Assembly: GCA_009760855.2 (NCBI GenBank)
Contig: WPIO01000014.1
Span: 3,026,001 to 3,090,000 of the forward strand
DNA length: 64,000 nt
Direction of reading: 5' to 3'
Source: Cristatella mucedo
Taxonomy: Eukaryota; Bryozoa; Phylactolaemata; Cristatellidae
The position numbers and the translations under genes are program-made. Positions 1 through 64,000 of this stretch are shown here, piece by piece. How positions within the stretch are numbered: position 1 is the first letter of the stretch; each line of letters begins with the position of its first letter. A model generated the notes under the pieces. The model ran no database searches, had not been told where the DNA came from, and saw only the letters and a list, made by a program, of their open reading frames with translations.

Positions 1-154
1 TAGCGCTCATAGAGAGCTTTGGAAGTATTAGTCGAATGATTATTACCGCCGTAGCATACAACTAATTTGCGATGCTCGTGCCTCTTGAGATTTTTAACTT
101 GGCAAAACTGTTTGTGGTTATATGATCGGTGGAATACCGGTTAGCCCAGTTTGC

Positions 155-320
155 TGTGTCTTAGCCCAGCATGTAATCTACTCCCTCTTCACGACCCAGA
201 TCGTTGGTTCGAGACCTGCAGCAGGCAATCGTGTATTGCCCACTTCAAGCGGTGGTGATAGCCGTTAAGGCTCTTCTACCGCTAGACAAATGAGGCTGTT
301 AGATCAGCTAATCTAAGAGA
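155..320 (+). mobile_element. SINE-1 (tRNA-headed)
   Basis: TAGCCCAGCATGTAATCTAC (box A-like) and GTTGGTTCGAGACCTGC (box B) are followed by the family body TATTGCCCACTTCAAGCGGT, GGTGATAGCCGTTAAGGCTC and the end GAGGCTGTTAGATCAGCTAA. Confidence 0.8.
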
Positions 321-354
321 GGTTTATTAGCCATGTTTGTTGACTTGATAATAA

Positions 355-600
355 TATACATTTGTATAGTGCCCTCAGGGAACTCTTCTTGTCTTTTATC
401 CAGGCATCTACATATTATTTGTATAGCTCATTAAGAAAACTTGATCTCAGTCCAGGCACTTTATATATGCCACAGGGCTCGAACCAAGGACGTAGGTTGC
501 TAAAGGCAAGCACCTTATTCCTGGGCCAAACCAGTGCGAAAGTGTCGTGTGTGCTATGGGACCAGGATTAGTGAGGCTTGCTTCAGCCCTGGCGGTAGTT
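355..600 (-). mobile_element. SINE-2 with an extra LINE B-type tail
   Basis: Plus strand: ATTTGTATAGTGCCCTCAGG (tail), a second tail ATTTGTATAGCTCATTAAG, then CAGGGCTCGAACCAAGGACG (box B complement) and CCTGGGCCAAACCAGTGC (box A side). Confidence 0.7.
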
Positions 601-1465
601 AAGCCATTCGTACATCATGGTGCCAGAAGGAAGTTTTGCAATCAAGTCATGATGGTTATTCTGTCCTATTGTATATATGTGTATTTATAAAATGCAAAAT
701 GTGTACGTACGTGTGTGTTTATGTGTCTACGTACGTGTGTGTGTGTGTGTTTGTGTTGTGTGAGTGAGTTTGCACAGATGAGTATATTCAGATTGCATTC
801 ATTAGCTCACAAAGCGAGTCTCCTCCTCCCCTCCTTCTTCTTTTCTTCCTCCTTCTCCTCTTCCTCCTGCTCCTTTCTTCTCCACCTTCTGCTCCTGCTC
901 TTTCTCCCTCTCTTCCTGCTTCTTCTTACTTTTCAATTATACGTATATAGCATTACGCTATTTGCATATATCGGCAATACGTCTGTTGAAATGTGCCTCA
1001 TTTTCCACCGAATGTCTGCTGATCTGCCTGGCTTGATCGGGCAGATGCATCTTTAATCCTAGAGCCATAATCCTGTATAGCCTTAGGAGCATAGAACTGC
1101 CGGTGTATTCATTGTACTAAACTTTCACTGCTCCGTGCTACTGGGGCTTCACAGTGCACTCGAAACTATGCGGCTCGGTCTAGGCACTGCAGCTAGTTCG
1201 ACATTCTTAAATTTTGAAAATTTGACCAGATTTGTGCGCTAAAATAAAAACATCTGATTTAACAGCTTTGTTTTTTATGTAGCAGCAGAAGAGTCTTGGG
1301 GGGGCCTTCGAGTCTCACTAAGACAAGTAGCTGCTGCTTCGGTAGCACTGGCCACTTTTCACCAGTCAGCACTCTCCTTAGAACTGAACTGCTCTCTCTT
1401 CTACCGTGTTGGCACTACGTTCTTGTAATTGGCTAGTACCTGCTTGGTGAGATCGTAATAGAGAA

Positions 1466-1763
1466 TGTTTACCCCAGCCTAGGACAGTGCCTTGCCTAGG
1501 TGACGTCTGCCGGTACTAGGCTGGGGGGCCTTCCCGACCTTGACTGACCAATCGAGGCGCAGCGTTCCTGCTGCTGTCATTAGCAGCAGCGTTGGCCAAT
1601 CGGAGCTCAGCATCCCTGGGTGCAGACGCCGGAATCTCCGGTTAGATGAGAACGTTGGCGAGAGTTGATGATTAAACATTGTTGAGTTCGGTTGTGTTCT
1701 GAGTGCTCCTAGTCGTTTGCTGTTTAGCAATGTGCGCTCACACACACACACACACTCACAACA
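1466..1763 (+). mobile_element. LTR-like repeat, same family
   Basis: About 298 bp from TGTTTACCCCAGCC to CACTCACAACA. It shares GGTACTAGGCTGG, the GCAGCGTTCCTGC core, TTGAGTTCGGTTG and TGCTGTTTAGCAAT with the unit at 39254-39598. A (CA)n lies near the 3' end. No clear target duplication is seen, so the ends are approximate. Confidence 0.6.
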
Positions 1764-2797
1764 ATTCGATGGTAGGAGTCAAACCTTCTAGAGTGGTCAC
1801 AGCCGAGTGAGCGATAGGCAGACTTGCACATTATTTTAATGCAAGCTATGTAATAAACGAATGGCCTAACCATAGGCTTTCCATTTGACAAGTTGCTCTG
1901 CTCACCGAAAAGGTATTGGAAACACTAGTGAAGCACAGCACAGCACAGATCTGGGTATAAAGTTACTGAGCCGTTTCAGGTGAGTTAGTTTTTTTGCCGA
2001 GTTCTGGGAGGCCAACATTGCACACGAGCTAGACTTTGGCGATCATGCTCTCGGTTGCCCTTGAGGAATAGACCAAGCCCATTTATAAAAACAGTGAATC
2101 TACCACACTAGAAGCAACAGTTGCTGCTGTCTAGGAGGCAAACCATTGGTTGACAGGTTGAGGTCTTCCGCATCTTGACCATGCTGCGAGTCCACCGATC
2201 GATGGGGCTTCGGGGCCTGTGAAGACTGTTCTTTCGGTAGGCAACTGGCCGGCACCAGCTGGCCTGGCCGGCCAGTTAATCCACTTGACCTGTTAGGCTA
2301 GTGACATGTTGTTCTACTCATCTCCAGCTGCCAAGCAACAGTGCAGTGGCTGCACTTGTACGATGTGTCAATCATAGCAGAGCAGTGGCCAGCCAAAGCC
2401 ATTCGACTGGTCGCACCCTTAGAAAAAGCTTCCAGTGCATCTGGGAAAATCTATTTTTTCGAAGGATATTTGCAGACATTGGGAAGCAGTAGATGATGTC
2501 ACCACACTTTGAGGTAGGGTAAGGGCCATGTCCACTCTTTGTGGAGGGCCAGGAGTTTGTTTCACTCCTTCGGAAGTTTTCACCTTGCCCTCCTCGAATC
2601 CTTGACTGTTGCTCAACCTCGCACCTCTGAGTGATATCGCCCTGGTGGTTGCAGGCAAAATTTTGCAATGTTTACATTTAAATTTGTTTATTTATCGCCT
2701 TTTTGATTGTGTGCCCTCGTCTTTGAATGAGGGATGGAGGTCTTGCAACCTGACCCTCTTGGCGAGCAATTGGCCTGTGTAGCCTTGCTCACCTTTT
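1764..2797. other. Gene-free stretch
   Basis: No supported exon. Contains CCGGCCAGCTGGCCTGG-like inverted motifs near 2245-2275 and short frames without family resemblance. Confidence 0.5.
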
Positions 2798-3060
2798 GTA
2801 TGTATCTCCGTCAGTAACTCCACAAAGTCATAAAGACCATGTGGGTGTTACGCAAGAGAGTTTTGTATAGCGCACTCACTGCCTAAGCGGCTTTCGGTAC
2901 GCATTCGGTAGCCAACAGACTTTGTCTCACGCAACAAAGAGAAAGTGGGAAGCATAGCAGAGTTAGGAGAGCAGTTGAGGTAGTGAGTAGCATAGAAGTA
3001 GCAGTTCAGGACCACTGAAAAAGATGTGCCATAGCCGGCAGTTGGAGAGTATATGTCTTT
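2798..3060 (-). mobile_element. LINE A 3' fragment
   Basis: Minus-strand 3' end of the LINE A family. The plus strand shows the tail complement TATCTCCGTCAGTAACTCC, then GGAGAGTTTTGTATAGCGCA and GCCAACAGACTTTGTCTC, identical in order to the copies at 25056 and 40535. It is 5' truncated. Confidence 0.85.
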
Positions 3061-3127
3061 GTAGGCAGTTGGCTGTGCCTAGTATATTATCGGACCAATG
3101 TGATCGTGTTTTTAGCTTCGTCATGCA

Positions 3128-4040
3128 TGATTAATGTAATGTATCTCCGCCTGTAATTGTACAAAGCCGCAAAGACCATGTGTGTGTTACGCAGAAGAGT
3201 TTTCTATAGCACTCGAAGCCTAAGCTGCTTTCGGTATGCATTCGAAAGCCAAAGACGTGACCGCACGCGATAAAGAGAAATTGGGAGCATAGTTGAGTCA
3301 GGAGAGCAGTTTAGTTAGTGAGTAACATGGAACAGCAACTCAGTTTGGCTAGAAAGGGATTTGCCATAGTGCACAGCAGGAGAGTAGTTGTAGTTGCATA
3401 AGAATTGTGGAAGTGGGTGCCACAGTTTAGGACTTAAAGAGCAAAATCTTCTGTAGCTAACGGTCTTTAAATGGAGGGATGAAACAGCCAATTTATATTC
3501 CATACAGGACCTGAGGACACGAGAAGGCAGTAATTGGTGCAGTGGTTCAGCTAGGTATGAAGGAACCGAACCGAAGCAGGCCTTATGGGTCAATGTAAGA
3601 CCTTTGCTCTGTATCTGTTACTCAACTCGCAGCCATCTAAGCTCTTTCAGCAATGAGGTACATGGTCAAACCTCTGGGATTTGTAAACTAGCCGTGCAGC
3701 CATATTCATCGCCAGCTGCAGTCGCCTAGTGGGTTTTTTCGGTAGCTCAGCCAAAAGGGAATTACAATAATCAAGCTGAGACAGAACTAAGGAGCTAGTT
3801 AAATTTTTTGCAAGCCACAGTGGAAGACAGCTCCTACACTTCAATAGGGATCGGAGGTGATGGCTAGCTGTAGAAGCAGTCTTCTGAATGATGCTTTTAA
3901 AATGTATGCAGCTGTCGAAAACGACACCTAAATTTCGAGTACGTGGTGATGGTCGCACATCATCTATTTGAAGAGCAAAGCCTTTTAATCTAGCCACACG
4001 CTTAGGGTGTCTTAATAAGCTCATGTAACGGCTGGCCAGC
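3128..4040 (-). mobile_element. LINE A 3' fragment with C-terminal RT-region coding remnants
   Basis: The minus strand encodes pieces such as LSQLDYCNSLLAELPKK and THKACFGSVPSYLAEPLHQL, matching the other LINE A copies and the C-terminus of CR1/L2-type reverse transcriptases. Frames are broken. It starts with the TAATGTAATGTATCTCC tail complement. Confidence 0.88.
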
Positions 4041-4662
4041 ACAGCTGGAACGAATTTAAAAGCATAAAAATAATAGTAAAATGCATATTGTATTGCTTTG
4101 AGAGAATTGAGTCTCTTTGTAAGCACTTCAGTTAGGCCAGGAAGATAGTAAATTAGAGGATTTATGATGGTAACCAGCTCAAGTGAGTTACAGACGATTC
4201 ACTTGGACAAAAAAAGTCCCTAGTTTTGTGAACATCTGGTGGGGTGCTTTTAGCTTGGCTTTAAAAGGCTAGGGACATAATGTGGCATTAAGGCATCTTT
4301 GATGGTGGCTGGTGTGAGGGAACATGACCTGCAGCCTTTGAGCACTGGGTGGAGACCCTACGAGTGCTCAGACTGCCTAAGCAGCCTGCTGGGTATTCTG
4401 AAGCTAGGCTTGCCGATCTAACTGCTGCATAGCTGGTTGACAAGAACTGGGCGCACTGCTGCCAGAGACTAGTGATACCGTTTTTGTGACACTGTTTTTT
4501 GTGACTCAGTGTGCAGCTGCATTGTGTTGGCTAGCTTGCTCAGTTCTCCAGGTGTTTATGTTGCTAACGCATTGGCCCAAAGACGAGTCCTAATTGCGCA
4601 GCAATGTGTTAGTATAGTAAAAGCGCTACATTTGTGTTGACTCACTTTGAATTTTCCCTCAG

Positions 4663-7600
4663 GTTAGGCCATGTGAAGTTTATAAAGAAGAATACAAGGA
4701 GTGCAAATGTAAGTCCTTAAGCCTGTGTCTTCGCTTTTTAATCACGTAGGATTGCCTCTTATGTAGTCTGCTTTCTTTACTTGCTGTTCCTGTGATTTTC
4801 ACTCGGAGTGCCAAACAGGATCATGCTTGTTTGCAGCCTGGCTTGTGCATGATATAAAAAGGTGCAAAAAAAATCTTGACCGTGTACTTAGCTGCTTTTC
4901 CGTCGGAGGTCTGAGGCAGCATTCTCTGTTGAAAGCTATCTTGTGGCCTGACGTCATGGCATTCTACCAGCAAATGTGTGATACCATTGTACAATTTGCT
5001 AATAGTGGACTCGTTATAATTGGGGTCTCGTTCCAGTATGGGTCACTTGTTAGGTTTTCCTGTCTGTGCACTCCTCAAACTGGGACCAAATATGTATAGC
5101 GACTAAGGTTGCCGAGTTCGGTACTTTGCTTGGTTATCACATGTCTGCACCTGACTGCGTTGGAAGATGCGAATAACTGGGGTGGGCAGTATTGCTGGGT
5201 CGACATGGTGCGGTTTGTGCGATCGGAACGGCCTATATAATTCAAACATAATTCATTTGTATAGCGCCCCAAGAGAACTTATTCTTTATTCATGCGCTTC
5301 ACGTATGCCTCGGGGCTCGAGCCCACGACTTCAGCCAGACCTTGGTCGGGGCGAGCACCATAACCGTGGACCAGTCCAGCTCCGAACCCTAAGCTTCTCT
5401 GGTTTTGAAGCTTGCATGCTTTGCTTATCAGCAAAGCCTTCCGTAGTCCTTGATCTCCATTCAAAGTTTTCTTTACTGTCGATGCAGGCAGGCTGTCTGG
5501 TGATAGGGAGAATGCGTCAGAAAGACTTCTAATCGGCTGCAGAAGAGCCTTCGCGTCTCTCACCCTTTGCAACTAGCAATAAAGGATTGTCTGCAGTAGG
5601 ACTTTAACCAACAACCTGAGTCGTGAAGTTCGAGCACTTATCCCGTAGGCTTAGTTTCCCCGTAGAAGGATAGCAGCAATAGTCGATGACACTAAGTCAA
5701 AATCTCCCTTTTGTGCTGTGGCGGCTGCGTGCAAATGAAGTAGACCACCTGGATGCTGCCTAGTTTATATTCCAGGGACTACAACAGACGAACAAAGGAC
5801 TAAGCTTACAAAGAAAAGCAGCTTTCTGCTTTGCATTTTCTTCTATCATTTTCTAGCTACTCTTCATTGCTAGCTCGAAGCTATAGCTCCCTTTTGCTAC
5901 TATGGAATGCTTTAATAATTAATTACTCTTTGTTCACTCTGTTCTCCAATGTAAGCTATGCTTGCCACTTCAGCCTTGTTGGGCAAGATTTAGGTTGTTG
6001 GTCGTCAGATGCAGAAAGAAGAGCATATAAGTTGGAGGACTGCAGCGTTCGAGAAGTGAGTAGCTGTGAGAAGTGAGCAGTGAGTCACTATTTGAAGATT
6101 TGCAAAGTCCACCATAGTTGCCCGTGAGCTGTGTTATTGCTGAGCTAGCAAGAAAGATCTGCTTGAAAATAAATATACAGCTTATGTAAAGTGTCTAGAA
6201 AGAGATTTAAGTTCTCAGATGGCATTAAACAAATTTTTTATTATTATGATATTTGAATCTGCACAGTGAATTCCTCGGTTTCTCCTTCATCTATTTGAAT
6301 CGCCTTGTGTGTGCTTATTCATACTGCAATCGTGTATGTTATTGTCACTGTTTAATTCATTTTTCTCTTTTTCTGTCTTGGTGGAATAAAATATGCATGC
6401 ATGAGATTTAGTTCTTTCTGTATTCCATGCAAATGTGTTGTTAATATTATCCTTTGGCATCTCTCGCTCACAGATCATCCTCATACTTACATTGCTGTTG
6501 TCAAAGGTTAGGCGCTGGCATGAGAAAGTAATATTTTAAGGTCGACTTTGAATTTGTTAGAGATAAAGCTCAAAGAAGAGCAGTGTTTTCTGACAGGCTT
6601 CCTGGTAGGCTATAAAATGTTGTATTGCCCCATTTATCAAAAAGTTACTGAAGCCACTGTATGCATTTGAACTGCATGGCCCCGACGGGTCGGCAACCTC
6701 TCGTGCTGACAGGTCATCACTGGCTGCCAGTCGAGCAGGAAACTCGGCTCAAGATGCTTGTATTTCTCTCGGCGGTTATTGAGGACCCGATGAGGCAGAC
6801 CTCTAGTTACCTAGCTGGTGCTGCTTAGCAGCAGTCTCGAGTTATTATAGGGTCCACAAAAATAGACTGCCTGACTAGACTGACTGTTCCGGTCAGCTAT
6901 CTCGAGATGAGTTAGGTCATGTGACTGTCGTGCCTTGATGCTATAGAATGTATTGCCGTATTCCGCTCGGTAGTTACCTGCTTTCAAGCTTTTCTGCTTA
7001 GCTGATAGACAGGCTTTTTCAAAGTAGCTTGTGGAATTGGCTTTTTCAAAGTAGCTTGTGGAGTGGCTTGGCAGTGGACTCGAGCAAGGCCGTAGACACA
7101 CAGACCCACCAAAGACAGTGATCGTCAATTCATTGAAATGAACTAGGCTCCTCTGCCTTCTTAGTGCTGTGCAAGTCTGTTCGTGGTTATTCACAGCAAG
7201 TGTTTACCAACTTAGTGAATGTTAATTTGGGCCTTGCAGTTGTCAGCTTTGAATGTATGCAGGAGCCAGTATCAAGTGCCGATATGTGAGTCGTAGGTGA
7301 CCTTTTCGTCATGCTGGAGCCACTGAATCATTAAATGTAATTGCTGGATACCTTCTTGGTCTTCTTCTTTTTTGCAGTCATGCGGCCTTTGAATTGTTCT
7401 CGAATCCTGTGATGGCAAAACTGTGTGTGGACTCATTATATTGCAGTGCTTGGTAAAGCAACCAGCGCTTGCTTATTCCTAACTAAATTATATAAACCTA
7501 TATTTCTTTTGTGGATCCCAACATATCTTCATTGTCTGAGGATGTGCCTTTTGAAATCACTAAATATCTTGTGGTGTCTGTATTTGTTTTACCTCACTTT

Positions 7601-9403
7601 CTGTTATTGCAAGTTAGGTCAATATTACCATACATACTTTTACAGCGATACGAGGAAGATTTCATCACTATTACATTTATGGGACACAGAAGGATTGCAG
7701 CTCGTGGTTTGAAGATTGGAAAAGTTGCATGAATTATCAGAAGACGAACGACACGACTGCTTTGGTAATTAAAACTATTTGTATGGAGACCTATGTAACT
7801 AATACAATTTTTAGAAAGTAATGCAAATGTTGTGTAAATTATGTTTCTACTGATAAATTTGTCATTTATAAAATTAGCAGAGCTTGTCAGACATGCTCAA
7901 TAGCTTTGGATCACAATGCTGCGATTGCAAGCTATTTCTATGGAATTTTATTAGTTCCAATTGAGAAATAAAAAAAAATTCAACATTAAAAATAATAATA
8001 GAAGTGGTATAGTACCTTCAGAGAACTTAATCTTTTTCTAGGCACTGTAGGGATGCTGTAAAGGAAGCATGATCAAATGGTTATTGGCAACATGCGAAAT
8101 TTTAACAAGCATATTGTTAGAGTTGACATGCACATTGTCAACGTGAAAATATGGTTGGTCGTAACATACCCAGAGTCGGCACACATAAGCACACAATGGA
8201 CAAATCACAGGGACCCACCAAATGCTGCGAGAAACAGATTTTTTTGCCTATTCTTATACGTCATGGCAAGGGTAATTCGGGAGTGGGTTCCAGCCTATGG
8301 AAGCATACAAGCTTAAGGCACTGTCTCCAAAGGATTTGAGTTTGGTTCGAGGCAGAAATAATCAATTTGAGTCAGAAAAGTATGTGGTACTATGCCTAGG
8401 CTGGTTTGGGAGTAATTCTGGTAGGTCGGCTGGAGCCAGCAAATGAAGGAACCTAAAAGTGAATATGAAGATTGGGGGCCTGATTAGGAGCCTAGGGCGT
8501 ATATGTATACGTTAATGCTGTACTGCTGTACGTACCAGTTATACATTAGCTTTCATGCTGTACTCATGAGTTGTACAGTGGTAAAAACCAGTGTCCCTAT
8601 TCGTGTAGTTTATTTAGCATTTAAACTATATTCTGCCACCGGAAATTTATAAGCTGGCCAACAGTGCGCGACAAGTTCTAAAATTTTTCAATCTAGCCGT
8701 TTGTATTAGTTAGCTGTACAATTCCTCACGAGAAGCAGCACTTTTGGATACCTGTGTTTTTTTTCTCGTTTGGACCCATGTTTTCTATCGGTCCGTAATA
8801 GCATAAGCGTCATTGCCATCCAACAGTAATCCTAGTCGTAGCTAAAGGGATATATGTATCATTTGTTGCAAGAAAGCCGTAATTGCCACTTTGCCTGCAA
8901 GGCACGACTTTTTTCTTTGGAAAATCTCTAAATTTTCGCTATATTGAAGGCAGTATTTTGTTGACGTGAACTATGTCGTTCGCGTGTGTGACTATGCTTC
9001 AATGAAGCATGGCAGGCTACCTTGTATCTTCATGTCGGGTGGTGTCAAATGTTGTATGTTATTACGTCATTCACAGACTTGTTTTATTTAGCACATGTCA
9101 TTGTATGCTTTGCTGGCTTTTCACCTTTCGATTTTTCTAGTTGCATCAAAGCTGACGTTATCTAGTTGTCCATTGAAGGATGGCATCGTTGAGCATGAGA
9201 AGCATCGAAGAGCTTTGCGTCTTAGTGCAGCCCGAGGCAATGATACCTGGGAATACCGAAAGAAGCCTCCGCCCGAGTGGGACTCCTCGTTGCAAGGGCA
9301 TCTTCAGAAGGTAGACACCGGACTGTTTGAAGCCTACGATCAGAGACGTGAAGTGGAGGACCTTCCACCTTTGGTCATGCCGACAAGCTGCATTATATTG
9401 TGA
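4663..9403 (+). CDS. C22orf39: C22orf39 / UPF0545 family small CX9C protein (3 exons, first exon missing)
   Basis: Three plus-strand exons join in frame: 4663-4708, 7646-7764 and about 9152-9403 (TGA). The first encodes a peptide starting VRPCEVYKEEYKEC, the second contains FHHYYIYG followed by DCSSWFEDWKSC, and the third contains WEYRKKPPPEW. This order matches the C22orf39 family: an RPC..Y CX9C helix, HHYY(V/I).G, a second CX9C, then a PPP(D/E)W tail. Both cysteine pairs have nine-residue spacing. The family's biochemical role is poorly known; in mammals the locus encodes PANTS, a small protein linked to synaptic plasticity. Exon phases agree (1, then 0) with AAAT/GTAAGT and TTTG/GTAATT donors. 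The third-exon acceptor is uncertain: 9152 and 9179 both keep phase. The C-terminus runs about 35 residues past the PPPEW motif and ends CIIL, a possible prenylation box. The initiator exon upstream of 4663 was not found. Introns hold SINE-2, LINE B and LINE-tail fragments. Confidence 0.8.
5245..5400 (-). mobile_element. SINE-2 (tRNA-headed)
   Basis: Plus strand: TTCATTTGTATAGCGCCCCA, CTTCACGTATGCCTCGGGGC, TCGAGCCCACGACTTCAGCC, GGTCGGGGCGAGCACC. On the minus strand this is a tRNA-like head followed by the shared tail. Confidence 0.83.
5530..5660 (-). mobile_element. SINE-1 diverged
   Basis: The plus strand reads CAGAAGAGCCTTCGCGTCTC, GCAATAAAGGATTGTCTGCA and AACCTGAGTCGTGAAGTTCG. It follows the SINE-2 at 5245. 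Confidence 0.55.
6175..6250 (+). mobile_element. LINE B/SINE-2-type 3' tail scrap
   Basis: Short tail: TGTAAAGTGTCTAGAAAGAG, TTAAGTTCTCAGATGGCATT, then TTTATTATTATG. Confidence 0.6.
7985..8480 (-). mobile_element. LINE B 3' fragment
   Basis: The plus strand begins with an (ATA)n-like tail, then GTATAGTACCTTCAGAGAAC, GCACTGTAGG, AAGCATGATCAAATGG and the GGACCCACCAAATGCTG block shared with copies at 13146, 42533 and 46292. It lies in the intergenic gap between exons 2 and 3 of the C22orf39 homologue. Confidence 0.8.
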
Positions 9404-10057
9404 CTTTGAGCAGCTGCTGCAGTTGCCGTTGCCTCTGCTAGTCTGACTTTGGCATGTATCGAAATTTCTTGACAGCCACTTTTGTGTCCAATGCATCTGT
9501 GAGAAGTGAGCAAGCACTTACGGTAGTCATGAATACGAAACATGTGATCGCAGCCTCTTCGGCCGTTTAATTCTGCATGTATGGCTGAGACGTCGAATAG
9601 GTGAGCCACCTGGAGTGAGCCACCACATATGTCAAATCCAATGAAGAACCCTAGGCGGGCCAGCTCGGCATCACTTCCAGACGAATTTGGATTAAGCCTG
9701 TGCACGACTTCTCTTTAATAGTTTCTGTGCACAAACATTAAAGTGAGCATGCCAACCTCATATGGGCCCCATCAGCGTTTGAAGTAATCAGCGAATCGAA
9801 CCAAGCCGTCCTTATTGTGTATTGCATAATGCAATGAGTAGGCTCCGTTTGTGTATTCACAGGCAGTCGTTGTGATCGAGGCACTTCCTTCATTCAGTGA
9901 CTTACCTTCTGTGGTTTAGGTTTTACTCATTTATTAACTAGTTGTTGCAGTCTCAAAATGCACAGAAGTGTAGTGTTGAGCAGTCTTTGAGTACGGCAAT
10001 AGCATCTGTCCAGCTGTTATTCTCAATATAAAAATTGATAAAAAAAAATTGCTGATC
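9404..10057. other. 3' flank of the C22orf39 homologue; one weak minus-strand exon candidate
   Basis: An ATTAAA near 9737 could serve polyadenylation. On the minus strand, 9703 down to about 9525 is open, has a CACAG acceptor and an ACC/GTAAGTG donor, but the product is unrecognised. Confidence 0.3.
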
Positions 10058-10215
10058 TATCTGCCTCTTTTGTATGGCGACAGAAGAGCCTTTACGGCTA
10101 TCACCACTGCTTGCAGTGGTGGAAAAGGATCTCCCACCACAGGATTCAAACCCACAACCTCGGGATCGAAGTCGTGAAATGCTACCGCCTTACTTGGTGT
10201 ACCATCATTCCTGTA
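10058..10215 (-). mobile_element. SINE-1
   Basis: Reverse complement shows a box A-like head (CAAGTAAGGCGGTAGC), GAGGTTGTGGGTTTGAATCC, CCACTGCAAGCAGTGGTGAT and the pyrimidine-rich end. It matches the copies at 29270 and 29625. Confidence 0.82.
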
Positions 10216-10871
10216 TGATTATAGCATCGCCCTAGAATGTTTATATTTCTTTCTGTTTTAATTGAACTGCCGTTCAGCACTTTCTGTGTGTCATTAGTGT
10301 GTTTGAAGTTCGTCTAGTTACTGTGTACCAGGGATATGTGACACTTTGAGCATAGGTCTTTATCGGTAGTACTACCTTGGCATTATCGAGTCTCTAGTTC
10401 AGACTCGTAGAGCAAGTTTCTGCATCTTGTAGCTAATCAAACCCAATCTATAGCTCAGGGTGGGCTTCCCCTAAAAGTTCCAAGTGTCCAGCTAATGCAA
10501 AGAAAATCGCCGGAAATGACCGATACCGTGACATTAGGAATTGACTTAAAAGTAAATGAGTACTATGGTGCTGAACAAACGAACTGCATGATCTCCTTAA
10601 TCCTTGTGTGGTGGTTTTTTCTCTATTGCAGTAATTTTACTTTAAAATGTTTCGTTCTGAGCCAGTGGTCTGCTAAGGGCATATTGTATCAGCTTTAAGG
10701 GTATGCTAGGCTAACAAAGTTGCATTGTAAATGTTGTATAAATATGTGTAAATTTAAGTGATCCTCAAGTAATAAATTTGCATCGCTAAGAAGACCCAGC
10801 TTGGGCAGTAAGGGGCAATTTAAACAGGCGGCTTTTTAAGTTCAGTGTAAGTAGTGAATGCAAAAATCAGT

Positions 10872-10955
10872 AATGACGATAGCTCAGTTGGTAGATAGCG
10901 ATCAGTAAGAGCTTGAAGCCTGTGAACAGCCTGTGTCAGTTCAGCCTGGCACAGC
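10872..10955 (+). other. tRNA-like sequence (probable pseudogene or SINE head)
   Basis: GATAGCTCAGTTGGTAGATA is a near-perfect box A; GTCAGTTCAGCCTGGC is a degraded box B at roughly tRNA spacing. The stems do not close cleanly, and an AT tract follows as in a SINE. Confidence 0.35.
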
Positions 10956-10966
10956 AGATGACTGTA

Positions 10967-11017
10967 TGGATATATATATATATATATATTTATTTATTTA
11001 TATGTTTATATATATAT
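10967..11017. repeat. AT-rich (TA)n tract
   Basis: Imperfect TA/TTTA repeat of about 50 bp following a tRNA-like sequence at 10872. Confidence 0.9.
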
Positions 11018-11204
11018 GAGCCGCATAAACTCGTTAAACCTTGAAGATTTTCAAGCATAACCCTTGGTGTAAGCAGGGATCATTAGGCATGGGCTCGGCT
11101 TCAGTGTTACAGGATCGCTTCTCTTCTTAAGGTAGTTTCAAGCTCTTTTCTCTTCTTGACTTAGTTTAACCTATAATACAGATAAAGAGGTGTCATGGTG
11201 TCAT

Positions 11205-11390
11205 GCCCCTGGATCGTAGCCCAGGAGGTAAGGTGCTCGCTCTTCACGATCCAGGTCGTTGTTTTGAGTTCTGCCGTGGGCGACCCTTTATTGTCCACTG
11301 CAAGCGGTAGTGATAGCCGGGGAGGCTCTTCTGCGCTTTACAAATGAGACTGCTAAATCAGCTTAACTTTATTTACTTTATTAGTATCTA
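11205..11390 (+). mobile_element. SINE-1
   Basis: TAGCCCAGGAGGTAAGGTGC head, GTCGTTGTTTTGAGTTCTGC box B region, CACTGCAAGCGGTAGTGATA body and GAGACTGCTAAATCAGCTTA end. Confidence 0.83.
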
Positions 11391-12237
11391 TTCGTGTTTA
11401 ATACTGCATTAATCCTTATCGGCAGTCAGATGAGCTGTTATCTTGCATCTTCAGTGTAACTGGCTTTAGGGGGAAATAAGTCGGGGGACACACAATGTCC
11501 GGGATATTCTGTCTGAACTTTTAGTGATAAAAAATATCACATACCCACCGATAACGATAACAATAATAAAGCGTTGTAAAGTGAACTACGAAGTAAAATG
11601 TGTTTCTAGGCATTCTTGAAAGGCTGGAAGAGAAGCATATCAGATAACTGATAATAGATAATGACTGATAGCAGCATGCACGATTGCTGCAAGCGTAAGC
11701 ATATTAAGAGCGATTCAAACGGATGAAGCATATGCTGTGAGGAATACGTTGATAAGAGTGCTGCCGTGATTTTGGCATGACGGCTAAACCTAGATCTTGT
11801 AGGATGTAAATGTCAAGCCCTATATCTTAAATCTTCCCGGAAATGCTCTTTCGCTATTTTATTTGCCGAATGTGGGCCGCTCAGAAGCTTCGTTCGACTT
11901 ACTTTTCAAAAAAGGAATATATGCTCATTTGAAAAGTCTGAAGCTGTAGGCAGATGTTAAGCGCCTAAATTTCTAGAGCCTGAAACCTCGAAGTCAGGCC
12001 TCGTTAATCTTACTAAAAAGATTAGCACATCTAAAAGCATGTTCACCCTTTTGAAAAACTGAAAGCCTCCATTGGAATCCGATCCTGAACGTTCAAGTCG
12101 AGGCGCTCTTCATTCTAGCATTCTTTTTAGCCGCAATCTAAAAGTAAAGTGTGTTAAAAATAGAAAGTAGGTAATATTCAAAGCCTCGGTTATTAATTTT
12201 TAGCGATATAGTGTCTATCAGTCTTTACTTAGCTTGC

Positions 12238-12312
12238 AGTGGGCTGCCTCGTTGGGTAGAGCAGCCCGGCCGTGCCCCGTCATTCAGAGGGATGGGCTTT
12301 AGTCCCCCCACC
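12238..12312 (+). other. tRNA-like sequence (SINE head candidate)
   Basis: GTGGG at the start can pair with CCCAC at the end, GCT..AGC forms a D-arm around TCGTTGGGTAG, and GGGCTTTAGTCCC resembles box B. No clear anticodon arm; a GGGGGGTATTTAG stretch follows. Confidence 0.3.
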
Positions 12313-13129
12313 CACCTAACACCCTTTCTGGGGGGTATTTAGTTAGGCATTAAAGGTAGTCGATTCAAAGAATGCGATGCCAGTCGGTAGATAGTCTAGG
12401 CTTGAAGGCCGAAGGAACTAGGAGCTAGATTCCTGTCAATATTGGAGGCATCCCCTTCGAGCATATTTATGAATCATTAACTTGGACCGATGAAACCATC
12501 ACTGCAAATTGGTAAATGCAATTAAGGGTAGCATTAACTATTTTTTGTATATAGCTATAACTATATAACTATGACTGGATGTTGACCTTCTGATGACCTT
12601 TAAGAGTCAAGGTCATTGTTATCCGCCCACACAAGGCCAAAATCTTGCAAAATCAAGAAATTTCATACTATGCAGCACAGTAAAAATATGCTGACTCCGT
12701 AAGATACATGACAATTGGCCTTACACTTAGATCAAGCGAGGAAAGAATTCCAAAATTTATTAGACACGTAAAAATGTGAGTAGATTAGCAATATGAAGTT
12801 CGATGACACATGTGGATTTGTAAAGTTATATTTACTCAAACCACACCAAAGATTATCAAGTCTATAATATAGCACTAGCACACCCCAACTTATATTCCAA
12901 ATTTCACAAAGATTAGAAAGTATTGGACAAGCTACGGACCTTGCAGGATACCAATGACGACTAGAGGGTGAAACACTTCGAGAATACATGGGGAATGTCA
13001 AATAATTGCAATGCTTGTGGCAAAGCACAAGATACTCTGTATAGGCCATAAGATATTCAAGCGTATACCAAGGAGCCTGTGCTCTAAAATACATATTAAC
13101 TGGATCCCAGTTAGCTGACATGTGACATT

Positions 13130-13420
13130 TAATAATAATTATAATAATGCACTTGATAAAGCTCCCTCAGAGAACTTAGTCTCTTTCTAGGGGCTTTACA
13201 TTTGCTGCAAAGGGACATGCAATTGAATGGTAAGTAAAATCATGCTTGAAAAACAAACAAAATGAATAGTATGGTTAGGGGTGACATGCACAGGGTCAGC
13301 GTGCAACTGTGGTTAGTGGCAGCATGCACAGTGTCCGCACGCATAAGCACATCAAGGACCAACCACAGGGACCCACTAAATGCTGTCCTAAATAGGTGTG
13401 GGACATTTGCAAGACACATG
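13130..13420 (-). mobile_element. LINE B 3' fragment
   Basis: The plus strand shows AATAATTATAATAATGCACT, CCCTCAGAGAACTTAGTCTC, GTTAGTGGCAGCATGCACAG and GGGACCCACTAAATGCTGTC, the LINE B 3' untranslated order. Confidence 0.82.
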
Positions 13421-13879
13421 AGAAGCATGGTGATAAAACACTATGCTAGACAAATTGCCAGCCTTCCAACCAAGCTAGTCAACGTAACACTGTTCAGTAA
13501 GCCCTAGGAGACGGCTCGAATGATGTCGAAGCACAAAAACATCACACATTTAAAGGTTATCGGAAAACTATTGTTTGTTATGACATCTGCAAGACACAAG
13601 GGGTGGCAGTTGACAAAAGCAGAATCTGTGGGTGGGGATTGATGAAGGCAAGCTAGACAAGTATGCCAGCGTTATGCCTCGCACAAATCATTTTCTATAT
13701 AGATACACTTTTAGGACTCTCTCGACCTTACAAGACCCGTTAGATTCACAGCCCACCGTTCGGATTTCGACCGCAGTTTACAGTGACTAGTGCACCTATA
13801 CAAACGCAGCTATAAACAGTAAAAATAACTCCCAAGCTCTTTCAACGCACGACCTGCCCATTTGTATAGATACATAAAT

Positions 13880-14003
13880 AATTCATTCATTTGTATAGCG
13901 CCCCAAGAGAACTAAATCTCTATTCAGGCGCTTCACGTATGCCTCAGGGCTCGAGCCCACGACCTCAGCCAGACCTTAGTCGGGGCGAGCACCTTAACCA
14001 CTA
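13880..14003 (-). mobile_element. SINE-2, left member of an inverted pair
   Basis: Plus strand: TTCATTTGTATAGCGCCCCA, GAGCCCACGACCTCAGCCAG, CGAGCACCTTAACCACTAG. It meets the next copy head to head. Confidence 0.87.
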
Positions 14004-14140
14004 GATGGTTTGGCCCAGTGGTTAAGGTACTCGCCCCGATCAAAGTCTGGCCGAGGTCGTGAGCGCTCGAGCCCGTGGCATATGTGAAGCGCTTGAATAG
14101 AGATTCGAGTTCTCTTAGGGTGCTATTCAAATGAATTATA
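14004..14140 (+). mobile_element. SINE-2, right member of an inverted pair
   Basis: Read 5' to 3': ATGGTTTGGCCCAGTGGTTA (box A), AAGGTACTCGCCCCGATCAA, GAGGTCGTGAGCGCTCGAGC (box B), then TTCTCTTAGGGTGCTATTCA and an ATGAATTATATA end. Confidence 0.87.
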
Positions 14141-16994
14141 TATAAGTAATCACTCTCTTCTTGCTCATCATAGAGCTGTGAATTCTTCATCCCATTGCCC
14201 AGCAGCTTCTCGGCGTTTCAGTTGACCTGGGTCAAACCAGAAAACTCACCCACTTTCTGGCTCGATCGCTGCCGGTTTACCTTATGTCGACCATATATAT
14301 GTCGGAGCTCGGCTGCTGAGAATGTGGCTGATGGCGTACAGTGTCTGCTCGCAGGATTGTTCAAAAAAGTCAATGCTGGTGTTTCAGATATTCATTGCGG
14401 TTGCCATGACTACAGACTCGTATGCAAGTGCAGTCTCTTCTCAGCTGGTGCGAATGGACTGCGTTGCTCGCGCGCTGCGAATCCACAGAATAGATCTAGC
14501 ATAGCCTCTTCGATGTATACGCTATTGCTCCGATGGCTCATTGCAGGACATTGCATAAGAAGTTTTAGCTGAGACGCGAAAGAGTGATGCTGGATAGTAT
14601 TACAATGAATCATGGACAAACCTAATAGTATTAACATAAATCATGAACCCAAGGTTTTAGCAGATGTACTCGTGGCAATATATTTGCCACCAATTATCAG
14701 TAGTGATTGCTACACACCATTTCACAAAGCGCTGAAGAAGTAGTGCAAAATTTTCTGAATGTCTCCATTATCGATGCCAGTAGCAAACATCTCAGTAACC
14801 CCACCAGTACGACGAGTTAAATATGCATGTATCTGCTTTCGAGGGCTGCTTGCATTCTGAAAAAGCCCGGTCTTTGAATTTTACTTTAATTAAGTGTTCT
14901 AGCGCTATTCGCGATCGAAAATGTAAAGTAAGGTATCAACCCACCTGGAAAAGATATGCAATGGGGTTTCATCAATAATTAGCTAGAGTATACTACACGG
15001 GTAAAAGAAGGAAAATGCCTTTTTATGTAGCTATTGAGGCCCAAAAGAGATTGCGAACTGCTCTGAAAAGTTCATGGACCGTAAGTGCATAGCCGCCACC
15101 ATGGCCATCTCTTGTTGTTCCAATGGCGACCGCTCGTTGCAAGGGACTAGCTCTGTACAAATATGCTGTAAGACCTTGCGGAGGTTTACTTGCAAGGGCT
15201 AGCGAAGATTTTGGTACCGGTGGCGAAACCTTGAGCGGCGTAGCACTAGGACCTCTCTTCGAAATATACTCAGAAAAGTTTAGCCCCAGTGAAAACTGGT
15301 TATTTGTAACTCTTGTCTTTACTTCAATCATTAAATGTATGTACCAGTTTAATTGTTAAAGAAATTGAAATACAGTTCCGTGCTGAACACGAGCCACCGA
15401 ATAACCCTTTTTAGCGAAATATTTATCGCCCTTATTCGGAGAGCCTGAGGCAGTGCAGAGCACCGCTCGGTAGGCCGGTAACAGTCCTAACATAACTAGT
15501 TGCACACGCCAACTTCAGTTTGTTTGGCTACTTGCGTCTAGTTGCTGTCTGTTTTTCTTAGCTGCTACCACGGGACATTATTCCATTATACGTGCCATTC
15601 AGAAAATTTGTCCATGCGGCACGGTGCTGTACGGTGGGTAGAAAATTTCGTTTTTGCTTGCAGTGAACTATTTATGGTAGAAATCTAACAGCAGATCTTC
15701 ACGCAAACTCGCAAATTAAAAAAAGTAAAGCAAACGCTCGCGTAACCATTTGATGAAAGATGAGCTCTTGCACTGGTGATAATCACTAGGCGAAGTGAAA
15801 GTGTAAGATCAAGTAGCGGCCAGAAAAGAGGCAAGAATTCCTGCAGCGGTCACAATAGTGGCTGGATTTGGAAACTGGAATAATAATGAAACCATAAAAG
15901 AATCTTAAAAGCTTCTGCTAACTTCGTAATTTCTGCAGACAGGAACCCTTTGAAGACTCTGGGGTGATTTTCCAACGATCCAACTTATTGTAAAATGCCA
16001 TTTCCAATAGTCAGTTCTTTACTACTAGATGAGCCACTCAACAAATTTGAGTATGCGGGGCTGGGTACGCTTGTTAGACAAAATTGCATCTTACTTTGAA
16101 TTTTGAACAATTGGTTGCATTTCGAACATTTGGCAAGTGATGAGCGTACGGGGAATGAATGAATGCTTAGCTGACGAGAACAATTCACTCGCATTGGCCT
16201 GCAGACCTCCTTATAACTCCCATATATTCAGTTTCTGCGCTGCAGATTTTCCGTTGAACTCTTATAACACGATATTGCAATGCTCGCGTCGTTAGACAGT
16301 AGAGTGGGTAGCTCGACTCTTCTTTATCGGGCTCCAACTCTTGGGGCGGAGCTACCCAGCCAGTAACTTTGTTACCGTAAACGGCACTGACCGATATCAA
16401 GCAGCGCTATGATTGGTCTTAGATTTAAAAAAGGTACTTTCTTCCTAAGCGGCAAATATTTTCTAACCATGAGAACTATATTCAAAATCTAATTGAGTCA
16501 AATCTACCTCTGCCTACAGACCACTCGGCACCACAATTCAACAAGGTTCACACTCTCTTCAAATGACGTTAGACCGGAGAGAAGGTCGACGCGGACGTGC
16601 TTATTCCGACATGGGACAGCACGCTGCACGTGCCTGTCCAGCATGAGTGACAAATAAAAAAAAACTGACCTGATCCACGCTCTCATCTGACTCTTGCACA
16701 GAAGCATGTGGACGACTATTGCTGGCTAAATGTTCAATAGTCTGCAAAGTTAACCCGTTTTATGATAACGAATAACAACAAGGAAAGTAATTTCACCAAA
16801 CTGCCGTGGTTCGCTAAGTGCGTCAGTTAAACTTGAAAAACTGAGCTCGACAAATGAAATGATCTAATAGCAAAGCAGGTGCTACGCAGCGCAATGGACA
16901 ATTCCTTGGCTTGTAAATGAGCTAGGCCATTAAGCGTCCACTTTCTCAAAGGACATGACGAAGGAGTGGCAAAGCAATTCTTTAGCAATATAAT
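14141..16994. other. Gene-free stretch before the DDX52 upstream LINE pair
   Basis: Short frames on both strands, e.g. 15023-15331 minus and 14195-14572 plus, show no domain, no splice partners and no recognised repeat. Nothing supportable seen. Confidence 0.4.
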
Positions 16995-17990
16995 ATTACT
17001 GGATAGGTTGGTTTTTAACGAAACTCATTATTACACTTTTTAAAACCTTATCTTGTTGTTTAATCATATGTTCCAAAGCCCGGAGCTCATTCCCAACTGA
17101 CGTCACGACATCCCATGACTTGACCGCATCTAAAAAGAAGCTTAAAACGCACCTATTGATCGCAGTATTTAGTGTTTCCTTATGACTTCTCCTTTGTATG
17201 CTTATGCATGCTGACACTTTGCATGCTGCCACTAATAAGCTACATAAAATTGCTAAAATTCGTGCTTGTGTAGGCAGAGATACCACATTTAAATTGATCC
17301 ATGCATTTGCGGATCCCGTCTTGACTTCTGTAAGTCACTGCTGGATGGTCTAGCGGCCTGTGCACTCAGACGCCTTTCGCTGGTGCAAAACTTTGAGGCC
17401 AGGCTTGTCTGTAGTGAGCGTTGCAGTTGCCCCATCACACCACTTCTCGCCGACCTGCCCTGGCTCCGGTCAAGCAGCGAATCAACCTCGAGGTTTTGTC
17501 GCTCACTTTTAGGTCCCTTCATTCATTTGCTCCAGCCTACCAATCATATCTACAACCCCACCAGGATTAGCATCGAACCATTTTCGGAATTTAATCTTTT
17601 ACATATACCTCATCGGAACCTCAAATTCTTTGGAAGACGTGCCTTTAGTTCGTATGCTCCAAAGCCTGTAACTCACTTCGACTTGCATCGCGACATCCCC
17701 CGACTTGACCACGTGTAAAAAGAAACTCAAAACGCATCTGTTTATGAAAGCATTTATTGGTTCCCTTTTATTTTTCCTTTATATGCTCATTCGTTCTGAC
17801 ACTGTGTATGCTGCGACTAACCACATTTGCATGCTAACCTTGTGTGCACGTCATCTTTAAACTCGTTATGCTTGTTAACGCTGTATACGCTCTCGCTAGC
17901 AATGTGATCGTGCTTTCTTTACAGCCCCTGTAAAGAAGGCCCAGAAAAATTGTTTTATGAGGGCGTTATGACATTTTCTGTTATTATTAT
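16995..17990 (+). mobile_element. Two LINE B fragments in tandem, just upstream of DDX52
   Basis: The first (to about 17265) carries the 3' part (CTGACGTCACGACATCCCATG, then ATGCTGACACTTTGCATGCT). The second (from 17270) restarts further 5' with coding remnants such as ARLVCSERCSCPITPLLADL, then the 3' part and an (ATT)n-like end near 17980. The second ends about 120 bp before the DDX52 start codon and may contribute to its promoter or leader. Confidence 0.8.
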
Positions 17991-18110
17991 CATTATTATC
18001 ATTATTTTTACGGACTGTATTAAGTAAACGAAGTGCCTACCGTACTTCACCCATCATGCCACGGATATCCGGCGGTATTGTCCGTGACCTTCGAGTGTCG
18101 CGTTTACGGC

Positions 18111-21100
18111 ATGGATCCCTCAGCCTTCAATCGACTGTGCGCTGGCGTAAAGTTCGACTTCCACCGTTTCAGAGCGGACGCAGAGAAGCTCCAGGTAGAG
18201 CCTCATTGTGCAAATGAGGTCTTCTAACGTGATGCGGCTCATCAGGTGCACGTGGCGCACTGGGCGCATCGCCCGCGGCTCGCTCCGGTGCTCGGCCATC
18301 CTCGGTCGCCCCCAGCTGTTACTTTCGCTCCGTTCCTGCGGCCGTCCTGTACCCTCACTAGCTTTAGTAATTACTGTGGTTTTGATTATAACTCTTCTTG
18401 GTTTTCCTATGTATTTTTTTCGATTCTTTAATCGTCCTAATGTGATTAGCCCTAAGCACTCGGTGCTGAACTGTTCCTAGTCCACGATAATTATGTACTA
18501 CATACCTGTTGTGCGGATGGCAGATCATATAAAGAAGTTCATATACGGGCTAAAAGAATAAATGGTCGAACATTTTATCCAATAGACTTGTGTAATTTTT
18601 ACTGCATGTAAGATACTCGGAGCTCATATTTATCCTCTGAAATGTAAAAGCAGTACTGAAGCCTCACTTTTCGCTTTATAACTTTCACCGCTGCGTTCCA
18701 GCAACTGGTTGCCTTTGGCTACTGATTTTCAAGATTTATTTGCTTCTCATTTTTCACTGTTACAGATTCTTCGTGCGAATGTATCACAGAAAGACGAGAA
18801 ACTTGTAGAGAGCTGCAACCCAGCGCCCGGCAAAGTGCGGCAGAGCCCTGACGCTGTTGCTGGAAAGCACAGTAAGCGTTGCTTCAATGCATTGATCGTG
18901 AGCTGCATATGGTCCCAGACTGCGAGCCGCCGAATATCAACAAGCTCGACCTCTTTTCTTTCAGACCCCCCAAGTCACGGTAGCCGCTCCGAGAGCATCA
19001 TGGAAGGACCGGCTGAGCATGCCTCGGGCGCCCAGCTTAAGTTGCTGGGTAGCATGACGGTTGCAGCAGCTGCTTCTCGCAAGCTAGAACAGCGTAAGGC
19101 AAAGAAAAAGAAGCAAAAGTCCAAGTCACAGCAGCTGCTGGCTGATATGATGCAGGAAGAGGTAAGTTCGGTATCTATCTCGGTTCCCTAATGTGCACTT
19201 ACGGTCTTGATGTATTGGTTAACGTTCGAGTTGTATCTATTAAGTCTGACTTCTCATTGTATTTTTTGTTTGGTTTGAGTATCACCGTCTGCTCATTTTG
19301 GTTTTGCTCAGTCAAGCACTCTCTGCTTCGTCCTTGCTTGTTTCTCTGCTACACCAGCTGTTGATCTGAATGGAGGAGGTCTGCTAGGCAAGGAAAGTGA
19401 AGTTGTGTATCGGTTGTTTTTCTTCGAACGTGCTACCCGGTATAGTGCTGCAATTTGGCAGTTGTATATACTGGATGATTTTGTTTCCATAAAAATAGAT
19501 ATATAGATATATTTCATTTGTATAGCACCCTATGAGAACTAAATCTCTGTTGTGGTGCTTCATATATGCCTTGGGGGCTCCAGCCCACGACCTCGGTCAT
19601 CAAATACATTCGCCTTGGCCAAGACAAGCATCTTTACTACCTCCATCTTGGTGTCATGGAATCTTAACTGTTTTTGGTTTGTATAGCCCTATCGTAATGC
19701 TCTCTATATAGCTAGCTTTTAGGAAGCGCACACCGGGTATGTCGTTGGAAAATTCAGCTTGTAGAACCCTTCGACGATGACAGCATGCGTCGGTACAATG
19801 CAGCTTGAATGTTTGTACCCTAAATTGCCATCTAACATGTTTCTTCTGTTAATGTGGAACTGTAATTTTTCAGTTAAGATGCAAGCAATGGGAAGTCATG
19901 AACAACATAGACCTTATTCGTCTTTTGCACTTTTCAGCTGAGGAATACAGCCTGCTTGTATTATAGATATCTGGCATATGCCACGTCTCTTTTGGTTGTC
20001 ACACAACCAATAAAGCTTTGATCCTATATAAATATACTGCATACACACACGATCGAGTGTCAAAGTAGCGGCAAGGCTGCTTATAACTGCAGCCTGACCC
20101 AAAAAGTTCTAATAGTGGTTTAGAAATACGGCTACCTGCTGTAGTAATATCCAGTGTTTAAAAATAGCTTACCTAACACGGAAGCAAAGTTTCAGCATAA
20201 GTATGTTAATTTGTAGTCCTAAAATTAGGTTGTACTATCGTAGTAAGCAATAACCTGTGTGAGTCTCTCAAGCATAAAGTGAACTAAGCATTCCCAAATA
20301 TCTGGCTTTATCACCCTCCAAACTTTATGTAAACTTGGTAAAAGCAAATCTTCAGATGTGATACGACCCAGCTGAGCTCCGAGCCTTCCATCTACTTAAA
20401 AAAAATATTGAATTGGCTTAGCTGCATGCTTAGGGTCATTTTTGCTCTCTAGGAAAAGAAAATTATCTTCACGAAGGCTCATTGCATTACGGACTGCATG
20501 GTGCTGGAGTGGTTCTAAATAAACGCCTTTCGTCGTGATGTCATGTATCTTCTATAGAAGCATCACCATGCCATAACTTGTTTGTCGCCAAATTTCACGT
20601 CTACTGATGGCAGTTATCATTGAAACCATCATCAGAGCCACTGCAAAGGTAATACTAATACTAATAATAATAATACATTTGATGAAGCACCCTCAGAGAA
20701 CTCATCTCTTTCTAGGTGCTTTAAATTTGCTGCAAAGGAAGCACGATCGACTTCATACATTATCAGTTACCAAAATTGGTAAACTACTCTCATCGCTATA
20801 TTCGATTCGCTTCAGTCTTTGTGGGTCTCCTGTACTCTCATCCTAGCCCACTTTAAACTAGCTACGTCATGCTTGATAGACAGAAGTGGCTTTTTCGCTT
20901 TCCAAGCAGACATATCTTGTTGGTCTAGTCGACGCCTAATCGTATCTCGGCCAACTAACTTCCCAGTAACAGCCTAAACACTTTGAGCGTGAACCCCCAA
21001 AGGCATGAAATGCCTCAAGTTTCACATTTTGAGACCTGGCGGTCGTACTGAAATGTGGATAACCGGGTCTCTTTGCATTATAGATGATACCAGTCATAGC

Positions 21101-24100
21101 CATCTTCTCAGGTTGTGCCTCAACAAGGTCTCACCAATTTGCAATTGTATTGCAATTGCAGCATTGTCTAAGTCGCTTGTGTCAAAGCCTACATCTGGCA
21201 CTCTGTAGAGGCTGTAAACTGGATAGCGCTTGGCTTGCCGATTAACTATATCTTGGGGCTGAGAAATGAGCATAGCCGGTGGGTGTACTGGGGTTTTCAT
21301 ACTACTGCACATATCTGCATACTATCAAAAACAGAATGCAGTTGTTTTCAAGGTGCTTTAAGATGGAAACAATTCTCCATTTGTGAATTAAAATAATTTT
21401 AAGGGCCGAAATCCTTCTCTCATTAGTTTTTGGGTGTGTAAAATTGTTCGTGAAAGCCTCCATCACGAAAGGCACTATGTTGAGCTAATTGGGTGCATTC
21501 GTTCTTTGTGCATCAGTCTATTGTTTCTTGGTCGAATGCCTATTATTCATCACAGACAAAAGGCCATCGATACTTGTGCATTCGAGTGTGTGTGTGTGCG
21601 CGCATTCGCTCGCATTCTCATAATCGTTTAGGGTATCTCTCGTGTAGATCCTTCATATTTGGCAGTTTAACGACCCTCTTTGTTATAATTGCCAGTCTTA
21701 TCCTATTGGTGGCGTATTTGCACCCATCAGTCACCCGCATTAATGAGCAAAATGTGTGCTTGTGATGCCCTTCAGTGGGGCTTGACATTTGCTGATGGCT
21801 TTTCAAGGTGAATCACCTCCGAAATCAGCTGAAGATACACGTTTATGGGACCGATGTAGCTGATCCCATAAAAGGTTTCTCTGACCTTGTCACTGAGTAT
21901 GGCATGAGCAGTGTCCTTCTTCACAACATAGTCAGCTCTGGCTATGTGCATCCTACTCCCATTCAGGCGCAAGCTATACCCGTTATGCTGCAGGTAAGAT
22001 ATCCGCATCCTGCCTTCCCATTGTAAACCCCAAAAATGTGTACTGTTATACCGATGTGTAACTTGCAGTCATTCAACTTCGCTCGTGTGGCGTTTATTGT
22101 TCAAGTTATATGCCCACTAATACAATCCCTTTTTGTAAACAACCCCATATGAAGTATATCTTTTCTAGCACCGGCAAATATTGGCCTGTGCGCCAACGGG
22201 TTCAGGCAAGACAGCAGCGTTTGTAATTCCCATTCTTCATACATTGAGTGGCACATCTGGCGAGGGTGGCATACGGTCAGTAGCACTGGCACCAACTCGT
22301 GAACTTGCTCAGCAGGTACAGTGGCTTTTGAAGTTATATGTGTCTAGGCCTAATTTCTCAAAGCTGCTGGCTAATTCGCACACGTACGAAGCTCTGCGCT
22401 GGCATGTTTCTTGTTCTTGTAGACTTACCATGAGTTCTGTCGACTTGGTGAAGGTCTGAACTTGCGTATATATCTTATTGACAAGGTCCTCAAGGCTTTA
22501 AAAAACAGAAAGAACTATCAAGATATAGGCAAGTTGCTGTTGTGTAACCGTTGCTGCCCGAAGCTGTCATTGCACTGAGAGGGTGAATGGTGGTAGCTGT
22601 TGATAATAATTGCATTGTTAGACAATAGGCAAGATCGTGTTTAACAGCAGCCTGAAAGGTTTCTGTGGCTTTGCTATAGCCTTCTGGTTGCTGTAGATAT
22701 TTTGGTAACCACACCGAAGAAGCTTGTGCATTTGCTTGAGGAAAAACCACCTGCCATAGCGCTGGACAGGTATGCCATTAGAAGAGCTAGCGAAGCAGCT
22801 GTGTGTTGCCTATGTATGTTCCTGTGCCCTGCTGTAGGTTGCTTGCCACTGTTTTGCTTGTATGGGCATATTGCACCAAATTCATGATTATTTACTGCAG
22901 CTATGCGATCGCATTGACAATTTTAAGTGGCTGCCCTCTAGTATAGAAGCTGTTTGCTCTGCAGGGTCGAATGGCTGATCGTGGATGAATCCGACAAGCT
23001 GTTTGAGAAAGGAAAAGAAGGTTTTCGTGATCAGGTGTGTCCGTGTTGAACGTATTGGTTGAAAATGGATAAAGCCTTTGCGTCTGCCTGGGATTCTCTT
23101 GAAATGTGGCTGATGACTACTAGGGTCTATTTGCTACTCGTTTACTCCCTGCCGCTGCCTTTGTCTTTTATATCAGTGGCTGGAGCTGGCTGGTTGTGGC
23201 TTGTAGTATCGAATCACTTGTAGATTTTCAAAGTTTCACCAAAAATTAGCACGGGAACAGATTAGACCATTCTGTTGTCACGATTGTTTTACTAATTGGT
23301 GTATTGCTTGCAATTGAACTATGTAACCTGCAGTCACGAACGGACGCTTGTCAATCCTTTTAAAACATGTCATATTTATATGAGATCACGTAGTTCCACT
23401 CGTAGCTCTTCCCCTGCATGCATTCGTATCATTCCAATTATAGTAACTAGAGTGAAAAATCAGCTATACATTGTCGCTAGATGTCACTCGACCTCTGATG
23501 GAGCAACCGTTGTGCTGGAAATAAAATGGTCACCAGAAATGGTCCAAGCGCTATGCTGCCGACACAAGTGAGCACGTGAAGTGGCAAAGAGCATGTTTAC
23601 CGGCCCACGTATATGCACAGAACGGTCATATTGCATTTACTTTAGCAATTGCAAAGTCTAGAGGTAAAAGAAAACTGTTGAACTGCATAAGTTAAGTAAT
23701 GTCACTAGAAGCACCCCCGTTGGAAATGCACTAGCTTGCATTTAGGCTCGGCCAAGTCGGCCATTCCTTTTATATTTAAAGGTGCAATGAAATACCCAAA
23801 GCAAAGATTCAATGCCCCTATGGTCTTGTGTATAGGCTGTTAGTTATATCGGGCTTTACATTTGATTTGATAAGCCGGATTGGGTGCATCTCTGATATGT
23901 GTAATGTCAGTATTGTTTTGTGTCACTGAAAATAGCAGGGTTTCGTCTGACTTGAAATGTATCTGATGAGTGGGATTGAACGAAGTGAAGTAACATCGGA
24001 TGCTTTCCAGGCTTGCTTCCACATGCCAGGCACTTTGCATTATTCTAACCAAGGACAGAAGTTGTCACAGGCAAATATGCAAGGTCGTTTGGCCACGAGT

Positions 24101-27100
24101 GCTGTTAAGCATATAGTAGAAGAACTTTGAACAAGCCTAAACTTTAAGTTGCATGCCATTGTCAACGCACTTCTGCAGCAATACTGCAGCTTGGAAGAAT
24201 TCTTTTTTGAGCTGTTTTTATTTGTATTAGGTGAAATTCCTGTTTAAAATCAGTGATGTAAGTCTTGTCGATGTGACGATTTCTAAATTGCTTAGTTTTG
24301 GCTACGTTATTATTAATCCCATGCAAAAGCTGTCTGTTCTTAGCTTGCTAATTGCTAAGCAGATAAATGTACAGGCTAGTAGTTTTAACTTGGTGGCTGT
24401 GAAATTATCTGAATACTGCTGGCAGAAATGCTGCTATACCATTAGATAATAACACTTCACTCGAGCTCCCTTTGAAATGGGCCTTATTCTTGGTAGATTC
24501 ACTTCTTTTAACATAGTGTGTTTTCAAAGCATGAACCGGTGTACATGATTCTAGACCTCCATAAGGATAGTTGACATCTGAAATAATTGTTTTGATATGG
24601 TTTTTCGTATTTAAGTCTTAGGCTGAGTGACTCCTTAATTTCTTTGTTGTATTATGACTGCAGCATATCTGCTTATGATAGCCACTGAGTATTGCAGATA
24701 GCCCCATTATAAGAATACTTTGTTTCTAGTTGGCGTCTATCTATGCTGCATGTGACTCAGCTGCAGTACGTCGTGCTATGTTCAGTGCAACTACTGCTGC
24801 CGATGTAGAAGAATGGTGCAAGCTCAACCTTGATGGCCTAATTACCATGTATATTGGCATGAGGCAAGTCGTGCTAGAATATTGCATGCTCCATATCTAG
24901 TTGAAATGGAGATTTTGTTTCACCGTTTGAGCTACTGCTGGATCAAAAAGTTGGATAATGAATTGTTTAACCTGCATTTAGTTTTTCTGCATTATTCTTC
25001 TGCCTATGGAAAATTGGGTCACTTAGGCTTTAAGTTGCAATCATAGAGCTCTTGAGTAATGTAATGTAATGTATCTACGCTGTAACTCCACAAAGCCAAA
25101 AAGACTATGTGGATGTTACGCAGGAGAGTTTTGTATAGCACACTTACAGCCTAAGCGGCTTTCGGTACGCATTCGGTACCCAACAGACTTCGTCTCACGC
25201 AACAAAGAGAAAGTGGGAAGCATTGCAGAGTCAGGAGAGCAGTTGAGGTAGTGAGTAGTGTGGAAGTAGCAGCTCAGGTCTGCTGAAAAGGATGAGCCAT
25301 AGTCGGCAGTAGGAGAGTAGTTGTCGTTGCATAAGAATTGTGGAAGTGAGTTCCACAGTCTAGGACCTGCAGAGCTAAAGCTTCTATCGCCAACGGTCTT
25401 TAAGCACAGGAATGGAACCGCTAATTTATTGTCACTACAGGACATGAGGGCGCAAAGAGGCTGAAACTGGTGCAGCAGTTCAGCTCGGTATGAAGGAGCC
25501 GAGCCGTGGCGGGCCTTGTGGGTCAGCGTAAGAACTTGGCTCTGTATCCGTTGCCCAACCGGCATCTATCCTAGCTCTTTTAGCAAAGGAGACACGTGCT
25601 CAAATCTCTGGGACTTGAAGACTAGCCTTGCCAGCCATACTCATAGTCAGCTGAAGTGGCCTAGTTGCTTTTTTTGGTTGCCCAGCTAAAAGGGAATTAC
25701 AACAATCAAGCCGAGACAGAACTAAGGAGCTAGTTGAATATTTTGCCAGCCGTTGTGGAAGACAGCTCATAATCTTGGATAGGGATCGGACACGGTGGCT
25801 AGCTGTAGAAGCAGTCATCTGAATGAAGCTTTTAAAATTGAGGCAGCTATCGAAAACGACATCTAAGTTTCGAGCACGTGGTGATGGTTGCACAACAGCA
25901 TCATTTATTAGAAGAGCAAAGCCTTTTAATCCAGCCACAGGGTGGAGGGTGTCCTGTGAGCAGCAGTTCGAGTAGAGTTGTTGTATGAGAAATATCATGA
26001 GCATTGCTGTAATAGTATTGTGCATGTACCCAGAATTATTCTCATTGAATTTTGACCTCTCATAGGGACCGCTTTGTTCTAAGCATCACTCAACAATGAA
26101 ATCGTTCGTGATCTCCAAAAAATCCGACTGCAAATAGCACTGACCAACACCAGGCTAGATCCAAGATAATGTGGTATATACAAATTGCCACAATAAAAGT
26201 CTAGACTATGAAGTCGAAGAGCAAAAAGCTATCTTAATCAATAAAATGATGTATATATGCACCTGTCAACCAATCAAACACTACAGCTTTTGATGGCTGG
26301 TGAAACCTTAGCTAATCAATAACACTTTAACTAGGTGTGTATGATGATGCATAGCTGGTGTTCCCGAACAAGACTCTACGTAGCACGTCGTTCGGGAATT
26401 GATATTCATAACATACAATGGAAAGTGGAGTATTTTATAAAAATTACTGTATGCTCTTTTTAGGCAAGATTAAGCAGATCGACATCGGCTTTTAAGTTCG
26501 TTAAATAGTGAAGACCGTTGGCGACAGAACCTTTAGCTCTGCAGGTCCTAGACTGTGGAACTCGCTTTCACAATTATTATGCAACGACAACTACTCTCCT
26601 ACTGCCGACTATGGCTCATCCTTTTCAGCGGTTCTGAGCTACTACTTCCATGCTACTCACTACCTCAACTGCTCTCCTAACTCTGCTATGCTTCCCACTT
26701 TCTCTTTGTTGCGTGAGACGAAGTCTGTTGGCTACCGAATGCGTACCGAAAGCCGCTAAGGCTGTGAGTGCGCTATACAAAACTCTCCTGCGTAACACCC
26801 ACATGGCCTTTATGACTTTCTGGAGTTACTGACGGAGATACATTACATTACATAGATAATCATTCCTTTGCTCTTTGATGCCTATCTGAATTTCTTACTG
26901 CTCACGTTTGGCCTCTTACCACCCAGTCGTCATATTTCAATCTTTAAGCCGTGATTCTAAACCGCCACAAATCCTTTGGAGATTGTGTCTTCAATTCCGA
27001 TGTCTTAAAGTCTGGAATCAGTTACCGACTTACATCATGCCATTACCTAGCTTAACCACACTTATAAGACAGCTTAACAACTACATGTTCCTCATAGCAG

Positions 27101-29076
27101 TTGCTCCGTCTATGTGAGTTTTCACTTATTTGCACAAGCATGCTTGCAATTATGCATATTATCGGTTGACATGCTTCCTTTCGAGCCTGTATGAACTGCC
27201 CAGAAAGAGATTTAATCTTCTTAGGATGCTGTTTAGGTGCATTATTATTATTATCTGTTTTGTTTGTTCACCGTGCAAGAAAAACCGAAAACCAAAGTGT
27301 CAAATGACAAATTTGCATTGGCAAATTTGCATTGCATTCGTTTGACAAATTTGCATTCGGAAGAACAAGCCGTGGTTGCCCAATTGTGTGCGACCCAAGA
27401 CGACCATGTGTTTCTGTTGTACGGCTTTTTCTGCCATTAGATAGCTCTTTTGTCAATTACCTTACATCAGTAAATAAATGTAAATATAATTCATTTGTAT
27501 AGCACCACCATAAGATAGCGTTATCTCTATTTGCGTGCTTCTCATGTGCAGCGGGGCTCGAGCCCACAACCTCGGTAATCAGATACATTCACCTTGACCT
27601 TGGTTGGGGTGAGTACAACCACTGCACCAAACCAGCACAATACTTTAATTGCAACCCTTGACGTTTGTGCATGTCATCTTCTTTAATAATGATATGGCTA
27701 TCTGTGCTGTTAATACTAGTGTGGCCTTTCCTTTTTATTTGATGCCTTGACGTATTTAATTTTTGAGCCTGAATTTGTTTCTTTTGCCCGAAGTTAATAC
27801 GGTTCTCCAATGTGTCTTGCCGTTTAAAGGAATGTTGCTGTTTCGGATGTTGAGCAGGAGCTTGTCTTTGCTGGAAGTGAACCAGGCAAGCTACTTGCTC
27901 TGCGGAATCTGGTTCGAAGGGGTTTGTCACCACCAGTGCTCATATTCGTTCAGTCTCGTGACCGCGCCAAGCAGCTCTACTCGGAGCTTGCATACGAAGG
28001 AGTTAAAATTGATGTTATCCACTCTGGTCGTCCACAGCCGGAGGTTTGTAAGGAACAAAGTGTGCGCCTAACCAGCTGAGGCATTGACTTAGTAGTTGCC
28101 AGTGGACTTGCAATCAAGTGCTCCAATGCTTTCTGAAACCTGAGCAGGGCTAAGATATTGATAAGCACTTATTTGGAACTTTAAATTCCTCTTGCTGCCT
28201 AACAAAGAACATCTGCAATGGCAGTTATGGCTCAATCGTATCTTGCAAAAAAACGTGACAGGTGTAGCCATTTCAGCAGAGAACAGTCTGACACCGGTTC
28301 GGCTGTTTGATGTGGCTATAAAGTATGCCGGGCTTTATCCTGCATAACCATGTTGCTGTTTCTCCTTTCAGCGTGATGTCGTGGTGCGTGAATTCCGTGC
28401 TGGTAAGACCTGGGTCCTTGTGTGCACTGAAGTGATGGGCCGTGGTATAGATTTCAAAGGTGTGAACCTGGTAATTAACTATGACTTCCCACTGACTCCA
28501 GTAAGCTACATTCATCGCATTGGTCGCACGGGCAGAGCTGGCCGCAAAGGGAAAGCCATCACATTTTTCACGGAACAAGATCTTCCATATCTGCGTGGGT
28601 AAGATCGCTACTCTGTAACCTGCGTACCTCTCATTATCTGTTGGCTTTCACCTGTCTATACTCTTGCATTTTCCGTGTATCCATTTATGTTTTACTAGCC
28701 ACCATCCTGATTGCAGTATTGCCAACCTGATGAGGGAATCAGGCTGTCAAGTGCCCGAATACATGCTACGAATTCCTAAGCCAGGGAAAAAAGCTAGGCG
28801 GAAGCTGGCTACAACAGTCCCTGAGCGAGACGCGATCACCACCATTCCTGAGAAGAGGTTGCTGCTCGATGTGGTCAAAGGACGTAAGGCTTTCACCCGA
28901 CGAAGGTGAGCTACAGAGTAGTTTGTGCTAGGCATTCTTCATTCCTCTGTCATTACGGCACACCGTTGCCAACTGTGTGAACAACTGAGGTTTGAGAAAT
29001 TTATTCTGCCATAAGTTTTACCACAGTGATTACTTGCCGACCATGGTTTATCGTTGTTCACTGACGGTAGAACTGG

Positions 29077-29108
<32 letters not shown>

Positions 29109-32100
29109 GTACTCTATATTTTAGTGTCCAAAGTCAACTAAATATCTATCTAAGTGCTTTACAATTGCAAGATAATCAATAACCAATGGTAAAGTGGCAT
29201 GCATGGTATCATGCTTAGAGACAAACATGCAAAAGCGAACATGTATCATTAATAAATAAATAAATCCTAGCTGATTTAACAGCCTCTTTTTGTATAGCGA
29301 CAGCAGAGCCTTTACGGCTGTAACCACCGCTTGCAGTGGTGATAAAGGATCGCCAACCGCAGGAATCGAACCCACGACCTCGGAACTGAGGTCGTGAAAG
29401 CAACCGCCTTACCTAGTGTGCCATCACGGCTCACCATATCATGCTTAGGCCACGATGCTAATGCAGCAAGAAGACACTTGGGGCACCGGTTAGTAAGGCC
29501 TCTAGCTAGTAAAATGCACTGAATCGTGCACGGGTTATCACGCAAAGCCCAAAGGGCAAAAAAGAGACTTTCACTGGGTCAAAGTGAAAGCTGAGCCGAA
29601 CCTATGTGTCTTTTGGTGAGACTTGCATGAGCCATGTGGCCCACTAGGTAAGGCGGTTGCTTTTCACAACTTCTTCCCAAGGTCGAGGGTTCGAATCCTG
29701 CAATGGGCGATCTTTTATTGCTGCTGCAAGCGGTGGTGATAGCCTTTAAGTCTCTTATGTCGCTAAAATAAAGAGGCTGTACAATCAGCTAGTATTTTTT
29801 TGATTATGCAAGGTCGCTGCAGATGGTGATTGTAGCTGGAAGCGAGTATCAGACTTTCGGTACATACTAGCTGAAGTAAAGTTAGCCTTCTGAAGAAATG
29901 GTGTTAGTAAGTTAATGCTGTTAATGATGAAGTAAAATCTGCTAGCCTGGCGAATAGTGGCCCAATCGACGAGGATTGTTGTAATGGTAGGTAAAGAGCA
30001 GCCGATTTAAGTCAAATTGTTTAAGTGACAAAATAGCCTTAGGTGCTTTTATCGGTTTCCGGCAGGCGACAAAGAGTGGCCTGCTGAAAGATCCCACGGC
30101 CAGGGTCATGATGTCCGAGAACTTTACAGCTGGGCTCAGAGTATTGTATAGTTTGTATGACGATGTTCGTTGTGGTGGATCTTCATTCAATGTGGATCGT
30201 AAAGATAAAATGATTGATTTGATAAGAATTAGTAGTAAATGAAGAGCTTGTCGCCAGATGGTAGGTATGAACTTGGAGCTAGACCTGCTAAAATAAAAGC
30301 TGCTTTGCTAGAGTATAATTGTATGAATTGCTTTGCAAGGTTTCGTAGGCAAAAAACCCAAAGCAAGAAAACTCCTTGGGTATCCGAATACTCTTCACTG
30401 TCAAGACAACCATGAGATCAATAAGACTATCTGCTACACAAATAGCAAAACTATTTACGAGATTTTCTTTACATTCAGTTCACGACATGCATGACATGTC
30501 CATCTATATTAAGTTCACAAGTATTTATGCAACACCTCTCACTCTATGGCAGACCAAGTCTGTCGAATGGCAGTCAAACTAGAGTCGCGAGCTACAAAAG
30601 CTGCCTACGATATATCATAGTTGCTATTAATCAGAAGGAAAATAAGTGCAATTATTAACTTCCTATTCGATAAGAATTAGGTTTACTGTTGATCCTAATG
30701 ATCGCATCAATGGCACCAGCTTCTAAGCTGTTGTATTCTAAGATGCTGTTTACTTTACATTCGGAAGTAGGCAGATTTTGATTGCTTCTCAAGCGCTAGT
30801 CAACGTCATCCCTAAGATGCTTTATAGGGTTTTATCGGACGGCAGCCCAGACCAATCCACGACGGTTACAAACGATCATAGCTATTGTATTTTTTTTTAC
30901 CCAATTCGCGGCCTGCCTTGGGTGATTGTCATGCGAAAACATACATTTACTTTCCTTATAGCTGGCAGAATTCCCACGGTCTGAGACATAGCATCGAGAT
31001 GCCTGCGCCAGAAACGGCGATTCTGCCACTCAGCTTTTCTTTGGCTGACACAGAGGCAGCAGTGTTCGATGGATATTGTGCCCCCCCCCCCGACAAACTA
31101 CACAGATGGTCCCCCCCCCCCAGTATCAGGCACTCATTTTGGCATGTTGATCCAACACCCCGGGACATATGTCCCTGCCTTCTTGGTATGCCACTGCATA
31201 GAGGCAGCGTTTTTTTTCTATTCCAAAGGAGAATAAATTTGCTCTTGTTGTTCCACTATAATGAGCACCGGTCTTTAACCATCGATGTCACCCATATCAC
31301 TCGATCGGCTTTCCACCGTTTTATTCAGGTATTCGGCTTTTCACCACTTGTCGCAGAAAGATGCTCAAGGGCAAGCTGACAACCCACTGTTTGCCAGCCA
31401 ACTCATTTCCGTGTAATGGCTTCTCCCGTGACGGTGGCGTCACGCTGGGCTTAATATGGGACAGTGCAGGTCTAGTGATTGTTTCTCCATCTGCTACCCA
31501 CCCTGGCGAATGGCAGAGCAGCTGCCTGCGTTTGCCTGCTGGTACTAGGCGTTTCGCCCCGACGCTGGCCAGCAAATTGGAGCATGGCATTCCTGTTGCG
31601 GGGTGGAGCCACGACGCTGGCGAATCGAAATGGCTGATGGACTGACCTGCTAAAAAGGTCAGCTGATTCAACAGCCTCATTTATATAGTCATCTTGGTAC
31701 TGTTTACAATTTACATGGTAATGTCGGATCAGGCTTATGGGAATAAATGTTAGCTTGTGACACCACGCATGGACTGCACAGGTAAACGTAGCGGTAGGTC
31801 CCACCTACCTCTCTGATCCTTGGCTTGTGTGTGCTCATGCGCTGCTAGCTTTGGGATCGATAATCTAGATATGCTCTAGATCTTGCGACTGCTCGAGAAA
31901 AGGATAACTCCCTATGTTCGTCCACCTGGTATTGTGGTCAGCTGATTGCCTTCGGTTTGCAACAGATTTTACTGCATAGTTGCTTATGCAAGGTTGTTAC
32001 TGGCACAACCTTTTGCTACACGAGACAGTTAATGTCTTCTTGTTCAGCATCGATTAGTAGACGTGGCTGGATATGAGGTATTTCAGCTGTGCATGCTGAG

Positions 32101-34614
32101 GTAAAAGTCCTCGGTGATACATATGTAAAGTGGCTACAAAGAGATTGATTTCTCTGGGGGCACTATACAAATGTATTATTATTATTAAGCAAAGGTCACT
32201 TATAGCAATTTCAGCACTTCAATTGGAATCGTTCACTGCTGTCTTTGCTAATAGTAGTTGGACCTACTGTTGTCGCAATTTATGCTCTCCCTCTTGCCTA
32301 TGTAATCGCCCAGAGCAATTGAGGCTTTTAATTGTATGCAGATGGCCATTTAGCTGTGCCTATTCCTTGATCCAGACCTTCCTTTCCGCATGTGGAACTG
32401 GCATGACTCCCTTGAAGCATGTCTTGCTACCATTAGCACTTGGATGGCAGCAAACCATCTAAAAGTGAATTCCAGTTAAGCCAACTTGCTTCTCATGGGC
32501 AAACCAAGTGTTGCTCGGAAATGGGAAGACCTAACTCAAGGGTGGCTCTCCCAGCATATCTCCTATAGCGTTTGCACACAATCTAAGTTTCCTGTTCCAA
32601 AGTGACCTTTCACTAGAGAACCATATCAGCTCCGGAGTCCGGCCTGCTTACTCTAGCTGTTCCATTCCTCCACTTAAAGACCGTTGGCGACAGAAACTTT
32701 AGCTCTGCAGGTCCTAGACTGTGGAACTCGCTCCCACAATTTTTATGCAACGACAACTACTCTGCTACTGCCGACTATGGCTCATCCTTTTCAGCGGTCC
32801 TGAGCTGCCACTTCCATGCTACTCACTACCTCAACTGCTCTCCTGACTCTGCAATGCTTCCCACTTTCTCTTTGTTGCGTGAGACGAAGTCTGTTGGCTA
32901 CCGAATGCGTACCGAAAGCCACTTAGGCTGTGAGTGTGCTATACAAAACTCTCCTGCGTGACACCCACATGGTCTTTATGACTTTGTGGAGTTACAGACG
33001 GAGATACATTACATTACATTACGTACGATTGCAATCATTCGTGTCCCCTAAGACAAGATTACCACATCCACATTGGTTCATGCATTTATGACATCGACTT
33101 GTGTACCTCACTCCCTGTAGGCCTTCCAGCCTGTGTAATCAGGCGCTTACAGTTGGTACACAACTTTGCACCCAGGCTTGTCTGTCATGAACTTCAAAAT
33201 TGTCACATAACACCACTTTCACCGACCTGCACTGGCCCCCATAGGGAGCTAAAAAGAAGCTAAAGCCTGCCTCTAACCTGTGGTTTTTCTGTCGTGAACA
33301 CCGTAGCTCCCACATCGCTCAGTACACCACTTTTCATTTGCTTACGCGAGCTCTCCATCAAGCAGCATCAAGCAGACTTCAAGGTTTTGTCACTCACTTT
33401 TAGGTCTCTTCATTCTCATGCAGCTGCCGACCTGTCTCAACTACCAACCCATCAGGCTTGGCATCGTACCACCCGTTCTTCTGACTGAAGTCGTTCAGCT
33501 ATGTCTTGAATCAACCTCAAATCTTTGAGTGACATGCTGTTAGCTCGTTTGCTCCCAAAGCCTGGAATTCCTCTACCCTGACGTAAAGACACTCCCTGAG
33601 TTGACGACATTTAAAAAAGCTAAAGACCTGTTCCTCACTAACGGGTTTAAGTTCTGAAGCAGGCAATTCTATATTGCCCACTGCAAGCAGTAGTGATCGC
33701 CTCTAAGGCTCTTCTGCTGCTATATAAATGAGGCTGTCGAATCAGCAGACCGTTACTTTTCACTGTAGAACGTGTGCTTGTTCAACGTCAATTGTTCTGA
33801 GTTTGCCTATGCATGCTGACTCTGTGTGTGTGTTATCACTAACCATAATGCTTTCATTACTCCAAATGCAACGTGCCTCGAAAGAGAGGATTTTTTCTTA
33901 AGTTGCTTAAAAATGTCAGGTTATTATTATTACTTGCTTGAACAAACATTTACATATTTGCAAAATTAACCAAGTAGGCGATTTCAGTCGCCAGCTTGTC
34001 ACCTACCCATTGTAAGAACTGCATTGTTCATCCTATTTACCTTCTAGCCACGAGCTGGGTAGCTGGTTGACCAAACCCGGAAAAGCCAGATTACTTCTTA
34101 TGCCCATCGATTAAGTCGAGATTTTTGTACTAACTGGTTGATAAAGACCATGCTTATATTAAATATAGGCTACTGTCAAGTGCGTTCCAGATGTTCATGC
34201 AACTGCTTCCACCCAAATCCCCTTTGCCTCTGCTGTTTGACGGTGAGATCGTGGGAATCGCTGAGATAAGCAAGTGTATTGACAACTGTGACTTTGCTTT
34301 TCAAGAGATGGTGATCAAGCCGCACTATTGAGCTCACTACCTAATTTCATTGTTTTCACTACCACCATGTCTCGTTTTTCAGTGCAGAAGTTATATTCTG
34401 TCTTTACAGGATAACTCCCTTGAGCACACTGTAGCTGGCAAAATGTCTTTATCAGCTGCAATACACAGTCACTGTGTCCTATTAAGCATTGGACATTGTA
34501 GTCATAGCTTTGATGTAAGGCCCCTGTCAGACTGACTGGGTCATGACTCTTACCGACAATCAACACTAAGTGGACTCCCCTGTTTCTGGAGCTAAGTAGA
34601 TATGATAGTGTATT

Positions 34615-34694
<80 letters not shown>

Positions 34695-35245
34695 GTTGTA
34701 AAGTGTTCTCGCTTCACTACCTAGACATGGGTTCGAATTCTGCTGTAGGCAATTCTTTATTGCCCATCGCAAGCAGAGTGAAAACTGCAAAGGCTCTTGT
34801 GCCCCTGTACAAGTGGGCTGCAAGTAAATTGAACGTTATAAGCTGTTTTGGCTGCTCTTTGTTAGTTTATCCTCCCGGCTGGTGGAGAGCATTCGCAGTG
34901 TCTGCTCGTTTGCTTGGTATCTATATGAGTAGCTTTGGGTGCCCTTCGTAACAGTATGCTCTGCACTATGCAAACAGGGCTAAGTTTCGTAGCCGATGGT
35001 GAATGTTTCTTGTGTTCATGGACCTCAAGTCACCTCTAAAAAAATTTCTACCGGACCAGTCTCTTAACATGAACTGCAAGTCGCTTTGGGCTCCCATGCG
35101 TCCTGTGAATTATTACGTGTCCGTGCACTTTGCCAAACTATTTTTTTTTTCTTTCAGGCCAAATGATAAGCGAGGCAGCACTGGCTCAGCTGGAGGGAAG
35201 AGAGAGCACAGCCGCCGCGCATGCTCGGTACCAGAGGGTGACTGA
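18111..35245 (+). CDS. DDX52: DEAD-box ATP-dependent RNA helicase DDX52 (Rok1 homologue), 12 exons
   Basis: Exons: 18111-18194, 18766-19161, 21808-21993, 22169-22315, 22423-22528, 22697-22769, 22965-23034, 24730-24863, 27830-28043, 28372-28598, 28717-28905, 35158-35245. Joined they give 1914 nt, 637 residues, near the 599 of human DDX52. Motifs appear in order: Q motif (PTPIQ), APTGSGKT (Walker A), [16 protein letters not shown] (the DDX52/Rok1 form of DEAD), [19 protein letters not shown] and [11 protein letters not shown]. The N-terminus starts MDPSAFNRL and shares the AGxKFDxxRF block of DDX52; residues about 40-155 are Lys-rich and poorly conserved. Family members act in nucleolar 18S rRNA maturation. 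All phases agree. Two introns use GC donors (22529 and 24864), each in an AG/GCAAGT context. The last junction is less sure: exon 11 can read into TGA at 28907-28909, or splice 6.25 kb to a basic tail exon behind a strong polypyrimidine tract. Introns carry SINEs and LINE fragments. Confidence 0.92.
19508..19660 (-). mobile_element. SINE-2 in DDX52 intron 2
   Basis: Plus strand: ATTTCATTTGTATAGCACCC, GGGGGCTCCAGCCCACGACC, CTCGGTCATCAAATACATTC. Confidence 0.8.
20655..20770 (-). mobile_element. LINE B tail fragment in DDX52 intron 2
   Basis: Short minus-strand 3' end: (TAA)n, CACCCTCAGAGAACTCATCT, CTAGGTGCTTTAAATTTGCT, GGAAGCACGATCGA. Confidence 0.75.
25056..25965 (-). mobile_element. LINE A fragment in DDX52 intron 8
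   Basis: Minus-strand copy with coding remnants [34 protein letters not shown] and [13 protein letters not shown], and the TAATGTAATGTATC tail complement at its left edge. It lies inverted to the LINE A piece at 26503 in the same intron. Confidence 0.92.
26503..26855 (+). mobile_element. LINE A 3' fragment in DDX52 intron 8
   Basis: Plus-strand 5'-truncated copy. It starts within [19 protein letters not shown] and ends GGAGATACATTACATTACAT. Confidence 0.92.
27486..27640 (-). mobile_element. SINE-2 in DDX52 intron 8
   Basis: Plus strand: AATTCATTTGTATAGCACCA, GGGGCTCGAGCCCACAACCT, CACTGCACCAAACCAGC. Lies about 190 bp before the exon 9 acceptor. Confidence 0.82.
29079..29107. repeat. (ATA)n tract
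   Basis: Perfect AAT trinucleotides, probably the 3' tail of an undetermined minus-strand retroelement running to about 29240 in DDX52 intron 11. Confidence 0.85.
29270..29435 (-). mobile_element. SINE-1 in DDX52 intron 11
   Basis: Reverse complement shows a CTAGGTAAGGCGGTTGC head, GAGGTCGTGGGTTCGATTCC box B and a CACTGCAAGCGGTGGTTACA body, ending GAGGCTGTTAAATCAGCTAG. One of the best-preserved copies. Confidence 0.87.
29625..29800 (+). mobile_element. SINE-1 in DDX52 intron 11
   Basis: TGGCCCACTAGGTAAGGCGG head with CTTTTCACAAC, GAGGGTTCGAATCCTGC (perfect box B) and CTGCAAGCGGTGGTGATAGC, ending GAGGCTGTACAATCAGCTAG. The head suggests a tRNA origin, possibly Glu-like; weak. Confidence 0.87.
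31480..31660 (+). repeat. Possible diverged LTR-like fragment
   Basis: The stretch holds CTGGTACTAGGCG, a GCATTCCTG block and repeated GACGCTGGC, resembling the centre of the LTR family at 1466 and 39254. A SINE-1-like tail (AACAGCCTCATTTATATAG on this strand) follows. Assignment is weak. Confidence 0.3.
32110..32190 (+). mobile_element. LINE B 3' tail scrap
   Basis: Short tail: GTAAAGTGGCTACAAAGAGA, TTTCTCTGGGGGCACTATAC, AAATG and (ATT)4. Confidence 0.7.
32200..33024 (+). mobile_element. LINE remnant with RT motifs ending in a LINE A tail
   Basis: Decayed frames hold [11 protein letters not shown] and LLLMGKPSV, typical of the region after the YADD motif in CR1/L2-like RTs. From about 32672 the sequence becomes standard LINE A 3' end ([13 protein letters not shown]) ending in GATACATTACATTACATTA. 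It may be two joined fragments. Confidence 0.75.
33040..33960 (+). mobile_element. LINE B fragment split by SINE-1 in DDX52 intron 11
   Basis: Coding remnants [19 protein letters not shown] and [19 protein letters not shown] mark the C-terminal RT region. At 33655-33750 a SINE-1 piece interrupts it, and the LINE B 3' sequence (ATGCTGACTCTGTGTGTGTG) resumes to an ATTATTATT end. Confidence 0.82.
33655..33750 (+). mobile_element. SINE-1 partial, inserted in LINE B
   Basis: Body and tail only: TATTGCCCACTGCAAGCAGT, TAAGGCTCTTCTGCTGCTAT, GAGGCTGTCGAATCAGC. The tRNA head is missing. Confidence 0.78.
34618..34692. repeat. (TC)n microsatellite
   Basis: About 75 bp of uninterrupted CT dinucleotides in DDX52 intron 11, directly before a SINE-1 body. 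Confidence 0.97.
34697..34830 (+). mobile_element. SINE-1 adjoining a (TC)n tract
   Basis: GTAAAGTGTTCTCGCTTCAC head, ATGGGTTCGAATTCTGC box B, TTATTGCCCATCGCAAGCAG body. The 5' side is replaced by the TC microsatellite. Confidence 0.75.
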
Positions 35246-37039
35246 CGTTTGTTCGACTTTGCTAGAAAGGTGTTCCCACAAAGCAGAATGATGGACGTGT
35301 CGCTGTGGGGAGGGGCAAGAAAAAACGCTTTCTCGAAAGTTGTCTATTTTGAGACACGAGGTTAACTTCGTGCTATCATGCCAGTTAGTCATTGGCATAC
35401 TGCTCCGGGCCGCCATGCTATTGTGAATATGGTGCGTTTGTCGAAGCTGCCTGCATGATTGGTTTGTTCTCCGAGATTGTGCTCATTTGGTCAACGGTAT
35501 TTTAGTTACTTTCCCGAAACATAAGGCCGCCTTCATAAAACGATTACATGTACCTGCCTATTGCTGAACTGTAGACCTAAAGCATTTTGAGGCAGTCGAC
35601 TACGAGCAACTTAGCTCAGCTGAGTTACGAATGTACGTCCGTCTGTACATTTGCAGTCCTTCGACGACTACATGGTTGTTACAATTTCTAGTTTTCTGTA
35701 GTGCAGTCAAGACACTGGGTGGCTTTTGATGCTCACCTAATACATCCAATCAAGTTTGGTTCCATTAAAACTCGCGAGACTATTGTCACTGGGCGAAGCT
35801 TGGTCTTTGTCGAGCTGCACCGATAGACCGCATTCCTCACCCTACCTTTTTTGCATTGTTCTTGCTTCACTCAAGCCTGTATTTTTTTTAGCCACTGACT
35901 GATGATTGAATTCCTAGAAGCACGGCATCTTGCAGATTATTTACCCGGTATTCACTGGCGTCCTTGATTTCAGGTTAATGGGCAAAAAAAACTAACTGTT
36001 GGTGCTTTTAGGCAAATGTATATTTCATTGTGAGCGAGTTACCGGAGAAAGTATGATCTCTAACTGGCCTCGTGCTCAATTCAAGACGACTGTGTGGTAT
36101 GTGGGCAGGCAGCACTGAACTTGCTACAGAATGCTTAGCAGACCACCAACGGACGGAGACCCGACATCAATATGATACAATCCATCACAGAAGTGTGGCA
36201 ACTGGTAACAGCTGTATATGGGCTCGGAAGGCTGCAACTTTGAGAATACGCCCTGGTTACTGCCCGTGATGAAAATGGTCAAGTAGCTGAGAGGCAATGC
36301 TGACAAGCAGGCGGTTCATGCAGCCAAGCCCTCACTGCTCGAGAAAGCCGTGAGCTGGCAGCAAGAAGGCGCGACCTGGCAGTAAATTGCTACTGCTAGA
36401 CGACGAACTACATTCCAGCATTGGCATTATGCTGTGGCCTGGCTGGAAATTTCTACCGGTAGTGATCGCAGTTGCAACAGTAAAGTGGCCAAGGCAGGTA
36501 ATGCAATGTCGTAGCCTGACTTCATCATTCACATTAGCTGTGGGTTTAATGCGTTTGGTGCAGTTTTGATCGTGGCTAAAGACAAAGCAGTCGCCTAACG
36601 ATGAAGGGGACCGGCGGTTCGATCGACAAACGTTGATCTACATTTCTGTATTGTTCACCTTAAAGGATTTTGCAAAGGGCGGCCAGACTCATATTGGGCA
36701 ACTTTGATGCTTCCTTTATTTTTTGAAAGCTGAATTCCTGCCAGTCGGACCCGAAACAGATTTATAAGATGGTAAACTATTTACGAGCCAATGCTGAGAG
36801 GTATGACTCTCCAGATATTAACGGATCGGCCTAAAAGTTTACAGCCTTTACTGAAAAAATTCGGGGCTACATAAAGCTCCCTCTGACTAAAATTGACAAA
36901 ATGACAAAAATTAAAATAATATAATAAAAATAACAATGACAGCAATTGTGGAATCACAATCTGTGACCTTACTTAAAAGGTTTTCCGAGGTTTCTGCATG
37001 CGATGTGACTACCTTATTAAGGTTTAGCAAAAAGAGCTG
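35246..37039. other. 3' flank of DDX52, no gene seen
   Basis: No AATAAA close to the stop; an ATTAAA lies near 35764. A perfect box B-like GGCGGTTCGATC near 36612 hints at another tRNA-derived repeat. Otherwise unassigned. Confidence 0.4.
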
Positions 37040-37860
37040 AAGACCTCATACCTGTGGTCTTCACTGGCAGACCAACTTGCCCTACCATAACCGATTTGTA
37101 ATGCTTCTGTGGTTAAAGGGGTCGTCCCCAAGTCCTTCAAATCGGCAATCGTTAGACCCATACTTGAAAAACCTGGATTAGATACAGAGGTCCTTGCTAA
37201 CCATCGCCCAGTTTCCCTTCCTTTCTTGTCAAAGATTCTTGAAAAAATTGTTGCTAAGCAGCTGGTTGAACATATTTAAAAGAATGAAATGTCAGAAATA
37301 TTTCAATCAGGGTTCAAGAGGCTGCACTCCACGAAAACTGCTCTCCATGTTGACAATGACATTCTACGTGGCAACGATAACGGAAATGTCCCTGCCCTAG
37401 ATCTGCCAGTTGCCTTCGATACCATTATTCACGGATTTTCTACTTAAACGATTGAGAAAAACGATCGAAATCGCAGACGAGGCACACTGGCATGGTTTAA
37501 ATCGTACTTGTCTGATCGTGTTCAATCCGTGCCGTGTGAAGGTCAGGTCTCACACACGAAACGGGTCACCTGTGGAGTCCCTCAGGGGTCCATCCTCGGT
37601 CCCTTGTTGTTCTCTATTTATACTCAACCTCTAGGAAAAGTGATTAAGGACAATGAAATAGGATATCACTTTTATGCTCTGTATTTGTCATTCAAACCGT
37701 CGGAATGTGCTGCAGCAACTGAGAAACTGAATGCTTTCCTTGCTAATATTTGATCATGGATGTCGGAAAACTTCTTTAAACTAAATGACGATAAAACAGA
37801 ACTGCTTCTCATAGGACACCCGAAGCGTGTGGCTGGATTAAAAGACGTGGCTCTTCTGTA
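37040..37860 (+). mobile_element. Non-LTR reverse transcriptase domain fragment
   Basis: Broken plus-strand frames encode [56 protein letters not shown] and ENFFKLNDDKTELLLIG. These are RT motifs 1-2, the GVPQGS block and the post-YADD region of a CR1/L2-type element. A stop and frameshifts are present; YADD is degraded to YAL. This is the most 5' LINE coding sequence in the window. Confidence 0.9.
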
Positions 37861-38589
37861 GCCGAGTTCCGGGGATCTGAGACTAATTCCCGCCCAGCCC
37901 CTCCATACTCCGGCCACGCTCGCCAAGTTGCTGAGGCTTAGCGAGCGTAAGACGAGCGGCCGTCAGGTTGGACCTCTTTATAATATCGCATGCGCCAACA
38001 ACAACAGGGGAACTAAATAAGTGTACATGGAGGGACCTGTGCACAGTAAACTATAGGGGCGGAAGATGGTGACGCCAGTGTGAACGAACATGTTAGTTGG
38101 TCAGTCGGCTTCCGAAGTCCCGCCACTGTACCGACTCCGTTCCAACAGTACGAGCATACACCATAAAAGATCTAGCTAAGAAACTGCTTGGCTAGTTAGA
38201 GTCGACGTCCACCACAATCGAGAGCTTCCGCCGAAAGTCAACTCGCGGGGGGGGGGGGCCACTAACATGCTATACGGGAAGCGAGGGAAATACAAGTCAC
38301 AACAGCGAGCGCATTATCCAGCTCCGCTCGGGCATTAGGTACTCCTTGAGCACCCAAAGTGAATTCAACTGCTATCTAGGGAAAACTTTACCCGTACTAG
38401 ACATGAAGCATGTCAACTAATTGGAGATACCAAGTAAAGCGTCAGCACTCGTGAGCGAACTAAATTGCTTCTTTTATAGCGTATATAAAGTGCCTAGAAA
38501 GGATAGTAGACCTAGCTAGTTTGATCTCTGTGGTTTGATCTTTTTGATATTGTGTGCATATTCAGAGGAGAGACCGTAATCTAGAATGC

Positions 38590-39253
38590 CTACTAGTGTA
38601 CTATTTTAACGTTGCACCAGTCACGATACAACATCAACATTGTCCCATGCATTTGTGACGTCCCGTTTGCACTTCTGGAAATCAATACTTATAGGTCTTC
38701 CGGCTTGTGCAATAAGTTGCCTAATCTAAAACTCTGAAGCCAGACTTGTATGTCGTGAGTGTTGCAGTTGCCCGTGAAGCCACTTTTCGTTAACCTGCAC
38801 TGGTGTTTAATCAAGCAGCGCATTGAATTTAAGTTTTTCACTCACTTTTAGGTAGATTTATTGATTCTCTTGATCAAACTTACCTATAGAAAATACTCTC
38901 CACCAGGTCAGGCGTCGTACAACCCGCTCTTTGGACTAGGTCGAATAGCTGTGCCTCAAGCCCACCTCCAATCGTATGAAGAATGTGCACTTTAGTTCGC
39001 ATGTCCCCAAGGCACGGAAATCCCTCCCGAATGATATCACAATGTTCCAACTTGACGTTTAAGCAGAAGCTAAATAAGCCTTTTTTCCTGAATCGTTGCA
39101 TGATATATGCCAATAATTCTTCGTGTGCTTAGGCTTGCTGACACTGTGCACATCACCACTAACCCAATCGACGAGCTCCCTTTTTATTAAAACTAAGATC
39201 ATTAGAATGCAATTTAGTTCTCTGGTGGCTCCATACGAATGTAGTATTATTAT
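38590..39253 (+). mobile_element. LINE B 3' fragment
   Basis: The order CATGCATTTGTGACG, CTTCCGGCTTGTGCAATAAG, TGTCGTGAGTGTTGCAGTTG, CACTCACTTTTAGGTAG, GGCTTGCTGACACTGTGCAC and ATGTAGTATTATTATTG matches other plus-strand LINE B copies down to the (ATT)n tail. Confidence 0.78.
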
Positions 39254-39598
39254 TGTTGTGAGCGTGAGTATTGCTAAACAGCAAACGGCTTGGAACACTC
39301 GGAATTCAACCGAACTCAACAACGTTTAATAGCCAACTCGAAGTTCCACAGACGTTCATGTTAACTGGAGCTTCCAGTAGTCCGAGGGCTCAGGAACGCT
39401 GCGCTCCGATTGGATAGCGTTGATGCTAATGCCTAGCAGTAGGAACGCTGCGATCCGATTGGCTAGCGTTGATGCTAATGCCTAGCAGCAGGAACGCTGC
39501 CATCCGATCGGCTAGTCAAGGTCGGGAGGGCCCTCCCGCCTAGTACCAGCAGACATTTGGGCGCAGAGCTGTTGTAGGCTGGGGTATGCATTATCACA
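39254..39598 (-). mobile_element. LTR-like repeat with internal 49-bp tandem units
   Basis: The reverse complement runs from TGTGATAATGCATACCCC to CGCTCACAACA and matches the 1466-1763 unit. It is longer because it holds a 49-bp unit (CAGGAACGCTGCG...GCCTAGCAG) at 39391-39439 and 39440-39488, plus a partial third at 39489-39515. It abuts the (ATT)n tail of a LINE B fragment. Confidence 0.65.
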
Positions 39599-40188
39599 TC
39601 GAGATCTCAAAAAGTGCCGCTGCCTAGCTAACGAAAGAAGCTTTCAGAATTTCAATTTGGCTCAAACACGGGTTTCAGGATACCCAGCAAACACCACGCA
39701 GTTTCGAAAGAGGCAAGCTACATGTTGGACTCGGACAGATTGCATGCACTTACACACCACTGGGCGGACAGATCGGCCACCGACAAAATCTTGCCTGCTT
39801 CCTTGAGAAATTTCTAATAAGAAAATAAGCAATGAGAAAAGCATTATTGAAGCACAAGTGAATGGCATTAGATTCGACCGCCAAATGGCATCGAAATCCT
39901 GAATACCTGGAGCTGTAACAACCGTCAATGCTTTTAGCAGTGCTATCAAGTGCTGGTTTTTCCGCAAGATTTTGCATGCGAACTCGCGAAATGTGACAGT
40001 CACCAGCGAAATTCGAGAGATTGATAAAAGACAACAGCTTCGCTCTCTACAAAGAGGCTCATCCACAACTTGCCTCCCTATAATGCATTTATCTTCGAGC
40101 AGGAAGGGCACCGTAGTTTAACAAATGAAAAATATTAACTGAGCAATCTCGTGTTCGAATCTTATTCCAGAACTTGTTGGAGAATTAC

Positions 40189-40480
40189 TGTGGTTTTTGT
40201 TTATGTAGACCGCAGTCGGTGACAGCACCTAAATGTTGTTATCTGCCAGTACTAGGCTGGGTGGCCCTCCCGGCCACCGGTTAGGCAATCGGAGCGCAGC
40301 TAGGCGTTGGCAACGGCGCCAACAAATGAGAGCGCAGCGTTCCGGTACCGCAGAGGACAGAAGGGGGCGACGTTTGCGTGCGGTAGTGCTTCCGCCGGCT
40401 GTGAGTGTGGAGGAAATAAACTGGTGGTGTTCCTCGTTGGCTAGCGTGCTGTGCCGCTCGCGACGACAATTTAGACTACA
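40189..40480 (+). mobile_element. Solo LTR (TGT...ACA, 5-bp target duplication)
   Basis: The 292-bp unit begins TGTGGTTTTTG and ends TTTAGACTACA. It is flanked by ATTAC at 40184-40188 and 40481-40485. An AATAAA signal lies near the 3' end. The paralogous position in copy 2 (53236-53240) has a single GTACT and no insert, which proves the insertion and its borders. The centre (CCAGTACTAGGCTGG) is shared with LTR-like units at 1466 and 39254. Confidence 0.88.
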
Positions 40481-40534
40481 ATTACATAGCGCATTTACCA
40501 GCTAGCACTGTGGGAATGAAAATTTGTTCGAGCA

Positions 40535-41315
40535 GAATTTCAAAAGCTTCATTCAGAAGACTGCCTCTACAGCTAGCCATCACATCCGATCTCTATCCAA
40601 GATTAGAAGCTGTCTCCCACAGTGGCTTGTAAACAATTTAACTAGCTCTTTAGTTCTGTCTCGGCTTGATTATTGTAATTCCCTTTTGGCTGGGCTACCA
40701 AAGAAAGCTATTGTGCCACTACAGCGGACTATGAATATGGCTGCAAGGCTGGTCTTCAAGTCCCAGCGGTTTGAGCACGTGTCACCTTTGCTGGAGGAGC
40801 TAGGATGGTTGCCTGTTGAGCATAGGATACGGAGCAAAGTTCTTACGCTGACCCACAAGGCCCGCCACGGCTTGGCTCCTTCATACCTAGCTGAACTGCT
40901 GCATCAGTTTCAGCCTGTTCGCGCCCTCAGGTCCTGTGTGGACAATAAATTAGCTGTCCCATTCCTCCGCTTAAAGACTGTTGGCAACAGAAGCTTTAGC
41001 TCTGCAGGTCCTAGACTGTGGAACTTGCTTCCACAATTCTTACGCAACGACATCTACTCTCCTACTGCCGACTATGGCACATCTTTTTTCAGCGGTCCTG
41101 AACTGCTACTTCTATGCTACTCACTACCTCAACTGCTCTCCTGATTCTGCTATGCTTCCCACTTTCTCTTTGTTGCGTGAGACGAAGGCTGTTGGCTACC
41201 GAATGCGTACCGAAAGCCGCTTAGGCTGTGAGTGCGCTATACAAAACTCTCCTGCGTAACACCCACATGGTCTTTATGACTTTGTGGAGTTACTGACGGA
41301 GATACATTACATTAC
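40535..41315 (+). mobile_element. LINE A insertion in aminotransferase copy 1
   Basis: A 780-bp 5'-truncated LINE A with the longest open LINE frame here (from SFIQKTASTASHHIRSL through LSRLDYCNSLLAGLPKK to SYLAELLHQF). It ends ACATTACATTACA. Copy 2 lacks it at 53183-53190, so its borders are defined by an empty site. No target duplication longer than about 3 bp is visible. Confidence 0.93.
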
Positions 41316-42460
41316 AATGTCGGCATCACACGCTAAGCCCTAATCAAGTTAAAAACCTGCCAATTGATATTGCACCCGGTTTGAAAAACTGCATGAAGCT
41401 TATGCATTGTTGGTTGAGCTTAAGTGGCTCCAAAATCTTTTTCATTGCTATTTCTGGAAAAATCCGCCCCCTTACTTATGTGTTCGACGCTTACCCGTTA
41501 CAAATTTGATCCATATCATAGAAAATATGATCGGTATATGCTACGTGCGTTGTTGACTATCTGAAGGTTACCAAAAAAGCGTGTCTGAATGAGCCTGTAG
41601 AAATGACCAGATTGCTGCGACGAGGTTCCATTTGACTTGCTCGAGAAGTACTGCTCTGATATGAAGCCACTGTTGGGATCATTTCGGCGAATATGCAAGA
41701 GGGCGAAGGCCGCAATGCAGAGATAGGTGCGGCCAACAGAGTGTCCAACGTGATTACAATTCTGGTTACTCACCTTAAATAAACTAGATGATTGTCGAAC
41801 CTTTATCACTTGTTTAAGGCCTTCTGATGACTTCCCAAAATTTAAATGTCTCAGGCTTAGGGGTGTCGGTGCAGCTCGCCTATGCTTCCATTCACCTGTT
41901 GTGACGTTCACCGTGTACTAAAAGTAAAAGAAACTGAAATCATGTTTTGGAAAAAGTGTATTACTTCAACTCAGTATTATATCAACATGTGCTTCCATAT
42001 TTTTTGAGGACTGTTTCTGAAATCAAAAAATATCTTATTCCTTCTCTGACCAAAGACTTAGTTAACGAGATTCGTTGACAACTGCAAATTAGTTCGAAGA
42101 GCAGGAAGCTTTGTCGACGAAAAGTCAATGACTCGTACCTGTGGCAGCAGGCGTCAACCGTGCTGGGCAATCGTGGTCACAGCTTCCAGAATGAACTGAA
42201 ACTCCAGCTCGGTAATGAAGCAGGCAAAGCTGAGCCTCACAAATCCTGGCCTACAAGATGACAGACACCCAGTCTGAGAGTCCTGCCTTGCATCTCGCAT
42301 CGACGATATGCTGAGAGCGAGTGTGGTTGCCCCACATGACAAGCAAACGGAGTGAACTAGGGTTCAGTGATAAATGCGTACCTCATTACATTCATAGCCG
42401 GCAATTAACCCTCGAAATCTTCACCAATACACCTGCAAATACGAAAACCCAAATATCTCC

Positions 42461-42482
42461 TCTCTCTCTGTCTCTGTCTCTG

Positions 42483-42520
<38 letters not shown>
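42461..42520. repeat. TC/TCTCTG microsatellite at duplication breakpoint
   Basis: About 60 bp of CT-rich repeat lying exactly where homology between copy 1 and copy 2 stops. Confidence 0.93.
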
Positions 42521-42523
<3 letters not shown>

Positions 42524-43153
42524 AGACACTGCATGTGTGCTGAAAGGAAGCACGATCATATGGTTAGCAATTGTTTGCGAAATGTCAAGGATAACATGGA
42601 TAGAGGCGACATGCACAGGATCAGCCTGCAAAGGTGGTTAGTGGCAGCATGCAGTCATGCAGTGTCATCATGCATTAGCACAGAAAAAAAATCACAGGGA
42701 CCCACTAAATGTTGTGACAAATCGGTGCATTTTTAGTTTTTCTGTAAATGTCAAGTCGGGGAATGTCGTGACATCAGTTGAAAGTGAGTTCCGGGCTTTT
42801 CGGAGCATACAAACTAAAGGCATGGTCTGTACAGGATTTAAGGTTCGTAAGAGGTATGGCTTAGAGGTTTGATTCAGAAAAGCTGGCGGTACGTCAATAC
42901 GCTGCTTGATTGGAACCCAGTGAAGTCCACAAGAAATGGTGCGATGTGGCAGCTGCGAGGCTCGCGGCAGACAAGCCTATCTGCCGATTTTTGCACCAAC
43001 TGTAAGCGCCTGATTGCACATGCTGGTAGAACAGCAAGTAGTGAGTTGCAGAAATCGAGACGGTATGTTACAAATGCATGGATCAATTTTTCGTAGTATC
43101 CTTGCCTAAGAAAACCCGAATTTAAGCAATGTTGCGTTGCTGAAAGTAGGCAT

Positions 43154-43218
43154 ACTTGACTGTGGAGCTGAAGTGATCTTCTAGTCACGAGAGGATCACT
43201 TCAGCTCCACAGTCAAGT
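43154..43218. repeat. Palindrome abutting the SPIN left end
   Basis: Positions 43154-43178 and 43194-43218 are perfect 25-bp reverse complements. The central bases continue the symmetry with two mismatches, so the palindrome is nearly loopless, about 33 bp per arm centred near 43186. The left arm is original LINE B sequence plus the target duplication; the right arm is its inverted copy, placed between the duplication and the transposon end. Confidence 0.9.
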
Positions 43219-43404
43219 CTGTGGTTCTCAACCTTCCTAATGCCGCTATCTTTTAATACAGTTCCCCATGTTGTGGCGACCCCTTACCATAAAATTATTG
43301 TATGAAAAATGTGGAAATGCGTGTTTTCCTATGGTTTAGGCGACCCCTACGAAAGGGTCGTTCGTCCCCTAAAGGGGTCGCGACCCACAGATTGAGAACT
43401 GCAG
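43219..43404 (+). mobile_element. SPIN-like hAT nonautonomous DNA transposon
   Basis: The 186-bp unit starts CTGTGGTTCTCAACCTTCC and ends in the near-inverted TTGAGAACTGCAG. Inside are GTTGTGGCGACCCC, ACCATAAAATTATT, TAGGCGACCCC and GGGGTCGCGACCCACAG, all recalled landmarks of the SPIN (SPace INvaders) short elements. TTCTAGTG follows it and TTCTAGTC lies left of it inside a palindrome, fitting an 8-bp hAT target duplication. It interrupts the reverse transcriptase region of a minus-strand LINE B copy: the LINE frame rejoins across it as ...LALEDHFSS. Family assignment is by memory of the consensus; it should be confirmed by search. Confidence 0.85.
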
Positions 43405-43800
43405 TTCTAGTGCAAGGTCACTTTGATATAATAGGTGTCGTGTTGCACATAGATTTCGTGCAGATGCAGCAGGAGATGTGCTGACACAGTCAATTTTGAA
43501 CGTTAAGATTTCTAAATTCGGAGTTACGCTTGGTTTTCCCATAATTAATCAGTTGGTTTTGTCGTCATTTAATTTGAGAAAATTTGCTGCCATCCATGTG
43601 CGGATTGCCATACATGTAACCAGGGTGCATAGAGAATTCGACGTGCTTGAGGGCTGGGAGTGATCAAAGCGAAGGTACAACTTAATGTCATCTGCGTACA
43701 AGTAACAGCCTAGATTATGCTTGGAAATTACACCGGCAAGAGGGCGAGTATACAGTGTGAAGAGAAACAGACCGAGCACGGCGCCCTGATGTACCCCATA

Positions 43801-45633
43801 CTACAGTGATTACTCAACGACCTTATTCTGTTATATCAATACTTTGACGCCTCTCTTTGAGATGGGACTTAAGCCATTGTAGTGCAGCGCCAGTGTTGCC
43901 CAGGGGAGATGAAAGGCGCTCGTGAAGGACTTGCAATCGATAGTATCGCACGCTGCCGAAAGATCAAGCAAAGCAGACAGTAAAGTCCGTCAAAATCGGC
44001 TTGGGGTTGAGAAGTTTCACAGTTTTGACAAGAGTTTTAAAATATTTTAAATAGATTAACGTGTCAATATATATGTATCAGTTTCGTGAGCTCTAATGCT
44101 GAAGCCGCTTATTGTGATAGCGAAGCTGTAACGCAAGTAAACTTCTAAACAATTAAAGTAGATGTCAGAATTGAGCTTTTTTTACTTGAACAAAGTGGCA
44201 CTACGTTTTACCTTTTACGGCCAGCTCATCTTTTCAGGTCACCAGACGATGTAATCTGCTGCTAAGGTCTCCGTTCATCTCCATAGATAATTTCAGCAAA
44301 GTTGAAGACACGCATTTTAATTTAGTTAAAAGGTTTTTGAAAACATTTAGATGCAAAAGCAAATGATTAAAATTCTCTACATCGATGATGCAGCTCCTAT
44401 GAATAAGGAGGCCACTCATTTACTTGGGTCGGCACGATTCCGTACACTGCCGTGTTTCCTAACATTAACAGGCGGAGACAGATCGTAGATGACAGCTAAT
44501 ACTATTTCACGCAATCGTCGCAATTTTCGGCAGCTTTAGCTGTAAGTGTATTTTCCGTCATAAATGGTGTGTCGTCACTAATAAGATGACGTAATCGACT
44601 CGACCAAGTACCTTGAGATTGTACAGTTGCCAGTACGGTAGCAATCACAGAAGGAACTCTACTCACGAGGTCAAGACAAGTTGAATTTAAAAAAACTCGA
44701 TTATGGCTTACAAAGGTATGCTACATTTAAGGCTTATTTAGCAGTATCACTTTGATAACATTTATACTGACCAATGCAGTAGATCGTTACCAACAGTATA
44801 ACATGTAAACTGCTTCAGATAATGCATCTACTTGAATATTATACATTAGTTATTTAAAAACATTGTACAGATAAATAAGTATCAGATATCTTTGAAAGGT
44901 AGGAAATTTAAAAGACCGCAGGGGTCGCTCACTTAAGAACTAAGGTAAATGCACAGACTTTTGAAATGCAAAGCCTCAGTTTTGAGGAAGGCAAAGTGCT
45001 CAAATGATTGAAAGCCGTATTTTTCGACTGCAATTGTAAACACGGCCGGAGACATTTTTTTAGCTCTACTAGTAATTGGTTGCATACTTTCTATACTAAC
45101 GGCAAGATTCAAGCAAATGCGTTATAATACTCAAATAAGTGCTCGCTAGACGCACTTAAAAATGTTTTTAGCCAATGTCTGTACTCTAACAAAGACTGTC
45201 TTTTTTATAAATTCTAATTAGCTAAGCTGTGAATTCAAATTTTAAATTCCCCAATCAAAGTTCTTGGTTTATTGCTCGACCAAGATGTCCATCAACTGGA
45301 AATTTGCCTTAGTTGTTTTTCATAAGGGCACTTGTTACACTGCAATTTCAGTCTGTGCAGAATGACGCATCAAGCAGATTGCGAGAGTGAGGTGAGAAAA
45401 AACTTCTTAACACAGATGCCTGAGAAGACCATGTTATAACCTTGCAGCGATGACCTGACGCAGCACATTATCAAAGAGTCTAAAAAATATAAGACAAGTC
45501 ACTATTTTACAGCAATTAAATACATAATAGGAAGAGAATAAAACCAACTGCTTTGCAAGGCCATCAAACATAGTCTTCTTTCCCTAACACACCAGGCACC
45601 TTAGATGATTTTATTTCTGTCCTTTGCTTGCAG
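43801..45633. other. Upstream region of aminotransferase copy 2
   Basis: AT-rich, no recognised repeat beyond the LINE B edge at 43800. The missing start exon of copy 2 should lie here or further left, but no ATG exon with a compatible donor could be singled out. Confidence 0.4.
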
Positions 45634-48600
45634 TTACAGCTGCTAGGATATCGCCGCATTATTCCTCACGAGGATCTGGCTTCATATAAAAAGGCATGGG
45701 TTTTTTCATTCTTTGCAGAGTACTACAAAAATTTTATTCGAAATGCAAGAATTCCGACCGAAGGCCTGTACACGCCATTAATGAAGAAAGTGCACGATAA
45801 CGTCATTGGCGACGGTGCGGCTTTCGAAGGTCCGTTTGGGAGCCGAGCAGGTATGACAATGGACATTACAAAGCTTTCCATGGGCCGGCTAGTTGAGACC
45901 TCACAAAAGAACCAGCGAATACAGTACGCTTAAACTGACCAGCTCCTGTATTCGAGATGTAATGGATGTGTGTACACTAGTTTGCTTTGTAGTGCGCAGT
46001 ACATCACTTACGTCCACTGCACTGTAATAAACGTGCCATGGTGACTGCATTAAGGGGAAAGGCTGTCAGCACCGATAGTGCCTGTTCTGATTAGCTGAAC
46101 AATCCGCCAGCTCAACTTGCCCTTCAGGGCCGGCGGTAGATCAACAGGAGCGGCAGTTTATCTACTGGAGAGGCTGTAGATCTACAGGAACGGCAGTATA
46201 TCTGCTGGAGAGGCTGTAGATCAACAGGAGTTGCGGTAGACCTTTAGGGCTGGCCCGGCGGTAGATATTCTGGGCTGGTTGTAATAATAGCAATAATAAT
46301 AATAATACGTTTGATACATTGCCCTCAGGGAACTCAATCTCTTTCTCGGCAGTTTACATTTGCTGCAAAGAAAGCACGATCTAATGGCTATTGGTAGCAT
46401 GCTCAATAAGCAACAAGAATAACATAAGGGTCAGGTCAGCATGCAAGTTTGGTTAGTGGCAGCATTCAGCGTCAGCACGCATATGCAATCACGGGGACCC
46501 ACTGATGATGATGATAGATGAGTTATATATAGATGCGTTTTTATTTACTTTTCTAAATGTGGACAGAAGATTACGGAAGTCGGGAGTGAATTCCAGGCCT
46601 TAGAAGAGTACGAACTAAAGACACGGTCTCCAAAGGATTTCAAGTTTTTACGCGGTATAGGTTAGTAGTGATAATAGTTAATAATGATTCCGGAAAGCAT
46701 ATGGTACGATGCTTAGGTTGACTGGGGATTAGATCTGATAGATAGGCTGGAGCCAAAGAATGAAGGGTCCTAAAAGTGAGTGACAAAACCTGTTGATGCG
46801 TTGCTTGACTGGAAGCTACTGCAGGCCGGCGAGAAGTGGTGGGATGTGGCAACTGCGACGCTCACGACAGATAATCCTAGCTGCAGACTTTTGATCAGCT
46901 GCAAGCGCCTGAGTGCACAGGTCGGTAATTCAGCAAGCAGTGATTGTACAGAATAGATCTTCTGGTCCGGCTGTAAATATTCTGGGCGCATGGCGGCAGA
47001 TATTGTGGCCCAGTGGTAGATTTCTAAAAGCTAGGTAATCTTACCACCAGTATTGCTATGTTCTTTGAATGGCGTTGTATTCTCGTTAACGACACTGCGC
47101 CAATGCTGGTACTTGCAGAACCGATTAACTTTTCGATTCCTCTCAGCATACATAATCGTTTATTCTACCGTTCTTTATAAGTTGGTGAGCTCTTTTTTAG
47201 GTTCAACGTGTCTTGAAACTTGGCATATAACATATTATATATTTGACTAGAGTTACATTTTAATTTTCCTTTCTATTAATACGCTTCTTAATGTTGTACT
47301 TGTAGTTCTATATTGTGATTACATAGCGTCTGGAAGGTAAGGCGCTGAATGAGTTAACCTAGAGGTTACGCTGGCGCAAACTGAAAGCCAAAGTGCCTTT
47401 CATGAACACTTCTAGCGCGCACAAACATCGTGTGTTTCTTTTTGCTTTGAAGGCCGCTGGCATTTATTGAAGAGTACATTGACGAGTACGTTAAAAAATT
47501 CTACGCAAACACGCACACGACGACCTGCATCACTGCTAGGCAGACCACCAAGTTCCGCCATGATGCTAAGTAAGCTACAGCTTGACACCGCCCTTTTCCA
47601 CCTCTGCGATTCATAGTTGATGGACTCACGTCGAAAGGCCAAGTGGGAGAGAGAGGGGGAGGGAGAGGGAGAGAGAGGTAAAGAAAGGAGGGAGGGGGAG
47701 AGAGAGAGTGAGAGAGAGGAAGAGAGAGGAAGAGAGAGGAAGAGAGAGGAAGAGAGAGGGAGAGAGAGAGGGAGAGAGAGGGAGGGAGAGGGAGGGAGAG
47801 GGAGGGAGAGGGAGGGAGAGGGAGGGAGAGGGAGGGAGAGGGAGGGAGAGAGAGGGATTGTGATGCAGTTTTCTATATAAACAGGGATATTATTCGAGAG
47901 TCCGTCAACTGCGGATCGGATGACGTTGTGATATTTGTCGGCAGTGGTTCAACAGCCGCCGTCAACAAACTCGTCGCGGTGCTGGAGCAAACCGCTGTCG
48001 ATGGGCAAGACACCGTGAGTTACACCCGGCCAACTGCACAGCATGCACATGCTTCGCACACCTTCAGAGGTAGAGCATTTTTTGTGGAAGTCTTACCGGT
48101 CTTTCCGCGATTTTGTTCCTCCTCTAGGTTGTTTTTGTAACCACATTTGAGCACCATTCGAATCTGCTTCCTTGGATTGAAGCAGGCTTCGAGGTAGGTT
48201 TCGCTGTTATGCTGACGCTCTTCCTGCTGCTGCTGAATACCCAACTTTACTAAGACTATCAACTGTGTGACTTCGGAAAGTTCATGAAACGCGCTCGTTT
48301 AAGCTGAGCATGGTATCTCGATGCAGGTTGTTAGGATAAATGAAGCGAGCAGCGGCTACCTTGACATGGAAGACCTCGAAAAGAAGCTCAAGGTGTTGTA
48401 TGCAGCACGGCTATAGTAGCTGTCAACTTACAGCCGCCGTTGCCCACCACGATACCTAATCTTTTGTTTGCATGCCAACGCCCTAATATGCTTCAGGACT
48501 ACGAAAACAGTGGGAAAAGACTTATGGCCTCATTCAATGCAGCCAGTAACATCACCGGTATAGTAACTGATACTGTCGCTGTGGCCGAATTACTTCATAA

Positions 48601-51600
48601 ATATGGCGTCTACTCATTTTGGGACTTCGCCACAGCTGCTCCTTACCTCGACATTGACATGAATGCCACGCCGACGGGGTACGTAGTCCCTAGGCGATGA
48701 AGACCATGAACGTACACACAATGCTCCGTATCGCCATCTGCCCGGGTGGGGGTAGGGTGCTCTCACAAAGATGGCGGCTACGGTTGGCCGCCCTAGCTCG
48801 GTCGGGTTATGAAATATGCTGTTACTTGCGTTTCAAGTACCATAACGCGGGTCAAATGAGAGGTTGCTGTTAAGCATGAAAAGCGTTGTGCAGGTTGAAA
48901 TGCACTCTCTGACGGCCGACGAAAAATGCAGCTTACTCATCTTTTAGGTACAAAGATGCTGTTTTCTGCTCACCTCATAAATTTATTGGTGGCCCTGGAA
49001 CTCCTGGTAAGTCGTTTCGACATGCTAAAAAATTTCAGGTCTGCATTTCCATTGTCAAAGCTGTCGGCAGTCAGCGTTCGTGAGTCGGAAGCCTTCGGTG
49101 CAATTAAAGGAGGGGGCGGTTTCGCGTTTTGATTGGATACCATGATGAGCGAGGTGTAGCGGCTCCTGTGCTAACGTCATTGGCCCTAAGCATATCGCTC
49201 GAGGCTGCGCCAGTCCTTACCGGTGCACGGAAAATAGCTGCGAAGCCCGGAGCCTCGGAGCGGGGCTAGCGACCTGGTCGGTGCTCTGCACCAATGCACA
49301 TGCAGATACGCCGACACAATGACGGAACACGGCAGCGCGGAAGAGCGCCCGTACATCAAAATAAGATGTCCACGTCCATTTTTTTCAACAGCGATGGAGG
49401 CTTAGTGCACCGGCCTTAGCATACTGCAGTTATCTCACGCGGTGCATAGGGCACGACTGAACTGCCAGCGAACGGCGCTAAGCCTTGGGCATAACTCCTC
49501 CCGACACGAATGCTATGGCAGTCTCTAGCCGAGTTCTAGCTGCATGCGTCCTGGACATGGACTATGGCATAACCGGCTCCTATTCATCATAATTTAAGAA
49601 CCGCGAATACAAATTGTTGGAAGTCATAATAATCCGGCATATTATACGCCACCATTTCAAGACAGAGAACGTATAGCCTTATGTCCCGCTGTTTTCCTTG
49701 GAGAGTGATAGGGCTGGTGTGTGCGATACCCTGCATACAGTTACGGAATGCTTGTTCAGCCCTTTACTTTAGACTTGCTTTAACGTGACTTTAAATAAAT
49801 GCACGGCGGCCCGCCAGTGTCTGGTCACATGTGCTTCCCTTAATTCTCTTTTATTAATCCAGGTGTACTGATTGCAAAGAAGCACTTGTTTCAAAACAAA
49901 GTTCCCGTTGGTGCAGGCGGCGGCACGGTGCTCTACGTAAGTCGAATTTAGGTTGTCAAGCATTTGAATTTTGCGTGAGCATAAAGCGTCGCAGGAGTCA
50001 TGTATGTAGCATTTTATTTATATTTAATTTAATTGTTGAATTTATATATGATGAGGTATTATTCGAACGCTGACGTTTTCGGTACTAACCGAGGGATGCC
50101 TTGAGAACAGTTAATAGAAAAAGAGGCTACATAACAGTGCGACCTAAATTCCGGCTAGGATGCTGTGCATATTTTCGAGAAAACAAAATTCAATCTGAAT
50201 AGAGTACTAGAAGAGTTTACTATATTTCTAGGCACTTTATTTACACTATAAAAGAGGCGTGTTGGTGAATAAGCAGAAACATATTTTGCCGGAAATTGCA
50301 GCTGCAAGTGCAGACAGTAGCCTTCGTTAAACTATACTCAACTGAAAGATGTTCTTTTTCTCAAACATAGCGATAGCTTACTTCATATTTTGATCTTGTA
50401 TTCAAATTTGTGTACACATGGCCTTTATCCGAAAACAGGGGCGTGAGAGCATCACAAATGCAGAAAAAGTTATACGAGAGCCGCACAAATGCATCTCGAG
50501 CTGCCGCTTGCAAAGCTTTAACAGTGAAGAGAGAGAGAGAGCGATGCAGCAGCAACAAGCCTTTTAGTTTAGATAGGCATAGTTAAGAGTTTAATAGGTT
50601 TAGAGAAGCATCGATATATGTATATATGATCTAAATATGCATACATTTTTACTTCCACCAAGTACTTAAAAGCAGTTGGCATATTGAATTAATTCAATTG
50701 CCAACGAAAGCCTCGTCCTGATGTTTCGATGATTGGCAGCCGTCTATAATAGACCTTATAACCGAGTGGGTCAACTTAGTCCGTATCTGCCTAACGGTCT
50801 GGGAGAAAAATGGCAGCCTCAAAGTATTCTTCACTGTTCTTTCCTTTCCTTTTACCAAAGGCTCACAACGATATGATGATGAATTGTAATTATGTTACGT
50901 TTATGAGCTATTTCAACGTTTGCCGCTATAACAAGCATACGGTAGCAATGGCATTTCGGAGTGTTCGTGAACCAGCCGTAGCTGTCTGTCTGTTAGATGC
51001 TTGGTTGCAGACTTAGCCCACTTTTCTAGGTTATAAGTGACAGGCACAAGTATCTGGAAGATATTGAGGCCCGCGAGGAAGGGGGAACTCCGGCCATAAT
51101 AGAATCAATCCGGGCTGGAATGGTTTTCCAGTTAAAAGAGGTAAGTGTGACGGCTATGCAGCTGACTACTGTACATCGGATTATGACACCTCGTTTAATT
51201 TTCGGGACTTTACTTGCATTATTGCTTCGCTATTACAATAAGTGGCTTCAGCACTAGAGCCCACGAGAATTATAACTAAACACCGGCAAGTTTATCAATT
51301 AAAAAAATTTGAAACTGTTGTCAAAACTGCTAAAATTCTCAACCCCAAGCCTTTCTATCGGCATCATTCGATTCAAGTTATTCTCGAGCACGAACAAGGT
51401 GCCTAGAAAGAGATTACGTTCTCTGAGAGAACTATGCAATGAAGCATTATAATTCCTGTTTCAGCTCGTTCTGCATTTTTATATTTATACTATGTAATAA
51501 TTACTATTTTAAGTTATTATTTTATTTTTTCCGTTAACAGAGTATAGGCCAGCACCGCATTGAGAACAGAGAGGAGCTTTTGTATCGTAGGGCCAGAAAA

Positions 51601-54028
51601 GAATGGCTCAAAGTCAAGAATATGATTATTCTTGGAAGGGGCTCGGTCAAGCGATTGCCGATCTTTTCTTTTCTCATATGGAACCCGGAAACTAAGAAGT
51701 TTCTGCATCACAACTTCGTTTCTTCCGTGCTAAATGACCTATTTGGTATACAGACTCGAGGCGGCTGTGCATGCGCTGGACCCTATGCCGAGGTTTGTAT
51801 GTACATTCCTGCTGCTCATGGACGCTGCCTTCAGCAGGTGAACTCGCATTTAACGACCTGATTGTTGCCCTAATTATTCAGTGCTTACTGGGAATCAACG
51901 GCGGTGACTACGTCGCATTTCTAGAAAATTCTTCGGCAGTGGGCAGCTGCAGCCGGTAGGAAATTCTTTGTACCAGATAATTCCTGCACTTATTTGATAC
52001 CCAGTCTTTAAAAAGTACCAGCATTACCTACAAGGATTTGGGTTTTCGTACTTCCAGGTGTATTGGTGAAGATTGTTCTGAGGAATTCCCGGCAATAGAA
52101 GTAATGAAGTACGTATTTATCACTGACCCCTAGTTCACTTCACAGTTTGCTTGTCATCCTTATACCACTATTTTATGCACGTGGGGCAACCACACTCGCT
52201 CTCAGCATATCGTCGATGCGAGGTGCAAGGCAGGACTCTCAGACTGGGCGTTTGTCGTCTTGTAGGCCAGGATTTGTGAGGCTCAGCTTTGCCTATTTCA
52301 TTACCGAGCCGGAGTTTCAGTTCATTCTGGAAGCTGTGACCATGGTTGCCCAGCACGGTTGGCGCCTGCTGCCACAGGTACGAGTCATTGACTTTTCGTC
52401 GACAGAAGCTTCCTGCTCTTTGAACTAATTTGGAGTTGTCAATGAATCTCGTTAACTAAGTCTTTGGTCAGAGAAGGAATAAGATATTTTTTGATTTCAG
52501 AAAAAGTCCTCAGAAAATGTGGAAGCACATGTTTATATAATTGAGTTGAAGTAATACCCTTTTCCAAAAGATGATTTCAGTTTCTTTTACTTTTAGTACA
52601 CGGTGAACGTCACAACAGGTGAATGGAAGCATAGGCGAGCTGCACCGACACCCCTAAGCCTGAGACATTTAAATTTTGGGAAGTCATCAGAAGGCCTTAA
52701 ACAAGTGATAAAGGTTCGACAATCATCTAGTTTATTTAAGGTGAGTAACCAGAATTGTAATCACGTTGGACACTCTGTTGGCCGCACCTATCTCTGCATT
52801 GCGGCCTTCGCCCTCTTGCATATTCGCCGAAATGATCCCAACAGTGGCTTCATATCAGAGCAGTACTTCTCGAGCAAGTCAAATGGAACCTCGTCGCAGC
52901 AATCTGTTCATATCTACAGGCTCATTCATGCACACTGTTTTGGTAACCTTCAGATAGTCAACAACGGGCGTAGCAAATATCGATCATATTTTCAACATTT
53001 GGGTCAATTTTGTAACGTGTAAACGTCGAACCCATAAGTGAGGAAGCGGATTTCGCTAATAATGGCAATCAAGAAAACTTTGTAGCTTAAGCTCAACCAA
53101 CAATATACTGTTTTTCAAACCGGGTGCAATATATATTCGTGGTTTCTTTTACTTGATTAGGGCTTAGCGTGTGATGCTGACATTAAATGCTCGAGCAAAT
53201 TTTATTCCCACAGTGCTAGCTGGTAAATTCGCTTTGTACTTCTCCAACAAGAACTGTAATTAGATTTAAACACGAGATTTCTTAGTTAATATTTTTCATC
53301 TTTCAAACTACGGTGCCCTTCCTGCTCAAAGATAAATGCATTATAGGGAGGCAAGTCGTGGATGAGCCTCTTTGTACACAGCGAAGCTGTAGTCTTTTAT
53401 CAATCACTTGAATTTTGCTGGTGGCTGTCACATTTCGCGAGTTCGCATGCAAAATCTTGCGGAAAAACCAGCACTTGATAGCACTGCTAAAAGCATTGAC
53501 GGTTGTTATAGTTCCAGATATTTAGGATTTCGATGCCATTTTGCGGTCGACTCCAATGTGATTCAAAAGCATTCAAACCTACTTCAATAATGCTCTTTTC
53601 TCGTTGCTCATTTTCGTAGAAAGTCCTCAAGGAAGCAGGCAAGATTTTGTCGGTGGCCGATATTTTCGCAGCGGTGAGTGAGTGCAAGCAATGTCCCTGT
53701 AAGAGTCGTCGTCAGACGCCTGTCAGATTCCGCCAATATGCTTCAGCATGCGATGAAAGTACTTCCTTTTTTTAAGAACGTCAACTTTGAAAGAGACGAA
53801 ACTATGCGGGATCTGGTTGAGCAGGGAAAAGAGAGCTACGTGTGGTTCTTGGAGCCTCGCGATGCAGCGATACACGTCATCTCCACTCCAGCAAGCGCCG
53901 AGGACAGCGACCGGAAGAGATCGCGATTCTCCTTTATATCCAAGAAATCACCTGTGAAGATTTCCACGCGGTATTTTAGGCCTACAAAAATGAGCAAAAG
54001 TAGCATACTATCGCCTAAACAAAATTGA
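45634..54028 (+). CDS. Class V aminotransferase / cysteine-desulfurase-like PLP protein, copy 2 (17 exons in window)
   Basis: Exons: 45634-45850, 47306-47336 (31-nt microexon), 47453-47569, 47885-48014, 48128-48193, 48327-48392, 48497-48678, 48948-49006, 49863-49936, 51030-51140, 51541-51792, 51882-51955, 52058-52108, 52266-52377, 52597-52740, 53620-53673, 53747-54028 (TGA). All phases agree; the total is 2022 nt, 673 residues plus stop. The protein shows DYIASGR, GSGSTAAVNKL, EHHSNLLPW, WDFATAAPY, SPHKFIGGPGTPG (the PLP Schiff-base Lys in HK) and RGGCACAGPYAE. The last resembles the SufS/CsdA loop carrying the catalytic Cys. The C-terminal 150 residues are charged and poorly conserved. The fold is cysteine desulfurase/isopenicillin-epimerase-like; the substrate is unknown. 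The start codon lies in an upstream exon not found. An AATAAA lies 240 nt past the stop. Introns contain a GA-rich microsatellite, a minisatellite, LINE B pieces and a dispersed repeat. Confidence 0.88.
46120..46275. repeat. Minisatellite, left part
   Basis: Irregular units of the form GGCGGTAGATCAACAGGAG / GGCTGTAGATCTACAGGAA / GGCAGTATATCTGCTGGAG. Related units resume at 46955-47030, on the far side of a LINE B insertion. In the first intron of aminotransferase copy 2. Confidence 0.8.
46292..46955 (-). mobile_element. LINE B 3' fragment inserted in a minisatellite
   Basis: The plus strand starts AATAATAATAATACG, then CCCTCAGGGAACTCAATCTC and GGGGACCCACTGATGATG; the minus strand encodes VLSLTFRTLHSLAPAYLSDL. 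Minisatellite units lie on both sides. It sits in the first intron of aminotransferase copy 2. Confidence 0.85.
46955..47030. repeat. Minisatellite, right part
   Basis: Units such as CGGCTGTAAATATTCTGGGC and GCGGCAGATATTGTGGCCCA continue the array split by LINE B. Confidence 0.7.
47646..47855. repeat. GA-rich microsatellite (GGGAGA/GAGAGGAA)n
   Basis: About 210 bp of purine-only sequence with three sub-patterns, in the intron before the GSGSTAAVNKL exon of copy 2. Spurious Glu/Arg-rich frames across it are not genes. Confidence 0.95.
49270..49500 (+). repeat. Dispersed repeat of unknown type, copy a
   Basis: Lies in a copy 2 intron. It shares ACATGCAG..CGCCGAC, CAGCGATGGAGG(C)TT and ACTGAACTG.C.GCGA with 56995-57245 in the same order. 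No coding sequence seen. Confidence 0.55.
51395..51455 (+). mobile_element. LINE B 3' tail scrap in aminotransferase intron
   Basis: AAGGTGCCTAGAAAGAGATT and ACGTTCTCTGAGAG match the LINE B 3' end. Confidence 0.6.
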
Positions 54029-54267
54029 TCTGAAGGCTTTTGGTAGCAAAATGCGCTAATGCGACATTAACCAAGCACCATTGACCAACAATTAACCAAT
54101 TATTTGACCTGACATTCTGGCAAGAGTAAAACGATGAATGGAAAAAACTACTACTCAATGTCATATGAGTTCCTCTTACACTTTCATAAAGCAGAGGATC
54201 CAACAGACTAGAGGCCTGCATGATAATGGAAACACCAAAGTGCGATTGCATAGGTATTATTCTCAGC

Positions 54268-54273
54268 AATAAA
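54268..54273 (+). terminator. Polyadenylation signal AATAAA for aminotransferase copy 2
   Basis: Canonical hexamer 240 nt after the TGA of copy 2 on the same strand; the first such signal downstream. Confidence 0.55.
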
Positions 54274-54504
54274 GTAAAATGGGTACGGCAATTTGCATAA
54301 TATCGGCAGTGCTTGTAGAATCCGTGCACGCGAATAAGATCGCGTCGCTGTCCCGTGTCAGTAACTTGTCACTGAAAACTAGACACGTAACCGATATCCA
54401 GTATCTTGCAGAACGGTTCTCCTAGGCGTGCGAAAAAGGGTGCTTGCTCGTCGATCGGTGACCCGCTCAGCTAGCTAACAGTCACTTGCCCCTGGCTAAT
54501 AATA

Positions 54505-55335
54505 ATAAAAAAAACAAGAATAATACATTTGATATAGCGCCCTCAGAGAGTCCCTTTCTAGGCACTTTACATTTGCTGAGAAAGAGAAGGCCCTAAGGCA
54601 GCGCCTCATTTATTATTTCTGTGCGTACGGTGCTGTTTAAATCCCGAAAATTTATTGGGTCAGTTCTAACAAACAGTTGCTTCAAAGATGGCTTGGTCTG
54701 TGCCCAGGAGGCTTTACCGCCGTATTAAAGCTCACTGCCTGTGGACTCGCTTCACTGAGTCATATACATCTATTCCACGCCATTCCCGGAAGTACTATGT
54801 GGGTGTTACGTAGGAGAGTTTTGAATAGCGCACTCACAGCCTAAGCCTAAGCATAAGATCATTCACAGGTATCCAGCAAAGTTTGAGGACAAAGTTTGTA
54901 TTTAGCCTCAGCAATTTAAAGGTCAGGGGACGTTCTGTTGTCACTTGGGAGTGATTTCTTTGCTTTGGAGGAATAAGAACTAAATGCACGGTATTCAAAG
55001 GATTGATAGTGGGTTCGAGGCATAGCAATGAGTCCAAAGAGCGGGTAGTACGATGCCTAGCCTGGTCAAAGGGTCTTCCTAAAGGTAGGCTGCAACAAGG
55101 AAATGAAGGAACCTAAATCTGAAGACCAAAACACTGCTTGATTGAACACCAGTGCAGGTCTGCTAAAAGTGGTATCAGGGGGCAACTGCGAAACTCACGA
55201 CAGACAAGTCTGGCTTCAGAGTTTTCTATTATGAAACTTATTGCACAGACCGGAAGACTTACAAGTACTGATTTCCTGAACTCCAAACGGAAAGCCAAGC
55301 ATGCATTGGTTAATTTGAATGTTTTATTCTAGCTG
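54505..55335 (-). mobile_element. Decayed LINE B fragment carrying a LINE A scrap
   Basis: The plus strand starts with a TAATAATA tail and GATATAGCGCCCTCAGAGAG. Near 54795-54845 a LINE A piece (GGGTGTTACGTAGGAGAG) intervenes, then the LINE B coding remnant (complement of VCREFRSCPLIPLLADLHW) to about 55330. Confidence 0.72.
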
Positions 55336-56994
55336 GTGCTCGTTAAAGCATGACACTATCACCTCCTGTTAATAAGCACACAATATCAAAGATATCAAAG
55401 TGCGTAGGTCAACATAGCTTGGTCTTCTTCTCTTTTCAAGCACATTATATATTCTGTAAAAGAAGCAATTTATCGCGCTCATGAGTGCTGATGCTTTACT
55501 TGGTATCACCAACCAGTTGACATGCTTGTTGCGAAGGTGCTTCTGCTGTTGAACTCACATCTGTGCCCGTTGGCTGGAAGTGGCGTCGCTATGCCTCAAA
55601 CACGGCGGGCAGCAATGGATTATTATTAATTCATCACAGTTTCCATCCACTGATAATAGCATAAAAAATGTCAGGGGCAGTTGTCATTTCTAATTAAGTA
55701 CTTATAAGAGATCTTCACAGACAAACAGCTCCTGAAGTCACACATACGATCATTTTCTTGGGAAAATTATGATGAAGTTTTAGTAAATTTGACCGCGATG
55801 TTCTGTTATTGCATAATGCTAATTTCCCGTTAACATTGAGGGACTCAATAGTTCAGAAAACTCAAGCTTACAATGTTCTGCAACTTATTGCTTTGCTGCC
55901 GATAACGAAGCATGAAATGCATGCCAAGCGATTATGTGACCTGTCCATTCGAAGATGAACAGGAGGTTCGTGCCACCTAAGGACCATGTTCAGCTTCATG
56001 CAGTAAAGTTTCACTAACTGTTTTGCTCATGTGTGATTTGAATTGGTTAATAACCACACTAGTCACAGCACAAGTGTATTACCATAGTCTGTGTTTCATG
56101 TATTAGCTTCTGAATAGCATTTGCTCTGTATCAGCAACTGATTTTCTTGATTAGTCGTTTTAGGGTTGATGATAATACAAGCGATGCTGTCGACGATGGC
56201 AGCTGAATCGTAGTGCTAGTACAGTGAGGGTACACACGGTGGATTTGCTGCCTACGAAATCCATGAATAGTCTTACATCAGCATTCAGCCTTAAACCAGC
56301 ATATAATTTATTGGCTCCCGCTTCTCGCATCTGGTGAAACTTGGATTTATACTGCACACCCGTGAACTTAGCGGCACATACTTTGCAGTAGGTCAAGCAA
56401 GTTATTTTAGTTATGATTTTATTTAATTTTGAAGTGTACTTTATGTTTGAAGTGATATTTCTTCACATAACGGCAGGCTTGTACGCACTATCACCAAACT
56501 GGCTTACTGCAGCGTAGGAGCACTCAGATCTTAGTATCCAGGTATTGAGCGGGGCCTTGGTGCCCTTTGCATCAAAGCAGCGTACCGGAAGCTCTTCCGT
56601 AAAATATGTGTGAGCGATGTGGCGTGCGGCAGCACCAAGGTGTGGGCCTAGTTCTCCCCCAGAGGGAAGCAACCATGCTGTCGTTCAGCACGGTGACGCT
56701 CAGCTCGCGGGAGGACGGCGAACGACCGACCTTCGCTTGTTATATCTATACTATCTAATAGAACATACTTTTTCATCTTACAATAGGTATTGCCATACGG
56801 GTCCATCATTGCAAAAATAAGCCCCAGGTTTTTGACATTAACTTTTCGATATCTCGTGAATCACACTATCGCGCTATCTCGTACATCGCCGATGCTTCAG
56901 TTGTGTCGGGAGAGCCGCCGAGCTAGGCTGCAGCTGGCGGGGCGACGAAATATATATTTCGCTTGGTGCTCGTGACAAAGCTTCACTTGATCAC
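55336..56994. other. Gene-free stretch between convergent aminotransferase genes
   Basis: No recognised repeat. Minus-strand open stretches at 56160-56396 and 56463-56672 look peptide-like but match no family I know and lack supported splice partners. Confidence 0.35.
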
Positions 56995-57245
56995 AGCTTT
57001 GTTAGCTCAGACCGAACACATGCAGGTTCGCCGACGTAGGTTGCGGGACGCTGGCAGCAGCGACGAGTGCCCAAAATCGTTAAGGTAACCAGTCCTTATG
57101 CCTAGAAGCCCATAGAAATTCGTTCGACAGCGACGGAGGGCTTCATGCGTCTAGCACCAGAAATTGCTTACAGAGGCGCCCAGAGCACCACTGAACTGGC
57201 GACTGGTGAAAAGCCTCGAGGGGGCCGCAACTACCGCCCGGCCCA
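56995..57245 (+). repeat. Dispersed repeat of unknown type, copy b
   Basis: Partner of 49270-49500 (ACATGCAGGTTCGCCGACG, GACAGCGACGGAGGGCTTC, CACTGAACTGGCGACTGG). A SINE-2 follows directly. Confidence 0.55.
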
Positions 57246-57420
57246 ATGCCTAAATATAATTCCTTTGCATGACGCCCTAATAGAACGAAATCTTTGTTCA
57301 TGCGCTTCACACATGCGACGGGGCTCGAGCCCGCGACCTAATTCGTTAAATACGTTCACCTTGACCTTGGTCTGGGCAAGCACCTTAACCAGTGGGCCAA
57401 ACCAGTGCCGAGATATTATT
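57245..57420 (-). mobile_element. SINE-2
   Basis: Plus strand: AATTCCTTTGCATGACGCCC, GGGGCTCGAGCCCGCGACCT, CTTAACCAGTGGGCCAAACC. Confidence 0.78.
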
Positions 57421-57847
57421 TACGCTTGCTGTATCGGTCTAGTCCATGCAAAACGAACTCGCGACCCCTTAGTAACGGTGGGCAGGGCAGTGCCAGAAAC
57501 GCTGTTGGCGAGGCAACCTACTTATTTCTCGTAGCCGGGCAGCGAATGAACAGCCGGCAGTTGGCTACGCTGCTTGGTAATCGGCGAGATATGCCTCCTC
57601 CGCCAGGCGGTCAGTGTTACAAACATCTTGAGCGAAATTGAGGGAACATTACGTGACTTGAAGTTGTATTGCGCCTAATCCTATATGACATAACCGGTTT
57701 CGACCAGTTATAATTGATAAACCTTTTATAATAATTCGGTCGTTATTATTTTCCTGATCTAGCTGATCTACGCCGAAGATTAATAATTTCATCTTCATAT
57801 GTAACTAAGTAAAGCTATGCCATCTAAATTGGTTGTTACTTTAGGGA

Positions 57848-58175
57848 GTTTTTCTTTAGCACACTCAAAGTCTCAGTGGTCTTCTGTACGTAGATGGTAG
57901 CCAACAGACTCATTTCACACAGGAAAGAGAAAGTAAGAAGCATGCCTGAGTCAGGAGGGCAGTCGAGGAAGTGAGTAAAGTGGAAGTAGTAGCTCAGGAC
58001 GGTTGGAAAATGCGCCAAAAAACAAAACACCAAAGGCCTTTGTTAGAAAAAAGAATGAAACCGCTAATTTATTGCCTATAGAGGATTAGAGGGCGAGAGG
58101 TGGCTGAAAATGGTTCAGCAGTTGAGAGTGAGGTATAAAGGAGCCAAGCCGTGACAGAGCTTGATTGGTCTACAC
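57848..58175 (-). mobile_element. Decayed LINE A fragment
   Basis: The plus strand reads GTAGCCAACAGACTCATTTC, AAAGAGAAAGTAAGAAGCAT and GTGGAAGTAGTAGCTCAGGA, the same order as intact LINE A copies. It is more diverged than the others. Confidence 0.7.
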
Positions 58176-58852
58176 CTATGGATAAGGACTTGTCATGTTG
58201 AGGTCTATGGGCGCTCTTCCGTAGCTGTCTTGTTCTGCCACCATTGGCTTGTCAGGGCCTGTTGGTGCTCCACCAACAAGTCGTTCACCGAGCTTTTAAG
58301 GCTCAGGGATTAACCGTTAATAGCTAAACTCGGTGAGGACTATCATCGTTACGGAAGCTTGAGGCCTGAGGACATTTATGCATTTACATCGAGCCGTCAA
58401 CACTGTCTCTACTCTTCTTCAGGCAGATATGATCATTTCTTACCCAGTGCTATCGGTAGCTTTAGCCACAATGGCTCTTCTGCCCCTACACAAAATCGAG
58501 CCGTTGAATAGGCTGATCATTCGAACCTTCAAAGCCTTGCTCGGCATCCGACTGATTAAATTCCATTTCACCTTGCATCGATGACATGTGCTCTTAGATG
58601 GCCGCTAACTTCCGGATGCTTAACGACGATATGACCTACTTAATAGATATGGGAAAGCATAGTTCCAAACTCAAGATTTAAGACTTGACCATCAAGATTA
58701 TAATATCTATAACGCCTCCAGAAAGACTGCCCGGAATCTACTCTCGTGCTTTTCTAAATGAATTTTCTAATGAGCACGCCACCTCAACCACCAGGTCGGC
58801 ATATTTTCAGCTTAAAAAATCAGAGCCTGCTTATACAGTCATCCCCCAACTA

Positions 58853-59058
58853 CGGCAGTTCTTGTGGAGTCTCACGGAGGCACAAGCTCGGACGTAAGCG
58901 AAAAAAAATACTTCACTCACACTTGGCTATATGCGAGCTGGCAGACTCACTGCATATGGGGAATGCGCTGCGGCGGGCAACGTGCCCAAAATCGAAGGCC
59001 GGCCGGCTGCGCCTAGTGAATGACTGCTCCCCCCCCCCGCCTGCGACAGGCGGGGCAT
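58853..59058 (+). repeat. Direct repeat, copy a (about 200 bp)
   Basis: From CGGCAGTTCTTGTGGAGTCT to CGACAGGCGGGGCAT; nearly identical to 59703-59896, with a roughly 10-bp extra segment (TGGGGAATGC). A C-run precedes the CCGCCTGCGACAGGCGG hairpin. Confidence 0.9.
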
Positions 59059-59702
59059 ACATTAGTGGCCGGACGGTTCAACCTGCGAAAATACAAAGAA
59101 ACGAACTCTACCATGGTCGCGCATTAATATTAATAATCGAAATGTATCCAGGAAAACTTTAAAAATCCGCGCGCGGTCATAGATTTGACAAAGCCGCAAA
59201 CAATAGGAAGAAAACGATGGTGGACAGTTATGCATTGCGGGTACTGAGGGCTCTCTTATGCTTTCGTGACTTGCTAGAGGTAAGACGTATTCAGAGCGAT
59301 CTCCTGCGTTCTCATATTTTTTTCGTGACTTTACCGTTAAGCTATTAAATATAATCTAATTTACTTGTTCTGATTTATTTCTTATTTTTATGTATTTGTA
59401 AAAAAAATCAACTCAGCCTTACTGTATTTTTTCAGAACGTATCATTGTAGAACGTATCGTACATATACCATTTCCGACTTACGAAAATTTGATTTCCGTC
59501 AGGTTTTTCGGTCCCTATCTGTTTTGCAAGTCATGTACTGACTGCACAAGAGTAAGGCAGCAGCACTAGTTCGCGCTTTTTGTGAAATTGCGCCTAGATT
59601 ACTGATTTGTAATACTTTCTTTTTCTGAAAAGTACCATTCCAGAACGTGGCTCGCTTGGCACCGCCGCCCACGACAGGCGAAGCGTTCTGTAACTCCGGT
59701 GT

Positions 59703-59896
59703 CGGCAGTTCTTGTGGAGTCTCACGGAGGCACAAGCTCGGACGTAAGCGAAAAAAAATGCTTCACTCGCACTCGGCTATATGCGAGCTGGCAGACTCAT
59801 TGCATAGGGCGGCGGGCAACGTGCCCAAAATCAAAGGCCGGCACGCTGCGCCTAGTGAATGACTGTCCCCCCCCCCGCCTGCGACAGGCGGGGCAT
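59703..59896 (+). repeat. Direct repeat, copy b
   Basis: Second member of the pair, about 850 bp downstream in the same orientation. Both lie between the convergent aminotransferase genes. Confidence 0.9.
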
Positions 59897-60834
59897 CGAT
59901 CGGGAAGCAGCAGCATTTCACCCAGAGCGAAGAGGAGCTTGGCCGTCTTGACGGCAACCGCAACTGCTGTTGCTTCTCCTTGCGGGCAGCAGGTCGAGTC
60001 TAGAGCTGCGGCCAAATCACCGGGCCTTCGAAGCAACGCCAGTGCTGAAGATGCTAACGTAACGCAGTCGAGAGTGAGGCGCCGAAAGCCGCCGCCCCCC
60101 GTCACGCCTCCTGGACAGCAGCAATATTACCTGGTCAAACGCGAGCGTCTAGTGAACCTTATTCTATTTCACTCGGCCAACTATCCAGGGTGACTTGTTC
60201 GAGTTGATCGTCGACAGCTAGACTGGCGAGCAAAGCCGCAAATGCCGAAAGCAGCGCGCGGATCGAAGAGCTCACTCACTGCCAATGGCGAGGCTAACGC
60301 AACGTAACTCATTCAGAAGAGGACAGTTCCGCTGAAGGTGAGCCCGTGCATTGGGGTCAGTGAATATTCTCTTGCTATAACTCTGGGGGGTTAGAAGCCC
60401 ACCTCACCATGGCGAACGCCTACCGAGGGTTGGACTTGCATTAAGTCTACTGCAAACTGTATCCCGTGCTACATAAGGCGCGTGCAGGCTAAGCGTGCGG
60501 GCGCAATCCAAAGAGATTGTCGTTGCAGCCTGCTTACCACAGCCGAGGAGCAGCTTCCTGAAAAAACCGACCGGAAATGAGCACACTTTTGCCACCGTCC
60601 CGTCCCATCACCTGAAGAATGGGCTTGTAGCCGGCGAAGGTAGTCGGGCTTTGGTTTATGCCACTCAAGCCTACTAGGTCTGATATGGCACCCATTGTTA
60701 TTCAGCTATATCGTATCACCCAGAAACATTGCGAAATTATGCGGATTACTCCGGCGAATGACCGTCGTATATTTCTTTTAAGGTTTCTCGTCACAATGCA
60801 AACTGACTAGCAGAATGCCGGCTACATTGCCAAG
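59897..60834. other. 3' flank of aminotransferase copy 3
   Basis: GC-richer than its surroundings. Open frames on both strands (for example near 59800-60190) arise from CG-rich composition. No exon supported. Confidence 0.4.
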
Positions 60835-63206
60835 CTATTTCTGAGTGTGTCTGGGTTTCAGCGTGTATGTGCTGCTTCTGCTCATTACTCGTGGCCTAAA
60901 AGAATGCATAGACCTGTTCAGCGTGGATGTCTTCGAACTAAGAGAGTAAGCCGACTTCGACCTCTTCGCAATAGCAGAGCTGACAGCGGAGCTCTCTAAA
61001 ATTACATGCAGCGCCGCCTCGCGGGGCTCCAAGAACCAGATGTGGTCCTCTTTACCTTGCTCCACCAGGCACTGCAGGTTGTCATCGTATTCGAAGTTAA
61101 AATTCTTCATAAAAGAGAAGCGTAAATGCGACTTTGCATGCGCGTCCATGGAGTGCAGCTGGCGCTAAGTGGCTCCAAGCGGCTCCTAGCGGCAAAGCGT
61201 TAGTGGTCAAGCGAGCTAAAAGTACACGCCGACACTCACCATCGCACAGGAGCCGGCCGCAGCTAGCACCTTGCCAGCTTCCTTCAGAATTCGCTAGAAA
61301 AAAAACAATGGAAGTGAATCTCAACGGAAACTACACGGATTTTGCTTTCACTGTGCAGCTGGAGCGAGGCTGCGCTTTACTCGTTTCGATTGGCTCTCGA
61401 AATTGGTGCGCATTCCTTGGCAATTCGGTCTCATAAAGCTCCAATTTAGTGATATGCCAAGCGAGGTGACCGGAATTGAGGATTTTTATTAGGGGCAAGA
61501 GCAGAAAAGCAAAAGAGAGAGAGAGATGCCTTTGCTTTGTCGCGAGTGAGAGAGAAGAGTAGTTTGGTGCAGCAGTGACGTACTTGCGGAGTTTTACCAA
61601 TAGTTGCTTTTAACAGCAGAAGGATCGGCATGTGAACTTGGTAGCTTACTTGCGGATGAAAATCTGCCTGCGGTTCCTACTGCACTCGCCTCATCGCGAG
61701 CGGCCGTGGCTTTTTTGCGGGCAAAGTCGGGAATTTCCGACAGTCGCCGAGCGGACTCGCTGCGCCACACCTCTGCTGGCATTATACACATTCATGCCAT
61801 CCAATAGTGAAACGCAGCGCTACTACCTATTGTTGCAGAGTTTTCTAGTGCAAACGAGGATTGTGATAGTACGGCTCACTCACTCAAGCGAATCGTCGAT
61901 TGATAGAGTTAGTAATCCCCGGCAATACATGCTGCACGCCCAGAGTCGTTGCATCATCAGTCTGAATTAAGCTTGCTCCCGATTCCCAGAAACGCATAAA
62001 ATGACGTATAATAACGACAAATGATATCTTAAATGAAATTGCAGGAAAGATTAAAATCTTAAATTTTTTGTGGCCATTGTTCAAAGAGGATCTACGAAAT
62101 TGAATACGTTTACTAGCCAGGTAAGATATCTGAATAGAGATAAACGTTAGTCTATTTTAGCTGCCCCAAACACTTAACAACACAAACAACAAAAAACACT
62201 TAACAACTGAAATACTTTGCCATCTATACAGGCAATAATACCATCACAAGTGCGCTTCGTAATTGCACGATTTACAAGCGACTCTAAATTATTTGAATGA
62301 CAAGAGCCGTGGCTGTTCCGCTAGTGTTCTTATAATTTAAGTTGACATTCGTATTTTGGCTTGCATTTTGTTTCCTGCCAGCCTTATTTGAATATTGTGT
62401 ACACGAGCACTGTGTCGCCATATGCTCAGACTGCTCAGCGCTCAGCTCACATGCTTGCTCGGAGCTCACCTCAAAAACTTTCGACGTATTTTTTACTTTC
62501 TTCACTTGCTTGAGGTCTTTCGCCAATTCAAGTCCATTCTTGCCAAATGATATTTCCATTAGGCTTTGGGGCTGCGGTATGGCTTTCCTGTGCTTCCATT
62601 CGCCCGTCGTGATGTTCACGGTGTACTAAAAGAACATCAATCAGTCTTGCCCAATCTTGCCTAATCCTGAAATAACTCCTAATCGATATGAGCGCACGCG
62701 AGCGTCCTCGAAATTAGCTTGCGCTTCTTTCAGCAGAATCGCTCAAATTCAGCCGTGTCGCTCCCGTGAGATCGGGACGATGGCGGGCAGCTTACCGGGG
62801 GGGGGGGCGCTCGCTTAAAGACAGCTGACAGCCGACACTCATGGAACGTACCTGCGGCAGCAGGCGCCAGCCGTGCTTGGCAACCATGGCTACGGCTTGC
62901 AAAACGAACTGAAACTCCTGCTCAGTCATGAAGAACGGCAAGTTCAGCCTTACACAACCCGGCCTACAAAATGGCCAGCGAACTCTCGGACGCGAGACTC
63001 GCGCTCGAGAGCACGGCTCCTCTCCGGATATTCGCACCCTCGCTTCTCTCCAATTCCACCGGGCGCTTCGCAGAGCTGCAGGCTACGAGCGGGCCCGCAA
63101 CGCTCGTTTCGGCGTAGAGCACGACCGGCGAGTAAACAGAAGAGCAGCAGCAGCAGCTGGTGGAACGGACCGGACGTACTTCAGTACTTCCATGGCGGAA
63201 TGGCAG

Positions 63207-63262
<56 letters not shown>

Positions 63263-64000
63263 TCTATCCACCGCCGGGCAGCTGCAAATAAGAAGCAAAG
63301 GCCCTGCAGCTCACGCTTGGCTGTCATGTCTCTGGGTTTGTGGAATATGCCTCGAACTAAGAAGCACGACGGCTTACCTGCCGCCGGCACCGACTGCAGA
63401 CGGACTCTTCACGAAGCTGGCGTAGTCGTGACCGTCGATTCCCAGCAGGGACTGAATCAATAAGTGCGAAAAGGGCACGCATGGATTTCCTTCTTCGATG
63501 TCAATTTCTTCTCTGATGTCCGACGCGCAATGACGCGCTCGCGCGCGCGCGCCTACGCACCTCAGCATAGGGTCCGGCGCACGAGCTGCCGCCCCTGGTC
63601 TGTATGCCAAAGAGGTCGTTCAAGACGGACGACACAAAGTTGTGGTGAAGATATTTCTTCATTTCCGGATTCCATATTAGAAACGAAAAGATCGGCAGTC
63701 GCATAACCGACCCGCTTCCGAGAATGATCATATTATTTAGCTTCAGCCACTCTTTTTTGGCTCGTCGGTACAGGAACTCCTCTCGAGCCTCGATGCTCTC
63801 CTGGCCAATGCACTGCCAAAAATGGCGGAAAGCGTCAGCAGCTCGCCGCCGGTCCATTTGACAATTTTTCTCGTGCGGGCAGTGCGAGTGGCCTAAAGTC
63901 ATAGCCGCCACTTGTCCTCCTCACAGCGCAGCTTCGTAACAAGCCGATCTTGCCGATCTGCTCGTAGCAGTGGCTACTCACCTCTTTCAGACGGAAAACC
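60835..64000 (-). CDS. Class V aminotransferase-like PLP protein, copy 3 (3' half; runs off window)
   Basis: Minus-strand exons from the right: 64000-63982 (partial, VFRLKE), 63812-63561, 63451-63378, 63281-63180, 62963-62852, 62625-62470, 61293-61240, 61158-60835 (TAG). Exon lengths match copy 2 exactly for the 252-, 74-, 112- and 54-nt exons, so the two are paralogues with the same intron positions. All exons are open and in phase. The Cys loop reads RGGSSCAGPYAE, keeping the Cys next to AGP but not the first Cys of copy 2. The 102-nt exon at 63180-63281 carries an 18-residue polyglycine tract where copy 2 has a short acidic segment in a 51-nt exon. The gene converges tail-to-tail on copy 2. 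The 5' half, with the PLP lysine, lies beyond 64000. Coding divergence from copy 2 is far greater than between copies 1 and 2, so this is the older duplicate. Confidence 0.87.
63209..63262. repeat. (GCC)18 trinucleotide repeat, coding for Gly18 on the minus strand
   Basis: Eighteen perfect GCC units on the plus strand inside the 63180-63281 exon of aminotransferase copy 3. Confidence 0.96.

Follow-up and report, generated by a model that had tools for sequence, protein, structure and literature searches.

The 64,000-nucleotide stretch of the Cristatella mucedo genome analysed here (hereafter the window; G000:C55:3026001-3090000) contains what is very probably a copy of SPIN, in a non-autonomous, MITE-like form of this Buster-type hAT element. 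In the reading that we prefer, to which we assign a probability of about 0.9, the family would have entered the host lineage horizontally and multiplied in an old burst, with a later insertion of this copy into a LINE and the patching of its 5' junction. SPIN is one of the standard examples of transposon transfer between distant animals, and another invertebrate lineage with a burst this large would contribute a further point to the map of such transfers, one that could be dated with a clock for the host.

The element lies on the plus strand at positions 43219-43404 and is of the short form (~186 bp). The SPIN-signature motifs that a sequence-only reading of this DNA had quoted are all present, GTGGTTCTCAACCTTCC (43221-43237), CATAAAATTATT (43288-43299) and GGGGTCGCGACCCACAG (43374-43390) within the element and TTGAGAACTGCAG (43392-43404) at its 3' end, and the observation of a non-autonomous hAT repeat of about 186 bp at this position is confirmed. 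Compared with the consensus built from the genome's own copies, the window copy carries 15 substitutions and one gap over 182 aligned positions (K80 = 0.088). Its start is imperfect, with CTGTGG in place of the CAGTGG of the consensus, and the 8-mers that immediately border it match at only one of eight positions.

Searches of the 572-Mb assembly (688 contigs) revealed that this copy belongs to an abundant family. With the window unit as query, the best 40 of 2,188 first-look candidates comprised the query itself and 39 others that are 86-89% identical to it along most of its 186-bp length. The consensus of the copies returned 2,336 candidates, and among the 41 matches listed 40 were nearly full-length at 94-96% and one stood at 85%. 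An internal 26-mer, allowing up to 3 mismatches, was found at 1,429 places genome-wide (723 + 706), a figure that slightly exceeds the number of copies because two of the listed places are only 34 bases apart; its reversed control gave 0. A second 26-mer, which spans the interior of the short form, occurred at 1,150 places (control 0), and an exact 16-mer at 315 places compared with 1 in the control. Further copies, which the sequence-only reading had proposed looking for across the genome, therefore number many hundreds.

An 8-bp target site duplication (TSD) and terminal inverted repeats (TIRs) of about 15 bp are hallmarks of the hAT superfamily (PMC11008031), and both are found in this family. 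The consensus, derived from a 40-copy alignment that includes the window copy, is ~187 bp long, starts with CAGTGGTTCTCAACCTTCC and finishes with GGTTGAGAACCGCTG; its TIRs, CAGTGGTTCTCAACC and CAGCGGTTCTCAACC, agree at 14 of 15 positions in this alignment. For the TSDs we assembled 69 distinct copies, consisting of the 40 scored copies and 30 loci with the exact 16-mer, one being common to both sets, and left out 7 truncated copies to give 62 with intact ends. The flanking 8-mers agree at six or more of eight positions in 49 of these 62 copies, compared with 3 of 310 control pairs of 8-mers taken 20-80 bp further outward; the remaining 13, among which is the window copy, fall below this level. 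Of the 49 left-hand TSD copies, 46 have T at the fourth position and all have A at the fifth, giving nnnTAnnn. The same sequence is the TSD consensus of TcBuster, and SPIN has been assigned to the Buster family, which is separate from the Ac family (PMC3499496), so the target sites found here are of the Buster type.

A longer form of the element is represented by L109, one of the 30 exact-16-mer loci, which keeps both ends and has an interior of ~137 bp, as against 13 in the short form. When used as a query this interior returned 101 candidates, the best 40 of which, L109 itself included, had 80-100% identity. Given this larger interior and the greater abundance of the short form, we infer that the latter is an internal-deletion derivative that amplified more.

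The window copy is nested in another repeat, which lies on the minus strand on both sides of it. The left flank (42700-43178) consists of two colinear pieces that are matched in several loci, and the right flank (43446-43975) is a dispersed repeat; as a query the latter gave 6,401 first-look candidates, and the 41 matches listed consisted of the query itself, 39 further places with 76-78% identity and a short piece with 80%. We regard this repeat as a LINE because a fragment of a reverse transcriptase is encoded on its minus strand (43552-43800; RVT_1, E = 3.9e-8). In four other copies of the LINE (L005, L009, L021 and L094) the sequence continues across the insertion site with no element in it, a few additional bases being present in L005. 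L108 also lacks it, but can be aligned only to just past the target, and L004 stops short of the site. Because homologous LINE sites elsewhere run uninterrupted, the window copy must have inserted later than its LINE copy, and the earlier proposal that the insertion postdates the LINE (LINE B) is borne out by the nesting together with these element-free sites. In L098, which is a further copy of this LINE, the homologous target is occupied by a second SPIN copy in the opposite orientation (about 1400-1600 of L098).

Other features of the window may be noted here. An open frame on the plus strand at 48365-48700 matches class-V aminotransferases (PF00266, E = 6.3e-5) and may represent a host-gene exon. 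A short dispersed repeat around TTGTATAGCGCCC...AGAGAACT (family D6) occurs at 410-477, 5248-5315, 13882-13949, 19509-19576 and 57256-57323, and families D6 and D8 each have 5 copies within the 64-kb window.

The 5' junction of the window copy has an unusual structure. At the 3' side the element is followed directly by a TSD of the nnnTAnnn type, TTCTAGTG (43405-43412, plus strand), and the probable 5' copy of this, TTCTAGTC (43179-43186, plus strand), matches it at 7 of 8 positions and is displaced upstream of the element. The LINE sequence immediately upstream of this 5' TSD copy (43154-43178, plus strand) is the left arm of an inverted repeat whose two 25-bp arms match perfectly; the right arm (43194-43218, minus strand) is an inverted copy of 43154-43178 placed between the TSD and the element. 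The LINE-like ACGAGAGG (43187-43194, plus strand) lies 5' of the element, between the 5' TSD copy and the 25-nt inverted copy, and follows TCTA exactly in three of the five LINE copies that could be read across the site (L005, L021 and L108), while being altered in L009 and L094. The right arm overlaps ACGAGAGG by one base and is missing from the aligned LINE copies.

We suggest that a break or a copying error arose at the 5' junction after the insertion and was patched by templated repair or a template switch. Synthesis may have run beyond the target along an element-free copy of the LINE and then switched at a shared TCACTT, which would yield the 25 nt that repeat the upstream flank in inverted orientation, before being joined to the element in a way that altered its first bases. 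At 0.088 substitutions per site, the divergence of this copy itself, the probability that the 25-bp arms would have stayed identical since the insertion is about 0.012 (a Poisson estimate with no arm-to-arm correction). The scar is for this reason probably younger than the insertion, and the idea that the inverted repeat is as old as the insertion is weakened. It is unlikely, though it deserves some weight, that the inverted repeat is an assembly or read artefact, which would concern the junction only. Fold-back artefacts do occur, and no perfect inverted repeat of at least 15 bp with a loop of up to about 30 was seen in 500-bp windows at 69 other loci (68 distinct). However, the insert also includes LINE-like sequence from past the target, in the correct order, a component that is not accounted for by a simple fold-back.

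The assignment to SPIN draws on sequence from the mouse. Two reverse primers for one arm of the mouse Ate1 locus are printed in PMC2767504, in a passage that does not name SPIN; another mouse sequence, in PMC11247941, was left out of the comparison. The primers match the reverse strand of our consensus at 18 of 19 bases (positions 1-19) and at 18 of 20 (positions 56-75), on the same strand and in colinear arrangement, and when each was shuffled 2,000 times the result never exceeded 15 of 20 against the consensus. Primer R1 also matches the opposite end of the element (16/20), and most weight is therefore carried by primer R2, as R1 falls in the TIR and fits the other end too. A colinear relative is thus apparently present at the mouse Ate1 locus, and we take it to be SPIN. 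Murine genomes carry SPIN, and a provisional murine SPIN sequence is identical to the element at 79 of 81 and 85 of 85 positions at the ends, the identities to it ranging over 88-100%. The membership of the family in SPIN is well supported. The contention of the sequence-only reading that this is a SPIN-type hAT accordingly stands as far as the 8-bp nnnTAnnn TSDs, the TIRs and the colinear match of two primers are concerned, whereas the comparison with SPIN sequence itself covered the primers and the provisional murine sequence.

There is a slim chance that the family is instead a related but distinct hAT MITE of the Buster/Charlie type that has only its ends in common with SPIN. Short similar TIRs are shared among hAT families, and the SPIN sequences compared were the two primers and the provisional murine one. 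The match to primer R2, however, sits 56-75 bases inside the element and outside the TIR, and the interior plus 3' end of L109 is identical at 186 of 211 positions to the provisional murine SPIN sequence, although the latter was put together with L109 already known. The L109 interior alone scores 170 against this sequence, compared with 44 for the best of 500 shuffles.

The genome contains 138 places with a hAT dimerisation domain. A group of 63 of these have similar scores (69-78 bits), and open frames of 635-642 amino acids are present in 16 members of that group. The three loci that were compared (L057, L058 and L073) represent one 3.2-kb family, two of them being 99.2% identical across 3,234 bp and the third matching at 99.4% across 1,256 bp. 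This family, a copy of which occupies about 1440-4693 of L057, encodes zf-BED and hAT domains and resembles Ac/Hermes, Hermes being its nearest solved relative. Two of its copies, 99.2% identical, both lie in (TA)n runs, and the family has recently been active. It is ruled out as the SPIN parent by its different ends, TTAGGGCTGTACCGG, and the SPIN end motifs, allowing up to one mismatch, were not found in L009-L038. When the 75 other hAT-domain places were compared with 269 SPIN places, which are a subset of the family with some copies entered twice, none of the 75 was within 4 kb of a SPIN place (0.28 expected by chance) and one was within 8 kb (4.4 kb). The autonomous parent that the earlier reading had proposed seeking was hence not found in the comparison of these two partial lists.

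The preferred reading, a non-autonomous SPIN family of horizontal origin, would imply the following history. A longer SPIN form would have given rise to the internally deleted short form, which would have moved by cut-and-paste, inserting at 8-bp nnnTAnnn targets, by means of a transposase made elsewhere, presumably that of SPIN. The family may have entered this invertebrate lineage horizontally, amplified there and then ceased moving. Host-parasite contact, with which the sequence-only reading associated SPIN transfer, gained neither support nor contradiction from the analysis. The age of the amplification was estimated from the 30 exact-16-mer loci, with the 16-mer masked and two loci with fewer than 100 compared positions dropped; this sample is less biased than the best matches because loci were picked in contig order, although all of them still keep the exact 16-mer. 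The 28 remaining loci have a mean K80 to the consensus of 0.096 and a median of 0.085 (0.084 and 0.065, respectively, without CpG sites). The SPIN amplification is an old burst, the copies of which have decayed to about 10% from the consensus. Two exact SPIN patterns had 0 matches in viral_contigs. That the SPIN copies are genuine but were vertically inherited, or derive from contaminating vertebrate DNA, is scarcely credible: old elements can persist, but copies with a mean K80 of 0.096 are too young to have been inherited from before the divergence from vertebrates, and nothing was found in favour of contamination, the copies being spread over many contigs, many of megabase length, and at least two of them nested in the genome's own LINE family.

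The sequence-only reading had placed the element in an invertebrate, and the mitochondrial genome agrees with this. Contig C688 (21,008 bases, of which 19,000 were read) was recognised as mitochondrial by a family search for COX1, by eye from translations for the other genes and by ARAGORN for the tRNAs. AGA and AGG are stops in the vertebrate mitochondrial code; here they occur in frame in all seven of the mitochondrial genes checked, 11 times in cox1. The genes nad1, nad6, cob, nad4L, nad4 and nad5 share a strand with cox1, cox3, atp6 and nad3, and tRNA-Pro and tRNA-Thr are on the opposite strand. This gene order is lophotrochozoan-like, closest in character to nemerteans or phoronids, and unlike that of an insect or a pulmonate snail. 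As separate observations, C688 (L078 and L079) has identical open frames at 11632 and 13747, a tandem duplicate 2,115 bases apart, with a third, inverted copy near 3078, and COX1-like pieces at G000:C166:4375626-4376390 and on C83, C549 and C299 are perhaps mitochondrial insertions in the nucleus.

SPIN is a known kind of element and is known also from invertebrates, Lymnaea being one of these, and the host lineage described here appears to be a further one. We propose tentatively, at slightly less than even odds, that SPIN invaded an invertebrate lineage beyond insects and pulmonate snails, perhaps a new host at the level of the phylum, in an old burst, and that the 5' break of this copy was repaired by templated fold-back synthesis. 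Among the open-access papers listed, none was seen to describe SPIN in a host of this kind, and this counts as weak evidence. If SPIN hosts include animals other than a blood-feeding bug and pulmonate snails, this would bear on the need for parasite carriers.

The family can be compared with several known systems. In the murine form of the tetrapod SPIN (SPACE INVADERS) the ends, the 8-bp TSD and the short, internally deleted, high-copy form are alike, but the host of the Cristatella mucedo family is an invertebrate. Among the vertebrates, a turtle has 385 SPIN elements, classed in the hAT-Charlie family (PMC4054807). TcBuster, a beetle element with its own transposase, is likened to the present family by its TSD consensus, nnnTAnnn (PMC3499496). 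The SPIN-like hAT of Biomphalaria glabrata, with about 1,000 copies, is of the same order of abundance as the family described here, and the DNA transposons of that snail are described as not being recent invaders, with intact transposases undetected (PMC5440852). The present host differs from a pulmonate snail in its mitochondrial order, which distinguishes it from Biomphalaria. Rhodnius prolixus likewise carries SPIN_NA elements in an invertebrate genome, but in that case the transfer has been called recent (PMC11614815), in contrast to the old burst observed here in a host whose mitochondrial order is not that of an insect.
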